A stretch of DNA of 52,079 nt from the NCBI GenBank assembly GCA_003152315.1, contig PLZV01000005.1:1-52079 (forward strand), written 5' to 3'. Positions within the stretch are counted from its first letter, which is position 1, and each line of letters begins with the position of its first letter. Positions 1 to 52,079 of this stretch are shown piece after piece. Below the pieces are notes generated by a model. The model was given only the letters and a program-made list of their open reading frames with translations. It did not search any database and was not told the DNA's origin. The stretch is from Verrucomicrobiota bacterium. GTDB lineage: Bacteria > Verrucomicrobiota > Verrucomicrobiia > Palsa-1439. Position numbers and translations under genes: made by a program.

Positions 1-24
1 GCTATGCGCCGTCGTCGCGCCTGA
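1..24 (+). CDS. 3' end of a PEP-CTERM protein gene (partial)
   Basis: The first eight codons read A-M-R-R-R-R-A-stop. This is the basic end of a PEP-CTERM sorting tail, like the ends of the complete genes at 9359 and 10676. The rest of the gene lies outside the window. A stem-loop with a T-rich tail follows. The same 25 bases occur in inverted orientation at the other end of the window. Confidence 0.6.
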   Translation, partial: AMRRRRA

Positions 25-50
25 TCGGTCAGGTTGTTCATCTTCTTTTT

Positions 51-86
51 GGCCCGGCAATGTGTTGCCGGGCCAATTTGTTTTGT
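51..86 (+). terminator. Rho-independent terminator after the partial PEP-CTERM gene
   Basis: Ten-base perfect arms (GGCCCGGCAA / TTGCCGGGCC) enclose a TGTG loop at 51-74, followed by a T-rich stretch (77-86). It sits between the stop at 24 and the next gene at 109, so it should end the upstream transcript. Confidence 0.75.
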
Positions 87-108
87 ATAGGATTCCCACC
101 GGACCTGA

Positions 109-2133
109 ATGACAACATTGGTGGCTACGGAATCCCCGCGAATTGAGTTCGACGCCGACGGCGTCGCGTGGGTGGTATTCGACGACCCGGATTCGAAGGT
201 CAATATTCTCGGGTTCGGGCAAATGCAGCGGCTCGATGTGATTCTGGATGAACTTTCCAAGCGCAAGCCCAGGGCCGTCATTTTCATTAGTGGCAAACCG
301 GGGATTTTCATCGCGGGCGCGGACATCAACGAACTGGGAAAAATCCGCGACGCCAGCCATGGCGAACTGCTTTCGCGCGAGGGACACAGGGTTTTCGCCA
401 AGATCGAGCTGCTCGGCGTGCCGACGGTCGCCGCGATTGACGGCGCGTGCCTGGGCGGCGGATGTGAGCTGTCGCTCGCGTGCCGTTACCGCGTGGCGAC
501 GGACCATCCAAAGACGCAGATCGGATTGCCCGAGACCCAACTCGGGATCATTCCGGGCTGGGGCGCAACGCAACGCCTGCCGCGACTGGTTGGGTTGCGG
601 GTGGCGCTCGATATCATTTGCGCGGGCAAGAGCGTTGGCGCGGACAAGGCGCGGCGGATCGGCTTGGTGGACGCGGCGGTGCCGAGCGTGGTCTTGCGGG
701 AAACGGCAATGCGGTTTGCGCTCGGCCGGCAGCGCGCATCTCGCAAGTCGGTGAAGCTGCAGAACATGTGGCCGTTCCGCCCGATCGCCTGTCGTGTCGC
801 ACGCAAACAAGTGTCGGCGCGCACGAAAGGCCAGTATCCGGCGCCGTTGCGGGCCATTGACGCGATGGAACAGGGTCTGGCGGGAAAAAAGCTCGATGCG
901 GGGTTGAAGAGCGAGGCAAGGATCTTTGGCGAGGTGAGCGCGACGCCGGTATGCAAGAGTCTCATTCGCATCTTCTTCCTGCGCGAAAAGTATTCCAAAC
1001 TGACGTTTGACCTTGAGCGTGTGGAGCGCACCGGGCCGATCTCAGCACGAGTCGTGACGTCGCCGATCGAGAAAGTTGGGGTACTCGGCGCGGGTGTGAT
1101 GGGCGCGGGCATCGCGCAGTGGTGCAGCGCGCGCGGGCTGACGGTGCGGTTGAAAGACATCAAACCGGAATTCGTCGCGACCGGCGTCAAGCGCGTTGCG
1201 GACGCGTACCGGGAGGGCGTAAAGCGGCGGAAATTCTCCGAACTGGACGCACAACACGGCTTTGCGCGGGTACACCCGACGACAGATTATACCGGCTTTG
1301 GCGATTGTGACCTCGTGATTGAGGCAGTCCTCGAGAAGATCGAGGTCAAACGGCTGGCGTTCAGCGAATTGGTGGAGCGCCTGCGCAATGACTGCATCAT
1401 CGCTTCCAACACGTCGGCGATTCCGATTGATGAGTTGGCGGAGGCCAGCGGTCGTCCAAAGCGATTTATCGGGATTCATTTTTTTAATCCCGTGCACAAG
1501 ATGCCGCTGGTGGAGATCGTGTACGGAACGAAGACCGCGCCGGAAGTGATTGCGGCGGCTGTCGAGTTTGCAAAAAAGCTGAAAAAAATCCCGATTATTG
1601 TGAAAGGCGCACCGGGGTTCCTGGTGAATCGGCTGCTAATGCCCTATTTGAACGAAGCGGGTGTGTTGCTGGGCGAGGGTGTCAGCGTGGAGTCGATTGA
1701 CGAGGCCATGCTTGATTTCGGGATGCCGATGGGGCCGCTCCGGTTGATCGACGAGGTTGGGATCGATGTCGCGTACGACGTGGCGCGTGAGCTCGCCGAG
1801 GCTTTCCATGATCGAATGACGGTTGCGCCAATTCTCCGTCAGGTTTATGAGCGAGGATTAAAGGGACGGAAGAGCGGGGCAGGATTCTACAAGTATAAGG
1901 GTAAGCAAGAGCGACTGAACTCGGGATTGAAGCTGCCGAGCGGGAAGACGCTCAATCCCGCCGAGATTCAGACGCGATTGCTGGGCGTGATGATCAACGA
2001 AGCGAAGCGCTGCCTTAGCGAAGGGGTGGTGGCTTCCGAGGACGACGTCGATGTGGGCATGATCTTCGGCACGGGTTTCCCGCCATTCCGCGGTGGGCTG
2101 GTCAAGTATGCGCGCGATGTGGGGAAATGGTGA
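109..2133 (+). CDS. fadJ: Fatty acid oxidation complex alpha subunit: enoyl-CoA hydratase / 3-hydroxyacyl-CoA dehydrogenase
   Basis: This bifunctional cytoplasmic enzyme carries out the hydration and NAD-dependent dehydrogenation steps of beta-oxidation. Residues 1-200 form a crotonase domain: the GACLGGGCE stretch ends at Glu120 and LPETQLG contains Glu142, matching the two catalytic glutamates of FadB. A Rossmann motif GAGVMGAG lies at 327-334. The dehydrogenase signature HFFNPVHKMPLVE supplies the catalytic His457-Glu469 pair with the family's 12-residue spacing. A 3HCDH C-terminal region follows. At 674 aa it is shorter than E. coli FadB or FadJ (about 715-730). No thiolase partner (FadA/FadI) is in the window. 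yqgE follows 9 bases after the stop. FadB versus FadJ assignment is not secure. Confidence 0.93.
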   Translation: MTTLVATESPRIEFDADGVAWVVFDDPDSKVNILGFGQMQRLDVILDELSKRKPRAVIFISGKPGIFIAGADINELGKIRDASHGELLSREGHRVFAKIELLGVPTVAAIDGACLGGGCELSLACRYRVATDHPKTQIGLPETQLGIIPGWGATQRLPRLVGLRVALDIICAGKSVGADKARRIGLVDAAVPSVVLRETAMRFALGRQRASRKSVKLQNMWPFRPIACRVARKQVSARTKGQYPAPLRAIDAMEQGLAGKKLDAGLKSEARIFGEVSATPVCKSLIRIFFLREKYSKLTFDLERVERTGPISARVVTSPIEKVGVLGAGVMGAGIAQWCSARGLTVRLKDIKPEFVATGVKRVADAYREGVKRRKFSELDAQHGFARVHPTTDYTGFGDCDLVIEAVLEKIEVKRLAFSELVERLRNDCIIASNTSAIPIDELAEASGRPKRFIGIHFFNPVHKMPLVEIVYGTKTAPEVIAAAVEFAKKLKKIPIIVKGAPGFLVNRLLMPYLNEAGVLLGEGVSVESIDEAMLDFGMPMGPLRLIDEVGIDVAYDVARELAEAFHDRMTVAPILRQVYERGLKGRKSGAGFYKYKGKQERLNSGLKLPSGKTLNPAEIQTRLLGVMINEAKRCLSEGVVASEDDVDVGMIFGTGFPPFRGGLVKYARDVGKW

Positions 2134-2142
2134 AGGCGTAAC

Positions 2143-2697
2143 ATGGGATTTGAGATTCCAGAAGGTGAATCGTTGACGGGATTGGTGCTGGCGGCCTCGC
2201 GAGACCTGCTCGATCCAAATTTTAACCAGACGCTGGTGTACATTGCCGAGCACGGTCCCGACGGCACACTTGGCCTCGTGATGAACCGTCCGCTCGACAA
2301 GAAGCTCGGCGAGGTGGCACTGTCGCCGGATCTGCCGAAGGCCTTGCGGCAGATCCCGGTGTTTCAGGGCGGACCGGTGAAAACAACCGTGCTGTTGTTC
2401 GCCCGGTTTCAACGCGGAAAGAATGACGAACAGTTGCGCTGCCAGATCGTGGCCGACCCGCAAGAACTTATCGAGCTGCCCAAACGCGAGTGGGTGCGGG
2501 CGTTTACCGGCCATGCGGGCTGGAGCGAGGGACAACTCGAGCGTGAATTGAGCGAGGGGTCGTGGCTGGTCTGCCGACCGCACACGGCGATGCTGGAGGA
2601 GACGGTACCACACGCCATGTGGGAGGCGTTTGTCGGCAAGGACCAGCGGTGGAGGAAATTGCAGCCGCTTCTCCCAAAAAACACCGGGCTGAATTAG
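2143..2697 (+). CDS. yqgE: YqgE/AlgH family protein (UPF0301)
   Basis: The 184-aa protein matches the UPF0301/DUF179 family in length and motifs: an early LAASRDLLDPNF segment, a GTLGLVMNRP segment, FQGGPV near the middle, and HAGWSEGQLE in the second half. No biochemical role is firmly established for the family. It starts 9 bases after the fadJ-like stop and is probably co-transcribed with it. Its last four bases overlap the end of tadA on the opposite strand. Confidence 0.9.
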   Translation: MGFEIPEGESLTGLVLAASRDLLDPNFNQTLVYIAEHGPDGTLGLVMNRPLDKKLGEVALSPDLPKALRQIPVFQGGPVKTTVLLFARFQRGKNDEQLRCQIVADPQELIELPKREWVRAFTGHAGWSEGQLERELSEGSWLVCRPHTAMLEETVPHAMWEAFVGKDQRWRKLQPLLPKNTGLN

Positions 2698-3176
2698 CCA
2701 CTCCGGCGGCGCGCGCGGAAGAAGCTTTGTAACAAGTCGCGCGCTTCGGCTTCCTTCACACCCGCCGCCACCTCGACGACATGGTTCAGTCCTTTGGCTG
2801 AGGTAATTGGAAAAACGGAACCTGCGCCGCCGGCGCGGTCGTCACGGACGCCAAACACGAGCCGTTTCAAGCGTGCGAGCATGAGGGCGCCGGCGCACAT
2901 GGGACAGGGTTCCTTCGTGACGAAGAGTGTGCAACCTTCCAGCCGCCAGTCCCCGAGCACGTGGGCGGCCTGCGTGATGGCGAGAATTTCCGCGTGCGCG
3001 GTGGCATCTTTGAGCAGTTCCACCTGGTTGTGGGCGCGGGCGATGATTTTAAGCTCACGGACAATGACCGCGCCAACAGGCACTTCATCCGTGTCGTAGG
3101 CCATGCGCGCCAGCCGCAGCGCCTCGCCCATGAAGTAATCGTCGCTGGTCAGGTCAATCGACGTCTCATTGGTCAT
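2694..3176 (-). CDS. tadA: tRNA-specific adenosine deaminase (A34 to inosine)
   Basis: TadA deaminates the wobble adenosine of tRNA-Arg(ACG). The zinc site is visible as His61-Ala-Glu63 (ligand and proton shuttle) and Cys91-Pro-Met-Cys94. DEVPVGAVIV near residue 30 is the usual N-terminal strand. At 160 aa it has normal TadA length. The start is an ATG without a strong Shine-Dalgarno sequence. It converges on yqgE with a 4-base overlap of the two 3' ends and diverges from the gene at 3280, with 103 bases between. Confidence 0.92.
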   Translation of the reverse strand: MTNETSIDLTSDDYFMGEALRLARMAYDTDEVPVGAVIVRELKIIARAHNQVELLKDATAHAEILAITQAAHVLGDWRLEGCTLFVTKEPCPMCAGALMLARLKRLVFGVRDDRAGGAGSVFPITSAKGLNHVVEVAAGVKEAEARDLLQSFFRARRRSG

Positions 3177-3279
3177 TGGGGAAGGCTAGCGATTCCGGTA
3201 GGTGGCGGCAAGACGTTTGGTGGTGGTCTGATAACTGGCTAGCCGTTTTCGAGCCGGGCTGGTAGATTAGTGAGACACT

Positions 3280-5322
3280 GTGCGCTCGACTGAACCGACC
3301 CAAAAGCAGAACTTGAAAGGCTACCGCCGATCGCAGGTTCTCTGGGGTCTTTTGATCGTTCTCATCACGCTGGTGGCCTACATACCCGTCCTGCACGGCG
3401 AGTTCATTTGGGATGACAACAGTCTCATAGCTGACAACCCTCTGATAAAGGCGTCCGATGGTTTGTACCAGCTTTGGTGCAACGCCTCTCGCGCTGATTA
3501 TTATCTCATGGACAGCATCCAGTTGACCGCAACAACATGGTGGCTGGAATGGCGCCTGTGGGGGAACAACACGCTCGGGTATCACATGGTCAATGTGATC
3601 TTGCATGGACTAAGCGCGTTGTTGCTGTGGCGGGTGCTTACGAGGCTGAAGATACCCGGAGCATGGCTAGCGGCGGCGGTCTTCGCGGTGCATCCTGTGA
3701 ATGTACAATCTGTGGCCTGGATTGCGGAGCGGAAGAACACGCTGGCGATGTTTTTCTATGCAGTGACGCTGCTGTTGTATCTACGATTCGAGGATCGCGG
3801 CCAACAACGATGGTACTGGCTTAGCGTCGCGGCGTTTGTGTTGGCGCTCCTGAGCAAGGCGGCAGTCGTGATGTTACCATTCGTACTGCTTGGCTTTGCC
3901 TGGTGGCGGCGCGAGAAAGTGGAACGTCGGGACCTCTTACGCAGCGTTCCGTTCTTTGTCGCAGCCGCCGTGCTAGGCTCGGTCACTGTGTGGGTTCATT
4001 ATCATCGGGCCACCGGGGACGAGATCGTACGTCAGGACGATTTTTGGTCACGCCTGGCGATAGCAGGACAAGCGGTTTGGTTTTATTTGTTCAAGACGAT
4101 CCTTCCACTGAATCTGAGTTTTGTTTACTCACGGTGGCCGACCGGCGTGAAGAGTATCCTTTCGTATGTACCTGTGCTTTTGGTGGTCGTGGGGCTGTTG
4201 GTGTGCTGGCGCAACCGACGACAGTGGGGAAAGCCCTTGCTGTTCGGGCTGGGGTATTTTGTGGTGATGCTCTTGCCTGTCCTGGGATTCCTCAACATCT
4301 ACTTCATGCGGTTTACACTGGTGGCTGACTATTGGCAGTATTTCGCCATCATCGGCCCCATCAGTTTGGCAGTAGGCGCGGGGGCGATGATTTGTCGGCG
4401 AATGGGTGAGCAGGGCAAGCCCGTCACCGTGCTGGCTGGCGTGGCCGTGCTAACTGCATTGGGAGCGGCCACTTGGGGACAGGCGCACGTTTATAGAAAT
4501 GAGGAAACGTTGTGGCGGGACACGATCGCCAAAAACCCGACTTGCTGGATGGCCCACAACAATCTCGGCCTCCTGTTACGTCAGGCAGGCAACGTCCCCG
4601 AGGCGATCTGGCACTACGAACAGACACTACGGATCAATCCCGACTACGCAGAGGCGCATTACAACCTGGGAAATGCCTTCTCAGAAGTGGGACGGATCCA
4701 GGAGGCGATCGGACATTACGAACGAGCGTTGCAAATTACGCCCGACTACATAGAAGCCGACAACAACCTGGCGTTCGCGCTGTTGCAAGCGGGAAGGGTC
4801 GACGATGCGATCGCCCATTTGGAGCAGGCGGTGCGTATCAGGCCCGATTCCGCCGAGGCCCACAACAACCTGGGAAATGCCTATGCGCGGATGGGCAGGA
4901 CCCAAGAGGCGAGAGCACATTACGAACAGGCCGTGCGGCTGAAACCCGACTTCGCGGAGGCCCATCTCGGGTTGGGTGTGGTTTTGGGTAGAACGGGCCA
5001 GATGCCAGAGGCCATCAGCGAGTATTTGCAGGCGGTACGCTACCGACCCGACTATCCGGAAGCGCTTAACAATCTCAGTGTGGCGCTTGCGAGTCAGGGT
5101 AAATTCGACGAAGCCATCGCCCGCCTCGAAGAGGCGCTACGGCTGAATCCGGACTACACCGATGCACACTACAACCTCGCGGCCTTCCTCGCGAAAGAAG
5201 GCCGGATTGACGAAGCGATCTCACAGGTGCAGAGCGCCCTGAAACTGGAGCCGAACTCAGAGAAGTTTCAGCGCGCACTGCGAAGCCTGCAACAAGCAAA
5301 GGCACAGCCAAACGCCCATTGA
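3280..5322 (+). CDS. TMTC-like membrane glycosyltransferase with seven C-terminal TPRs (copy 1)
   Basis: The N-terminal ~420 residues contain about ten hydrophobic segments. The first periplasmic loop carries an acidic motif GEFIWDDN (Asp45-Asp46) in the position of the catalytic acidic loop of GT-C/PMT-type enzymes. The C-terminal ~250 residues are seven TPR units of about 34 residues with the [10 protein letters not shown] / EAI.HYE.AL pattern. This is the architecture of TMTC-type O-mannosyltransferases, but acceptor and donor are unknown. The start is GTG with no clear Shine-Dalgarno site. A paralogue follows immediately; the pair looks like a tandem duplication in one transcript. Confidence 0.75.
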
Positions 5323-5327
5323 GTAAC

Positions 5328-7295
5328 ATGCCAAGCATTCGCTCAAACACTGACCACCCAGATGCCGCCGTGCCTCTCGCGACCCGGGAGCAGGACGTGA
5401 AGCCGCCTCTTCGATCGCCATTTCTTTGGGGGGCGTTGATTGTTTTCATTACATTCATCGCGTACTGGCCGGTGCTTCGCGGCGGCTTCATTTGGGATGA
5501 TGACGTGTTGATTACCGAGAACCCAATGATCAAAGCCAGTGACGGACTCCAACGGTTCTGGCTCAGCACGGAGGCCCCTGAGTATTTACCGTTAACGTCA
5601 AGTATGTGGTGGCTGGAGTGGCGGCTATGGGGCACCCACGCCGCAGGGTACCATGCGGTTAGCGTCGGGCTGCATGCGATCAACGCGGTCCTGATATGGA
5701 TGGTTCTGCGGCGCCTGAAAATCCCGGGGGCGTGGTTTGCGGCGCTCGTGTTTGCGGTCCATCCGGTGACGGTCGTAACGGTGGCTTGGATCAGCGAACA
5801 AAAGAACATACTATCAATGTTTTTTTACGCGATGGCGATCCTGTTGTATTTGGAATTCGACGAAAAGGGCTCGTGGCGCTGGTACGGGTTTTCCCTGGCG
5901 GCGTTTGTGTTGGCTCTCCTGAGCAAGACGGCAGTGGTCATGACGCCATTCGTGTTGTTGGGTTGCGTGTGGTGGCTGCATGGGAGCATGCGACCGAAAG
6001 ACATCCTGCGTGTGGGGCCGTTTTTCGGGGCATCGCTGGTCTTGGGGATGGCGACGATGTGGGTCCACCATCATCGCGCTCTGGTCATGGGCGGCCTTTC
6101 GGGCCAAACGGACAGTTTTCTCTCTCGCGTGGCCGGTGCCGGAGACGCACTTTGGTTTTACGTCTACAAGGCATTTTGGCCGGTCCATTTGAGCATGATC
6201 TATCCGAAATGGGGCATTGCGGCATTCGAGTGGAGTTCCTACTGGCCGACCATTCTGGCAGTGGGTTGCCTGATAATTTTTTGGTGGCGACGCAACAGTT
6301 GGGGCCGTCCTCTGCTGTTTTCGTCGGGGTATTTTGCCGTGATGCTTTTTCCGGTACTGGGATTCTTTTACATAAGCTTTCACGAGTATTCCTGGGTGGC
6401 CGATCACTGGCAGTACCACGCACTCATCGGAATGGTTGCCCTGGCCGTGGCGGCGGGTGCTGCGATGTATCGACGGACGGGTGACGGTGGGCGATGGATT
6501 GGGCTGGCAGCGAGCATGGCGGTGGTAGCGGTGTTGGTGCTCGCGACGCGGATCCGAGCGTCCAACTACGGGGACTCAGAATCGCTCTGGCGCGACACCG
6601 TTGCCAGGAATCCGCAGGCCTGGGCCGCGCACTACAACCTGGGAAATGCGTATTTCCAAACGGACCGCCTTCAAGATGCGATTGGAGAATACCAGGAGGC
6701 GGTGCGCCTGAAGCCCGGATTGATGGAGGCGCAAAACAACCTCGCGTTTGCCCTGTTGCGAGCGGGGCAGGGCAACGAGGGGGTTGCGCACCTGCAGGCG
6801 GTGTTGCAGATCAATCCCCGGTCCGCCGACGCCCACTACAACCTCGGAAACGCCCTTGTGCAAGCCGGACGGGTCGACGACGCGATGGGTGAGTATCAAC
6901 AAGCCGCGCTGCTGAAACCTGATTTCGCAGAAGCGCACGAGGGGTTGGCGATGGTGCTGGTGCGCAAGGGCCAGGTGCCCGAGGCCATTAGCGAGTATTT
7001 GCAGGCGCTACGCTACCGACCCGACTATCCGGAAGCGCTCAACAATCTGGGTCTGGCGCTTGCGAGCCAGCGAAAATTCGATGAAGCCATCGCCCACATC
7101 GAAGAGGCGGTGCGGGTGGATCCGGATTACGCCGATGCGCACTATAACCTCGCGGCCCTCCTGGCCAAACAAGGCCGGATTGACGAAGCGATCTCTCAAG
7201 TGCAGAGCGCGCTGAAACTGGTGCCGAACTCGGAGAAATTCCAGCGCGCACTCGGCGCCTTGCAGCAGGCCAAGGGGGCTGGGAAGAGTGATTAA
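5328..7295 (+). CDS. TMTC-like membrane glycosyltransferase with six C-terminal TPRs (copy 2)
   Basis: This is a tandem paralogue of the preceding gene, with the same order of hydrophobic segments, the same GGFIWDDD acidic loop near the N-terminus, and then six TPR units. The ATG at 5328 is preferred. A TTG at 5319 would give a TTGA overlap with the previous stop, and neither has a clear ribosome site. The last ~320 bases are visibly more similar to copy 1 at nucleotide level than the membrane part, which suggests recent gene conversion in the TPR region. Function is inferred only from architecture. Confidence 0.75.
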   Translation: MPSIRSNTDHPDAAVPLATREQDVKPPLRSPFLWGALIVFITFIAYWPVLRGGFIWDDDVLITENPMIKASDGLQRFWLSTEAPEYLPLTSSMWWLEWRLWGTHAAGYHAVSVGLHAINAVLIWMVLRRLKIPGAWFAALVFAVHPVTVVTVAWISEQKNILSMFFYAMAILLYLEFDEKGSWRWYGFSLAAFVLALLSKTAVVMTPFVLLGCVWWLHGSMRPKDILRVGPFFGASLVLGMATMWVHHHRALVMGGLSGQTDSFLSRVAGAGDALWFYVYKAFWPVHLSMIYPKWGIAAFEWSSYWPTILAVGCLIIFWWRRNSWGRPLLFSSGYFAVMLFPVLGFFYISFHEYSWVADHWQYHALIGMVALAVAAGAAMYRRTGDGGRWIGLAASMAVVAVLVLATRIRASNYGDSESLWRDTVARNPQAWAAHYNLGNAYFQTDRLQDAIGEYQEAVRLKPGLMEAQNNLAFALLRAGQGNEGVAHLQAVLQINPRSADAHYNLGNALVQAGRVDDAMGEYQQAALLKPDFAEAHEGLAMVLVRKGQVPEAISEYLQALRYRPDYPEALNNLGLALASQRKFDEAIAHIEEAVRVDPDYADAHYNLAALLAKQGRIDEAISQVQSALKLVPNSEKFQRALGALQQAKGAGKSD

Positions 7296-7333
7296 TTTGC
7301 CACGGACAAGTCCCACGGCTAGGATTCGGTATT

Positions 7334-8149
7334 ATGGATCGCGAGACGTTGATTGCTGATCTGTCGGGAAGACGAAATCGATTGCGGGTGACGGGCGTGG
7401 ACCGCGTTGAGTTTTTGCATGGCCAGTCCACGAATGACATCCAGCGGTTGCAACCCGGCCAGAGTTGCTACGCGGCGTTCTTGAATGCCAAAGGTAAGAT
7501 GCGCGGGGAGGGACAGGTGATTTGCCTGGGTGACGCATTTCTTTTGGAAGTGAGCACCGGGCTGGCACCGTCGCTGGAGAAGTTCATCATCACGGAAGAC
7601 GTGACCATTGAAGATGTGAGCGCCTCGATGGGCGAATGGCTTGTGGTTGGCGAAGAAGTTGGTGAGGTGCCGCCGAAGTCCGAGGTTTTTCGGCATCCAC
7701 TTGGCTGGGGCGTTATCACTTCGAGCCCGATGACGGCGACGATTGGCGAGGAGATTTTGGAAGTGCTTCGTATCGAGGTGGCGGTGCCGAAGTGGGGCGT
7801 GGACATGGACGAAAACTCGATTCCCAATGAGGCCGGTCTCGAAGCGCGGGCGATCAGCTATGACAAAGGCTGCTACATCGGGCAGGAAACCATCGCGCGC
7901 ATCAAGACGTACGGGCATGTGAACCGTCGGCTGGTGCAGATCGGCCTTGCAGGAGAGAGCGTTCCCGCCCATGGTGACAAACTTCTCGTGGAGGGACGCG
8001 AGGTGGGGCAGGTGACCAGCGCGGTCCGTTCATCGCGGCTTGGCAAACCGCTGGCGCTCGGGTATGTTCGGCGCGAGTTCGCAACGGTGGGAGCCAAACT
8101 CAACTGGAACAAGGAAACGGCGGAGGTCTTGAGAGTATGCGGAGAATGA
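7334..8149 (+). CDS. ygfZ: YgfZ-type folate-binding protein
   Basis: The protein belongs to the GcvT-like YgfZ family, folate-binding factors that help repair or maintain Fe-S enzymes such as MiaB. The diagnostic KGCYIGQE motif with its reactive cysteine lies at residues 178-185. The N-terminal part has the family pattern RVEFLHGQSTND. At 271 aa it is in the family range. The 3' end overlaps the start of the cyclophilin gene by 13 bases. Confidence 0.9.
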   Translation: MDRETLIADLSGRRNRLRVTGVDRVEFLHGQSTNDIQRLQPGQSCYAAFLNAKGKMRGEGQVICLGDAFLLEVSTGLAPSLEKFIITEDVTIEDVSASMGEWLVVGEEVGEVPPKSEVFRHPLGWGVITSSPMTATIGEEILEVLRIEVAVPKWGVDMDENSIPNEAGLEARAISYDKGCYIGQETIARIKTYGHVNRRLVQIGLAGESVPAHGDKLLVEGREVGQVTSAVRSSRLGKPLALGYVRREFATVGAKLNWNKETAEVLRVCGE

Positions 8150-8727
8150 TTGGATTGATCGGTTTGATGGCAACGGTATTTCTACTGAAAGGAACAACCC
8201 TCATGGCGGCGGATACGGATCAGGTGGCGGTGGTCGAAACGAAGTTCGGCAAAATGGTGATCGAGTTTTATGACAAGGATGCGCCGAAGACTACAGCCAA
8301 CTTTATTAAGCTCGCGAAGGATGGCTATTACAATGGCACGACATTTCATCGCGTAATCCCCGGCTTCATGATCCAGGGCGGCGATCCCAACAGCAAGAGC
8401 GGGGACCGCAGTACGCACGGCACGGGCGGCCCCGGCTACACGGTCGAGGCTGAGATCAAGCGCGACCACAAACGCGGCACGGTGGCCACGGCGCGTACCG
8501 GTGGTCCGTCCAACCCGGAGAAACGCTCCAGCGGTAGCCAGTTTTTCGTCAACGTCAAGGACAACAGTTTCCTCAACGGTGATTACACGGTATTTGGTAA
8601 CGTCATCGCCGGCATGGATGTGGCGGACAAGATCGTGGCTGTTCCGCGGGACGGAAACGATAATCCGAACGAAAAGGTGGACATGAAAGTGACCATCACG
8701 ACGCGTGCGGAAGCGTTGAAGAAGTAG
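8137..8727 (+). CDS. Secreted cyclophilin-type peptidyl-prolyl cis-trans isomerase
   Basis: A signal peptide (MRRM... then a hydrophobic core ending ...TTLMAA) precedes a single cyclophilin domain with FHRVIPGFMIQGGDP and a SSGSQFFV segment, the usual active-site strands. It probably assists folding in the periplasm. GGAGG at 8122-8126 is 10 bases upstream of the ATG at 8137; a second ATG at 8146 overlaps the ygfZ stop as ATGA. Translation is likely coupled to ygfZ. A cluster of palindromic repeats follows the stop. Confidence 0.9.
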   Translation: MRRMIGLIGLMATVFLLKGTTLMAADTDQVAVVETKFGKMVIEFYDKDAPKTTANFIKLAKDGYYNGTTFHRVIPGFMIQGGDPNSKSGDRSTHGTGGPGYTVEAEIKRDHKRGTVATARTGGPSNPEKRSSGSQFFVNVKDNSFLNGDYTVFGNVIAGMDVADKIVAVPRDGNDNPNEKVDMKVTITTRAEALKK

Positions 8728-8747
8728 ACTGGGCCGCCGCTTTCTGT

Positions 8748-8883
8748 AGCGGCGGTCTATGACCGCCGCTAATGGATTGCCAGGCAAAACGGCGCTCATA
8801 GAGCGCCGCTACAGCGGATCGCCGCCTTCATTTCACATGTAGCCGCACCCTTTAGGGTGCGCAGGCTAAAGCCTGCGACTACA
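8748..8883. repeat. Cluster of three REP-like palindromic units
   Basis: Three units lie downstream of the cyclophilin gene. One has 10-base arms AGCGGCGGTC / GACCGCCGCT at 8748-8770. One has 7-base arms GGCGCTC / GAGCGCC at 8791-8807. The third, at 8838-8883, is a double hairpin (GCACCC / GGGTGC, then GCAGGC / GCCTGC) enclosed by TGTAG and CTACA. TGTAG/CTACA borders recur elsewhere in the window. There is no T-run, so this is better read as a repeat cluster than as a terminator. Confidence 0.75.
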
Positions 8884-8924
8884 GGGCCGACCCTTGAAAT
8901 CAACGATGGACGGAACACTAGCCC

Positions 8925-9146
8925 ATGACTCTAACGGAAATCGCCGTTGCCTTGGAGCGGCTGGGGTGTCCCCGTGAGAAATCGGCGGCGATGGCCTCCC
9001 AGCTTGATCGTCGCGCCCGCATGGATGCAGAACGCAATGGGACGTCGTACGAGGCCGCCCTGGGTCGTCTTTTGGGTCTGATGGCCCAAGGGTGGGCTAC
9101 ACAAGCTTACCAGCCCAGAAATGGCGAAAAAGCCACCCATTCTTGA
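8925..9146 (+). CDS. Small hypothetical protein upstream of a PEP-CTERM gene
   Basis: A 73-aa soluble protein with no recognised domain. It is rich in Arg and Ala, with segments LERLGCPREKSA and LLGLMAQGWATQ. Both segments recur in a broken copy at 10285-10458, which also precedes a PEP-CTERM gene. The repeated association supports a real, or once real, gene, or else a repeat unit. It starts with ATG, without a clear ribosome site. Confidence 0.45.
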   Translation: MTLTEIAVALERLGCPREKSAAMASQLDRRARMDAERNGTSYEAALGRLLGLMAQGWATQAYQPRNGEKATHS

Positions 9147-9230
9147 CCTTTTCGCCCTTGTTTTGTCACATTTGCAGGCCAATCTGGGTCTGCAAAAGAG
9201 ATTGCGGCGCTGGTTGCAAAGGTGAGACGA

Positions 9231-9287
9231 AATAAAGTCAAGAAAAGTCAAAAAAAGTCTTGCATTAAAAGCGCTAATCTCTATGAT
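9231..9287 (+). promoter_or_regulatory. Sigma-70-type promoter with phased A-tracts for PEP-CTERM gene 1
   Basis: TTGCAT (9260-9265) and TATGAT (9282-9287) are separated by 16 bases. Directly upstream, three GTC steps at 9237, 9247 and 9257 are each separated by A-rich runs of exactly 10-base period, expected to bend DNA or act as an UP element. The whole arrangement recurs before the gene at 10676 (TTGCAT, 16 bases, TACGAT), which supports function. Confidence 0.7.
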
Positions 9288-9310
9288 GGCGATTGGAGAA
9301 GCAAACAAGA

Positions 9311-9329
9311 GCCCGCTCGCGAGGTGGGC
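9311..9329 (+). promoter_or_regulatory. Conserved 5'-leader hairpin
   Basis: The 19-base sequence GCCCGCTCGCGAGGTGGGC folds as a GCCC/GGGC stem with an inner CT/AG pair and a CGCG loop. It lies between the promoter and the ribosome site of the PEP-CTERM gene. It is base-for-base identical at 10629-10647 before the second gene, although the surrounding leader varies. A role in translation or stability is inferred. Confidence 0.5.
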
Positions 9330-9358
9330 GTAACAAATAGAAGAGGGGAGAATAGGCG

Positions 9359-10138
9359 ATGAGTAAATTGGTAAAATTCACGGGTATTCTAGCTGTGGCT
9401 ATCTTTGCCGCAGCACAAGCGCAGGCGACTTTGGTTGCTAGTGACGACTTCAATGCTTACTCAAACGGTCCGTTGGTGGGCAACGTGGGATCGGCTTGGG
9501 TGGCCCACAGTGGGACGACACCCAACAACGTCTTAAACCAGCAGGATGTTGTCACTGACCTAAACAGTCAGGACGTCAACCTCGGGCTCAGCGGCTCGCC
9601 GCATTCCAACGATGTGCTCTATGCTGGTTTTGACGTGAACCAGACTACCATGACGGCCCCGGCCGCCTCGTATTTTGCTCACTTCAAAGACGCCTCGACA
9701 TTCAACTTCTTTGCAAGGACGTGGGTGTCGAACTCAGCCCCAGGAACCGTCATGTTCGGAATAGCGAACGGCGGCGGAGCAGCCGTGTTCGGTTCGGCTG
9801 TGGCTACCGGAACATGGAACAGACTCGTCATTGAGATGGATCAGACAGGTCCTGCTATGGTATGCTCGCTATATCTCGGCCCAATTAATGACTCAAATAT
9901 AGCGGATTTTTCTCTGGTTGCCGCAACGGATGTTCCTACCCTGGCTAATGTTGCCATTTCTGCGTTTGCCCTCCGCCAAGCCTCGTCTTCGACAGGGGCG
10001 GGGACCGAGTTGATCGACAACCTCTTGGTTGGTACCACATTCGGGGATTCAGTGGTTCCCGAGCCATCCTCGGTCGCGCTCGTCGGCGCTGGCTTGCTTG
10101 GTCTGATGGCGATGCGCCGTCGCAGCCGCCGCTCATAG
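9359..10138 (+). CDS. PEP-CTERM sorting domain protein 1
   Basis: The 259-aa exported protein has a signal peptide (cleavage likely after AAAQAQA, about residue 23) and a 190-residue Ser/Thr/Asn-rich mature part beginning with a SDDFNAYSNG segment. It ends in a PEP-CTERM tail: VPEPSSVALVGAG, a hydrophobic helix, then MRRRSRRS. Such tails are recognised by exosortase; no exosortase is in the window. AGAGGGGAG lies upstream of the ATG. It has its own promoter, leader hairpin and terminator. The mature region is not similar to that of the next PEP-CTERM gene. Confidence 0.88.
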   Translation: MSKLVKFTGILAVAIFAAAQAQATLVASDDFNAYSNGPLVGNVGSAWVAHSGTTPNNVLNQQDVVTDLNSQDVNLGLSGSPHSNDVLYAGFDVNQTTMTAPAASYFAHFKDASTFNFFARTWVSNSAPGTVMFGIANGGGAAVFGSAVATGTWNRLVIEMDQTGPAMVCSLYLGPINDSNIADFSLVAATDVPTLANVAISAFALRQASSSTGAGTELIDNLLVGTTFGDSVVPEPSSVALVGAGLLGLMAMRRRSRRS

Positions 10139-10164
10139 TTCGCAACCATACGGTTTGCTTCTCA

Positions 10165-10204
10165 CGGGTCGTCCTGAGAAATCAGGGCGACCCGTTTGCT
10201 TTTT
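10165..10204 (+). terminator. Rho-independent terminator with GAAA tetraloop
   Basis: A 13-bp stem (CGGGTCGTCCTGA / TCAGGGCGACCCG, one T-G pair) closed by GAAA spans 10165-10194, followed by TTTGCTTTTT. An identical hairpin follows PEP-CTERM gene 2 at 11394. Confidence 0.92.
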
Positions 10205-10236
10205 GACGCGTAAAGTTGATCTCGAGTGGCGCAATT

Positions 10237-10267
10237 CCTTATAAGACTTGGCGGTGTCCTTATAAGG
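10237..10267. repeat. Paired CCTTATAAG boxes, 21 bases apart
   Basis: CCTTATAAG occurs at 10237-10245 and 10258-10266. The second copy is the perfect palindrome CCTTATAAGG. A start-to-start distance of 21 bases is two helical turns, as for two dimers of a DNA-binding protein on one face. It lies between the terminator of PEP-CTERM gene 1 and the broken small gene. Function unknown. Confidence 0.4.
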
Positions 10268-10284
10268 GCCGTAACTCGATCGGG

Positions 10285-10458
10285 CTGGAGCGACTTGGCT
10301 GCCCACCCGAGAAATCGGCGGGGCCGGTGGCATCCCACCTTCGCCGCGACCGCAAAGGGGGGAACCCCCTCATAAACGGAGCCTCCTTGACGCATCTGTT
10401 GGGCCTGATGGCGCAAGGCTGGGCGACACAAGGCTCACGGTCAGAAAAAGACGAATAA
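10285..10458 (+). pseudogene. Broken copy of the small gene at 8925
   Basis: The reading frame contains LERLGCPPEKSA and LLGLMAQGWATQ, matching the protein at 8925-9146. The N-terminal part is replaced by unrelated sequence, no ATG is present, and the middle has diverged. A TTG at 10216 could open the frame, but the sequence it adds is unlike the other copy. It occupies the same place before a PEP-CTERM gene. Confidence 0.6.
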
Positions 10459-10551
10459 AGGCACCAGTTGTTGGCCGTTTCGCGCTTGTTTTGTCACATT
10501 TCCAGGCCAATCTACGTCCACGAGAGAGATTGTGGCGCTGGGTGCGAAGGT

Positions 10552-10604
10552 CATCCAAAAAAAGTCAAGAAAAGTCTTGCATTTAAAGCGCTAATCTCTA
10601 CGAT
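10552..10604 (+). promoter_or_regulatory. Sigma-70-type promoter for PEP-CTERM gene 2
   Basis: TTGCAT (10577-10582), 16 bases, TACGAT (10599-10604), preceded by A-tracts and GTC steps. The spacer is almost identical to that of the promoter at 9260, including AGCGCTAATCTC. This conservation between otherwise unrelated genes supports the call. Confidence 0.68.
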
Positions 10605-10628
10605 GGCAACTGGAGAAGCGAACAAGTA

Positions 10629-10647
10629 GCCCGCTCGCGAGGTGGGC
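10629..10647 (+). promoter_or_regulatory. Conserved 5'-leader hairpin, second copy
   Basis: Identical 19 bases to those at 9311-9329, in the same position between promoter and start codon of PEP-CTERM gene 2. Confidence 0.5.
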
Positions 10648-10675
10648 AAACCTAGTAGAGAAAGTGGGAGGGTAC

Positions 10676-11368
10676 ATGAGAAATCTTACCAAGATTATGA
10701 CGGGGATGGCGGTGCTGGTATTTGCGATAACTCAAGCGAACGCGGGCACGATTGTTTTTTATTCGTTTGACACAAACACGTACGTGGGAGCGTCAGGGAC
10801 ATATCTGGCAACCACGAACATATGGCAGCACACGGCGACGCTTGGATCCAGTCTGAGTTCATTGACCGTGGGACCGGGCATCCCCAATAGCGGGACGGTG
10901 GTTGCCGGTACTGCCTTAAATGAAAATGCGACCACGGCACCATTGAGCACGTTTTCGAGTTCATTGAGTTCGACCGGCTGGACGAATAACCAAGCGTATT
11001 ATCAGTTTACGCTGGATGCAACCGCCTACTCAGGTGTGGTTGTGAGTTATGCACTGAATCGGTCGGGCACGGGACCCACAGCGAACGACTTCCAATATAG
11101 CACTGACGGCGGAAGTACTTTTACGGATTTCGCTTCCCTCACCTCGCCAGCCTCGTTTAATGTATACACGAACGATTTAACCGGCGTCACGGCCATCAAT
11201 GGCGATTCGACTGTCGTCTTCCGTATTTACGGGACTGGCGCTACGTCAGGCGCAGGGACGATGCGCATCGATAACTTGACGATTGATGCCGTTCCCGAGC
11301 CATCCACTGTCGTATTGGTGGGCGCGGGAGTGCTCGGTATGGTGGCGATGCGTCGTCGTCGCTCGTAG
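10676..11368 (+). CDS. PEP-CTERM sorting domain protein 2
   Basis: The 230-aa exported protein has a signal peptide starting MRNLTKIMTG and ending ...TQANA. The mature part is rich in Thr/Ser/Gly and predicted to be beta-stranded, and the tail is VPEPSTVVLVGAGVLGMVAMRRRRS. The ATG at 10676 is preferred to an upstream GTG at 10664 because GGGAGG lies just before it. The signal peptide and tail resemble gene 1, but the mature cargo does not. Promoter, leader hairpin and terminator are shared with gene 1. Confidence 0.88.
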   Translation: MRNLTKIMTGMAVLVFAITQANAGTIVFYSFDTNTYVGASGTYLATTNIWQHTATLGSSLSSLTVGPGIPNSGTVVAGTALNENATTAPLSTFSSSLSSTGWTNNQAYYQFTLDATAYSGVVVSYALNRSGTGPTANDFQYSTDGGSTFTDFASLTSPASFNVYTNDLTGVTAINGDSTVVFRIYGTGATSGAGTMRIDNLTIDAVPEPSTVVLVGAGVLGMVAMRRRRS

Positions 11369-11393
11369 TTCTCCTTTAGTAGTTTGCTTCTTA

Positions 11394-11433
11394 CGGGTCG
11401 TCCTGAGAAATCAGGGCGACCCGTTTGCTTTTT
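11394..11433 (+). terminator. Rho-independent terminator with GAAA tetraloop, second copy
   Basis: The 30-base hairpin at 11394-11423 is identical to that at 10165-10194 and is also followed by TTTGCTTTTT. It ends PEP-CTERM gene 2. Confidence 0.92.
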
Positions 11434-11489
11434 GACGCCGGGCGTCAAGTTCCCTTGGCTTGAATCATTGATCCACGATCTGGTATAGG

Positions 11490-13112
11490 ATGGCAGTGAT
11501 GAGGCAGCATAATCGATGGGTGCCATTCTGCGCTTTACTGCTGCTCCTTGCGTCGCGGGTTTCCGCCCGTGAAGTGTCCATCACGATTCTACACACCTGC
11601 GATCTTCACGGGAACGTATTGCCGACGGAAAGCTACGAGGGGAAGACCAATGTGGGCGGCATCGCGCGTTGCGCCACGATGATTCGCCAGATTCGCGGCC
11701 AGGAGAAGAACGTCCTGCTTGTGGATGCCGGCGACACCATGCAGGGCACCCCGGTCAGTTTTCTCAGCGATGGGCAAGTGATGGTGAAATGCCTGAACCA
11801 GCTGCATTACGATTCGTGGACGTGGGGTAACCATGAGTTCGATTGGGGACTGACCAAGCTGGCCGGCTGCGCCGAGCGGGCCGAGGTCCCCATTGTGGTG
11901 GCCAACATCCAGGAGGCCAGCCGCGGCGGCAATCCCACCTCCCAGCGGATTACGTCGCGATTGAAGCCGTACCTTGTGCGGGAAATCGACGGCGTGAAGG
12001 TGGGCATCATCGGGTTGGACACGCCTGACATCCCGAGCTGGAGCCGCCCGCGGTTGACGGCAGGGTTGGAGTTCACGGATTCGGTGGAGACGCTGCGGCG
12101 GATCGTGCCGGAAGCGCGGGCGGCGGGGGCGCAGATTCTGGTGCTCGTTTGCCATCAGGGCTACCGCGAGGCGGGGGACGACCATGCCAACCAGATCAAT
12201 GCCATCGCACGCAATTTTCCGGAGTTGGATGTGATCATCGGCGCCCACACGCACCGCAACTTTCCCGAATTCAAGGTCAGCAATGTCTTGTACACCCAGG
12301 CCGATTACTATGGGATTTATCTCGGCCGCGTGGATTTGGTGTTTGATACCGAGAAAGGCCGCCTGACCAAGCGCCAATCCAACACGCTGCTCATGGACGA
12401 ACATATCCCACTGGATGGCGAAATACTCAAGCTCACCAGCGCTGAAATTGACCGCGCCGAGAAAATGTCGAGCACCCGCCTCGGCGAGGCCACTGATGAT
12501 CTCTGGATCCGTGCCCTGCCGCACAAGGAGACGCCGATCCACAACCTCATCTTCGAGGCGATTGCAGACGCGCTCGGCGAACGCGGCACGAAGGTGGACG
12601 CGATCGTGCACGGGATCAACGAACGACGGAACGGGTTGAAGAAGGGCGCAATCACCGTCGGTGACGTCTGGAAGGTCGTGCCGTACGAGAACACCGTCGG
12701 AGTCGTGCAGTTGACGCCGGCTGAGTTGCGCGAGGTCCTGGATGAAGACGCGGAAACCTATAATAATCCTGCGTTTCGCGGCATTTGGGGATTGAAATGG
12801 ACTTTCGATACGGACGCGAGGCCGGGGCAGCGGACCACCTCATTGGTTCATGCGGATGGTTCCTCTTTGGACGAAACCCAACGGCTCGCCGTGGCCTTCA
12901 ACAGTTACGATTTGGCCGGTGGCGGACAGCGCTGGAAGCGGTTGCGGGAGTTGGTGGATCGGCCCGAAGCGAAGCTGGTGGAGTACGATTTTCAAACGCG
13001 GGAAGCGGTCATCAACTACATCCGCAAGCGCGGCACGATTACGCCAACCCTTCGCGATTGGTGGACGGCCAAGCGTGGTTCCCAGTCGGAACACGCACCA
13101 AAAACCGAGTAA
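11490..13112 (+). CDS. Secreted 5'-nucleotidase / metallophosphoesterase (UshA-like)
   Basis: A signal peptide (core FCALLLLLASRVSA) precedes a metallophosphatase domain with HTCDLHG, DAGDTMQGTP, WGNHEFDWG and IIGAHTHRN, the metal ligands of the UshA family. The C-terminal 5'-nucleotidase domain follows (GVVQLTPAELREVL, then a NSYDLAGGGQRW segment). It should dephosphorylate nucleotides or similar esters outside the inner membrane. Two in-frame ATGs (11490, 11499) are possible. It converges on a secreted OB-fold protein 3 bases away. Confidence 0.9.
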   Translation: MAVMRQHNRWVPFCALLLLLASRVSAREVSITILHTCDLHGNVLPTESYEGKTNVGGIARCATMIRQIRGQEKNVLLVDAGDTMQGTPVSFLSDGQVMVKCLNQLHYDSWTWGNHEFDWGLTKLAGCAERAEVPIVVANIQEASRGGNPTSQRITSRLKPYLVREIDGVKVGIIGLDTPDIPSWSRPRLTAGLEFTDSVETLRRIVPEARAAGAQILVLVCHQGYREAGDDHANQINAIARNFPELDVIIGAHTHRNFPEFKVSNVLYTQADYYGIYLGRVDLVFDTEKGRLTKRQSNTLLMDEHIPLDGEILKLTSAEIDRAEKMSSTRLGEATDDLWIRALPHKETPIHNLIFEAIADALGERGTKVDAIVHGINERRNGLKKGAITVGDVWKVVPYENTVGVVQLTPAELREVLDEDAETYNNPAFRGIWGLKWTFDTDARPGQRTTSLVHADGSSLDETQRLAVAFNSYDLAGGGQRWKRLRELVDRPEAKLVEYDFQTREAVINYIRKRGTITPTLRDWWTAKRGSQSEHAPKTE

Positions 13113-13115
13113 GGC

Positions 13116-13919
13116 CTAGTGGGGCGCGAGTTTCACCGCGCCGGCCGCTTCGGGAACAATCGTTCGCGTTCCATTCTCCAGCTTGACGGGGCCGGTGATC
13201 GTGATCGTGCGACCTGGTTGAAAGTCCGCCGGCGACAGTCCTGACAGGGCTTTCTCCCCGAGCACGACCTTGATTTCGCCAGTGGCATCCTGGACGCTGA
13301 GTCGCTGGGCTTTGTCAATGTTGTCCGAGGCGGAGATGGTGCCAGAGATGATCACGACACGGTCAACCCAATCGGCCTGGATCGCTCCGATGACGGTCGC
13401 GGCAGGCGGTGTTGGTGGACTGGCCGCGGGGGCCGACGGGGAGACTGTCGTCGTCGCGTTGGTGGTGGTCTCCGCGACAGCGGCCGCACTGACCACTTCC
13501 AACGCGGTCGCGCTGCGCAGACGCAATTGGAGTGTATCCCGGTAGACGCTGACGCTGGCCTTTACGCGGATAACGTTTCCTGTTTTCACCTTCGACGCGA
13601 GTTGCGGTTGCATATCCGGCCAATAGATCAGCGGAAGCGTCGCACCGCCCTCCGTGAGGCTGACGTTGTAAGGAGCGCGCGCACTGCTCGGCTCGCGCAC
13701 ATCCGAGATCACGGCTTGCACGGTGACATCATGGTTTGTCATTGCCTTGGTAATGGTGGCGATTGGCGTGAGAGATGCGTCAATTGCCAGAGTGGCGGCT
13801 GGCTTCGCCATATTCGTGCAAAGGAGTGCGACAAAAAGGGACAGCAGCCACCTCCAATAGTGGCTTTCGCCATGAGAAATGCGTTGGTTCGTTGAAGGGT
13901 GGTTGGCAGATGTTGGCAT
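13116..13919 (-). CDS. Exported protein with two OB-fold-like domains
   Basis: A 267-aa protein with an N-terminal hydrophobic segment (about residues 23-41). It has a first OB-like domain (about 55-150, with VTVQAVISDV at its start) and a Thr/Ala/Pro-rich linker (about 152-180). A second OB-like domain (about 185-260) has the same order of strands (VVIISGTIS, then GEIKVVLGEKAL). Ligand unknown. GGAAGG lies upstream of the ATG. The 3' end faces the 5'-nucleotidase. The OB assignment rests on strand pattern only. Confidence 0.65.
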   Translation of the reverse strand: MPTSANHPSTNQRISHGESHYWRWLLSLFVALLCTNMAKPAATLAIDASLTPIATITKAMTNHDVTVQAVISDVREPSSARAPYNVSLTEGGATLPLIYWPDMQPQLASKVKTGNVIRVKASVSVYRDTLQLRLRSATALEVVSAAAVAETTTNATTTVSPSAPAASPPTPPAATVIGAIQADWVDRVVIISGTISASDNIDKAQRLSVQDATGEIKVVLGEKALSGLSPADFQPGRTITITGPVKLENGTRTIVPEAAGAVKLAPH

Positions 13920-14039
13920 CGTCGTTTTCCTTCCTGCGGAGCTTTAAGGCATATCCATTGATAACCGCCATGATTGTTTCAATGAAACGGTGTTGCCGCA
14001 AGAAAAAAACCTTGACGAACCAGATGTCAAGTATGGCGG

Positions 14040-14056
14040 TGGCATATTAGCTGCTC
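14040..14056 (+). promoter_or_regulatory. Candidate sigma-54 promoter upstream of pilC
   Basis: TGGCAT-N6-TGCT with GG at 14041-14042 and GC at 14053-14054, the strict 10-base -24/-12 spacing. Two closely similar sites lie before the first pseudopilin and pilM. A start near 14066 would leave a 40-base leader to the pilC ATG. Confidence 0.55.
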
Positions 14057-14106
14057 GGTTTTGCATAGGATTGTTGTCGATGGCAATTGGATACTGACAA
14101 GCGTTT

Positions 14107-15315
14107 ATGGCGAATTTTACCTATCAAGCACGCGACACCTCGGGGAAACCGAAAGGTGGCGATATCGAAGCCCAGGACCAACAGGCAGCGGCCTCGATGC
14201 TTATGGATCGCGGATTGATGGTGATTTCCATACGGGCGTCCATCGGCCGCAAAAGCGGACGCAAGCGTCGTCAAGGCAAGGTCAAGTCGCAGGACCTGGT
14301 GGTCTTCACCCGCCAACTGGCGACCATGATGGATGCCGGGTTGCCACTCGTGCAGACGCTGACCGCTTTGGAAGAGCAGACCGAAAGCCCGGTCTTCAAG
14401 CCCGTGTTGCGCAATGTCACCACCCGGGTGGAGCAGGGCCACTCTTTTTCCGAGGCCTTGAGCGAACATCCCAAGGTGTTTACCAAACTCTACGTGAGCA
14501 TGGTGGAAGCCGGTGAAACCGGCGGCTTGCTGGCGGAGATCCTGGATCGCTTGGCGAGCTATTTGGAATCGACGGCCCGCCTGAAGAAGAAGGTAAAGTC
14601 AGCGATGTCGTATCCGGTCATCGTGTGTTTCATCGCGCTTTCGATCGCGCTGTTTTTGATCGTCAAGGTCATCCCGATTTTTGCCGGTATCTATAAGGAC
14701 TTCGGTGCGCAACTGCCGACGCCGACGCAGATTCTGATCGATATCAGCGACATCATTCGCGCGTACTTCGTGCTCGCCATCGGCGCGGTGGCCGGAGTGA
14801 TCTTTGGCTTTGTGAAGTTCAAGCAAACCAAGAGGGGAATGGCGATTTGGGACCGTACCAAGCTACGGATGCCCGTGTTTGGGAAACTGGTCCACAAGAT
14901 TGCCATCTCACGGTTTTCGCGCACCTTCGCGGCGCTATTGCGGAGTGGTGTGCCGATTTTGGAAACCCTGCGCATCGTGGGGCAGTCGGCGGGAAACACC
15001 GTCGTGGAAAGAGCCGTAGAAAAGACCGCGGCCAGCATTGAGCGCGGCGACAACCTCGCCGTGGCGCTGGGACAGCATCCAATTTTCCCGCCGATGTTGG
15101 TCCGAATGGTCTCCGCCGGTGAACAAACGGGCAAAGTGGACGTGATGCTGGAGAAGATTTCCGATTTCTATGATGAAGAGATCGAGGCCACGCTGTCGGG
15201 GCTGACGTCACTGATCGAGCCCTTGCTGATCGTGTTCCTCGGTGTGGTGGTCGGCACCATTGTGATTTGCATGTTTCTACCGATCTTCAAACTAAATCAG
15301 ATCGTGCAGTTTTAA
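14107..15315 (+). CDS. pilC: Type IV pilus / type II secretion inner-membrane platform protein
   Basis: PilC/GspF is the inner-membrane platform that works with the assembly ATPase. The protein has 402 aa (normal length). The N-terminal segment starts MANFTYQARD. Two homologous cytoplasmic T2SSF domains (about 70-190 and 275-395) each begin with an F.RQLATM/F.RTFAAL-type helix. Three transmembrane segments lie near 165-190, 215-235 and 372-395. It starts the plus-strand pilus cluster. No PilB or PilT ATPase is in the window. No Shine-Dalgarno sequence is evident. Confidence 0.92.
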   Translation: MANFTYQARDTSGKPKGGDIEAQDQQAAASMLMDRGLMVISIRASIGRKSGRKRRQGKVKSQDLVVFTRQLATMMDAGLPLVQTLTALEEQTESPVFKPVLRNVTTRVEQGHSFSEALSEHPKVFTKLYVSMVEAGETGGLLAEILDRLASYLESTARLKKKVKSAMSYPVIVCFIALSIALFLIVKVIPIFAGIYKDFGAQLPTPTQILIDISDIIRAYFVLAIGAVAGVIFGFVKFKQTKRGMAIWDRTKLRMPVFGKLVHKIAISRFSRTFAALLRSGVPILETLRIVGQSAGNTVVERAVEKTAASIERGDNLAVALGQHPIFPPMLVRMVSAGEQTGKVDVMLEKISDFYDEEIEATLSGLTSLIEPLLIVFLGVVVGTIVICMFLPIFKLNQIVQF

Positions 15316-15394
15316 GGTGCGCCGCTTGGCAGCGAGTCGGCGCCGGTGAAGTGGAAAAAGGGGGCTGCCACGGGTGAGTGCCGAGGAGGAATTC

Positions 15395-16924
15395 ATGGCG
15401 AAAATACTAATTGTTGATGACGATCCCGCGATGGTGTCCGTGCTATCGGAAGTGCTGCGTGAGCATCGTCATGAGGTGCTTCCCGCCAGCAGCCCGGAGC
15501 GCGCGCTACAGCTGGTGAAGGAAAGCGCGCCCGATCTCGTGTTGTCCGACATCGAGATGCCCGAAGGCAAGCCCATAGGCTTGAAGCTGTTGCAACAGAT
15601 CAAGGAGTACAATCGGTCCATCCCCGTGGTCATGATCACGGGGCAGGGCACCAAGGAGCGCGCCGTGCAGGCGCTTCGCGCCGGCGCGCATGACTTTATC
15701 GAGAAACCCTTTCAAATCGACGAGTTGGTCAAGCGCCTTGACAACGCGCTGATCCAGCAGAAAGCCGTGCATGCGCTCGAGGAGAACGTCGAACTCCGCC
15801 GCCAACTTCAGGATAAGTTCCGATTCGACACGATGATTGGCTCGAGCCCCCGCATGGAGGCGGTCTACCGACTCATCGAACGCGTGGCCAATACCGAGTC
15901 CACCGTGCTCATCCTCGGCGAGAGCGGGACGGGCAAGGAACTCGTCGCGCGTGCGCTGCATTACAACAGCCGTCGCGCCGCGATGCCTTTCGTAGCCGTG
16001 AATTGCAGCGCGCTCCCGGAGCATCTGCTCGAGTCCGAACTCTTCGGCCATCGCAAGGGCGCGTTCACCGGCGCGGCCTTCGACAAGATGGGCCTCTTCC
16101 AGCACGCCGATGGCGGCTCGATTCTGCTCGACGAAATCGGCTCGATGGCGCCGAGTTTGCAGAGCAAACTCTTGCGCTTTCTGCAGGACCGGGAACTCCG
16201 CCGCGTCGGCGACACCGACACCATCAAAGTTGATGTCCGCGTGCTGGCGTCCACCAATGAGCCACTCCAGCAAAAGATGCTGGACAAGACGTTCCGAGAA
16301 GACCTCTTTTACCGCATCAGCGTCATCCCGGTGCAACTGCCGCCACTGCGCGACCGTGTCGAGGACATCCCGCTGTTGGTGAACCATTTCGTGCAGCTGT
16401 GCTCAAAACGACAGGGCACCACGCCGCCGCGCGTCTCCGATGAGATGATGAGTGTGATGAAGGCTTACCGCTGGCCAGGCAATGTCCGCGAACTGCAAAA
16501 CGCCGTGGAGCGTGCCTTCGCGCTCTGTGACAATGGTGTGTTCCTGTTGAAGGACCTGCCCGAGCGCGTGCTGGAGGCAGTGGCTGGCATCCCGGCCACA
16601 CCGACGACAACTGTTTCACAACGACCCGCACCGCTGCCAGCCGCCGGACAGGAAATGCCAGAGACTGCAGTCGGCTCGACGCTGGCCGAGATGGCCGCGG
16701 GCGCGGCGCAATGGAGCCGGGGCCTGCCGCCGATGCAACTCAAAGAGTTCCTACACGGCCAGGAAGTTAACTACATCGAGCAAGTCATCCAGTCCGTTGG
16801 TGGCGACAAAGAGAAAGCCGCGCAAATGCTCGGCATCAGCATGGCCACGCTCTATCGCAAGCTCGCGCCGAGTTCCGAAGAGATGTCCGTGGTTGAGAAG
16901 TCTCAGCCTCAGCCGCAGGTATAA
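15395..16924 (+). CDS. NtrC-family sigma-54 activator (response regulator)
   Basis: The receiver domain has phospho-acceptor Asp52 (LSDIEMP). The AAA+ domain has Walker A GESGTGKE from residue 175, the sigma-54 contact loop GAFTGA at 222-227 and Walker B LLDEIG at 244-249. A Fis-type helix-turn-helix ends the protein (AAQMLGISMATLYRKL). It activates sigma-54 RNA polymerase after phosphorylation; no partner kinase is in the window. The ATG at 15395 is chosen because AGGAGG lies at 15384-15389; a GTG at 15374 is less likely. It sits inside the pilus cluster, just before a candidate -24/-12 promoter, so local control of pilin genes is likely. Confidence 0.92.
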   Translation: MAKILIVDDDPAMVSVLSEVLREHRHEVLPASSPERALQLVKESAPDLVLSDIEMPEGKPIGLKLLQQIKEYNRSIPVVMITGQGTKERAVQALRAGAHDFIEKPFQIDELVKRLDNALIQQKAVHALEENVELRRQLQDKFRFDTMIGSSPRMEAVYRLIERVANTESTVLILGESGTGKELVARALHYNSRRAAMPFVAVNCSALPEHLLESELFGHRKGAFTGAAFDKMGLFQHADGGSILLDEIGSMAPSLQSKLLRFLQDRELRRVGDTDTIKVDVRVLASTNEPLQQKMLDKTFREDLFYRISVIPVQLPPLRDRVEDIPLLVNHFVQLCSKRQGTTPPRVSDEMMSVMKAYRWPGNVRELQNAVERAFALCDNGVFLLKDLPERVLEAVAGIPATPTTTVSQRPAPLPAAGQEMPETAVGSTLAEMAAGAAQWSRGLPPMQLKEFLHGQEVNYIEQVIQSVGGDKEKAAQMLGISMATLYRKLAPSSEEMSVVEKSQPQPQV

Positions 16925-17054
16925 CGGCTGCGACTAGCCAGGCAGCAGGGCGCCAGCGTCGCCGCCCGCCGTGTGGTATTCGATGGACGGAGATGTCCTA
17001 TCTCCCGCTCAATTGTGTGCGCCAACGTCTCTTTCGTCCGCTGGAACAGCTTGC

Positions 17055-17098
17055 AAAGCTGCAAAGATTCTCAGTTTTTTGCTTGGGAAAGCTGCAAA
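17055..17098 (+). promoter_or_regulatory. Repeated AAAGCTGCAAA boxes, candidate activator sites
   Basis: AAAGCTGCAAA occurs at 17055-17065 and 17088-17098, 33 bases apart (about three helical turns), some 80-115 bases upstream of the expected start from the -24/-12 site at 17149. This is where enhancer sites for sigma-54 activators usually lie. The rest of the 292-base gap after the regulator shows no gene. Confidence 0.45.
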
Positions 17099-17148
17099 CC
17101 CGCAGAAATGACGGATTCAGGCTGGGACCTCACGCTAGCCATAAACAC

Positions 17149-17165
17149 TGGCATTCTCCGTGCTT
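17149..17165 (+). promoter_or_regulatory. Candidate sigma-54 promoter upstream of the first pseudopilin
   Basis: TGGCATTCTCCGTGCT has GG at 17150-17151 and GC at 17162-17163, with 10 bases between. It lies downstream of the sigma-54 activator gene and 54 bases before the pseudopilin ATG. Confidence 0.65.
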
Positions 17166-17216
17166 AGAATTCCAGGTGTGGAAATGAATAACTCTCACAA
17201 AGGGGAGGTGAATCAG

Positions 17217-17603
17217 ATGAATAGAATTAACAAGATCCGCAAAGACCGTTCGGCGTTCACCCTGGTAGAAATCATGATTGTGGTTGCCATCATTGGGTTG
17301 CTCGCCGCGCTTGCGATCCCGGGTTTCGTCAAAGCCCGCAAACAGTCACAAGGCCGCCGCATTCTCAATGACGCACGTCAGATGGACGCCGCCGTTGACC
17401 AGTGGGCACTTGAAACGGGTCAGACGGATGGCAATGCCATCAATACGACCTCGGCCGCGACGTACCTGAAGACAGCCTGGAAGAGCACCGACCTCCTCGG
17501 CAATGCCTACGCCGTTACGGTGGTCGGTGGCACCCAAATGGCGGTTAACGCCAATACGAAGTCTTCCTTGGCAGGCGTTGGTATCGACTGGGGCGCCTAC
17601 TAA
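17217..17603 (+). CDS. Type IV pilin / pseudopilin (GspG-like) 1
   Basis: A class III signal sequence ends ...KDRSA|FTLVEIMIVVAIIGLLAALA, with Glu5 and Phe1 of the mature pilin present and Ala, not Gly, at -1. The mature part is about 115 residues and ends GVGIDWGAY. GGAGGTGA precedes the ATG at 17217, which rules out upstream starts. It follows a candidate sigma-54 promoter and is followed by hairpins and a paralogue. It may be the major pilin (inference from position and copy number). Confidence 0.88.
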   Translation: MNRINKIRKDRSAFTLVEIMIVVAIIGLLAALAIPGFVKARKQSQGRRILNDARQMDAAVDQWALETGQTDGNAINTTSAATYLKTAWKSTDLLGNAYAVTVVGGTQMAVNANTKSSLAGVGIDWGAY

Positions 17604-17619
17604 GGCATGGCCCGGTGCA

Positions 17620-17680
17620 AGCGCGCAAGCGCTTTTTGTTGAATACGCCAGAGGCAGGAGGGCACCCCCTCCTGCCTCTG
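17620..17680 (+). terminator. Two hairpins between the pseudopilin genes
   Basis: A short AGCGC-GCAA-GCGCT hairpin (17620-17633) is followed by five Ts. Then a strong 14-bp hairpin (CAGAGGCAGGAGGG / CCTCCTGCCTCTG-type arms) spans 17649-17680 without a T-run. The pair could partly terminate or protect the first pilin message and set the ratio of the two pilins (inference). Confidence 0.6.
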
Positions 17681-17745
17681 CCGCAAAGACAGATAGAGAC
17701 GGCGTTACACGGTTACGAGCATACCGATGGAGGGAGGTGAGTCCG

Positions 17746-18129
17746 ATGCGAAGGCGATCGCTTTGCGAACGACAGGCGTTCACCCTTGTAGAAATCATGA
17801 TCGTGTGTGCCATCATTGGGTTGCTTGCCGCGCTGGCGATACCCAGTTTCATCAAGAATCGCAAGCAATCGCAGGGCAGACGCATCGTCAATGATGCCCG
17901 CCAGATTGATGCGGCCATCAACGCCTGGGCAATGGAGGTCAATGCGTCCGACGGGAGCGCTGTGGATCTGGCGGGGGCCGCCAAGTATACGAAGTCGGGC
18001 TCAATCAACACTACCGATCTGCTTGGCAATCTCTACCTGATCGGCATCGTCGGTGATACGCAGATGGCAGTTTCGGCCACGACAAAATCAGCCCTGAACG
18101 GAGTGGGAATCGATTGGGGAGCCTACTGA
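17746..18129 (+). CDS. Type IV pilin / pseudopilin (GspG-like) 2
   Basis: A 127-aa paralogue of the preceding pilin. The leader is MRRRSLCERQA|FTLVEIMIVCAIIGLLAALA, again with Ala at -1, and the C-terminus is again GVGIDWGAY. GGGAGGTGA precedes the ATG at 17746. The two proteins share the IDAA/MDAAV helix and the STDLLGN/TTDLLGN segment. Probably a duplicate pilin or minor pseudopilin. Confidence 0.87.
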   Translation: MRRRSLCERQAFTLVEIMIVCAIIGLLAALAIPSFIKNRKQSQGRRIVNDARQIDAAINAWAMEVNASDGSAVDLAGAAKYTKSGSINTTDLLGNLYLIGIVGDTQMAVSATTKSALNGVGIDWGAY

Positions 18130-18227
18130 AGAGGGGTCCGGAGGAGACGGATCTGCGCGAGGTGTATTTACCCCGGCCTCGCAATCACTAAAGTAGTTCA
18201 TCCACGGGCGGAACTCCCGCAGGGTGG

Positions 18228-18244
18228 TGGCACATGAGGTGCTG
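18228..18244 (+). promoter_or_regulatory. Candidate sigma-54 promoter upstream of pilM
   Basis: TGGCACATGAGGTGCT has GG at 18229-18230 and GC at 18241-18242, with a perfect TGGCAC -24 box. The expected start near 18254 is 15 bases before the pilM ATG at 18269. This makes the upstream GTG at 18224 unlikely. Confidence 0.6.
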
Positions 18245-18268
18245 GTTTATTGGATTTGGCAAGAAAAC

Positions 18269-19411
18269 ATGCACTTTCGACGCAATACACAACATAAACG
18301 CGACGTGGCCCTGGGCATCGACCTGGGTGCCAGCCAAATCAAGGCCGCCGTCGTTCGGCGCCAGACGGATAAGCTGGAATTGGTCGAGTATGCCGTGCGC
18401 ACGCTTCCCCCGGGACTGGCCAAGGCGTACAAGGGACCAGAATTCGCCGCGGAACTGCAGCAACTCGTGGACGGCCTCAAGACCTCGGAACGTCATGCCT
18501 TTGTGACGATCAGTTGCAGTTCGGCGATGGTGTGCCAGGCCGAGTTTCCGCCGGTGCCGCTGGCCGAAATCAAGAGCGCCCTGAAACTCAACAGCGCCGG
18601 TTACCTGCGACGTGATTTCTCCGCATATTATCTCGACGTGTTCGAGTTGAAGAAGGGCACCGAGGAGCCCAAGGGCAAAGCCAAAGGCAAAGACAAGAAT
18701 TCAGACCCGGCCAAGGATTCGGCCAAGACGAACGGCACGGCGAACACCAAGGACTCAGCCAAGACCAAGGACTCCGCGAAGTCGAGCGTCCTCGTTGGCG
18801 GTGCGACCAAGGAGGAAGTCGATGCGTGCCGCGACGCGTTGGTGGCCGCCAAGATCAAACCGGAAGTGATCGAGCTGACCGCGATCTCGGTCATCAACGC
18901 ATTTCAAGTCGGCCACCCGCACAGCAAGAACGAAGTCGTAGTGCTGATTGATATTGGCGCGCGCATGACCAGCATCAACTTCCTATTCGAAGGCATGCCC
19001 CTGATCACGCGCATTATGCATTTCGGTGGCGCCCAACTCAGCGACTACATCAGCCAGGTTCTCGTGCTCAAGCCGGACGAGGCCGAGGATGAGAAACGGA
19101 AAATGTCCGGGCCAATCCAAGAGTTGGTGAAGACGGCCATCTCACCGCTGGCCCGGGAAATTCGGTCCTCCATCGATTTTTTTGAACGGCAGAATGATCT
19201 TCACGTCAGCCAAATCTATGCGTGCGGGGGCTCCGCCGCTTCGCCACAGATCCTGGCAATACTGGGCGAGGCCGTCGGGACGCATGTCGAATGTTGGAAC
19301 CTGATCGAGAGCCTCGACATCAGCCACTTTAATGGGGAGACGCAGCGGGTGCTCGCCCTGGGTCCGTCCCTTGCCGCCGCGGTGGGCGCAGTCATTCCCC
19401 GGCTCTCATGA
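18269..19411 (+). CDS. pilM: Pilus assembly ATPase-fold protein PilM
   Basis: PilM is the actin-like cytoplasmic member of the PilMNOP alignment complex. It has the N-terminal phosphate-1 motif ALGIDLGASQIK, a VVLIDIGARMTS phosphate-2 segment and an ACGGSAASPQ motif near the end. A lysine-rich insert of about 45 residues (about 128-172, imperfect repeats of AKDSAKT) splits the second quarter and is not typical of PilM. It begins the run pilM-N-O-P-Q with gaps of 16 bases or less up to pilP. Confidence 0.9.
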   Translation: MHFRRNTQHKRDVALGIDLGASQIKAAVVRRQTDKLELVEYAVRTLPPGLAKAYKGPEFAAELQQLVDGLKTSERHAFVTISCSSAMVCQAEFPPVPLAEIKSALKLNSAGYLRRDFSAYYLDVFELKKGTEEPKGKAKGKDKNSDPAKDSAKTNGTANTKDSAKTKDSAKSSVLVGGATKEEVDACRDALVAAKIKPEVIELTAISVINAFQVGHPHSKNEVVVLIDIGARMTSINFLFEGMPLITRIMHFGGAQLSDYISQVLVLKPDEAEDEKRKMSGPIQELVKTAISPLAREIRSSIDFFERQNDLHVSQIYACGGSAASPQILAILGEAVGTHVECWNLIESLDISHFNGETQRVLALGPSLAAAVGAVIPRLS

Positions 19412-19427
19412 ACAGGGATTTACGACA

Positions 19428-20093
19428 ATGATAGCCATCACCCTCAATCTCCTGGCCGAAGAACAGCAGGCGCAGGTCGAGCGCGCCCGTGATCCGATCA
19501 AGCTTTTTATTGCCGTCGGACTGGCTGTGTTGACGGTGGCTGTCGCCTGGGGGGGGATGCTGTCGGCAATTCTGGCGCAACGCCGGGTGGAGTTGCAGGG
19601 GCTGGAGTCGCGCTGGAAAAAGATGAATGACGTCGGCCAGGGGGAAGGTGACTATCAGAAGGACAGCGACTGCGCTGCGGAAATTGTCGCGATCAACCAC
19701 TCTCGAGTAGTGGTGGCGCCGCAGTTGGCAATGGTCAAGGACCTGATTCCTTCCTCGGTTCAGCTGACCCGTATCAACTTCGCGCTGGCTACGCAAACAA
19801 CGGGCGGCGACAGCGGCGGCGAGGAAGGCGCGGAAGGCAAGCATCCCGCGCGTCCGAAGCAATCCAAGCATCTCGTGCTGCAGTTGGAAGGCATTGCCTC
19901 CAGCACTCGTCCGGAATTGGAAGTGGACCAGTTTCTCAAGTCGTTGCGCAGTGACACCCGCTTCGGCGCGCTAGTGGACGACATCCAATTGCGCTCGATT
20001 GCGCGCACGACCAGTGATGCCGACAAGGCCGGCGGCGTGCCCGCAGTCAGCTTTATCGTCGAGTGCTGGTACAAGGACAAGGTGAAGAAATGA
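19428..20093 (+). CDS. pilN: Pilus assembly protein PilN-like
   Basis: A 221-aa bitopic protein with a short cytoplasmic N-terminus (MIAITLNLLAEE, the PilM-binding INLLP-type motif). One transmembrane segment lies at about 24-46. The periplasmic domain has a coiled-coil part (about 47-100) and an alpha/beta part. A Gly/Glu-rich spacer lies near 130-145. The 3' end overlaps pilO as ATGA. Confidence 0.85.
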   Translation: MIAITLNLLAEEQQAQVERARDPIKLFIAVGLAVLTVAVAWGGMLSAILAQRRVELQGLESRWKKMNDVGQGEGDYQKDSDCAAEIVAINHSRVVVAPQLAMVKDLIPSSVQLTRINFALATQTTGGDSGGEEGAEGKHPARPKQSKHLVLQLEGIASSTRPELEVDQFLKSLRSDTRFGALVDDIQLRSIARTTSDADKAGGVPAVSFIVECWYKDKVKK

Positions 20094-20689
20094 AGCGTGG
20101 CTACTGGCGGAAGCTGCCGAAGGACAAGCTGCAGAAAATCGTGCTGACCTGCATCGTGACGTTGATCGCCGTCGTGGGCACGGTCCAGTTCTACGTGCTC
20201 AAAAACTGGAGCACGCTCACCGATACGAAGGACCAGATCGCAAAACTTGACGGCCAGGTTCGTGAAGGCGAACGCAAAACCCGACAGGCGACACAGGATG
20301 TGGCCCATCGCGCAGAAGTAAAGTCATTTGTCGAGGCCCAGCGCGCGGCCATGATTACCGGCGACCCGTTCGCCTGGGTCGTGCGCGAGATCAGTCTGTT
20401 GGCGGAACAGGAACCGGTGCATTTGGGCGGATTGCACCCCGCCGGCAAGATTGAAATGAAATCAGGAAGCCCGTCGTATTCCACACGCATTGAGTTCTCT
20501 GGCACGTACGATCAGATTGGCGCCTACGTCCGGGATTTGGAGAACAAATTCCCGACCAGTGAAATCCAATCCCTCGTAGTTGCCGGAGGCCCGGATGACA
20601 AGGGTCGCCACGAAGCCGCACTGGAAATTGCGCTGCGTGTCCAGCCAACGCACGCCAGCGAGAAAGTGGAGGCGAAGAAAACATCATGA
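20090..20689 (+). CDS. pilO: Pilus assembly protein PilO-like
   Basis: A 199-aa bitopic protein with one transmembrane segment (about 18-38), a coiled coil (about 40-85) and a ferredoxin-like periplasmic part with STRIEFSGTYDQIGAYVRDLE. Pairing with PilN is expected. The start ATG overlaps the pilN stop (ATGA) and the stop overlaps the next start in the same way, indicating translational coupling. Confidence 0.82.
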   Translation: MKRGYWRKLPKDKLQKIVLTCIVTLIAVVGTVQFYVLKNWSTLTDTKDQIAKLDGQVREGERKTRQATQDVAHRAEVKSFVEAQRAAMITGDPFAWVVREISLLAEQEPVHLGGLHPAGKIEMKSGSPSYSTRIEFSGTYDQIGAYVRDLENKFPTSEIQSLVVAGGPDDKGRHEAALEIALRVQPTHASEKVEAKKTS

Positions 20690-21285
20690 AGTTGCCGGCT
20701 CAATCCGTGATTTGGACGCAACGTGTCTGGCCCAAGGCCGACGTCATGGTCGATGGGCGTTGTGAGCCCAGGAGGGCCGCTTTGGCGGTCGAAGTCGAAT
20801 GCGAGACGGTGGTCTGCCGACAGGCCGCCAGCAGCAGTCTCTCCGTCTCCCTGCGTATCGTTGGGATCCTGGCGTTTTGCCAGGCGCTGGTTTTCATTGT
20901 GCTTTTCCTTTTCATCTGCGCGCGGGCGGGTGCCGCGATCGAGGGCAAGCCGTCCTCCAGTCTCGAATTGAGCCCGTCGGTTTACATACCACAAAACGTG
21001 CGCGATCCATTTGGTTCGCAGGTTCCAAAGTCCGCGGGCGAGACCCGCCTTGTGGGGACCGAGTTATTGAAGTTGCATGGGATCTTGTATAACGCGGCCA
21101 ATCCGTCCGCGCTGGTCAATGATCAGCTTGTGGAGTTGAACAAGTCCGTCAAGTTGCACACCGAACAGGGCGAGGTGGAAGTCAAAGCCCTGAAGATTAC
21201 CCGGGACGTTGTGTTGTTGGACGTCGGGGGGCAGAAGGTCGAGTTGCGGCTCGGCGGGGACGAGCTCAAGCCGGTGGCCAAGTGA
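20686..21285 (+). CDS. PilP/GspC-like pilus assembly protein
   Basis: The 199-aa protein has a long cytoplasmic N-terminus, a transmembrane segment at about 58-85 and a periplasmic HR-like domain (RDPFG, then LLKLHGILYNAANPSALVN). This is the fold that links the inner-membrane complex to the secretin. It differs from classical PilP in lacking a lipoprotein signal and is closer to GspC in layout. It lies between pilO and pilQ. Confidence 0.72.
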   Translation: MKLPAQSVIWTQRVWPKADVMVDGRCEPRRAALAVEVECETVVCRQAASSSLSVSLRIVGILAFCQALVFIVLFLFICARAGAAIEGKPSSSLELSPSVYIPQNVRDPFGSQVPKSAGETRLVGTELLKLHGILYNAANPSALVNDQLVELNKSVKLHTEQGEVEVKALKITRDVVLLDVGGQKVELRLGGDELKPVAK

Positions 21286-21333
21286 GGGAACAACCCGACT
21301 GGCCCAGATGCTGCTCATTGTAAGGAGGATAAC

Positions 21334-22896
21334 ATGACGAAGACGCTACGATATCTCACCGCTTGTGCGATCGGCGCACTGGCGATGTCCTCGCTGGCCG
21401 GTGCGGAAAACAGTCCCGCGCCAGCGGTCCCGCCTTTGCCGGTCGTATCAGCCCCGGCGACGATCACCACACCCCACGTGACCACATCCATCGCTGTCGC
21501 CGCAGAGCCGGTTGCCGATGAACCGATTGAAATCGGCTACATCGAGGCCGATATCCAGAACGTCCTGCGCACGCTGTCGGCCAAGGCGGGCATCAACCTC
21601 ATCCTCGGTGACGAGGTGACCGGCAAGGTCACGGTGAATTTGAAGGGCATCTCGTACGAGCAAGCGATGCAGTTGATCGCTGAGTCCAAGGGCTACGCGT
21701 ACGTGAAGGACAAGAACATCGTCAAGGTGAAGTCCAAAGAATCCCTGGATACCGAGGCGGTCGAGATGCGCATCTACACGCTGAACTATGCCAAGGCGGA
21801 CGACCTCAAGAAGACGCTCGATCCGGTGCTGACGAAACAGGGCAAGATTCAGATTGATACCCGCAGCAACACACTGGTCCTATCCGATACGCCGTCCAAT
21901 CTGTCGAAACTTGTCCCACTGATTGAATCGCTCGACACCCAAACACCGCAGGTGATGATCGAAGCGAAGTTTGTTGAGACGACGAAGAACCCCAAGAAAG
22001 ACCTGGGGGTCGACTGGACCACGACGCTGCTGGGCCACCAGGTGGTGATGGGTGGCGGTGCTACGCTCACGCCGGGAGTACCTCCCATCGTCCCCGTTAA
22101 CGGCCAGAATCAGCCGTCTGGCGGGCTTCAGTGGTACAAGAGCCCAGCTGGTTCATGGGTAACGCCATGGTCGGCGGGCGCCGCGCTGCTGGATGCGGGC
22201 CGGGCGGGCCTGGTCTTCTCCTATTTGAGCCAGGACACGGACACGGAATTGCTTGCCAATCCGCGCGTGGTGACCACGGATAACGTCAAAGCGCGCATTT
22301 CGATTGCGACACAGTTCCCGATTCCAAACTTCGCCTTCAGCGAGCAAACGGCGTCGCTGCAGATCAACGGGTTTGAGTACAAAGACATTGGCATTATTCT
22401 GAACGTGCTACCGCGCATCAACAAGGACGACTTCATCACGCTCGAAGTGGCGCCCGAAGCCAGTAGCTCCACGGAGAACGCGACGTTGCAGAGCGGCGGG
22501 GGCTCCTCAGTCCTGATTCCGATCATTAACACGCGCACGGCGACCACGACGGTGCTCATCAAGAGCGGCAACACGCTGGCGATTGGTGGGCTCATGCGCC
22601 AGGATATCAGCGATAATTATACGAAAGTGCCGCTGATGGGCGATGCCCCACTGATCGGCGCGCTCTTCCGCAGCAAAAGCCTCACCAAGACGAAGCGCGA
22701 TCTCTTGATCTTCTTGACGCCGACGATCGTGCGGGGCGACTCACAGACGACGGGCTACGAGAAGTACGCCAACGGACTGCCGAACAAGCAAGTCTACACG
22801 GATGACAAATGGATGCCGAAAGATAACGCGAAGGCTCGTAACCTAATCGGCAAACCGAACGATCCGGCTCCCGACCAGAATTTCGGCCCGAAGTAG
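21334..22896 (+). CDS. pilQ: Secretin PilQ/GspD
   Basis: This outer-membrane channel for the pilus has a signal peptide (about 1-24), a Pro/Ala/Thr spacer, an STN/N0-like domain (IEADIQNVLRTLSAKAGINL), an N1-type domain (MRIYTLNYAKADDLKK) and a C-terminal secretin domain. The secretin domain has TELLANPRVVT, INTRTATTTVLIKSGNTLAIGGL and VPLMGDAPLIGALFR. At 520 aa it is shorter than proteobacterial PilQ because AMIN domains are absent. AAGGAGG lies 5 bases before the ATG. Confidence 0.93.
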   Translation: MTKTLRYLTACAIGALAMSSLAGAENSPAPAVPPLPVVSAPATITTPHVTTSIAVAAEPVADEPIEIGYIEADIQNVLRTLSAKAGINLILGDEVTGKVTVNLKGISYEQAMQLIAESKGYAYVKDKNIVKVKSKESLDTEAVEMRIYTLNYAKADDLKKTLDPVLTKQGKIQIDTRSNTLVLSDTPSNLSKLVPLIESLDTQTPQVMIEAKFVETTKNPKKDLGVDWTTTLLGHQVVMGGGATLTPGVPPIVPVNGQNQPSGGLQWYKSPAGSWVTPWSAGAALLDAGRAGLVFSYLSQDTDTELLANPRVVTTDNVKARISIATQFPIPNFAFSEQTASLQINGFEYKDIGIILNVLPRINKDDFITLEVAPEASSSTENATLQSGGGSSVLIPIINTRTATTTVLIKSGNTLAIGGLMRQDISDNYTKVPLMGDAPLIGALFRSKSLTKTKRDLLIFLTPTIVRGDSQTTGYEKYANGLPNKQVYTDDKWMPKDNAKARNLIGKPNDPAPDQNFGPK

Positions 22897-22949
22897 TCGG
22901 CCGGCGCAGACGACGTTGTTGGTTCCCGACGGGTGAGGGCGGGAGCCAT

Positions 22950-22988
22950 GGTAGAGAGGGGCGTCCCGCGAAGGACGCCCCTCGCACT
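22950..22988. repeat. Palindromic element after pilQ
   Basis: Perfect 11-base arms GAGGGGCGTCC / GGACGCCCCTC (22956-22966 and 22973-22983) are enclosed by GTAG and CTAC, like other REP units here. No T-run follows. It could act as a 3' stabiliser for the pilM-Q message. Nothing else is seen in the 266-base gap. Confidence 0.65.
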
Positions 22989-23162
22989 ACCGAGAGGAAT
23001 TCTCGATCCTGGAAACCCGGCAGGCTGCCCGGTAATACGTAACATGGGGGATCCCCGCAGAATCCCAATGTTTTCGCTTCTTTCGCGAAGGTGTCACCAC
23101 GGGTACAGCAACTGCTTTTATTGAATGGAAAGGTGTGTCGCAATGGCACAGGAGAGATGATG

Positions 23163-23552
23163 ATGCGGAAGCTATTCAAGGAGCAGGGCGGGTTCACGCT
23201 GGTGGAGTCTGTGATGGCAGTCGTGATTCTCGGCATCGCCCTGGGCGCGTGTATCCTCAGCTTCAGCATGGCCATGCGGACGGTCAACACCGCAGCCAAT
23301 CAGATGGCCGCCGTGCATGCCTGCCGCACGGAACTGGAGAGCTTGCGAACATACAGTCTCACCAACGCCGCGTCCTTGACGAGCGGGAGCGGGCGCGCGT
23401 TCACCAACACCCTCACCGGTACGTACGTGGTGAGCAATGTAAATACCTGGACGAAGGTCATCACGGTGAGCGTCCCCTACACCAATCACATTCACGGTAA
23501 GTTCTCGACAAACACATTGGCGACGGTGCTCGTTACCACATTGCATCCATGA
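23163..23552 (+). CDS. Prepilin-like minor pilin (GspI/PilV type)
   Basis: The class III signal EQGG|FTLVESVMAVVILGIALG is canonical, with Gly at -1. The 129-aa protein has a helix rich in Ala and Met, then a Thr/Ser/Asn-rich domain. Three consecutive ATGs (23157, 23160, 23163) follow AGGAG at 23150-23154; the third gives the best spacing. The stop overlaps the next gene as ATGA. Confidence 0.82.
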   Translation: MRKLFKEQGGFTLVESVMAVVILGIALGACILSFSMAMRTVNTAANQMAAVHACRTELESLRTYSLTNAASLTSGSGRAFTNTLTGTYVVSNVNTWTKVITVSVPYTNHIHGKFSTNTLATVLVTTLHP

Positions 23553-24040
23553 AAACACCCGGAACGGACAGGCGAAGAGCCGCGAGCGGTTTCACGCTCG
23601 TCGAGATGTTGATTTCGGTGGCGGTCCTCACCATCGTCATCGTCGGCACTTTCAACGTGTTCGTGCAAAATCTCCGCTCGTATAACGCGACGACCTTGAT
23701 GCGTACCTCCGCGACGCGTGCCAGCCTGGCGCTGGATCGCATGGTGTACGGCGTGGGCACCAATAATGGGTTGCGGGAGGTCCCCCACGCCAGCGTCACG
23801 ATCAGTAACGCAAGCTCCACTTTTTGGCGGCTCTCCTTTACCAACAGCGCCTATTTTCAATGGTCGTCGACTACCAAGAGTATCACCGATCAATCGGGGA
23901 AAACACTCGGCACGAACATTATTACCTCGACGTTGAGCACCAACGGGAGCGGCTGCACAATTTCGCTTTCGGTCGCCGAGAGTGGGGGCGGTCGCATCAT
24001 AACCAACACCATGGCCACCTTCGTACAATTCAGGAATTAA
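23549..24040 (+). CDS. Prepilin-like minor pilin (GspJ/PilW type)
   Basis: A 163-aa protein with leader ...RAASG|FTLVEMLISVAVLTIVIVG and a beta-rich C-terminal domain. Order after a GspI/PilV-like gene and before a PilX-like gene fits the minor-pilin priming complex. Start overlaps the previous stop (ATGA). Confidence 0.8.
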   Translation: MKTPGTDRRRAASGFTLVEMLISVAVLTIVIVGTFNVFVQNLRSYNATTLMRTSATRASLALDRMVYGVGTNNGLREVPHASVTISNASSTFWRLSFTNSAYFQWSSTTKSITDQSGKTLGTNIITSTLSTNGSGCTISLSVAESGGGRIITNTMATFVQFRN

Positions 24041-24087
24041 GTGTTCGAACATAGCGTGAGCAACATTCTCCAGGGAAGGGGTAGTTT

Positions 24088-25443
24088 ATGAAAGGAATGA
24101 AGCAGGGTTGCCGGAGCCAGCGGGGTTCCGTGCTGGTGGTCGTGATGGGCCTTCTCTTCATCAGCGTAGGACTGGTGCTGGCGATTCTTGACGTTGCCAG
24201 TAACGCCCGAAAGGCGGCGCAAGAGCAGGCCGCCATGGAACAGGCGATGTTTGTGGCCGAAGGCGGCATGGAGGTGGGCACTCGTTTCGTCGAGTCAAAC
24301 GTTGTCGCACTGGTCACCTCGTCCACCGGCGCCACCAACGGCACTGGGACGATCAGCACGGGCGCATCCAATACGGGGACATACAGCTATTACATCACGA
24401 GAACCAACGGAAGCAGCTTCAGCGTCATCTCCACTGGCAGCGTCAAGGCCGTGGTTCACGCGGGGACAGTCAGCCGTGTGGTCAGCCTGATGCGCGTCTA
24501 TCAGCCGTCCTACGCGGAATATTCCTTCTGGGCCGCCACCAACGGCGGGATCTCCTTCGCGGCCACCGATTCCTTCGAAGGAGCGGTCCACACGGACGAT
24601 CAGATGACTTTTATTACTTCCGGTGGTGTTGGCGCAACCTTCAATTCCACCTGCACGTCACTGGCGACGACGTATGCGGGAGACGATTCCGGGTGCACCT
24701 TTGCTGACGGTCTGGGCCTGGGAGTTTACGAAGGCACGATGGCCCAAGTGGACTTCAATTCCGCGGCGTCCACGTCACTCAAGAGCACCGCAACAAGCGC
24801 TGGAGCCAGTGGACTGGTGCTTTCCGGCAGCTCGACCATCACGTTCAACGGCGGCACCGTGTCGATCAGCAATCCCCTTCATTCGCCGGCCTGGGTTAAT
24901 CACTCGTTCACTATTACTGGCGATACGATTATCTACGTACAGACCTCCAATACGGGTACGGCCAGCTTGCGGCCCGGTACCATCTATCTGAACGGGGGGA
25001 AGCTAACGGGCCGACTGACAATCGCCAGCGAGGCAGATATGACGGTCGGCGGCAGCATTACCTACACGACCGATCCCCGTGTTCACCCCACTTCCACGGA
25101 TGCGCTGGGGTTACTTTCGCAAGCCGATGTCTGGGTCGGCACCACCGCGCCCAACAATGTGGTGATCGACGCGGCCATCATGGCGACGGGCGGCGCCGCC
25201 GGCAGCCCCGGCAGCTTCGGCGTCATCAACTATAACAGCGGGGCGACGCGCGGAAACCTGACTGTTTACGGTGGCATCGTGCAAGAGGTACGTGGCGCGG
25301 TCGCTACGGTCAACGGTGGCAATATCACTCATGGGTATAGCAAGGACTACAGCTACGATCCACGGTTCATTAACACTCCGCCCCCGTACTATCCGACTGT
25401 GTCCGGTGTGCTGAAGTTCACCAACTGGACCGAGGGACATTAG
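24088..25443 (+). CDS. PilX/GspK-like pilus-associated protein
   Basis: A 451-aa protein with a basic N-terminus and RGSVLVVVMGLLFISVGLVL, the PilX-type start without a processed Phe. A helix with GGMEVG follows, then a long Ser/Thr/Gly-rich beta domain with repeated GSITYTT-type strands. The large C-terminal domain could be the exposed tip of the minor-pilin complex (inference). GGGAAGGGG precedes the ATG. Confidence 0.65.
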   Translation: MKGMKQGCRSQRGSVLVVVMGLLFISVGLVLAILDVASNARKAAQEQAAMEQAMFVAEGGMEVGTRFVESNVVALVTSSTGATNGTGTISTGASNTGTYSYYITRTNGSSFSVISTGSVKAVVHAGTVSRVVSLMRVYQPSYAEYSFWAATNGGISFAATDSFEGAVHTDDQMTFITSGGVGATFNSTCTSLATTYAGDDSGCTFADGLGLGVYEGTMAQVDFNSAASTSLKSTATSAGASGLVLSGSSTITFNGGTVSISNPLHSPAWVNHSFTITGDTIIYVQTSNTGTASLRPGTIYLNGGKLTGRLTIASEADMTVGGSITYTTDPRVHPTSTDALGLLSQADVWVGTTAPNNVVIDAAIMATGGAAGSPGSFGVINYNSGATRGNLTVYGGIVQEVRGAVATVNGGNITHGYSKDYSYDPRFINTPPPYYPTVSGVLKFTNWTEGH

Positions 25444-25445
25444 AA

Positions 25446-25889
25446 ATGAGCCTGAGTACCTGGTCTATGGACACGGATTCCAAGCGCTTGCTCGCCATTC
25501 TGGCCACGGTGTTCCTGGTCTCGGTGGCCATGCTCGCGCATTCGTTCGTGAATGCGCTTTCTCCAACCGAAGGGAACATTGTTGTGGACCAAAAACCGGC
25601 GACGGCGACCACGAGCCAGGCGCGGACTCGCAGCGAACCCGCTTGGAGCAACCCCCAGCAAATCGCGGCAGCCGAACCTCGCGAAACAGCCGTCCGAGTC
25701 TCGCCGTTCGAAGGTAAGAACAAATTGTTGACCAAGAGGGACGAACTGGCGGCGCAACAGGCAGAAGTCCACCGCCAGGCCGATTACCTTCGCAAGCTCA
25801 TCGCCGCCGGCAAGCTTCCTGCAGGATATGGCCATCTCACGAAGGAACAAGTCGACGAGATGGAAAAAAACGGCGAAACCATCCAGTAG
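25446..25889 (+). CDS. Small membrane protein at the end of the pilus cluster
   Basis: A 147-aa protein with one transmembrane segment (about 14-38), a Thr/Ala-rich linker, and a helical, probably coiled-coil, segment (about 90-135) rich in Lys, Glu and Gln. It starts 2 bases after the PilX-like stop. No family recognised. Confidence 0.65.
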   Translation: MSLSTWSMDTDSKRLLAILATVFLVSVAMLAHSFVNALSPTEGNIVVDQKPATATTSQARTRSEPAWSNPQQIAAAEPRETAVRVSPFEGKNKLLTKRDELAAQQAEVHRQADYLRKLIAAGKLPAGYGHLTKEQVDEMEKNGETIQ

Positions 25890-25912
25890 GCAGGTCGGGC
25901 GTCGTCGTCGAC

Positions 25913-27340
25913 TTACTTCACTTCCAGCCGCTTGGCGATCCGGAACTTCTCGATGCGCTTGCGCAGCGTTGCGCGGGTAATGCCCAACAGCCGCGCGGCT
26001 TGAACCTGGTTGCCGTTGGTTTCCACCAGGGCCCGGGCAATCAGTTCACGCTCCACCCCCGCCATGATCTTCAGTTTCGGGTCCTTCTTCGCCAGCGCAT
26101 AGAGCGGGCGTACGGCAGCATCGATCGCCGCCGCCAGGTCTTCCGGTGGCACGGCGACGGCTTGCGGATCACGAACCTCCGTGGGCAGGTCCTTGGGCAG
26201 GATCGAATCGCCCCGCGCCACCACGGCGGCGCGTTCGATCACGTTTTCCAATTCCCGCACATTGCCGGGCCAGGGCGACTTATCGAGGATTTTGAGCGCT
26301 TCGGTTGAGATCTTGGTGACCTTCCCGGGGATCGAGCCCGACTTCAGGAACTGCTGCAGAAAGTAATCCACCAACAGACGAATATCTTCGGGACGCTCGC
26401 GCAACGGCGGCAGGTGGATGCGGACCACATTCAGGCGGTAAAACAGGTCTTCACGAAACTTTTTCACGGCGATGAGTTGCTCGGGATGTTTGTTTGTCGC
26501 GGCGATGACGCGCACGTCCACGTGAAAAGTTTGATTGCCGCCGACGCGTTGGAACTCGCCGTTCTGCAACACCCGCAGGATTTTTGTCTGGGTCGAAAGC
26601 GGCATGTCCCCGATTTCGTCGAGGAAGATCGTTCCCTGGTCGCATTGCTCAAACTTGCCGATGCGGCGCTCGACGGCGCCGGTGTACGCGCCTTTTTCGT
26701 GGCCGAACAATTCACTTTCGAGCAGGTGTTCGGGAATGGCCGCGCAATTGATGGCCAGGAAAGGATTCTCAGCGCGCCGACTGTGATGATAGATGGCGCG
26801 GGCGACCAATTCCTTGCCCGTGCCGCTTTCGCCGGTGATGAGCACCGTTGCGTCCGACTGTGACACCTGTCCGATCAGTTTGAAGACCTGCTGCATGGGC
26901 TCGCTCTTGCCGACGATGCCTTCGGCGTAGTCCTCGCTGTCCAGCAGCGGCTGGTAGCTGACCACCTCGCGCATGTCGCGGGCGGCCTTCAGCGCGGAGT
27001 CAATGAGCGCCTTGAGCTTCGGCACTTCGAGCGGTTTGAGGACGTAGTCGTAGGCGCCCAGCTTCATCGCCTCGATGGCGGTTTGGGTCGTTCCGTAGGC
27101 GGTCATCATGATGATGAGCAGTTTTGGATCGAGCTCGCGCAGCTTGCGCAAGGTGTCGAGCCCGCTGGTCGCGCCCATGCGAATATCCATCACCACGAGA
27201 TTCGGGCGCTCCTTGGCAATCATCCGAATCGCTTCCTCGCCGTTGCCGGCATCGACCACCTGCAGAGTATCGCTGGCGAGGTTCCGATGGAAGGCGCGCC
27301 GAATATCCGCCTCGTCGTCGACAACCAGTATTTTATCCAT
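25913..27340 (-). CDS. NtrC-family sigma-54 response regulator 2
   Basis: The receiver domain has Asp52 (VVMDIRM). The AAA+ domain has Walker A GESGTGKE (170-177), loop GAYTGA at 217-222 and Walker B IFLDEIGD. A Fis-type HTH ends the protein (AARLLGITRATLRKRI). The loop has Tyr in place of the usual Phe of GAFTGA, a variant known in some activators. It converges on the end of the pilus cluster but no target site is evident. No kinase neighbour. Confidence 0.92.
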   Translation of the reverse strand: MDKILVVDDEADIRRAFHRNLASDTLQVVDAGNGEEAIRMIAKERPNLVVMDIRMGATSGLDTLRKLRELDPKLLIIMMTAYGTTQTAIEAMKLGAYDYVLKPLEVPKLKALIDSALKAARDMREVVSYQPLLDSEDYAEGIVGKSEPMQQVFKLIGQVSQSDATVLITGESGTGKELVARAIYHHSRRAENPFLAINCAAIPEHLLESELFGHEKGAYTGAVERRIGKFEQCDQGTIFLDEIGDMPLSTQTKILRVLQNGEFQRVGGNQTFHVDVRVIAATNKHPEQLIAVKKFREDLFYRLNVVRIHLPPLRERPEDIRLLVDYFLQQFLKSGSIPGKVTKISTEALKILDKSPWPGNVRELENVIERAAVVARGDSILPKDLPTEVRDPQAVAVPPEDLAAAIDAAVRPLYALAKKDPKLKIMAGVERELIARALVETNGNQVQAARLLGITRATLRKRIEKFRIAKRLEVK

Positions 27341-27413
27341 GGCGCGGCATCTTAGTCATACCCGACCTTTAGGGCAAGTGTTCCGCTCATCAAGTAGTGT
27401 GTTAATTTCCGAG

Positions 27414-27487
27414 TTGGAGGGACGCGCTCCGTCGCGTCCGCTGCCGCCAACGATCCCGGACGGCCACGAGGGACCGTGGCCCTCCAA
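27414..27487. repeat. 74-base two-hairpin palindromic element
   Basis: Terminal inverted heptamers TTGGAGG (27414-27420) and CCTCCAA (27481-27487) enclose two stem-loops: GGACGCG / CGCGTCC and GGCCACG / CGTGGCC. Parts recur at 31670-31695 and 47730-47754. It fills most of the gap between cca and the regulator. Confidence 0.75.
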
Positions 27488-27488
27488 A

Positions 27489-28799
27489 TTAAGATAGCGC
27501 AGCTGCGCGTGTCTTGGCGAATTCCAGGGCTTCCGCCCGTGATTTGAGGCGTTCTTCCAGTTGCAACTCCTCCACCTCGTGAAGGATCTGCCCGACCAAC
27601 GGCCCCGGCTTGAGGCCCAGCGCCAATAGATCGTGGCCCGTCAACAACGGCGCAGGTTTCAGGACTTCCGGCGGCATTTCGGCAGCTTTGGCTTTCAGGA
27701 ATTCGTAATTTTCCAGGTTGCGGTGGCTGGAGGCGCAGTCGATCCGATGGAGTTCCAATTCATCGGGAAAGGTCTCGCGCGCCATGAGGCGCTTCAGTTT
27801 CGCCGGTCGCATCTCTTTAACGAACTGAAACTTCATGTGCTCACGGACGCAGAGCACGGTTTTCTCGATCTCGTCGTTCGAAAAGCGCAGGCGGCGAAGG
27901 ATGTTCTCGGTCATCTCCGCGCCGATGCGGTCGTGGTCATTGAACCGTATCCGGTCCGGCGCGCGGACGAACGTGGGCGGCTTGCCGACGTCATGCAGCA
28001 GTACGGCGAACGCCAGCACCGTGCTGGGATTTGCGGGGAGGGTATCCAGCATCAAACGCGTGTGCTGGAACACATCGCCCTCGGGATGAAACTCCGCAGG
28101 TTGTTCCACGCCTTTCATTGCGGCGATTTCGGGAAGAATCTCGTGCAACAGGCCGCTGGCATCCAAAAGTTCCAGACCCCGCCCGGCATTTGGGCGTGTC
28201 AGGATCTTCACTAGCTCGTCGCGAATTCGTTCGGCACTGACCACGGTGATTTGAGCGGCCATCTCCTTCACCGCATCAAAGGTCGCAGGCTCGATTTCGT
28301 ATCCGAGATTCGCCGCAAAGCGCACGCACCGCAGGAGGCGCAGTTTGTCCTCGGTGAACCGTTCCCGAGGTTCGCCGATTGTCCGTACCAGTTTGCGTTC
28401 GATATCAGCGCGTCCGCCGACGAAGTCAATTATCTGCTCCGCAATTGGGTCGTAGAAGAGTCCGTTAATAGTGAAATCACGTCGACGTGCATCTTCCTCA
28501 GGAGAGGCGTACCGCACGCTCGTTGGCCGCCGGCCATCAATGTAGGCTTCGTCGGAGCGAAACGTCGCGACTTCGAACTGGCGTCCATCCTCGATCACCA
28601 AAACGACCCCAAAAGCCGCGCCGACGGGCACGGTCTTTGTGAACAGCGCCTGCACTTGCTCCGGCGTCGCGCTCGTCGCGATATCGATGTCCTCCGGCTC
28701 AACCCCGCGCACCATGTCGCGAACGCACCCGCCATTGAAATAGGCAGTGCGCCCCGCCTCGCGCAGGCGTTTCACGATGCTGATGGCGGTGTCTTTCAT
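27489..28799 (-). CDS. cca: CCA tRNA nucleotidyltransferase (HD-domain class)
   Basis: This enzyme adds or repairs the tRNA 3' CCA end. The head domain has FNGGCVRDMVRG and EDIDIAT (metal-binding Asp pair) and the RRRDFTINGL motif. The central RNA-binding segment has EDKLRLLRCVRFA. A C-terminal HD hydrolase-like domain has LLHDVGK. The ATG at 28799 is used; a GTG at 28808 adds three residues. A poly(A) polymerase role cannot be fully excluded, but the length (436 aa) and HD domain favour CCA addition. Confidence 0.9.
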   Translation of the reverse strand: MKDTAISIVKRLREAGRTAYFNGGCVRDMVRGVEPEDIDIATSATPEQVQALFTKTVPVGAAFGVVLVIEDGRQFEVATFRSDEAYIDGRRPTSVRYASPEEDARRRDFTINGLFYDPIAEQIIDFVGGRADIERKLVRTIGEPRERFTEDKLRLLRCVRFAANLGYEIEPATFDAVKEMAAQITVVSAERIRDELVKILTRPNAGRGLELLDASGLLHEILPEIAAMKGVEQPAEFHPEGDVFQHTRLMLDTLPANPSTVLAFAVLLHDVGKPPTFVRAPDRIRFNDHDRIGAEMTENILRRLRFSNDEIEKTVLCVREHMKFQFVKEMRPAKLKRLMARETFPDELELHRIDCASSHRNLENYEFLKAKAAEMPPEVLKPAPLLTGHDLLALGLKPGPLVGQILHEVEELQLEERLKSRAEALEFAKTRAAALS

Positions 28800-28859
28800 G
28801 ACGGACACACACTAATTGAGCGGTTCGGCAGGTGCAAGCGTGAGTGGAGGACCGCCACG

Positions 28860-28922
28860 AATTGCACGAAGTAGACACGAAGTGCGGGGGCGGGGAAGTG
28901 TCAAGAGTCAAGCCCCGACCCC
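28860..28922. repeat. Dispersed element with GGGGTC-type end (copy 1, minus orientation)
   Basis: Read on the minus strand it begins GGGGTCGGGGCTTGACTCTT and continues to a CTTCGTGTCTACTTCG segment. It matches 42782-42845 on the plus strand with scattered differences. Such GGGGTC...TTGAC ends resemble REP sequences associated with IS200-like RAYT proteins, but no RAYT is in the window. Confidence 0.7.
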
Positions 28923-28930
28923 TTAGCCAA

Positions 28931-29221
28931 TTACGGGTCGAGGGCTGTTTGATCAGCGGGAAGATCCAGACCCGGCTGCGGCGTTCCACTCGAAAGACTC
29001 TGAGCGATCCGTATTCGTGCCAGCCTAATTTCTTCGGTGTGGTTTGCCCTAAATGACGTCTTTTCTTCTTCTGACAATTGCCGAAAGTTTTTGTCTGCTA
29101 CGTTTCCTATCACCTCTGCATCTGGGCATAGGTTCTCATCATAACCCACCATGAATAGTCGCAACATGATATTGAATTGCTGAGGTTCGTAAAAGCTGTC
29201 GGGGGGATTGATAAGTTTCAT
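28931..29221 (-). CDS. Hypothetical 96-aa protein
   Basis: A soluble, acidic protein beginning MKLINPPDSFYEPQQFNIML, with a Glu/Arg-rich helix near 50-70 and a Pro-rich end. No family recognised. It lies between a dispersed repeat and the divergently oriented cyclase gene. The 243 bases between the two starts hold a short repeat (29315-29346) shared with 39630 and 41863, and a 61-codon frame at 29377 that overlaps the cyclase and is probably spurious. Confidence 0.4.
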   Translation of the reverse strand: MKLINPPDSFYEPQQFNIMLRLFMVGYDENLCPDAEVIGNVADKNFRQLSEEEKTSFRANHTEEIRLARIRIAQSLSSGTPQPGLDLPADQTALDP

Positions 29222-29464
29222 CCTGCCTGATCCGATGTCAGCCTCGACTACAGCCGCGAGGTCCAGGACGATCCATCTGCGTAGTGGAGCGGGGGGGGTC
29301 GAGAGGGATAACTACGGCACCTTGCCCCTGTGTCCCTTTCGGGGCCCAAGTAGGCGAAGCGAGGTAGAGAGGAGAAATGCGAATTCTCATCGCGTTTGTT
29401 CGCGGGGTTGCAAACAGCAGCGCAGTTTGGGATTATCTGAGACATTGCGTGGGAGGAGATTTCA

Positions 29465-30271
29465 ATGCCTTTGACGAAATTTACATTCAAGAATGGCACG
29501 TATACGGACAAACGAGGGGAGAAGAATACTTGTTTCACGGTGACGAAGGCGGACTTCGATAGATTCAACTCGACCGTTTTAGGATTGGGGAATGTGTCGA
29601 AAGAGGGACGGTATTTTCAAGCGCTCGCATGTTTGTTTGACTTGCAGGGCTTCACCAACTTCTGCAACCAGATAGATTCTCACTTGGTGATACCGGAATT
29701 CCTGGAGCGGTATTTGGAATGGTTGTTTAGAACTCTGGCAGGGGAATTCAAACAGGGTCACACTTCAAATCGGGTGAGGTTGTGGGGGACGTTGCCCATG
29801 TTTGCGAAATTCATGGGAGACGGCATTCTATTTCTTTGGGATACGTCAATTGAGGGGGTCGATGCTACGGATATACGAAATATCGTGGTGAATCTCAATA
29901 ATGTTCGACGAAAGTATAGAAGCGAATTCCTAAGCGATATTAGGGAGCATCTTGCGAAGCCGCCGTCAGCGTTGCGTTGTGGAGTCGCGCGGGGTCAGGT
30001 CATTAGCGTGGGCGACGGGGAGGATTTCGTGGGCTCTTGCATAAATCTTGGGGCGCGGCTCCAGAAGCTAAGCAACCTTACATTCGCGGTTTCCAAGCGA
30101 GGTTTTGAGAAGCCGGAAAAACGCATTGGAAACGTGTGGGACCGACTTGTGGTGAAGAAGGTTCAAGTACGCGGGGTTGGGGATGACGAGTTGGTGTATG
30201 TGCTGAAGGACGAGTGGGAGAAGTTGGATGCAGAGCAAAAGAAACTGTTTAAGGAACCGAGCGATGAGTGA
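29465..30271 (+). CDS. Stand-alone class III nucleotidyl cyclase domain protein
   Basis: The 268-aa cytoplasmic protein has the class III cyclase motifs in order. First metal Asp59 is in LFDLQGFT, and second metal Asp119 in KFMGDG with Lys115. Asp187 lies in DFVGSCINLGARL, with transition-state Asn194 and Arg198. All catalytic positions are filled. The Lys115/Asp187 pair is the adenine-type combination, so cAMP is the likeliest product. About 16 extra residues separate the metal ligands compared with typical cyclases. There is no membrane, sensor or effector domain. GGGAGGAG precedes the ATG. The gene is A-richer than its neighbours and lies in an accessory stretch. A Pycsar-type pyrimidine cyclase is a possible alternative, but no effector gene is adjacent. 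Confidence 0.75.
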   Translation: MPLTKFTFKNGTYTDKRGEKNTCFTVTKADFDRFNSTVLGLGNVSKEGRYFQALACLFDLQGFTNFCNQIDSHLVIPEFLERYLEWLFRTLAGEFKQGHTSNRVRLWGTLPMFAKFMGDGILFLWDTSIEGVDATDIRNIVVNLNNVRRKYRSEFLSDIREHLAKPPSALRCGVARGQVISVGDGEDFVGSCINLGARLQKLSNLTFAVSKRGFEKPEKRIGNVWDRLVVKKVQVRGVGDDELVYVLKDEWEKLDAEQKKLFKEPSDE

Positions 30272-30303
30272 GCTGGCTTGGGGATTGGGAACCTATTGAT
30301 CGG

Positions 30304-31059
30304 TCATTTCGCGGCTTTTTGAGCCGAAACCACAAGGCGATTTGCGTTGATTGGCTCGGATTGTCGGGCGGCGTAGCCGGTGTATGTTCGGATTTGTGTG
30401 AATCCTTCGGTTTCCAAAAGATACTCAAGCTCGGCAAAGCCGAAGATTCCGAATTTGTGTACCTGCGTAACCTTCTGGTCGCCGCGTTCGGGATTACGAA
30501 AGGTGAAGGTATACGTGTGAGTCCACGTGTCGTGATGCCAATCGAAGCTGTGCTCGCTGGCTCTCGAAATGGCAATCCCGTTGAGAGTCGCTTCAGAATT
30601 CTTCGGCGCCCTGTAGTCGCGGAGGATAAACGGGAAATTCGCCATATCGATGAAGAGGCAACCACCCGGCTTGAGAGCCTTGTATATCCGGCTCAACGCG
30701 TCGGCCCGTTGAGCCGGCTTCAACAAATAGCTAAAGGAGCCATTGATGCTGGCGATCAGGTCAAATCTGTTCTCGGCTTCCAAGTCGTTGAATCCTCCCC
30801 GAATCACCGAGGTCTTCGGGAGCGATCGAGCCAACTCGTCGGCTTGAGCGTAAAACTCCGGATCGGGTTCCAAGCCAACGGTGGTCCAGCCCAAACGAGA
30901 GAACTCCTTGAGCATACGTCCCGGGCCGCATCCTGCGTCAAGGATCGTGGGTGTTCCGTCGATTTTGTAGGAAGACACGAGCCAGAGGAGAAAATCAACA
31001 ATTGGCCTGGTATCGCCAGTATCAAAAGCTGAGTAAAGCGAAGCTCCGGTCATGCGCAT
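30304..31059 (-). CDS. SAM-dependent class I methyltransferase
   Basis: A 251-aa protein with motif I LDAGCGPGRML (about 43-53), an acidic strand-2 end (VGLEPDPEF) and a FDLIASINGSF post-I segment. LKPGGCLFIDM follows, then a beta-rich C-terminal part. Substrate unknown. The ATG at 31059 is chosen because the longer frame upstream reads through a palindromic repeat. It converges on the cyclase gene with 32 bases between. Confidence 0.78.
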   Translation of the reverse strand: MRMTGASLYSAFDTGDTRPIVDFLLWLVSSYKIDGTPTILDAGCGPGRMLKEFSRLGWTTVGLEPDPEFYAQADELARSLPKTSVIRGGFNDLEAENRFDLIASINGSFSYLLKPAQRADALSRIYKALKPGGCLFIDMANFPFILRDYRAPKNSEATLNGIAISRASEHSFDWHHDTWTHTYTFTFRNPERGDQKVTQVHKFGIFGFAELEYLLETEGFTQIRTYTGYAARQSEPINANRLVVSAQKAAK

Positions 31060-31105
31060 ACAGGCGGAGTGTAGCAAGTCGGTGTGGGCAAGCAAGTACG
31101 GGGGA

Positions 31106-31129
31106 CGCAGGCTGAAGCCTGCGGCTACA
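31106..31129. repeat. REP-like palindrome
   Basis: Arms CGCAGGC / GCCTGCG around TGAA, followed by GGCTACAG, close to the inner hairpin at 8861-8876. It lies upstream of the methyltransferase and creates a false N-terminal extension there. Confidence 0.65.
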
Positions 31130-31368
31130 GTGGGCGAGTGTCGCAAAGGGTTACGTATCGTATCTCGATAGATTTTGCTGGACAAGGAACTTCGGAAGGG
31201 GTATGGTGGGGGCTGGAAACAAATGAACATTGAACGCTCAACTTCCAACGTCCAACTTTCAAGGGGATCGAGGGAAAGCAGAATTCAGAAGTTAGAATCC
31301 ACGAGTCAGGAGTTAGATAGGTGGTTTTTGTCAGGGGAGGACGGGCCGCAAAAACATGTGTTTCTGCG

Positions 31369-31465
31369 AAACGAACCCGAATTGAAAGCATGGAATTGTG
31401 AGCGCATCATTCAGGGTGCCAATGAGTTGGGACGCGCTAGAAAATTATTCAATTCGGGTTCGTTT
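31369..31465. repeat. Perfect 18-base inverted repeat with 61-base spacer
   Basis: AAACGAACCCGAATTGAA at 31369-31386 is exactly complementary to 31448-31465. The GGGTTCGTTT core also occurs in the palindrome at 36744 and again at 36849. It lies in the 684-base gap (31060-31743), which holds no convincing gene and several repeat types. Confidence 0.7.
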
Positions 31466-31635
31466 GGCGCGGAAATGACCGATCCGCGTTTAATAAGTGA
31501 GGCTACAATTCGGATGCGGCCACGATCCTTCGGCTTCGCTCAGGACAAGCTCCGCATGGCGCTCCAAGGTGCGGACCTGTGGGTGGAAATACAGAAACGA
31601 CGGCAAGCGGGCCGCTCGCCCTACAATTCCGGAGT

Positions 31636-31695
31636 CGGCGGTCGCAGACCGCCGCTACAGTTTCGGCGCGGCCACGACGGAGCGTGGCCCTCCAA
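31636..31695. repeat. Two-hairpin palindromic element
   Basis: CGGCGGTC / GACCGCCG (31636-31654), then GGCCACG / CGTGGCC (31670-31689) followed by CTCCAA. The second half matches the element at 27462-27487. It ends about 50 bases before the U32 gene. Confidence 0.7.
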
Positions 31696-31743
31696 CGGGG
31701 CGGACGCAAGACGCGAACCTTTCATGTTGTCGCAGATTCTGGT

Positions 31744-34191
31744 ATGATGACGGACTTGAAGAAGAAATTAGAATTGATTGCCCCGGCGGGGAACATGGAG
31801 TGCGCGCGGGCGGCGGTGGCGAACGGCGCGGACGCGGTGTACTTTGGCCTGGAGAAATTCAATGCGCGGATGCGCGCGGAGAATTTCACCGAGGAGCAGT
31901 TGCCGGGGTTGGTCCGCTTTCTCCATGAGCACGGCTTGCGGGCGTTCTGCACGGTCAATACACTCATTTTCACGGACGAGCTGGCGGAGGCGGAGCGAGA
32001 GCTGATGCTGCTCGACGAGGCGGGCGTGGATGTGATCATCGTCCAGGACCTCGGACTGGCGGTGCTGGCCCGCGAACTAGGCGTGCGGATGGACGTGCAC
32101 GCTTCGACGCAGATGACGATTACGTCGCCGGAGGGCGCGAAATTCACGGGACGTCTTGGTATCAAGCGCGTGGTGTTGGCGCGGGAAGCGTCGATGCGGG
32201 AGATCGCGAAGTTTGACAACGGCGCGGGGATGCCGGCGCTGGAGGTCTTCGTTCATGGCGCGTTGTGCGTGGCGTATTCGGGTCAATGCCTGACGAGTGA
32301 AGCGCTCGGGCAACGCAGTGCGAACCGCGGTGAGTGCGCGCAGGCGTGCCGGTTGCCGTATGAGTTGATCGTCGATGGCGCGTTGAAGGATTTGGGCGAC
32401 CGGCGTTATTTGTTGTCGCCACAGGACCTGGCGGCAGTTCAAGAGATTCCCGAACTGATACGGTTGGGTGTGACCGGTTTCAAGATCGAGGGGCGACTCA
32501 AGTCGCCCGAGTATGTCGCGGCGACGTGCCAGGTTTACCGCAAAGCCATTGATGCGGCGATGGCGACGGAAAACGGCGGCGCTGCTACCGATGAGGCGGA
32601 CAAGTACAAGCTGGAGATGACGTTTTCCCGCGGCTTGTATTCGGGGTGGTTGCACGGTGTGAACCATCAGGAGTTGGTGCACGCCCGCTTCGGCAAGAAG
32701 CGCGGGCCGTTTGTGGGATTCATCAAGCAGGTGGGCGCGGATCATGTCGAAGTGGACGCGCAGACGCCGCTGCAGGCGGGTGACGGGGTGGTGTTCGATA
32801 ATGGCGGCGACACCGATCACGAGCAGGGCGGACGCATTTGGGAGACCCGCGAGAACGGCCTTTACTTCGAGCGTGGGCATATTGATTTTGGCAAGTTGAA
32901 GGCTGGCGACCGGGTGTGGAAGACCAGCGACCCGCAGCTTCAGCGGGAATTGAAGCGCACCTACAAGAACGATATCCGGCGCCCGAAGACAACGATCGAC
33001 CTGACGGTGATGGGCGAAGTCGGGAAGGCCATGACGATTGAGGCGAACGGGGTGCGGGTGAATTCATCCATGGCGCTGCAGACGGCGTTTCGGCGTCCGT
33101 TGACGGAGAAATTGTTGCGCGAGCAATTGGGAAGAATGGGGGAGACGAATTTTGTGCTGGGCGAGCTTCACAATAAGCTTGTCGGGCAGGCGATCCTGCC
33201 TGTGAGCGAACTCAATCGCTTGCGGCGCGATCTGGTTGAGAAGATTGTTGCCGCGCTGGAGGCCGGAGCCATACAGCGGCCTGGGCTGACGTCCGTCCTT
33301 CCTGAATTGCTGGCGAATATTCCTGAACGCCGTATCGCGGAAGCGCGGCAACTCGTTGTCTTGTGTCGCACGATGGAGCAACTGACGGCGGCACTCGATT
33401 CTGGTTGCGCGACGGTTTATGTGGATTTCGAAGATATCCGTCGCTACGACGAGGCGGTGGCGTGTGCGCGGAAGCGAACGGGGGCGCAGATTTTTCTGGC
33501 TACACCTCGGATTCAAAAGGCCGGCGAGCAGGGATTTTTCAAAATGATCAATGACGCCAAGCCGGATGGTGTTCTGATTCGCAACCTGGGCGGGCTGGAC
33601 TATTTTCGCGCGAGTTCACTGCGGAAGATCGGCGATTTCTCGCTTAACGTCGCCAATCCACTCGCCGCCGAGGTTCTGATGCGTGAGGGATTGGAGCGCC
33701 TCACCGTCTCGTATGATCTCAATGCGCAACAAGTTCTTGAGTTGTTGCGCGCCGCATCACCCGACTGGTTTGAACTGACGGTTCATCAGCACTTGCCGAT
33801 GTTTCATATGGAGCATTGTGTGTTCGCCGCGTTTCTTTCCAGCGGCACTGACGCCACGAACTGCGGGCGTCCGTGCGATCGTCATAATCTGAAATTGCGC
33901 GATCGCGTCGGCGTGGAACATCCCGTGAAAGCGGACGTGGGCTGTCGCAACACTGTTTACCACGCGAAAGCGCAAAGCGGGGCCGATTACCTGCAATCAT
34001 TCCTGGAGGCCGGCGCTCGCGTGTTTCGTGTGGAACTTTTGGAAGAAGATGGCGCGAAGACCCGCGCAATTCTGCAGGGTTACAGGGAATTAATCGACGG
34101 GACAGCCACGGATTCCTCAGCCTTGTTCCGCCGACTGAATGTGGTGAAACAACTGGGCGTCACCAGCGGGACGCTCACCGTTTTGACCTGA
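31744..34191 (+). CDS. U32 family protein (RlhA-like, RNA hydroxylation type)
   Basis: An 815-aa protein with an N-terminal TIM-barrel-like U32 domain. The signature EVFVHGALCVAYSGQC supplies Cys175 and Cys182; RGECAQAC supplies Cys198 and Cys202, the four-cysteine set expected for an Fe-S cluster in RlhA/TrhP proteins. A middle domain follows, then a second U32-like module (about 520-790) with its own Cys set (EHCVFAAFLSSG, NCGRPCDRH). E. coli RlhA makes 5-hydroxycytidine in 23S rRNA; the same role here is inferred. Paired ATG codons at 31744 and 31747. Confidence 0.82.
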   Translation: MMTDLKKKLELIAPAGNMECARAAVANGADAVYFGLEKFNARMRAENFTEEQLPGLVRFLHEHGLRAFCTVNTLIFTDELAEAERELMLLDEAGVDVIIVQDLGLAVLARELGVRMDVHASTQMTITSPEGAKFTGRLGIKRVVLAREASMREIAKFDNGAGMPALEVFVHGALCVAYSGQCLTSEALGQRSANRGECAQACRLPYELIVDGALKDLGDRRYLLSPQDLAAVQEIPELIRLGVTGFKIEGRLKSPEYVAATCQVYRKAIDAAMATENGGAATDEADKYKLEMTFSRGLYSGWLHGVNHQELVHARFGKKRGPFVGFIKQVGADHVEVDAQTPLQAGDGVVFDNGGDTDHEQGGRIWETRENGLYFERGHIDFGKLKAGDRVWKTSDPQLQRELKRTYKNDIRRPKTTIDLTVMGEVGKAMTIEANGVRVNSSMALQTAFRRPLTEKLLREQLGRMGETNFVLGELHNKLVGQAILPVSELNRLRRDLVEKIVAALEAGAIQRPGLTSVLPELLANIPERRIAEARQLVVLCRTMEQLTAALDSGCATVYVDFEDIRRYDEAVACARKRTGAQIFLATPRIQKAGEQGFFKMINDAKPDGVLIRNLGGLDYFRASSLRKIGDFSLNVANPLAAEVLMREGLERLTVSYDLNAQQVLELLRAASPDWFELTVHQHLPMFHMEHCVFAAFLSSGTDATNCGRPCDRHNLKLRDRVGVEHPVKADVGCRNTVYHAKAQSGADYLQSFLEAGARVFRVELLEEDGAKTRAILQGYRELIDGTATDSSALFRRLNVVKQLGVTSGTLTVLT

Positions 34192-34202
34192 CCGGTCTAC
34201 TG

Positions 34203-35285
34203 CTATTCGGCCTGGCCCATCTGGTCGGTGGGCGGGAGTTCCTTGCGATGGGTCAGGAAAAATCCGCCACCGACAATGCTCCAGAATAGCGCCGACAGAT
34301 AGCCCAGCAGGGACATCACCAGGGCCACCGGTTCCGCCACGCCGACTTCATGAAACATCTTGATGTACATTCCCTCGCGTACCCCGAAGCCCGAAATAGT
34401 GATTGGCACGGCCGTCACCGAATTGATGATCGGCAGGTACAGAAAGTAGTCGGTAATCTTCGCGGAGAGAACTCCCAAACCACGACCCACGCACCAAATG
34501 CTGAGCATGGAAAAGAAGTGGACGGCAAATGATATCAGCAGCGTCTTGGTCAGGATCACCGGGTGAGAAGCGTAGACGCGATAGGCGTCCACCATGCGCC
34601 GCAACATGCCGTAGTGCGGCAATCGCTGCAGCCATGACCGCAATCCCGGAAACTTGTCCACAAAACCGACCCACAACCCAACGACTGTGCCCATGACTGT
34701 AGAGACCACCACACCGAGGGTCGCTATCGAAAACCAGAACAGTTTCGGGTCATCGAATACGCGAGCGTGGTAGAGCGCCATCATAAAGAGCGCGATCACA
34801 AACAGGGCCAGCAGCCCGATCAACCGGTCGACGACGACCGTCGCGATCGCCTCGGCCTTTTTATGGTGCGTCTCGTGCGCGACATACCAGGCCTTGACCA
34901 CATCACCGCCCGTCGAGCCGAGCATGAATGCGTTGAAGAACAACCCGATAAATGAAATCGAAAACAGCCGCGAGAATTTCACCTCCAGGCCCTGGACGTG
35001 CAAAATCCATTTCCACCGCAGGATGCCGAGCACTGCGGGAATACCTGCGCAGATGACGGCGGCGGCCAGCCAAAGCGCATCAACTTTCCGCAGCGCATCC
35101 CACAGCGCTTGCGGCCCCACACTCCAAACAATCCGTGCCCGTTCGGACCACGACAGCGCATCGGGGTCGATATTGTGCGCTTGGAAATAGTCCAGCGCTT
35201 CCTTATGGAAAATCCCGTTGAACAGGTAGGCGAGGATGCCCACGCTGACCACGACCCGCAGCAACGCGCCCAGTTTTTTCTTCAT
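34203..35285 (-). CDS. UPF0104 / lysylphosphatidylglycerol synthase-type membrane protein
   Basis: A 360-aa protein with about eight transmembrane segments and the family motifs FFNAFMLGSTGGDVVKAWY and GFGVREGMY. It lacks the catalytic C-terminal domain of MprF, so it is a flippase-like or unknown-function member. The ATG at 35285 overlaps the stop of the upstream isomerase gene (ATGA). Confidence 0.82.
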   Translation of the reverse strand: MKKKLGALLRVVVSVGILAYLFNGIFHKEALDYFQAHNIDPDALSWSERARIVWSVGPQALWDALRKVDALWLAAAVICAGIPAVLGILRWKWILHVQGLEVKFSRLFSISFIGLFFNAFMLGSTGGDVVKAWYVAHETHHKKAEAIATVVVDRLIGLLALFVIALFMMALYHARVFDDPKLFWFSIATLGVVVSTVMGTVVGLWVGFVDKFPGLRSWLQRLPHYGMLRRMVDAYRVYASHPVILTKTLLISFAVHFFSMLSIWCVGRGLGVLSAKITDYFLYLPIINSVTAVPITISGFGVREGMYIKMFHEVGVAEPVALVMSLLGYLSALFWSIVGGGFFLTHRKELPPTDQMGQAE

Positions 35286-36205
35286 ACAGTGACAGGCTTT
35301 CTCAGCAAGTCGTGCACCCGTTTCAGGCCTCCCACAATCTCTTCCGGCTTCCACTCGGGATGAATCTCCCACGCCAGCACCATGTCCTCGGTCACGAACG
35401 GCGCCAGCCGCGCAAAATCAAACGTGCCCAATCCCGGCGGCTGATGATCTTCCGCCGGCGGAGCAAAATCCTGCAAGTGCATCCCCAACGTCCGCCCGCG
35501 GAACCGCTCCAGAATACTCTCGTGTGTCATCAAGCCGAGCGTTTCCTTCACCGCCGCGTGCCCCACATCATGCCAGTACATGATCGACTCGGTGCCAAAA
35601 CGTTTCAGAATCTCATCCGCCTCGACCTCCGTCGGAATCTCTTCAATGCCGAACCGCGTTTCCATTCCGAGCTTCACGTTCACTTCCTTCGCGCGCGGCA
35701 GGACCTCCTCCAACGTGCGATAGACCTGATCGAGGTGCTTCTGTTTCTTCTTGTCGCGTACCGTCAGCGCCTTGTCGCGCAACCGCTGAAACTTCGGCGT
35801 CTCGCCGCGTCCGTCCGCATACAGTCCCAACAGCCGCATCGTATAATCACGCATCGGCACCAGGCCCAGGTGCAACACCACAACCTTCGCGCCCAACGTT
35901 GTCGCGCAATCAATCGTCCGCAACGTGTGCCGCACCGCCGACTGCCGCTCATTCTCGTCCCACGAACTCGGCAGGTAATAATCCGGCGCCGACCCCATCA
36001 CGCCGAGGGGTAGGGGACAGAAATTGTGGAGGGAAGAGATCTTGATTTCGCCCGCCGCCACGGCCTGCAGCACGCCATCCAAAAGCGACAGCCGCGTACC
36101 GTGCCCGAGCTCGGCGTACTCGAACCCGAGCGTGCGCACTTCGTTGACCATCGCGCGCCCGTCCGTATGGCGCTGGGAATTCCAGCAGGTTGAAAAGGCG
36201 AACAT
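35282..36205 (-). CDS. Sugar phosphate isomerase/epimerase family (xylose isomerase-like TIM barrel)
   Basis: A 307-aa AP-endonuclease-2-type TIM barrel. Candidate metal ligands include the Glu in LGMETRFG, the His-Asp pair in MYWHDVGHAA, His in MHLQDF and Glu in AWEIHPE near the C-terminus. Substrate unknown. It is coupled by overlap to the UPF0104 gene, so the two may act in one lipid- or sugar-related pathway (inference). Confidence 0.82.
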   Translation of the reverse strand: MFAFSTCWNSQRHTDGRAMVNEVRTLGFEYAELGHGTRLSLLDGVLQAVAAGEIKISSLHNFCPLPLGVMGSAPDYYLPSSWDENERQSAVRHTLRTIDCATTLGAKVVVLHLGLVPMRDYTMRLLGLYADGRGETPKFQRLRDKALTVRDKKKQKHLDQVYRTLEEVLPRAKEVNVKLGMETRFGIEEIPTEVEADEILKRFGTESIMYWHDVGHAAVKETLGLMTHESILERFRGRTLGMHLQDFAPPAEDHQPPGLGTFDFARLAPFVTEDMVLAWEIHPEWKPEEIVGGLKRVHDLLRKPVTV

Positions 36206-36236
36206 GAAATGTCAGGGCCCAGCCCCGAAAGTCCTC

Positions 36237-36268
36237 GGGGCCAGCGTTCGCATCGCGGCGCTGGCCCC
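36237..36268 (-). terminator. Strong hairpin downstream of rpsU
   Basis: Perfect 10-base arms GGGGCCAGCG / CGCTGGCCCC with a 12-base loop, 20 bases after the rpsU stop on the minus strand and before the isomerase start. No clear T-run, so termination is uncertain; it may be a repeat. Confidence 0.5.
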
Positions 36269-36287
36269 GCTGATTGTTAATGCTCGT

Positions 36288-36464
36288 TTAGAATGCGGAA
36301 AACAGCCGCGGTCCACGGGCTTTGCGCCGACGCTTCTCGCTCGGCTTCTCAAAATGACGATGGGCCCGCGCTTCACGTAAAGTTCCCTCGCGATCCAGCT
36401 TCTTCTTCAGCCGGCGCAAGGCCTTTTCCACAGGCTCACCCTTTTTTAATCTGACTTCTGACAA
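36288..36464 (-). CDS. rpsU: 30S ribosomal protein S21
   Basis: The 58-aa basic protein reads [20 protein letters not shown], then [11 protein letters not shown] and [12 protein letters not shown], the S21 pattern throughout. No ATG is available in frame; a TTG at 36464-36462 gives the expected N-terminus, with a GGGG-rich stretch about 10 bases upstream. It assists mRNA binding in translation initiation. Confidence 0.9.
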
Positions 36465-36743
36465 TTCCGATTCACACCCCTCTCAAACGCTTCTCACTCA
36501 CGCACTTGCGTGGCACAAGAACTCTCAGCGTTACGACAACTCCGCCCATCATAGCCCCCTAACCAACCCCTGTCAATGCGCACTCAGGTCTTAGGCCGGA
36601 AGCTGTGCTTCTGTGAGCCGAGCCGAAGGCGAGACGCCACGGCGCATTTGCCGCGGCAACCGCGTCCGTACGCCATACTTCTGTGTCAAAACAAAGCCAC
36701 AAACCGACTTGTCAGCACTCAAAACGCCCTTCTTGTGGTGTCC
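36465..36743. other. Non-coding stretch upstream of rpsU
   Basis: No convincing gene. It should hold the rpsU promoter on the minus strand, but no clear -35/-10 pair was recognised. The palindromes at 36744 follow. Confidence 0.4.
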
Positions 36744-36775
36744 CGGTGGGTTCGTTTTCCAAAACGAACCCACCG
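36744..36775. repeat. 32-base palindrome with GGGTTCGTTT core
   Basis: Fifteen-base perfect arms (CGGTGGGTTCGTTTT / AAAACGAACCCACCG) meet at CC. A half copy (CGGTGGGTTCGTTT) lies at 36846-36859. The core is shared with the inverted repeat at 31369-31465. The following stretch to 37157 shows no gene. Confidence 0.75.
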
Positions 36776-37157
36776 AAAAAGTGCGTCTTCCGAAGTGCTA
36801 ACTCTCTATCAGACAATTATTTAGGCTGAAAATCGCCTTAAAAAACGGTGGGTTCGTTTCGCAAATACCTGGTTTTGTAAACCCTCATTTTTCCACAAGA
36901 GCCGTTCCAAGGGCACACATCACCCTGCCTCGTGCCATAGCACAAAGTGCGACACCGGATCTGACGCCTGGCTCCTGAATTCTACCCGACCACCAGTTTT
37001 CAAAGAACTGCACCCACCATACTCCTCCCACCGCACCGTGTCCAGTAAAGAATATCGTTTTAGGATACTCCAGTATGTTCCCTGAAGTTGTAGGCCGCGT
37101 GCCCTCACGCGGCGAGAATTCGGGCGTAGAACGGCGTCCCGCCCGTTTAAGTAAATA

Positions 37158-37224
37158 GTTCCCCTCCCTGGACGGGCAGGGGTGGGTACTCCGTCGCCAT
37201 TCCCACATTGAACGTTAATCCGTT
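37158..37224. repeat. Dispersed repeat block, copy 1
   Basis: Contains GGGCAGGGGTGGGTACTCCG and then TTGAACGTTAATCCGTTCC. Both segments recur in the same order at 37999-38235, and in altered form at 41879-41960. It lies where the membrane-protein pseudogene loses its natural C-terminus. Confidence 0.6.
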
Positions 37225-37948
37225 CCCCGCCCCCCTCGTCTTCTTCCAAAGAAAAATCAAAGCCATGCCATAGCCACATCGACCAGGCCAGGCCCCACTC
37301 CAAAGCCGCAGGCCACCAAATAGGCGGACGATGAGAATCCAGCCACGGCGTTAAAATGGAAGAGGAAGTTGGAGAATCAAGCATCGCCCTGAAAGCCGGG
37401 TCTTTTAAGTCTTTCAGAAGCGGCGCTTGCACGGGGTTCGCGTAAAGGGCGACGATCAAAAAGAGGGGATACAGGAGCTAACAGAGGATCCCCACCTGCG
37501 CCATTGGCCGCGCGGCCGGGTCCTTCCAGCGGCGATAGAAGATGATGGTGAACAGCGTCACGGCCACCAACCATCCGAGAAGGAAAACATCGGCAACGGC
37601 CAAATGTATTTTGAGGAATCGCATGAAAATATAAGGACCATGAAGAAAATCCTGTTTCAAGCCCAACATCCCGAGCGCGCTGAGGGCCAGACAGGTGACA
37701 AAACCAAAACCCATGGCCACAGTTCCCAAACGCGTCTGCAGATACGCGCCCACCGCATAGGGGGTGGGCAACAACATCAGACTGCCGATTGCCAGCGTTC
37801 CATTGAACACCCATGTCAACCGCGATGCATAAGGAAAACCCAGCTCGGAAATCACATGATTCCAACAGGAATAAGGCGCGGCATTGCTATGGTTAATTGT
37901 CGCCAGCCACGTCAACCGCCGCATGCATTCAAAAGCAGTGGGTCTCAC
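37225..37948 (-). pseudogene. Interrupted DUF998-like membrane protein
   Basis: A frame from 37948 (GTG) or 37924 (ATG) encodes five or so transmembrane segments, starting with HVISELGFPYASRLTWVFNG, a DUF998-type segment. It is stopped by an in-frame TAG at 37478-37480. The same frame continues without a shift (LLYPLFLIVALYANPVQA) to about 37230, where it runs into a dispersed repeat. The N-terminal helix expected for the family is also missing. Most simply a decaying gene. Confidence 0.65.
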
Positions 37949-37998
37949 CTTCGTGTTATTAGCATGAATTTACGAAAATAGTCGTGCGAATCTCCACC

Positions 37999-38241
37999 GT
38001 TTCCCTCCCTGGAGGGGCAGGGGTGGGTACTCCGCCTCCATGCCTCCATTGAACAGCCCGCCCGGAGATTTCCTCTCCCCTTGGGGGAGAGGATTAAGGT
38101 GAGGGGTGTCCGTCCCCTCCGCCGCCATTCCCCACATTGAGCAGCCCGCCCCGAATCCTTTTCGGAGTTGAGCGTTTAAAGTTGAGTGGCCTGCCCCGAA
38201 TTCGTTTCGGGGTTGAACGTTAATCCGTTCCCCTCGCCCCC
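37999..38241. repeat. Dispersed repeat block, copy 2 (composite)
   Basis: Contains GGGGCAGGGGTGGGTACTCC, a CTCTCCCC / GGGGAGAG hairpin, a GTTTAAAGTTGAGTG segment, and TTGAACGTTAATCCGTTCC directly before the GNAT remnant at 38242. The gap 37949-38241 holds no gene. Confidence 0.6.
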
Positions 38242-38355
38242 GAGAACGTCGCCTTCTATCGCCGCTTCGGCTTCGAAACCACCCAACAAGCCCCCGTCCT
38301 CGGCGTCCCAAATTTATTCATGTCCCGCCTGGCGAAATCGACACCCACCCAGTGA
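38242..38355 (+). pseudogene. GNAT acetyltransferase C-terminal remnant 1
   Basis: The frame reads ENVAFYRRFGFETTQQAPVL, then GVPNLFMSRL to a stop. ENV.FY.RFGFE is the last conserved motif of GNAT acetyltransferases. The N-terminal 150 or so residues are absent, replaced by the dispersed repeat. Two more remnants of the same tail lie at 39654 and 41962. Confidence 0.7.
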
Positions 38356-38538
38356 CGCACACGTTGGGCCCGTCGCCTGCCACACCCGATCTGACAGCGC
38401 AGATGGATCGTCCTGGGCTCCACGCGCTGGACTCCGCTCCCCATTCGCCCCATTGCTACGCCTGCCGCAATCCATTATGCATGCTGCTACTTAGCCCTTT
38501 AAGATTTGAAACACAAATGCGGGTTTGAAGCCCCGCCC

Positions 38539-38570
38539 GCAGGCGTCAACTCCGGCGAGTTGGCGCCTGC
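38539..38570. repeat. Strong hairpin downstream of PEP-CTERM gene 3
   Basis: Fourteen-bp stem (GCAGGCGTCAACTC / GAGTTGGCGCCTGC, one T-G pair) with CGGC loop. It follows the minus-strand PEP-CTERM gene by about 60 bases but lacks a T-run, so terminator function is uncertain. Confidence 0.55.
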
Positions 38571-38629
38571 GCGAGCGATTCACCGTTTGCTTCTGAATCA
38601 GGCTTCACTCATCAGAAGCCAAGCTGCGA

Positions 38630-39343
38630 TCATCGGGATGACTTGCATCGACGGACGGTCGCTAGCAGGACGGCGAGGCCCAGGCCGGCCAACGTCAGCG
38701 TCCCCGGTTCGGGCACTGCCGCGAAACCGATCATATGGTACGTATCGGTCGGCTGCCAGCCCTCGACCTGCACTTGGAATTGGCTGAATGGCACCGTCAC
38801 CGTCCCGCTGGAATAGGTTTGCCCATCGATTATCCATGTCACCAGACCGGTTCCGGACACCGCGATCGTCACCTGGTTTGTCTTTTGCGCGACGATGCCA
38901 AAGGGAATCAAGGGTCCGCTTTGCGTACCGGATTGCGTGATGGTCAGGGCATCAGGTTGAAAATTCCACCAGGTCATGTACAAGCCAGTAAAAGACGTAA
39001 GATCCAGATTCGTCGCTTGTCCGAGGGGGATCAGGTTGAACTGAAAGGACCCATCGTCCGTGGAGCTGCCGGGTCGCAAATCCAGCACTGTTTTGAAGGT
39101 GAACGTGGAGCCCCAAGTAAAGACTTGCGTGCTCCGCACGGGCTGCCCGTGCAGGACCACTTCATTCCCATTCGTCGTGGCCGGACTTCCCTGCGAATCC
39201 GGCCAACTACTATTCTGTGGGAATGGCAGGTCTTGCCAGGTCGTGGATTGTCCGCGGGTTGGTAGCGACCAGGCAAGCATTGACAACAACGTAATGGCGA
39301 TCCAGAGCGACTGCATGCGTTTGTGATTCATGAATGTGTTCAT
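38630..39343 (-). CDS. PEP-CTERM sorting domain protein 3
   Basis: A 237-aa exported protein. The signal peptide is MNTFMNHKRMQSLW..., cleaved probably after TRGQS or just before. The mature domain is beta-rich, with TYSSGTVTVPFSQFQVQV near its end. The tail is VPEPGTLTLAGLGLAVLLATVRR followed by basic residues. AGGAGAAGCC directly precedes the ATG at 39343. It does not share the promoter or leader of genes 1 and 2. It sits among decayed repeats. Confidence 0.85.
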   Translation of the reverse strand: MNTFMNHKRMQSLWIAITLLSMLAWSLPTRGQSTTWQDLPFPQNSSWPDSQGSPATTNGNEVVLHGQPVRSTQVFTWGSTFTFKTVLDLRPGSSTDDGSFQFNLIPLGQATNLDLTSFTGLYMTWWNFQPDALTITQSGTQSGPLIPFGIVAQKTNQVTIAVSGTGLVTWIIDGQTYSSGTVTVPFSQFQVQVEGWQPTDTYHMIGFAAVPEPGTLTLAGLGLAVLLATVRRCKSSR

Positions 39344-39653
39344 GGCTTCTCCTGTTTGGTATGTGGGCATGCTGAGTTCGGTCGATTCGAGGGTAGTGTG
39401 GTCCAGAGGGTTGTCTTCGCTGTAACACGTACAGTTGACAGAGCGCTCGCAACGCTCACAGGGCCGCTTGCTCCGAAGCCTATGCTAAACAAGGCTTCCG
39501 GGTAAGTCCAGCCGAAAACTGCCAGCACCATTCAGCAGGCTCTTCCGTGACGCAAGCGGAAAGCGACCACCGTCCGACCCCAAACACGTCGTCAAAATCG
39601 ACCCGGCTAAAAACCAACGGAAGAACCCGCGGCGAAAGGGACACAAGGGCAGG
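39344..39653. other. Gap between PEP-CTERM gene 3 and a GNAT remnant
   Basis: No gene supported; overlapping frames on both strands lack family features. It contains the upstream region of PEP-CTERM gene 3 and, at 39630-39660, a short repeat (GGCGAAAGGGACACAAGGGC) shared with 29315 (inverted) and 41863. Confidence 0.4.
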
Positions 39654-39896
39654 GTGCCGCCCCAGCTTCCACGTCGACTCCTTTCCCGCCACATCGACCA
39701 TCAACTCATGGAACACTATTGCCAGCAACTCGACCAGACCGGCCGACCGGGCTACCACGAAACGGATCGCCCCGAAAACGTCGCCTTCTATCGCCGCTTC
39801 GGCTTCGAAACTGCCGGAGAAGCCCCCGTCCTCGGCGTTGAGAATTACTTCACGCGCCCCCCGGCGAAAGCGACACCCGCCCCGCGTCCGTTGTAG
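39654..39896 (+). pseudogene. GNAT acetyltransferase C-terminal remnant 2 (longest)
   Basis: The frame reads QLMEHYCQQLDQTGRPGYHE, then a PENVAFYRRFGFETAGE stretch to a stop: the last third of a GNAT fold, including the acetyl-CoA-side helix and final strands. Upstream homology shifts frame near 39680 and then disappears, so it is a truncated, frameshifted copy. Confidence 0.7.
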
Positions 39897-39958
39897 CCGC
39901 GCTTGTGAAGCGCGGAGCCGTTTCCCGTTGTAGCTGCACTTCTGCGAAGCGCAGATCA
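39890..39958. repeat. Two GTTGTAG-led palindromes
   Basis: CCGCGCTT / AAGCGCGG, then an imperfect CTGCACTT / GAAGCGCAG hairpin, each preceded by GTTGTAG. This is the same style as the TGTAG-bordered units at 8838. The stretch to 40235 holds no gene apart from a tRNA-like fragment. Confidence 0.6.
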
Positions 39959-40012
39959 CAAAATCGCCGTTATGGCATGAGAGCAGAGGGGCGCTTATTG
40001 AATTGCACTAAG

Positions 40013-40040
40013 TAGAGCAGGGGACTCATAATTCTAAAGG
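40013..40040 (+). other. Possible tRNA-Met anticodon-arm remnant
   Basis: TAGAGCAGGGGACTCATAAT resembles the D-arm end and CAT anticodon loop of tRNA-Met, a common attachment-site segment. The 3' half of the anticodon stem (TTCTA) no longer pairs well and no T-arm follows. It may be an attachment-site relic or chance. Confidence 0.25.
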
Positions 40041-40235
40041 GCGTTTTTCTCTCATTTCATCTCATGTGTGCTTCTGTCTTCTAAGTCAATCAATGTGACG
40101 CTTGCAGGGGTTATCCACTTTGTCTCACTTCATCCCGAATCGCCTCATTTCTCCACGAGGAGTGACAAGTAAGAGTGACAACTTTTCAGAAATGAGGAAG
40201 GACCACTCGGACGGAGGCAGCCCTAATTTGGTTCC

Positions 40236-41399
40236 TTAGTTGAAGGCGGCGACTTCGTAGTAATACATCGTCAAGGGTTGCAGACCCGTGTCCGTGTAGG
40301 AGGTCACGTCCGCCCCTACGGTGCCAACGGCACTCCAGGGTCCACCAGGCGATGTGGCCCGCAGGATTTGAAATCCAAGTTCGTTGTCCGCGTTGTTCTG
40401 CCAGTCTAGTGTGATGGAAGTGAGAGTCACAACCATCACAGCCAGATTGGAGGGCGTCGCGGGAGGTATCGACGCGGGCAAAAGTGTCGTCCCAGTTGTT
40501 TTCGGCACGCCATAATTGTAGAGGAGCACGCTATTGGTCTGGTTGCACGTACTAACCGTGACCTGAAGCGTGCCGGCGTCCGGTCCCATGGTCAGGCAAA
40601 AATCCGTCGCGGTCGAAAAGTCGGGCGTCCCAATGACGAGCACATCTGTCGGGTCACCGCCGACGGGGTCAACCGCCACATTCACGGGGCCACAGGAAGG
40701 GTCACTCGCAGCATTCAGAATGTTCACTTGGAAGCAAACCGTATCGCCCGCATAATGCAACACCATCGTTCTGGATTTAATTTCGCGGACCATGACGACC
40801 GTATCGGAGGACGGGAGAGTCGGCACGAGCGCCTTCAACTGTTGACCGATGGCTACCGTACGTAACATCACCTTCAAGGCCACGCTGTCCGTGATGCGGG
40901 AGTTGTCCACCGCAGCCTCTGTCTTTAGAAGTTGGCTCTTGAAACGGGAAAGGCTTATCTGCAGCTTCTTGCTCGTATTCCCCAGTGCGACGGTCATATC
41001 GGGCGACCGTACTGCTGCCATGAGGCTGTCCGCATCGGCGAGGGCCAGACCAAGCTGCGATGAGCCGACTATCCGGCTGGATCGCGCCACACTAACCGCC
41101 GCTTCCGTCAGGTTGTCCAACAGCGGGCACAATTGCGCTACGATGTCCCCGGCTGCATTGGTGGTGGTGTCCGCGCGGACCACTACGGCCCCCAATAGAT
41201 TGAGAGCGATCAGGAATGAAAGCAATACGCAGCGATGAAGAAAGCTGCTCAGAAACGACGTTCTGGCGCTTGCATCTACAGCTACTTTCGACAACCCTTG
41301 GAAACGGTCTTTTGTAACCTCCACTACGAATTCCCCCACACCTGGCCTGAACTTGCGGAGGGGACGAACGCAGACGCTGTGCCAGCACGCTCTCGGCAC
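40236..41399 (-). CDS. Exported protein with C-terminal fibronectin type III domain
   Basis: The C-terminal ~85 residues form an FN3 domain (PPATPSNLAV, ITLDWQNNADNELGFQILRA, then TSYTDTGLQPLTMYYYEV). The middle is helical, then a beta domain with four cysteines. A signal-like hydrophobic segment lies at residues 52-72 of the longest frame, so the true start is probably later than 41399, perhaps a GTG or TTG near 41280-41320; none has a strong ribosome site. Role unknown. Confidence 0.65.
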   Translation of the reverse strand: MPRACWHSVCVRPLRKFRPGVGEFVVEVTKDRFQGLSKVAVDASARTSFLSSFLHRCVLLSFLIALNLLGAVVVRADTTTNAAGDIVAQLCPLLDNLTEAAVSVARSSRIVGSSQLGLALADADSLMAAVRSPDMTVALGNTSKKLQISLSRFKSQLLKTEAAVDNSRITDSVALKVMLRTVAIGQQLKALVPTLPSSDTVVMVREIKSRTMVLHYAGDTVCFQVNILNAASDPSCGPVNVAVDPVGGDPTDVLVIGTPDFSTATDFCLTMGPDAGTLQVTVSTCNQTNSVLLYNYGVPKTTGTTLLPASIPPATPSNLAVMVVTLTSITLDWQNNADNELGFQILRATSPGGPWSAVGTVGADVTSYTDTGLQPLTMYYYEVAAFN

Positions 41400-41862
41400 G
41401 GGGGGATTTGCTCAATCCGGGGTGGAACTCCTGCTCGAGATAGCCCATCTTCTTACAGGTTCTCCCAAAAGTTGGCAGACTTGTGTGTCAGCAATTTATT
41501 ACCGTGTCTGGCCATACACCATTCTCGACAATAGTCGCGTACCCATCAGTGATGGGCTACTTCTTAATCACGATTGATGGTTAAAAAAACTTTCACACAG
41601 TGTCGCGCACAGCCATGGATTGCTTGATCGGTGGCAACTTTCTTTCCACCCATGAAAACTTTTGTGACACATTTCCCCTGATCCGGTCTCCTCCAGAATC
41701 ACGGGCAGACTTCCCGCCGAGCGCATTGGCCTGGCGCGGGTTGCCGCAAATTCGCTTCAGAACCGGCGAAACTCAAGCCCGCCGTTGCCTTGGGGCTTCA
41801 GATCGGCAAGGCTCTTTCGGTGCGAGAAGTTGAGAAATGAGTCGGTGGTGTGAGAATCAGAG
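41400..41862. other. Non-coding stretch upstream of the FN3 protein
   Basis: No gene supported. A small hairpin (CCCATC-AGT-GATGGG) lies near 41545-41560; its promoter role for the FN3 gene is unknown. Confidence 0.35.
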
Positions 41863-41961
41863 CGGCGAAAGGGACACAGGGGCTGGGGTGGGCACTCCGC
41901 CTCAATTCCCCATTGAAGGTTGATCGTTTAAAGTTGAGTGTTGAGCGTTAATCCGTTCCTT
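41863..41961. repeat. Dispersed repeat block, copy 3 (altered)
   Basis: Contains GGCGAAAGGGACACAGGGGC, TGGGGTGGGCACTCCGCCTC, GTTTAAAGTTGAGTGTTGAG and GCGTTAATCCGTTCC, the elements of the blocks at 37158 and 37999, and again runs straight into a GNAT tail. Confidence 0.55.
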
Positions 41962-42015
41962 CCCGTCCTCGGCGTCCCGAATTACTTCATGCGCCGCCCA
42001 GTGAATTCGGTGTAG
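41962..42015 (+). pseudogene. GNAT acetyltransferase C-terminal remnant 3
   Basis: Only PVLGVPNYFMRRPVNSV and a stop remain, matching the last residues of remnants 1 and 2. The following gap to 42227 shows no gene. Confidence 0.55.
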
Positions 42016-42227
42016 GTGTCCCCTCCGAAATTGTTCCCGTCCTTGGGGAGCAGGAGTGCCTCGTCCTGTCACTGGAGGGTGAGGTTGCGGCGATAAGTTG
42101 TCGTGCTTACCCGACCGATTTCATGTTCATGTTTCTCCTGCGGTTTATTATATAAAAAGTGACTACCTTGTGCGAATGTGGATACTGAGCTAGTCTCCTT
42201 TCTGAAATGTGAAATTAAAGGTTCAAA

Positions 42228-42803
42228 GTGATTCTTCATCCGCTCATTGAGAATTATCGTGAGACGCTACTGGGCAGGCTTAAGCTTAACCTTTTTGCCA
42301 AAATAGCTGGTGAATCCGGCAGAGTGCCGAGCCATCCGGAAATGCTCCATTTTACCCTCAATGCTTGGAGAGAGAACGCGATCTCCGGGGAATTGTACAC
42401 GCATGTGTCGCTAATCAGCCGACCCCACCGCTATGCGGTCGACGATCTTCCCCTTCTGCCGGAAAAGATTGATCATGGATGGATCTCGATAATTCCTGCG
42501 AGTCCGGTGTTCGTGGAGGTTCGTTGCAAACTCAGCAGTGATCTGTCTGAGATCGGATTTCTCATTGTGCCCAAGATGTTGGAACAAGGTGGAGATTTAT
42601 TGGTAGTCCACGTCTTGAGTGAACATACGTTTCCGGACGGACTGCTCGGCTTCTACCACGTATCTATCGACTCTCAGAGTGTTCGCGTTGATAGGTGGGA
42701 AGATGGAGATCACCACGACTTGCCAGCTTCTGAAATTCGTGATGATCCGTTGGCATCACTAACTTTGCAAGTCCTACTTATGGGGTCAGGGCTTGACTCT
42801 TGA
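42228..42803 (+). CDS. Hypothetical protein with repeat-derived C-terminus
   Basis: A 191-aa soluble protein with a GTG start, AAAGG upstream, and no recognised family. It has alternating strands and helices with several aromatic residues. The last residues (MGSGLDS) and the stop codon are provided by the dispersed repeat beginning at 42782, so the natural end may be lost. The gene is richer in A+T than the core genes. Confidence 0.5.
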   Translation: MILHPLIENYRETLLGRLKLNLFAKIAGESGRVPSHPEMLHFTLNAWRENAISGELYTHVSLISRPHRYAVDDLPLLPEKIDHGWISIIPASPVFVEVRCKLSSDLSEIGFLIVPKMLEQGGDLLVVHVLSEHTFPDGLLGFYHVSIDSQSVRVDRWEDGDHHDLPASEIRDDPLASLTLQVLLMGSGLDS

Positions 42804-42845
42804 CACTTCGGCCGGTACTTCGTGTTCTTCGTGTCTACTTCGCGT
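42782..42845. repeat. Dispersed element with GGGGTC-type end (copy 2)
   Basis: GGGGTCAGGGCTTGACTCTT and onward to CTTCGTGTCTACTTCG, matching the inverted copy at 28860-28922. It overlaps the end of the preceding gene. The rest of the gap to 43061 shows no convincing gene. Confidence 0.7.
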
Positions 42846-43061
42846 GTCCGCCATCGTGTCCGCCTTAGGTTTGCCGACGGCGGAAGCTTTTGCGACGGCG
42901 GATGACTTCGTGGTCACTTAACCGCCATTGAAATGTCTTGCAGCCCCCATACGTCAGGAGTATAAGCCGAATAACACCCCGTTTAGGGGCCGCTTCCTGG
43001 CCCCCAGCGCGTCCTGTCTGCGCGAAAACATAGAGAACATCTACAGGATGAATAGGCAGCA

Positions 43062-43328
43062 ATGAATCTGAACCTCATGGGGATGCCAGGAGTCCTGATC
43101 GGTGGTGTCGGTCTGCTTATTGGGATCGCTGCCGCACTGTTCGCGTTGGTAGTGACAGCACTGGCGCTTACTGGAGCCGCGCTTTTGGTTGTGGGCGCGT
43201 TGACGCTGACAGGACTGATTCTTCTCGTCGTCGCGCTGCCGTTTCTGCTGCCCGTCATCGTCTTCTTGTTCGTGCTTTGGGTGATCATCGCAGCGACGCG
43301 CCACACGAACCACAGAAAGGTCGCCTAA
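43062..43328 (+). CDS. Small hydrophobic membrane protein
   Basis: An 88-aa protein almost entirely hydrophobic, with probably two to three transmembrane segments rich in Leu, Val, Ala and Gly, ending in a basic TRHTNHRK tail. No family recognised. First of three closely spaced membrane-protein genes. Confidence 0.5.
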   Translation: MNLNLMGMPGVLIGGVGLLIGIAAALFALVVTALALTGAALLVVGALTLTGLILLVVALPFLLPVIVFLFVLWVIIAATRHTNHRKVA

Positions 43329-43364
43329 TCGAGTTCGCACACCTGACAAATCTGGAGGACAGCC

Positions 43365-43736
43365 ATGAATAGAACAGTGAGCACGGTTCGGTGGACCGCT
43401 CGCACGCTCAGCGTACTGATAATTCTTTTCTGGGGCTTTTTCATCACGGCGGGGATTGTGGGTAGTATCAGCGGGCATCCAAACGGGACACTCCACTCCA
43501 TGCATGACCGCCTCGGATTCGCCCTGATGTTGGCTTGGCTTCTGGGGCTTGCTCTGGCGTGGAAATGGGAACTGGCAGGGGCAACCTTAACGCTTGCGGC
43601 AATATTGATTCAGGCATTCTTCATCAATTGGAGAGTCGTGGACGGTCTGGGCGTTTTGCCGCCAATTACGGCGCTCTTGTTTGTGTTTTGTGGGTGCATA
43701 GGCAGACAATCGCGCCAACACAACCAGGCCGCCTGA
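43365..43736 (+). CDS. Small four-helix membrane protein
   Basis: A 123-aa protein with about four transmembrane segments (18-36, 46-65, 68-86, 95-112). CTGGAGGACAGCC provides a good ribosome site. No function known. It lies 36 bases after the preceding gene and 18 bases before the PH-domain gene. Confidence 0.65.
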   Translation: MNRTVSTVRWTARTLSVLIILFWGFFITAGIVGSISGHPNGTLHSMHDRLGFALMLAWLLGLALAWKWELAGATLTLAAILIQAFFINWRVVDGLGVLPPITALLFVFCGCIGRQSRQHNQAA

Positions 43737-43754
43737 CTGATGTGGAGGGCCTGA

Positions 43755-44240
43755 ATGCAAAAGTACTACCCGGCGCATTGGGGAATACTGCTGATCGTTC
43801 TGTCAACACTGCTGACAGCCTGGTTTTTGTGGCTGGCGTTTTCCGAGTTTAAACAGGGCAGCACCTCATCAATCTGGATGGGACTTTGGCTACTGGCGCT
43901 GGTCATCGGTTGCGCGCTCTTCACCATTCGCGGGTACACCGTGACGCCCGACGCTATTCTCGTGCAGCGTTTACTCTGGGCGACACGGGTGCCACTGGCG
44001 GGCTTGCAGTCGGTGCGGTTCGGACCGATTCGTCCTCGGATTAACATTCGCATCGGTAACGGCGGTTTCTTTTCCTTCTCGGGTTGGAATTACAACCCGC
44101 GCTTGGGCTTTTACCGCGTCTTTGTTACCGACCATCGTCGGATAGTGTTGTTGTGCTACGCCAATCGCAACGTGGCCATATCGCCCGCTGCACCAGAGGA
44201 GTTTGTTCACGACCTCACCGTTGCGCGCCATCTCGCCTAA
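43755..44240 (+). CDS. Membrane protein with bacterial PH-like domain
   Basis: A 161-aa protein with two N-terminal transmembrane segments (about 9-28 and 40-58). A cytosolic bacterial PH-type domain follows: YTVTPDAILVQRLLWATRVP, then LAGLQSVRFGP, and a RIVLLCYANRNVAISP segment. Such domains are often linked to membrane binding. Probably co-transcribed with the two preceding genes. Confidence 0.65.
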   Translation: MQKYYPAHWGILLIVLSTLLTAWFLWLAFSEFKQGSTSSIWMGLWLLALVIGCALFTIRGYTVTPDAILVQRLLWATRVPLAGLQSVRFGPIRPRINIRIGNGGFFSFSGWNYNPRLGFYRVFVTDHRRIVLLCYANRNVAISPAAPEEFVHDLTVARHLA

Positions 44241-44305
44241 TACATCATCGCCGGTTACAAGTCACCGTTCTACAAGTCACGGATGCAGATAGCAGCTGCG
44301 CTTGC

Positions 44306-45142
44306 CTACGCAGACTTGGCTTTTGTCCCGGCGGGATCCAACTGTGAGTCGTTAGGTTCCTCACGCGCGGCGAGCGGGGAGGGTTCTGGGCTGGCAGTGC
44401 GAACGGACCTTGCTGCGCCAGGTTTATGGAACCACTCAATCTGTAGAGGTCCCTTGGAAGCTTCCACATAAAGCGTTTCAAACGCATGCGCCGGATCATC
44501 CAAACAGATTTCCGTGGAGGATGCCACGCCGGACGCGCCTTTTCGCGTGCTGACAAATCCGGCTTCGGTGAGCGCTAACTGCAAGGTCGGCCAGTCCCAC
44601 GCGAAAAGATGGCAAGCACCCATGCGAAACATATGATTGATGACTTCCATGGGCGTGCGCAGTGGATTTATCGCGCCCCCAAGATGCTTCAGCTCATCGA
44701 AAAAGGGTTGGTCACCGGAAATGTAAGCCCGGAGATAGATCTCGGCGTCGGGAATACCAATTCGCAAAATACCATCGGGTGCCAGAACGCGTTTGCACTC
44801 CTGTAGAAGCTGGAGAGCGTCCTCCATCTGTAGATGTTCCAGTACGTGTTCCGAATAAATCAGGCGGGCACTACCGTCAGCAAACGGCAAGGGACGCCGC
44901 AAATCCCCGGTGAAATCAATCCCCGGGCCACGAAAGCAATCGACATTCACCCAACCCGCGATCACTCGTTTGCCGCACCCCAGATGGATCTTGAGCTCAC
45001 GGCTCTTCTGGAATCGTCTTTCAATCCGGCGGCGGAACAAGGCGTTCTTCCATCGCAACTTGGTCATGGGCCACTCTTGTCTCAATGTGTCCCAAACCGG
45101 AGGCGGAAATACCGCGTAAGCGATGCGTGTCTTAAGTTTCAT
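44306..45142 (-). CDS. SAM-dependent methyltransferase (type 11-like)
   Basis: A 278-aa protein with motif I IHLGCGKRVIAGWVNVD, then DLRRPLPFADGSARLIYSEH and VLEHLQMEDAL, the pattern of predicted SAM methyltransferases often found with cell-surface polysaccharide genes. The C-terminal ~60 residues include a Ser/Pro/Glu-rich tail. The ATG at 45142 is preferred; a perfect palindrome lies just upstream. A small membrane protein gene precedes it. Confidence 0.75.
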   Translation of the reverse strand: MKLKTRIAYAVFPPPVWDTLRQEWPMTKLRWKNALFRRRIERRFQKSRELKIHLGCGKRVIAGWVNVDCFRGPGIDFTGDLRRPLPFADGSARLIYSEHVLEHLQMEDALQLLQECKRVLAPDGILRIGIPDAEIYLRAYISGDQPFFDELKHLGGAINPLRTPMEVINHMFRMGACHLFAWDWPTLQLALTEAGFVSTRKGASGVASSTEICLDDPAHAFETLYVEASKGPLQIEWFHKPGAARSVRTASPEPSPLAAREEPNDSQLDPAGTKAKSA

Positions 45143-45143
45143 C

Positions 45144-45157
45144 TGGTTACGTAACCA
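45144..45157. promoter_or_regulatory. Perfect 14-base palindrome before the methyltransferase ATG
   Basis: TGGTTACGTAACCA is self-complementary and ends one base upstream of the start codon at 45142, between it and the small gene at 45166. It could be an operator or translational control element; unproven. Confidence 0.4.
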
Positions 45158-45165
45158 CTTGTTTC

Positions 45166-45288
45166 TTACCGCCGCATGAGGAGGACCACGACCGCGCCAG
45201 CGAGCGCCCAAGCCAAAGCGATCAATCGCTTCTCGGCGCGCGTGTATCCAGTTCGGTCAGAATCTCCAGCCTTCTCTGTTCTCGCCAT
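45166..45288 (-). CDS. Small single-pass membrane protein (40 aa)
   Basis: The frame reads MARTEKAGDSDRTGYTRAEK, then RLIALAWALAGAVVVLLMRR and stop: a charged N-terminus, one transmembrane helix and a basic end. GGAG lies about 6 bases before the ATG. It is 23 bases upstream of the methyltransferase gene and probably co-transcribed. Too short to be certain. Confidence 0.5.
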   Translation of the reverse strand: MARTEKAGDSDRTGYTRAEKRLIALAWALAGAVVVLLMRR

Positions 45289-45348
45289 ACGGCTCCGCCC
45301 TCGCGTTACTCGTTAAGAACCTCACCCGACCCGGGGTGTATTGCCTAC

Positions 45349-45378
45349 GCAGTATGCGGATGTCTGAAGAACAGTCAA
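45349..45378 (-). promoter_or_regulatory. Weak candidate sigma-70 promoter
   Basis: On the minus strand, TTGACT (45378-45373), 18 bases, TACTGC (45354-45349), about 60 bases upstream of the small membrane protein. The -10 is poor. No gene is seen between 45289 and 45477. Confidence 0.3.
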
Positions 45379-45477
45379 TATAAAAATCGTCCTGCAAGGC
45401 CCAGTTTTCCTACCTAACAGCCGATGCGACGCCAGTGCTTCTGGGATAATTCAAGACCGGGAAGGGCATCATCTTTC

Positions 45478-46224
45478 TTAAAGCGGTCGATTGCTCTCGG
45501 CCACCCGCACACTCGCGTTCGACCGCACCAACTCTGCAAACGGGGCCATCAATTGCTGGTCGGCGACGGGCATCTGCGCAATCAGATCGAGGAGTTTCTG
45601 GGGATCGGATTGCGCCCTCTCGCTCAGCAGGACCGGATTGCGAATCAATTTCGCGAAATGCTTGTCCACCGTGCCATGGAGAAATATGGAGAACATCTGC
45701 GCCATCGTCGCCAGCACTACGTTGTCCACTTTCACAAAGGCCGTGCGTGTGTACTCGATCTCGTCGCCCGCCTTGGCGTGATAATCAACCACCGCCACGC
45801 CGCGCCCGCTCGCGTCGAACAACCCATGCTGCGTGCCCGCCACGTAGATGACGCGTTTGCCATCGCCGGCGTACACATTGATCATGTAACCCGCCGCGCC
45901 GTCGTGGTCGTCCGCGTGGAGCCGGTTCTCCGCATCGCGCGTGGCGCGGTACGTAATGAGACCTTCCTTCTGCGCCAGCGCCGAGCAGGAGTCCATGTGA
46001 TCGAACAAATACTCAAACATCGGGATTCGCCCCTTGAATGTCTCCGCCGGATAATCGCAGTGCAACGTGGGACGATCCGTCACGTCATGCGCCAGCGCCC
46101 GGTTCGTAATGGTCAGCGAATCGAAGGGAATCAAACGCGACACAACAGCGTCATCCTCCGCGCGCACAGAAGCCGCACACAAGACTCCCAGGAACAAACA
46201 CGTAAAGAAAGCGACCCACCGCAT
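45478..46224 (-). CDS. Exported hypothetical protein
   Basis: A 248-aa protein with a clear signal peptide (MRWVAFFTCLFLGVLCAASV, cleaved after RA). The mature part is soluble, with TDRPTLHCDYPAETFKGRIP and a DDHDGAAGYMINVYAGDGKR segment. No family recognised. It starts 21 bases after uvrC and may be read from the same message. Confidence 0.7.
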   Translation of the reverse strand: MRWVAFFTCLFLGVLCAASVRAEDDAVVSRLIPFDSLTITNRALAHDVTDRPTLHCDYPAETFKGRIPMFEYLFDHMDSCSALAQKEGLITYRATRDAENRLHADDHDGAAGYMINVYAGDGKRVIYVAGTQHGLFDASGRGVAVVDYHAKAGDEIEYTRTAFVKVDNVVLATMAQMFSIFLHGTVDKHFAKLIRNPVLLSERAQSDPQKLLDLIAQMPVADQQLMAPFAELVRSNASVRVAESNRPL

Positions 46225-46245
46225 GCCGCCACCGTACGCCCGCGT

Positions 46246-47700
46246 CTACCCGTTAGCGAGGAATTCCTTCAGCGCCGCGGCCATCTTCGGGCCGAAGCCA
46301 GTAACTTCAGCGATGCCCTCGGCAGTCGCTTCGCGGAGACGTTGGATCGAACCGAAATGCTGCAAAAGCGCCAGCTTGCGTTTCGCGCCTAGACCGGAGA
46401 ATTCGTCGAGCACCGACTCCTGCACCCGACGCTTCCGCAGCTTCTGGTGATAGCTGTTGGCAAAACGGTGCGCCTCGTCCCGCAGACGTTGAATCAGGTG
46501 CAGGGCAGGGGAGTTGCGCGGCAGGCGGATCGGCAACGTCTGGTCGGGTACATGGATTTCCTCCATCTGCTTGGCCAGACCAATCACACGCAGATCACGG
46601 ATTTCCAGCTTCCACAACGCATTCAGCGCGGCCATGAGTTGCCCTTTGCCACCATCGACCATCACCAGATCGGGTAAAGAACCGCCTTCAGCCCTGACCC
46701 GCGCGTAACGCCGTCCCACGACCTCCGCCATGGACGCAAAATCATCGCTGCCTTCCACCGTCTTGATGCGGTAGTGGCGATAGTGTTCCTTGTGCGGCCT
46801 GCCACCCTGGAAACACACGCTCGAAGCCACCGACAACGTGCCGCTGATGTTCGAGATATCAAAGCCTTCGACATGCTGCGGCAAAACGGGCAGGTTAAGC
46901 ACGAGCTGGAGTTCCTCCATCTCACTCGCCGATTCGATCTTCGGCGACATGTCACGGGAGAACTTGCGGTCCCGCGAGGCGCGCCCGATTTCACGAAGGC
47001 TGTTGATCACGTCGCGTAGTTCAGCAGCTCTTTCGTACTTCTTAGTACCGGCCGCCGTGCGCATCTCCTCCTCAAGCTGCACAACGGCGTCCTTGTTCCT
47101 GCCGTCGAGAAATTCACATGCCATATCGACGAGCCGCAAGTACTCTTCATGCGGTATGTCCGCAAGCGGTACCGGCACGAGGTAGGTCGAGTACTTCAGG
47201 TCTTTCGCCTTCGGTACGCCCGTGCCTTGCACCAGCACGCCGTACTTCTTGCGAATCCACTGCATCACCAACCGCACCGCGCCGGCGTGCACGAACGGGC
47301 CAAAATAGCGCGCCCCATCGTCCTTCTTCAGCCGCGCAAACTTAAACCGTGGATACTCCTCATTCAGGCTGACCTTCACCATCAGGAACCGCTTGTCATC
47401 CTTGAACATCGCGTTGTAGCGCGGCTTGTACTCCTTGATGAGCTTGCCTTCCAGCAGCAACGCCTCGGGCTCGCTCTTCACCACCAGCACCTCGAAATCG
47501 GCGATGGAACCGATGAGCGCCTGCGTTTTCGGGTCCCATCGCATCGCGCGCGATGGATGAAAGTACTGACTGACCCGCTTGCGAAGCGAGCGCGCCTTGC
47601 CGACGTAAATGACGCGCCCCAGCTTGTCGCGCATCAAATAAACGCCCGGCTTGTTCGGCAGGTCGCGGACCCTGGACTTGAGTTGTGGCGCTTCGCTCAT
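46246..47700 (-). CDS. uvrC: Excinuclease ABC subunit C
   Basis: UvrC makes both incisions in nucleotide excision repair. The GIY-YIG nuclease (NKPGVYLMRD, GRVIYVGKARSLRKRVSQYF) is at the N-terminus, then a UVR motif (about 215-250) and an RNase H-like nuclease (EGFDISNISG, MVDGGKGQL, RDEAHRFA). A helix-hairpin-helix pair (SGLGAKRKLALLQHFGS) ends the protein. At 484 aa it is much shorter than E. coli UvrC (610). The segment that normally carries four Fe-S cysteines (about 150-195) contains none. Confidence 0.92.
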   Translation of the reverse strand: MSEAPQLKSRVRDLPNKPGVYLMRDKLGRVIYVGKARSLRKRVSQYFHPSRAMRWDPKTQALIGSIADFEVLVVKSEPEALLLEGKLIKEYKPRYNAMFKDDKRFLMVKVSLNEEYPRFKFARLKKDDGARYFGPFVHAGAVRLVMQWIRKKYGVLVQGTGVPKAKDLKYSTYLVPVPLADIPHEEYLRLVDMACEFLDGRNKDAVVQLEEEMRTAAGTKKYERAAELRDVINSLREIGRASRDRKFSRDMSPKIESASEMEELQLVLNLPVLPQHVEGFDISNISGTLSVASSVCFQGGRPHKEHYRHYRIKTVEGSDDFASMAEVVGRRYARVRAEGGSLPDLVMVDGGKGQLMAALNALWKLEIRDLRVIGLAKQMEEIHVPDQTLPIRLPRNSPALHLIQRLRDEAHRFANSYHQKLRKRRVQESVLDEFSGLGAKRKLALLQHFGSIQRLREATAEGIAEVTGFGPKMAAALKEFLANG

Positions 47701-47729
47701 CGGTAGGCAAATTATAGCTGATTTGTCCC

Positions 47730-47795
47730 TGGAGGGCCACGGTCCCTCGTGGCCTCAGCCCGAATGTGGGAGCGACCTCAGTGTCGCGACTCCCC
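47730..47795. repeat. Palindromic repeats between murJ and uvrC
   Basis: TGGAGGGCCACG / CGTGGCC (47730-47754) matches the second hairpin of the 27414 element. It is followed by an imperfect GGGAGCGAC / GTCGC-CTCCC hairpin (47768-47795). Together they fill the 102-base gap. Confidence 0.65.
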
Positions 47796-47802
47796 CCAAT
47801 CG

Positions 47803-49413
47803 TTAATCGCCCGTCTGCTTCGCCCCGAATCGCAGCGCACCCAGCGCTTCGCCCAACTCGGTGACACGGAGCAGCTTGCAGGACGCGCCGAAGACGATCA
47901 CGGCGACGGTCATCGACACGAGCGTGTCCACGTAACGGTTGAATTCACAGAGGCGATGTGTGCCATAGGTCGCGGCCGTCATCACCGCCGAGGCCACGGC
48001 AACTTTCGCCAGCGAACGCAGCAGAGTGGACACCTCAATGCGGCCGATCTTGCGGCGCATGAGCGCCAACAGCAGGAAGAAATTGCAAAGCGCCACCATC
48101 GATGTCGAGAGCGCCAGCCCGGCCGCCCCCATTCCAAATGTGATGGCAAACAGGTAATCGGTGCCGGCGTTGACGACGACAGAAGCAATCGTCACATACA
48201 TGGGCGTGCGCGAATCACCGAGCGCGTAGAACGAGGGCGCGATGATTTTGACCGCGGCGTAGCCCACGAGGCCAACCGAAAAGGCGCGCACACAGGCCGC
48301 CGTTTGCGCGGTCGCGAACGTGTCGAACTTGCCATGCTGGTAAATCGCCGAAATGATGGGCGTGGCCAGGACCCACAGGCCGCACGCCGCCGGCAAGCAC
48401 AGGAAAAACGCCAGGCGAATCGAACGGGCGAGCGTCTTGCGGAATGCGACCATGTCGCCGCGCACCGCATGCGCGCTCACCGTGGGGAGCGTCGCGACGC
48501 CGATGGCCACCCCAAACACGCCAATTGGGAATTGCATCAAACGGAACGAGCAGTTCAGCCAGGACACGGCGCCACTCCCACTGGGGCCGGACATCTGGGG
48601 CCAGGAAGCGAACCACTGGTCAACGAAGATGTTCACCTGAACCGCCGCCGTGCCGATAACCGACGGTCCGAGCAATCGCAGGACCTGGCGGAAGCCCGGA
48701 TCGTGCCAGTTGAGAATGGGTTCGTAGCGATAGCCCACCCCCCGCAGGCTGGGGACCTGAATGATCCATTGCAGTGCACCACCGATAAGCGTGCCGATGC
48801 TCATCCCGATTACGGCGCGGCTCGCCATCGCAGGATTATGCAGGAACCCCGGCGCCAACAAGAATGCAAATGCCAGCCCACCGACAATCGATCCGACATT
48901 GAACATCATCGACGCGCTGGCCGGCACGCCAAACCGATGTTTGGCATTGAGCATCCCCATCGCGAGCGCCGCGAGCGCCACCATCAGCAGAAATGGAAAC
49001 ATGATCCGCGTTAACGTGGTGGTCAACTCCACTTTGCCCGGAATCTGGCTGAACCCGGGCGAAATCATGCGCACGAGCCAGGGAGAGACGATAACGCCCA
49101 CCACCGTGATCACCGCGAGGACGAGAATCAGGGCGTTGAGGACGAGATTCGCCAGCCGCCAGGCCGCCTTGTCGCCTTCAGCCGAGAGCTTCTGCGAGAA
49201 CGTGGTCACGAAAGCGGCGGACAGTGCCCCTTCAGCAAACAGGTCGCGCAGCAGATTCGGGATGCGGAAGGCGGTGAGGAAAGCGTCAAATTCGCGGTTG
49301 GCGCCGAAAAGCGCGGCCAGCACCTGCTCGCGGACGAGGCCGAGCACGCGGCTGCCGAGGACCGCAAGGCTGACGGTGCGCGCCGAGCGGGCGACGCTTT
49401 GCTGTTCGCTCAT
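47803..49413 (-). CDS. murJ: Lipid II flippase
   Basis: MurJ/MviN moves lipid II across the inner membrane for peptidoglycan synthesis. The N-terminal signature SRVLGLVREQVLAALFGA, with RIPNLLRDLFAEGALSAAFV, is typical, as is the MOP-family pattern of about 14 transmembrane segments. At 536 aa it has normal length. The ATG overlaps the waaF stop by four bases, so it is translated with the lipopolysaccharide genes upstream. Confidence 0.93.
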   Translation of the reverse strand: MSEQQSVARSARTVSLAVLGSRVLGLVREQVLAALFGANREFDAFLTAFRIPNLLRDLFAEGALSAAFVTTFSQKLSAEGDKAAWRLANLVLNALILVLAVITVVGVIVSPWLVRMISPGFSQIPGKVELTTTLTRIMFPFLLMVALAALAMGMLNAKHRFGVPASASMMFNVGSIVGGLAFAFLLAPGFLHNPAMASRAVIGMSIGTLIGGALQWIIQVPSLRGVGYRYEPILNWHDPGFRQVLRLLGPSVIGTAAVQVNIFVDQWFASWPQMSGPSGSGAVSWLNCSFRLMQFPIGVFGVAIGVATLPTVSAHAVRGDMVAFRKTLARSIRLAFFLCLPAACGLWVLATPIISAIYQHGKFDTFATAQTAACVRAFSVGLVGYAAVKIIAPSFYALGDSRTPMYVTIASVVVNAGTDYLFAITFGMGAAGLALSTSMVALCNFFLLLALMRRKIGRIEVSTLLRSLAKVAVASAVMTAATYGTHRLCEFNRYVDTLVSMTVAVIVFGASCKLLRVTELGEALGALRFGAKQTGD

Positions 49414-50522
49414 GATTGCGGCTGGTCCCGGTCCTCAACGCCCAGTTGTTTCAGCACGGCCTTGACGACTTCGTCCACCTGGATGCGTTCCATACAACGG
49501 AAATCGATGGGGCATTCACGCAGAAAGCAAGGGCTGCATTCGACGGGTTGGCGGATCACGGTACTGCGGGGGGAGAGCGGTCCGGTGAGTTCGGGCGAAG
49601 TCGAGCCCCAGATACTGACCACGGGCGTGCCGATGGCGGCGGCGACGTGCATCGGGCCCGTGTCGTTTGTCAGGAGCAGCTTGCAGAACCGGAGCAAGGT
49701 GCACAGATCCAGCAGCGTGGTCATGCCGGCAACGTTGATGATCGTGCTCTCACTCAAACCCGCGTCACGAAGCTGCGCTTCGATCTGGCAGGCGACCACG
49801 GTGTCTCGAGGGCCGCCAAAGATGAGCCACCGGGCATTGGCGTGATAGGAGACTTTGATCGCGGTCTCGGCGAAACGCTCGGCTGGCCAGCGTTTCGCAG
49901 GGCCGAATTCAGCACCGGCATTAATGCCGATCACCGGGCGTCCGTCGTCCCGCAAGAACTTATTAAGTGGCGGCATCTCCTCGACGGCGAGATAGATCCG
50001 GGGTGGAAGAGGTTCGCGGTTACCGTCGAGGTACGCGATGATATCGAGGTAATGCTCCGACTGGTGCCGCGTGGAGTGAAAAACCTTTACCTGAAAGGTC
50101 TTGCCCGCGACCGTCTTCGTCCTATAAACGGCGCGTTCCGACCGTGGCTGGCGGACGACGTCGGTCAGGAGGAAGCGGCGCCAGTGTCCGGCAAAGCCGA
50201 TGCGGCGGGGGATCCCGGCGCGCCGGCATTCCCATGCAGAGCGGAAAGAGTTGGGAAAGATAACCGCAACATCGAACTGGTGTTGGCGAAGATCGTGGAA
50301 GTCGGGCTGGTCACCAAAGGGGATGACTTCGTTGAGGAACGGATTGTGGCGCCAAAGATCGGTGAGTTTACCGGGACAGAGCATGGCGATATAGGCGCGG
50401 GGGGCCAACTCGCGCAGGCGCTGGACGGCGGGCATGGTCATGACCGCGTCGCCGATCCAGTTGGCCGCGCGGATCAGGATGCGCGTCGCGTTGTTATCGG
50501 TGGCAGATTCTGGCGACAGCAT
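49410..50522 (-). CDS. waaF: Lipopolysaccharide heptosyltransferase (WaaF-type)
   Basis: A GT9 family enzyme adding heptose to the LPS inner core at the cytoplasmic face. Motifs are ILIRAANWIGDAVMTMPAVQ at the N-terminus, GINAGAEFGPAKRWP in the middle and LLLTNDTGPMHVAAAIGTPV in the C-terminal domain. The ATG at 50522 gives the normal N-terminus and overlaps the end of lpxK by 29 bases. A longer frame from 50618 lies within lpxK and is unlikely. Confidence 0.9.
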   Translation of the reverse strand: MLSPESATDNNATRILIRAANWIGDAVMTMPAVQRLRELAPRAYIAMLCPGKLTDLWRHNPFLNEVIPFGDQPDFHDLRQHQFDVAVIFPNSFRSAWECRRAGIPRRIGFAGHWRRFLLTDVVRQPRSERAVYRTKTVAGKTFQVKVFHSTRHQSEHYLDIIAYLDGNREPLPPRIYLAVEEMPPLNKFLRDDGRPVIGINAGAEFGPAKRWPAERFAETAIKVSYHANARWLIFGGPRDTVVACQIEAQLRDAGLSESTIINVAGMTTLLDLCTLLRFCKLLLTNDTGPMHVAAAIGTPVVSIWGSTSPELTGPLSPRSTVIRQPVECSPCFLRECPIDFRCMERIQVDEVVKAVLKQLGVEDRDQPQS

Positions 50523-51654
50523 CGTCAAAGTCCTTTGCGCCGGAAATAATGCGGATTTCCACCCGCAAGTAGTAAATGGGAATATCGCGGCGGTCAATCT
50601 TTGGAAAGCGGACCGCATCCTTTTCGGTCGTGAGAATGGCGCCCGCGCCGCGCTTGAGGCTGCGGTTAATCATATTAATGATCTCCTGCTGCGAGTAGCG
50701 GTGGTGGTCCGCATAGCGTTTGGCGTAAATGACGTCCGCACCCAGACCCCGGAGCCCGTCTTCGAAGCTTTCGGGCACGGCAATGCCGGAAATGGCGGCA
50801 ACCTGGAGACCTTGCAAGGTTGCCAACACATGCCGTTCGCTCGTAAAGACGTCCTGCAGGTAGAGTGGCTGGTGGGCGCACTCGATGATCTCGGCCTTCT
50901 CATTGAACTGGCGGATGGCCTTACGGAGTTTTTTTGCGCCGAGTTCACTCGATTTGGTGATGAAGATGTAATCGGCGCGTTTAAGATTGGCGATGGGCTC
51001 CCGCAAGGTGCCCCGGGGGAGGAGATAGTGATTGCCGAAAGGGTTGTTGCGGTCGATGAGGCAGATGTCGAGGCGGCTCTTGAGCGCCAGATACTGGAAG
51101 CCATCGTCGAGCAGGAGCGTGTCGCAGCCGAACTTGGAGATGGCGTAGCGGCCACTCTTGACGCGGTCCTTGTCGACCAGAACGACGACATCCTTGAGGT
51201 TGGACGCCAGCATGTACGGCTCGTCGCCAGCCTGGTCGCTATTGAGCAGCAATGACCTGCCGTCCGACACGACCTTGGGCGGGACTCGGTCCTCTTGAAA
51301 CGTGACTTTGGCAACAATCCGTTGCCAGAGTGGACGCGGGGTGCTCTTGTAGCCTCGCGAAAGAATGGCGACGCGGCGCCCGCGCTGTTGGAGCGCGCGG
51401 GCGAAGACTTCCACCACGGGCGTCTTGCCGGTGCCACCGACGCTGAGGTTGCCAATGCTGACGACCTGGCAGCCGAGGGTGTGGTCGCGGAAAATCCGGT
51501 GGTGCCAGAGATGCAGCCGGGCTTGAACCCCGACTTCATAGAGCTTGGACAGGCCCAGCAACGCCGCACTGGTAAGCCGCGCAGGCCAATCACGGCGCCG
51601 TTCAAAGATGACGTCGAGGACGTACTGCTCAACGTTTTCAGTCCATTGCCACAT
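50494..51654 (-). CDS. lpxK: Tetraacyldisaccharide 4'-kinase
   Basis: LpxK phosphorylates the lipid A precursor at the 4' position. It has the early SIGNLSVGGTGKTPVVE Walker A loop and a LLDDGFQYLALKSRLDICLI segment, with the family's TTEKDAVRFP motif near the end. The ATG at 51654 (MWQWTENVEQYVLD) fits the family N-terminus; a TTG at 51717 falls in the T-run of an upstream terminator. First gene of the lpxK-waaF-murJ run. Confidence 0.9.
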   Translation of the reverse strand: MWQWTENVEQYVLDVIFERRRDWPARLTSAALLGLSKLYEVGVQARLHLWHHRIFRDHTLGCQVVSIGNLSVGGTGKTPVVEVFARALQQRGRRVAILSRGYKSTPRPLWQRIVAKVTFQEDRVPPKVVSDGRSLLLNSDQAGDEPYMLASNLKDVVVLVDKDRVKSGRYAISKFGCDTLLLDDGFQYLALKSRLDICLIDRNNPFGNHYLLPRGTLREPIANLKRADYIFITKSSELGAKKLRKAIRQFNEKAEIIECAHQPLYLQDVFTSERHVLATLQGLQVAAISGIAVPESFEDGLRGLGADVIYAKRYADHHRYSQQEIINMINRSLKRGAGAILTTEKDAVRFPKIDRRDIPIYYLRVEIRIISGAKDFDDAVARICHR

Positions 51655-51715
51655 GTCCAAGGTATAGTGCCGTACCGCGAGGTGAGGGTCAAGCCAACCA
51701 GCCTTGTCCCCGGAC

Positions 51716-51746
51716 AAAAAGCGTCTGACGGATAAACCGTCAGGCG
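51716..51746 (-). terminator. Rho-independent terminator upstream of lpxK
   Basis: On the minus strand the stem CGCCTGACGG / CCGTCAGACG (51746-51722, one mismatch-like G-T pair, TTTAT loop) is followed by CTTTTTG (T-run 51720-51716). It ends transcripts coming from the PEP-CTERM side and shows that lpxK has its own promoter in 51655-51715. Confidence 0.8.
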
Positions 51747-51829
51747 GGAATCAGAGAACGGATTCGTTCGCGGTGAACCAGTCCGATGCTACACGAGGTA
51801 TGACGTCCAAAATGTCCGACCGCATGCGT

Positions 51830-51973
51830 CTATGGATGGGCGTCCCCGCGGTAGAATTGTTTGGAGACGGCGCTCGGACCGCAGGCCAAATTAGTGAGGG
51901 CGCCGTTGCCGGGAACATTGCTGGGTATCGTGTTCCACGTGTCCGAGATCAAGTCGGTCGTGGTTTGGACATC
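51830..51973 (-). pseudogene. C-terminal remnant of an exported beta-domain protein
   Basis: Between an in-frame TAA and a TAG, the minus strand reads DVQTTTDLISDTWNTIPSNV, then PGNGALTNLACG and KQFYRGDAHP. DL....W..I...PG.GAL.....KQFYR resembles the C-terminal repeat-type domain common at the end of large secreted proteins in this group. No start or upstream part is present. It may be a relic. The rest of 51655-52055 holds no gene. Confidence 0.4.
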
Positions 51974-52003
51974 TTATTTGGCATTAAGTGGGTGTGGCCA
52001 CGA

Positions 52004-52025
52004 GCCCGGCGACGCATTGCCGGGC
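52004..52025 (-). terminator. Hairpin after the minus-strand partial PEP-CTERM gene
   Basis: GCCCGGC / GCCGGGC arms with an 8-base loop, in the same place and of similar sequence to the terminator at 51-74 but with shorter arms and no T-run. Confidence 0.5.
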
Positions 52026-52055
52026 CAAGAAGGAAGATGAACCGCGTAACCGATA

Positions 52056-52079
52056 TCAGGCGCGACGACGGCGCATAGC
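52056..52079 (-). CDS. 3' end of a second PEP-CTERM protein gene (partial)
   Basis: On the minus strand the last eight codons read A-M-R-R-R-R-A-stop, identical base for base to positions 1-24. The remainder lies beyond the window. Confidence 0.6.
   Translation of the reverse strand, partial: AMRRRRA

Follow-up and report, generated by a model that had tools for sequence, protein, structure and literature searches.

Exosortase (EpsH)-dependent sorting of PEP-CTERM proteins, as described by Haft et al. (2006, PMC1569441), is the closest known counterpart of the locus examined here. As in that system, the C-terminal tails score above the Pfam cut-off, the N-termini are signal-peptide-like, numerous genes stand singly behind a long upstream region, and exosortases are encoded in the genome; unlike in that system, flanks are common to genes of unrelated cargo, and a leader motif, GCGAG, is found instead of the proteobacterial motif. 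In Proteobacteria, PEP-CTERM genes are under PrsK/PrsR/sigma-54 control (PMC1569441), and an RpoN-dependent PEP-CTERM gene is reported in another paper (PMC9850573). Upstream regions outside their class were left unexplained by Haft et al. (PMC1569441).

We analysed a window (the whole stretch of DNA, 52,079 nucleotides) from an uncultured Verrucomicrobiota bacterium whose own genome, a 4.9-Mb assembly, is labelled G000; W1 and W2 denote units 1 and 2 of the window. As under PrsK/PrsR/sigma-54 control, a common cis signal lies upstream of many PEP-CTERM genes in one genome, but here the conserved promoter looks sigma-70-like by eye (TTGCAT, 16-nt spacer, TATGAT) and it is the leader that carries the common signal. 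Gene conversion, or concerted evolution, acts on tandem paralogues. The locus resembles the outcome of that process in carrying near-identical segments (the terminators) beside strongly diverged ones, but the diverged part is here an unrelated protein family and not a diverged paralogue.

Two adjacent PEP-CTERM units and their flanks

The units occupy positions 8925-10209 and 10276-11438 and are adjacent, with colinear direct repeats throughout both (Table 1). A sequence-only reading of this stretch had described two neighbouring units with a common promoter, leader, sorting tail and terminator around unrelated mature proteins, and this description was confirmed by direct-repeat, blastn and blastp comparisons. 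The upstream regions are 80% identical over 266 nt (E = 2e-50, blastn), far beyond chance. Between the units, 36 nt of the small ORF are repeated at 81%, a further direct repeat spans 107 nt (79%), and the A-tract with the promoter extends over 71 nt (90%); the corresponding values are 32 nt (84%) for the leader, 68 nt (79%) for the sorting tail and 57 nt (98%) for the terminator. Within the leader repeat lies a 19-nt hairpin, GCCCGCTCGCGAGGTGGGC, which starts at 9311 and 10629 and has the same letters in both units. The terminator folds into a perfect 14-bp stem closed by a GAAA loop, at -27.8 kcal/mol and with z scores of -6 to -8 relative to shuffled sequences, and is followed by a T-run. 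It had been called identical, which is true of the 32-nt stem-loop, but one base differs over the 57 nt. The signal peptide had likewise been counted among the common parts, but the two are only loosely alike (46 of 65 nt).

Table 1. Features of the locus, with positions in the window and the basis for each
Feature	Position	Strand	Basis or remark
Peptidyl-prolyl isomerase (PPIase)-like gene, upstream neighbour outside the frame	8137..8727	+	Conserved beside small ORF in G010, G009, G004, G008
Small ORF, 73 aa, bystander gene	8925..9146	+	Single match each in G010 (83% aa), G004, G009, G008
A-tract (AAAAGTC repeats) and promoter-like site, unit 1	9239..9287	+	Sequence; 90% identical to unit 2; conserved in G010, G009
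Promoter-like hexamers, unit 1	TTGCAT 9260-9265, 16-nt spacer, TATGAT 9282-9287	+	Sequence
Leader hairpin, unit 1 (GCGAG at 9319-9323)	9311..9329	+	Identical in unit 2; MFE fold
PEP-CTERM gene 1, 259 aa	9359..10138	+	Pfam PF07589, 26.9 bits, above cut-off
Cargo 1, predicted concanavalin-A-like jelly-roll domain	9428..10054	+	AlphaFold2 pLDDT 92.9; lectin-type fold matches
PEP-CTERM sorting tail, gene 1	10055..10123	+	Listed among the genome's PEP-CTERM matches
Intrinsic terminator, unit 1 (stem-loop 10164-10195)	10153..10209	+	98% identical to terminator 2; fold z -6
Relic of small ORF without start	10276..10458	+	49% aa identity to 8925-9146; no ATG
A-tract and promoter-like site, unit 2	10556..10604	+	TTGCAT 10577-10582, 16-nt spacer, TACGAT 10599-10604
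Leader hairpin, unit 2 (GCGAG at 10637-10641)	10629..10647	+	Identity to unit 1; MFE fold
PEP-CTERM gene 2, 230 aa	10676..11368	+	Pfam PF07589, 29.9 bits, above cut-off
Cargo 2, putative CBM/reelin-like beta-sandwich domain	10745..11290	+	AlphaFold2 pLDDT 67, about 80-90 in C-terminal half
PEP-CTERM sorting tail, gene 2	11288..11359	+	Listed among the genome's PEP-CTERM matches
Intrinsic terminator, unit 2 (stem-loop 11393-11424)	11382..11438	+	Likeness to terminator 1; fold
GCGAG hairpin GAGCGTTGCGAGCGCTC	39441..39457	-	Upstream of third PEP-CTERM gene (38630-39343, - strand)

We rejected the small ORF as a component of the frame, which the earlier reading had made it: it is a conserved neighbour gene with one match per relative, and its second copy, in unit 2, has decayed to an ATG-less relic. 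Its protein matched no family in Pfam or NCBIfam. Several genera of the family retain the gene for this 73-aa product (8925-9146) behind that for the PPIase.

A frame reused across the genome, as had been proposed, is also rejected for the long flanks, as just two copies are present: outside these two places, none was found in the 4.9-Mb assembly. The earlier reading had itself named flanks unique to the pair as grounds for refutation, and for the long flanks this is the outcome. The terminator element, too, has two copies only in the whole genome. A profile of five leaders, run against all PEP-CTERM upstream regions, detected beyond the pair only the promoter part of C26:2857 (E = 6e-4). Aligning all PEP-CTERM upstream regions, the check suggested by the earlier reading, gave no common long frame but brought out the short leader motif GCGAG. 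The interpretation of the pair as an export frame with swapped cargo is partly supported.

Both proteins pass the PF07589 and TIGR02595 cut-offs with a PEP motif, a hydrophobic helix and a basic end at the C-terminus, and their N-termini, MSKLVKFTGILAVAIFAAAQAQA and MRNLTKIMTGMAVLVFAITQANA, are signal-peptide-like as read by eye. The genome has 54 PEP-CTERM matches and three exosortase genes (PF09721 at C29:6069, C3:46841 and C3:71709; best E = 8e-55). We infer that both proteins are secreted and sorted. On the established PEP-CTERM model (PMC1569441), each gene would most likely be transcribed singly from its own promoter, with its own 5' leader and intrinsic terminator; the product would be exported via the signal peptide, and the PEP-CTERM tail would then be recognised by one of the exosortases of the genome. 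The sorted product may be a sugar-binding-like beta-sandwich displayed on the cell surface.

Cargo domains

From its structural model, cargo 1 can be assigned with confidence to the concanavalin A-like superfamily fold: the model matches legume lectin, calreticulin and TtX122 (E about 1e-6 to 1e-5, TM about 0.5), and the window domain itself matched no family in Pfam. The assignment of cargo 2 to a CBM/reelin-type beta-sandwich is of lower confidence; its model (pLDDT 67) matches CBM4/22/29 and reelin repeats (E about 1e-5 to 1e-3). These folds suggest that the cargos may bind polysaccharide. Relatives of cargo 1 are often found in tandem in long open frames of 700-1000 aa across the class (L203-L226), so the domain is used beyond short PEP-CTERM proteins.

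No blastp match was found between the mature regions of the two genes at E 0.01. When the cargos were concatenated into one query and searched against 384 genomes of the class, separate homologue sets were obtained, with nearly all matches on one side of the join. Comparison of the two family alignments by hhalign joined a 13-column terminal strand only (probability 3.5%); a C-terminal DN-containing strand is present in both cargos. The claim that the mature proteins are unrelated is borne out by the separate homologue sets, by the hhalign result and by the different best fold matches. Common descent of the cargos is not supported by the models, which predict beta-sandwiches of different type; as the cargo 2 model is of moderate quality, a very remote homology may nevertheless exist.

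Module histories and the origin of the pair

In the congener G010, the order of the locus is PPIase, small ORF, leader, cargo 1, three opposite-strand genes, leader, cargo 2 and nucleotidase, and cargos 1 and 2 are respectively 51% and 45% identical to those of the window. The three opposite-strand genes (L111:2433-7918) lie between PEP-CTERM units that adjoin in the window. A copy of the small ORF was detected before W2 and not before G010 unit 2. Over about 105 sites in five sequences under selection, the unit-1 leaders of the window and of G010 are 0.94 identical, and that of W2 reaches 0.85-0.86 with either of them versus 0.73 with G010 unit 2; the leaders of the two G010 units are 0.78 alike. 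The W2 signal peptide shows the same ordering (0.76 to G010 unit 1, 0.60 to G010 unit 2). Terminators are 0.92 alike between W1 and W2 versus 0.80 between the two G010 units, where the sequences differ and the stem is kept. The sorting tail of W2 resembles those of W1 and G010 unit 2 to the same degree (0.78 each) and does not discriminate between histories. In G009, another congener, a cargo-2-like gene occupies the unit behind the small ORF. Just before the nucleotidase gene of G009 (L112:4927-5056) lie a PEP-CTERM tail remnant and a related terminator, a decayed unit.

Frame and cargo have different histories, because cargo 2 of G010 has another leader and another signal peptide. As judged from these identities, the 5' frame of unit 2 is a derivative of the unit-1 frame; this copying apparently predates the split of G000 and G010, because the W2 leader lies at the same distance from both unit-1 leaders, that of W1 and that of G010, with the order of events not fixed. 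The terminator comparison points to a separate, more recent event that made the two near-identical.

The account that we favour, and consider rather probable as a whole, is non-allelic recombination between adjacent exosortase-sorted units, with GCGAG as the likely common control point of most PEP-CTERM genes in G000 and G010. In an older event, a copy of the 5' region of unit 1 (small ORF, promoter, leader and signal peptide) would have been placed before cargo 2, and in a separate later event both terminators would have become almost identical. The frame would thus be modular in evolution, and the ORFs read beside the pair gave no hint of machinery devoted to exchange; for the shared flanks, recombination of the ordinary kind among tandem paralogues is enough. 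The pair could instead descend from one gene that was duplicated whole and in tandem and whose mature domains then diverged very fast, with flanks and tail held by constraint, as the tandem position, the common order of the modules and the secreted beta-sandwich nature of both cargos, each with its C-terminal DN-containing strand, might suggest. We regard this as improbable: the cargos form separate families across the class, with an hhalign probability of 3.5% and different fold neighbours, and G010 already holds both of them at 51% and 45% identity, its cargo 2 with the other leader and signal peptide.

There may also have been no exchange at all, the two being ancient neighbouring PEP-CTERM genes with similar flanks on which gene conversion, confined to the flanks, acted in this lineage. 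The likeness that the flanks show even in G010 (leaders 0.78, terminators 0.80) would fit such conversion, as would the window terminators (0.92), which are much closer than those of G010, but the extra small-ORF copy and the unit-1-type signal peptide of unit 2 go beyond what converting short flanks can explain. Tract length is the main difference from recombination between units, and we hold conversion confined to flanks to be the less likely, though by no means negligible, reading. Hardly credible, by comparison, is a mobile gene-cassette system in which the inverted repeat behind each gene serves as a recombination site and a recombinase captures cargos. An almost identical 57-nt inverted-repeat element does stand behind each gene, but, set against integron-type cassettes with their attC-like site and integrase, this repeat takes the fold of a textbook intrinsic terminator (14-bp perfect stem and T-run); it occurs only twice in the genome, the G010 terminators at the locus differ from it in sequence while retaining the stem, and no recombinase was recognised, by reading rather than by profile, among the ORFs read beside the pair.

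Other PEP-CTERM genes of the genome are mosaics of a comparable kind. Of 1431 PEP-CTERM pairs, 7 are similar upstream but not in their proteins, and in one of these the similarity comes from homology of an adjacent gene; among control genes this holds for 13 of 61,776 pairs, with segments of 28-95 nt. In the clearest mosaic, C5:278562 has 319 nt of promoter region in common with C5:299801 (88%) and its cargo in common with C5:317397 (85% over 798 nt). C34:2839 and C38:50706 have the same tail and terminator and different cargo; C33:130743 and C61:36315 have the same cargo and different flanks. No further copy of any tested shared flank was found in another 1.25 Mb of sequence, so we rejected the idea that they are dispersed repeats. 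The upstream match of C25:33390 and C45:33589 was rejected as a frame swap, as the neighbouring gene C25:32348 is homologous. A near-identical 30-nt promoter segment is common to C5:278562, C5:299801 and the sequence on the 3' side of C5:317397 (L027, L052, L053); within it lies a perfect palindrome, CAGAACGTTCTG, which is a probable operator.

A leader motif upstream of PEP-CTERM genes

What most PEP-CTERM genes have in common is no long cassette but a short motif in the leader, GCGAG. First spotted by eye in G000, it is the most enriched pentamer in the PEP-CTERM upstream regions of both G000 and G010. Within 180 nt, GCGAG is present in 32 of the 46 PEP-CTERM upstream regions of G000, versus 10 expected (P = 6e-12), and in G010 in 29 of 35, versus 7.8 expected (P = 5e-14). 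Control upstream regions carry it in 29 of 136 cases and, over a 1.2-Mb sample from which genome-wide specificity was judged, in 89 of 456 (about 20%; P = 7e-12 by Fisher's exact test). Among G010 upstream regions unlike any PEP-CTERM upstream region of G000, GCGAG is still found in 13 of 19 (P = 2e-5). Its conservation in aligned G000/G010 upstream regions (14 of 22 sites versus a background of 39%, P = 0.017) is modest, and it is not significant in G009 (7 of 19) or in other genera of the family (5 of 18 upstream regions).

Complementary arms of at least five Watson-Crick pairs enclose GCGAG at 10 of 47 sites in G000 and 7 of 36 in G010, where 1.3 would be expected in each case when 3' flanks are shuffled among sites; such arms are found at three of 100 control GCGAG sites. 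No other pentamer is enclosed by arms as significantly as GCGAG (18 of 88, P = 4e-10), and about a fifth of the GCGAG sites have them. When a fixed loop geometry is imposed over all GCGAG sites the pairing signal is weak; when 3' flanks are shuffled and a threshold is applied, a subset of sites stands out clearly. In the best promoter-like matches, the distance from the -10 hexamer to GCGAG falls into two classes, 6-9 nt and 25-35 nt. Some genes thus have the motif close to the predicted start of the mRNA, with no room for a 5' arm, and others have it within the leader, so the hairpin is not universal. Hairpin arms vary too much to be aligned reliably by a sequence aligner. At the gathering threshold, no Rfam family matched the window, and at E<=1 the 16 leader loci gave only a tRNA.

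A second sequence, GGAGAAGC, is enriched too, in 8 of 46 upstream regions of G000 and 9 of 35 of G010 (about 0.2-0.3 expected), and consists partly of Shine-Dalgarno-like sites near ATG. It is found next to ATG and also near predicted mRNA 5' ends, for example at 9295-9302 of the window.

Judging by how GCGAG is enriched, where it lies and the pairing around part of its sites, our leading guess is that it acts as a shared control signal for exosortase substrates. More tentatively, and with somewhat more doubt than belief, we suggest that GCGAG in the 5' leader, displayed at part of its sites in a hairpin loop, is an undescribed control element acting at the RNA level, by which the exosortase substrates of this Verrucomicrobiota lineage would form a single regulon, and that PEP-CTERM genes are reshuffled from promoter-leader, cargo and tail-terminator modules. 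PEP-CTERM proteins are very diverse and have little homology past the tail, and reassortment of promoters, cargos and tail-terminators would offer a concrete route to that diversity. GCGAG is a testable candidate for a co-regulator signal of exosortase substrates outside Proteobacteria, a question that was open in 2006 (PMC1569441).
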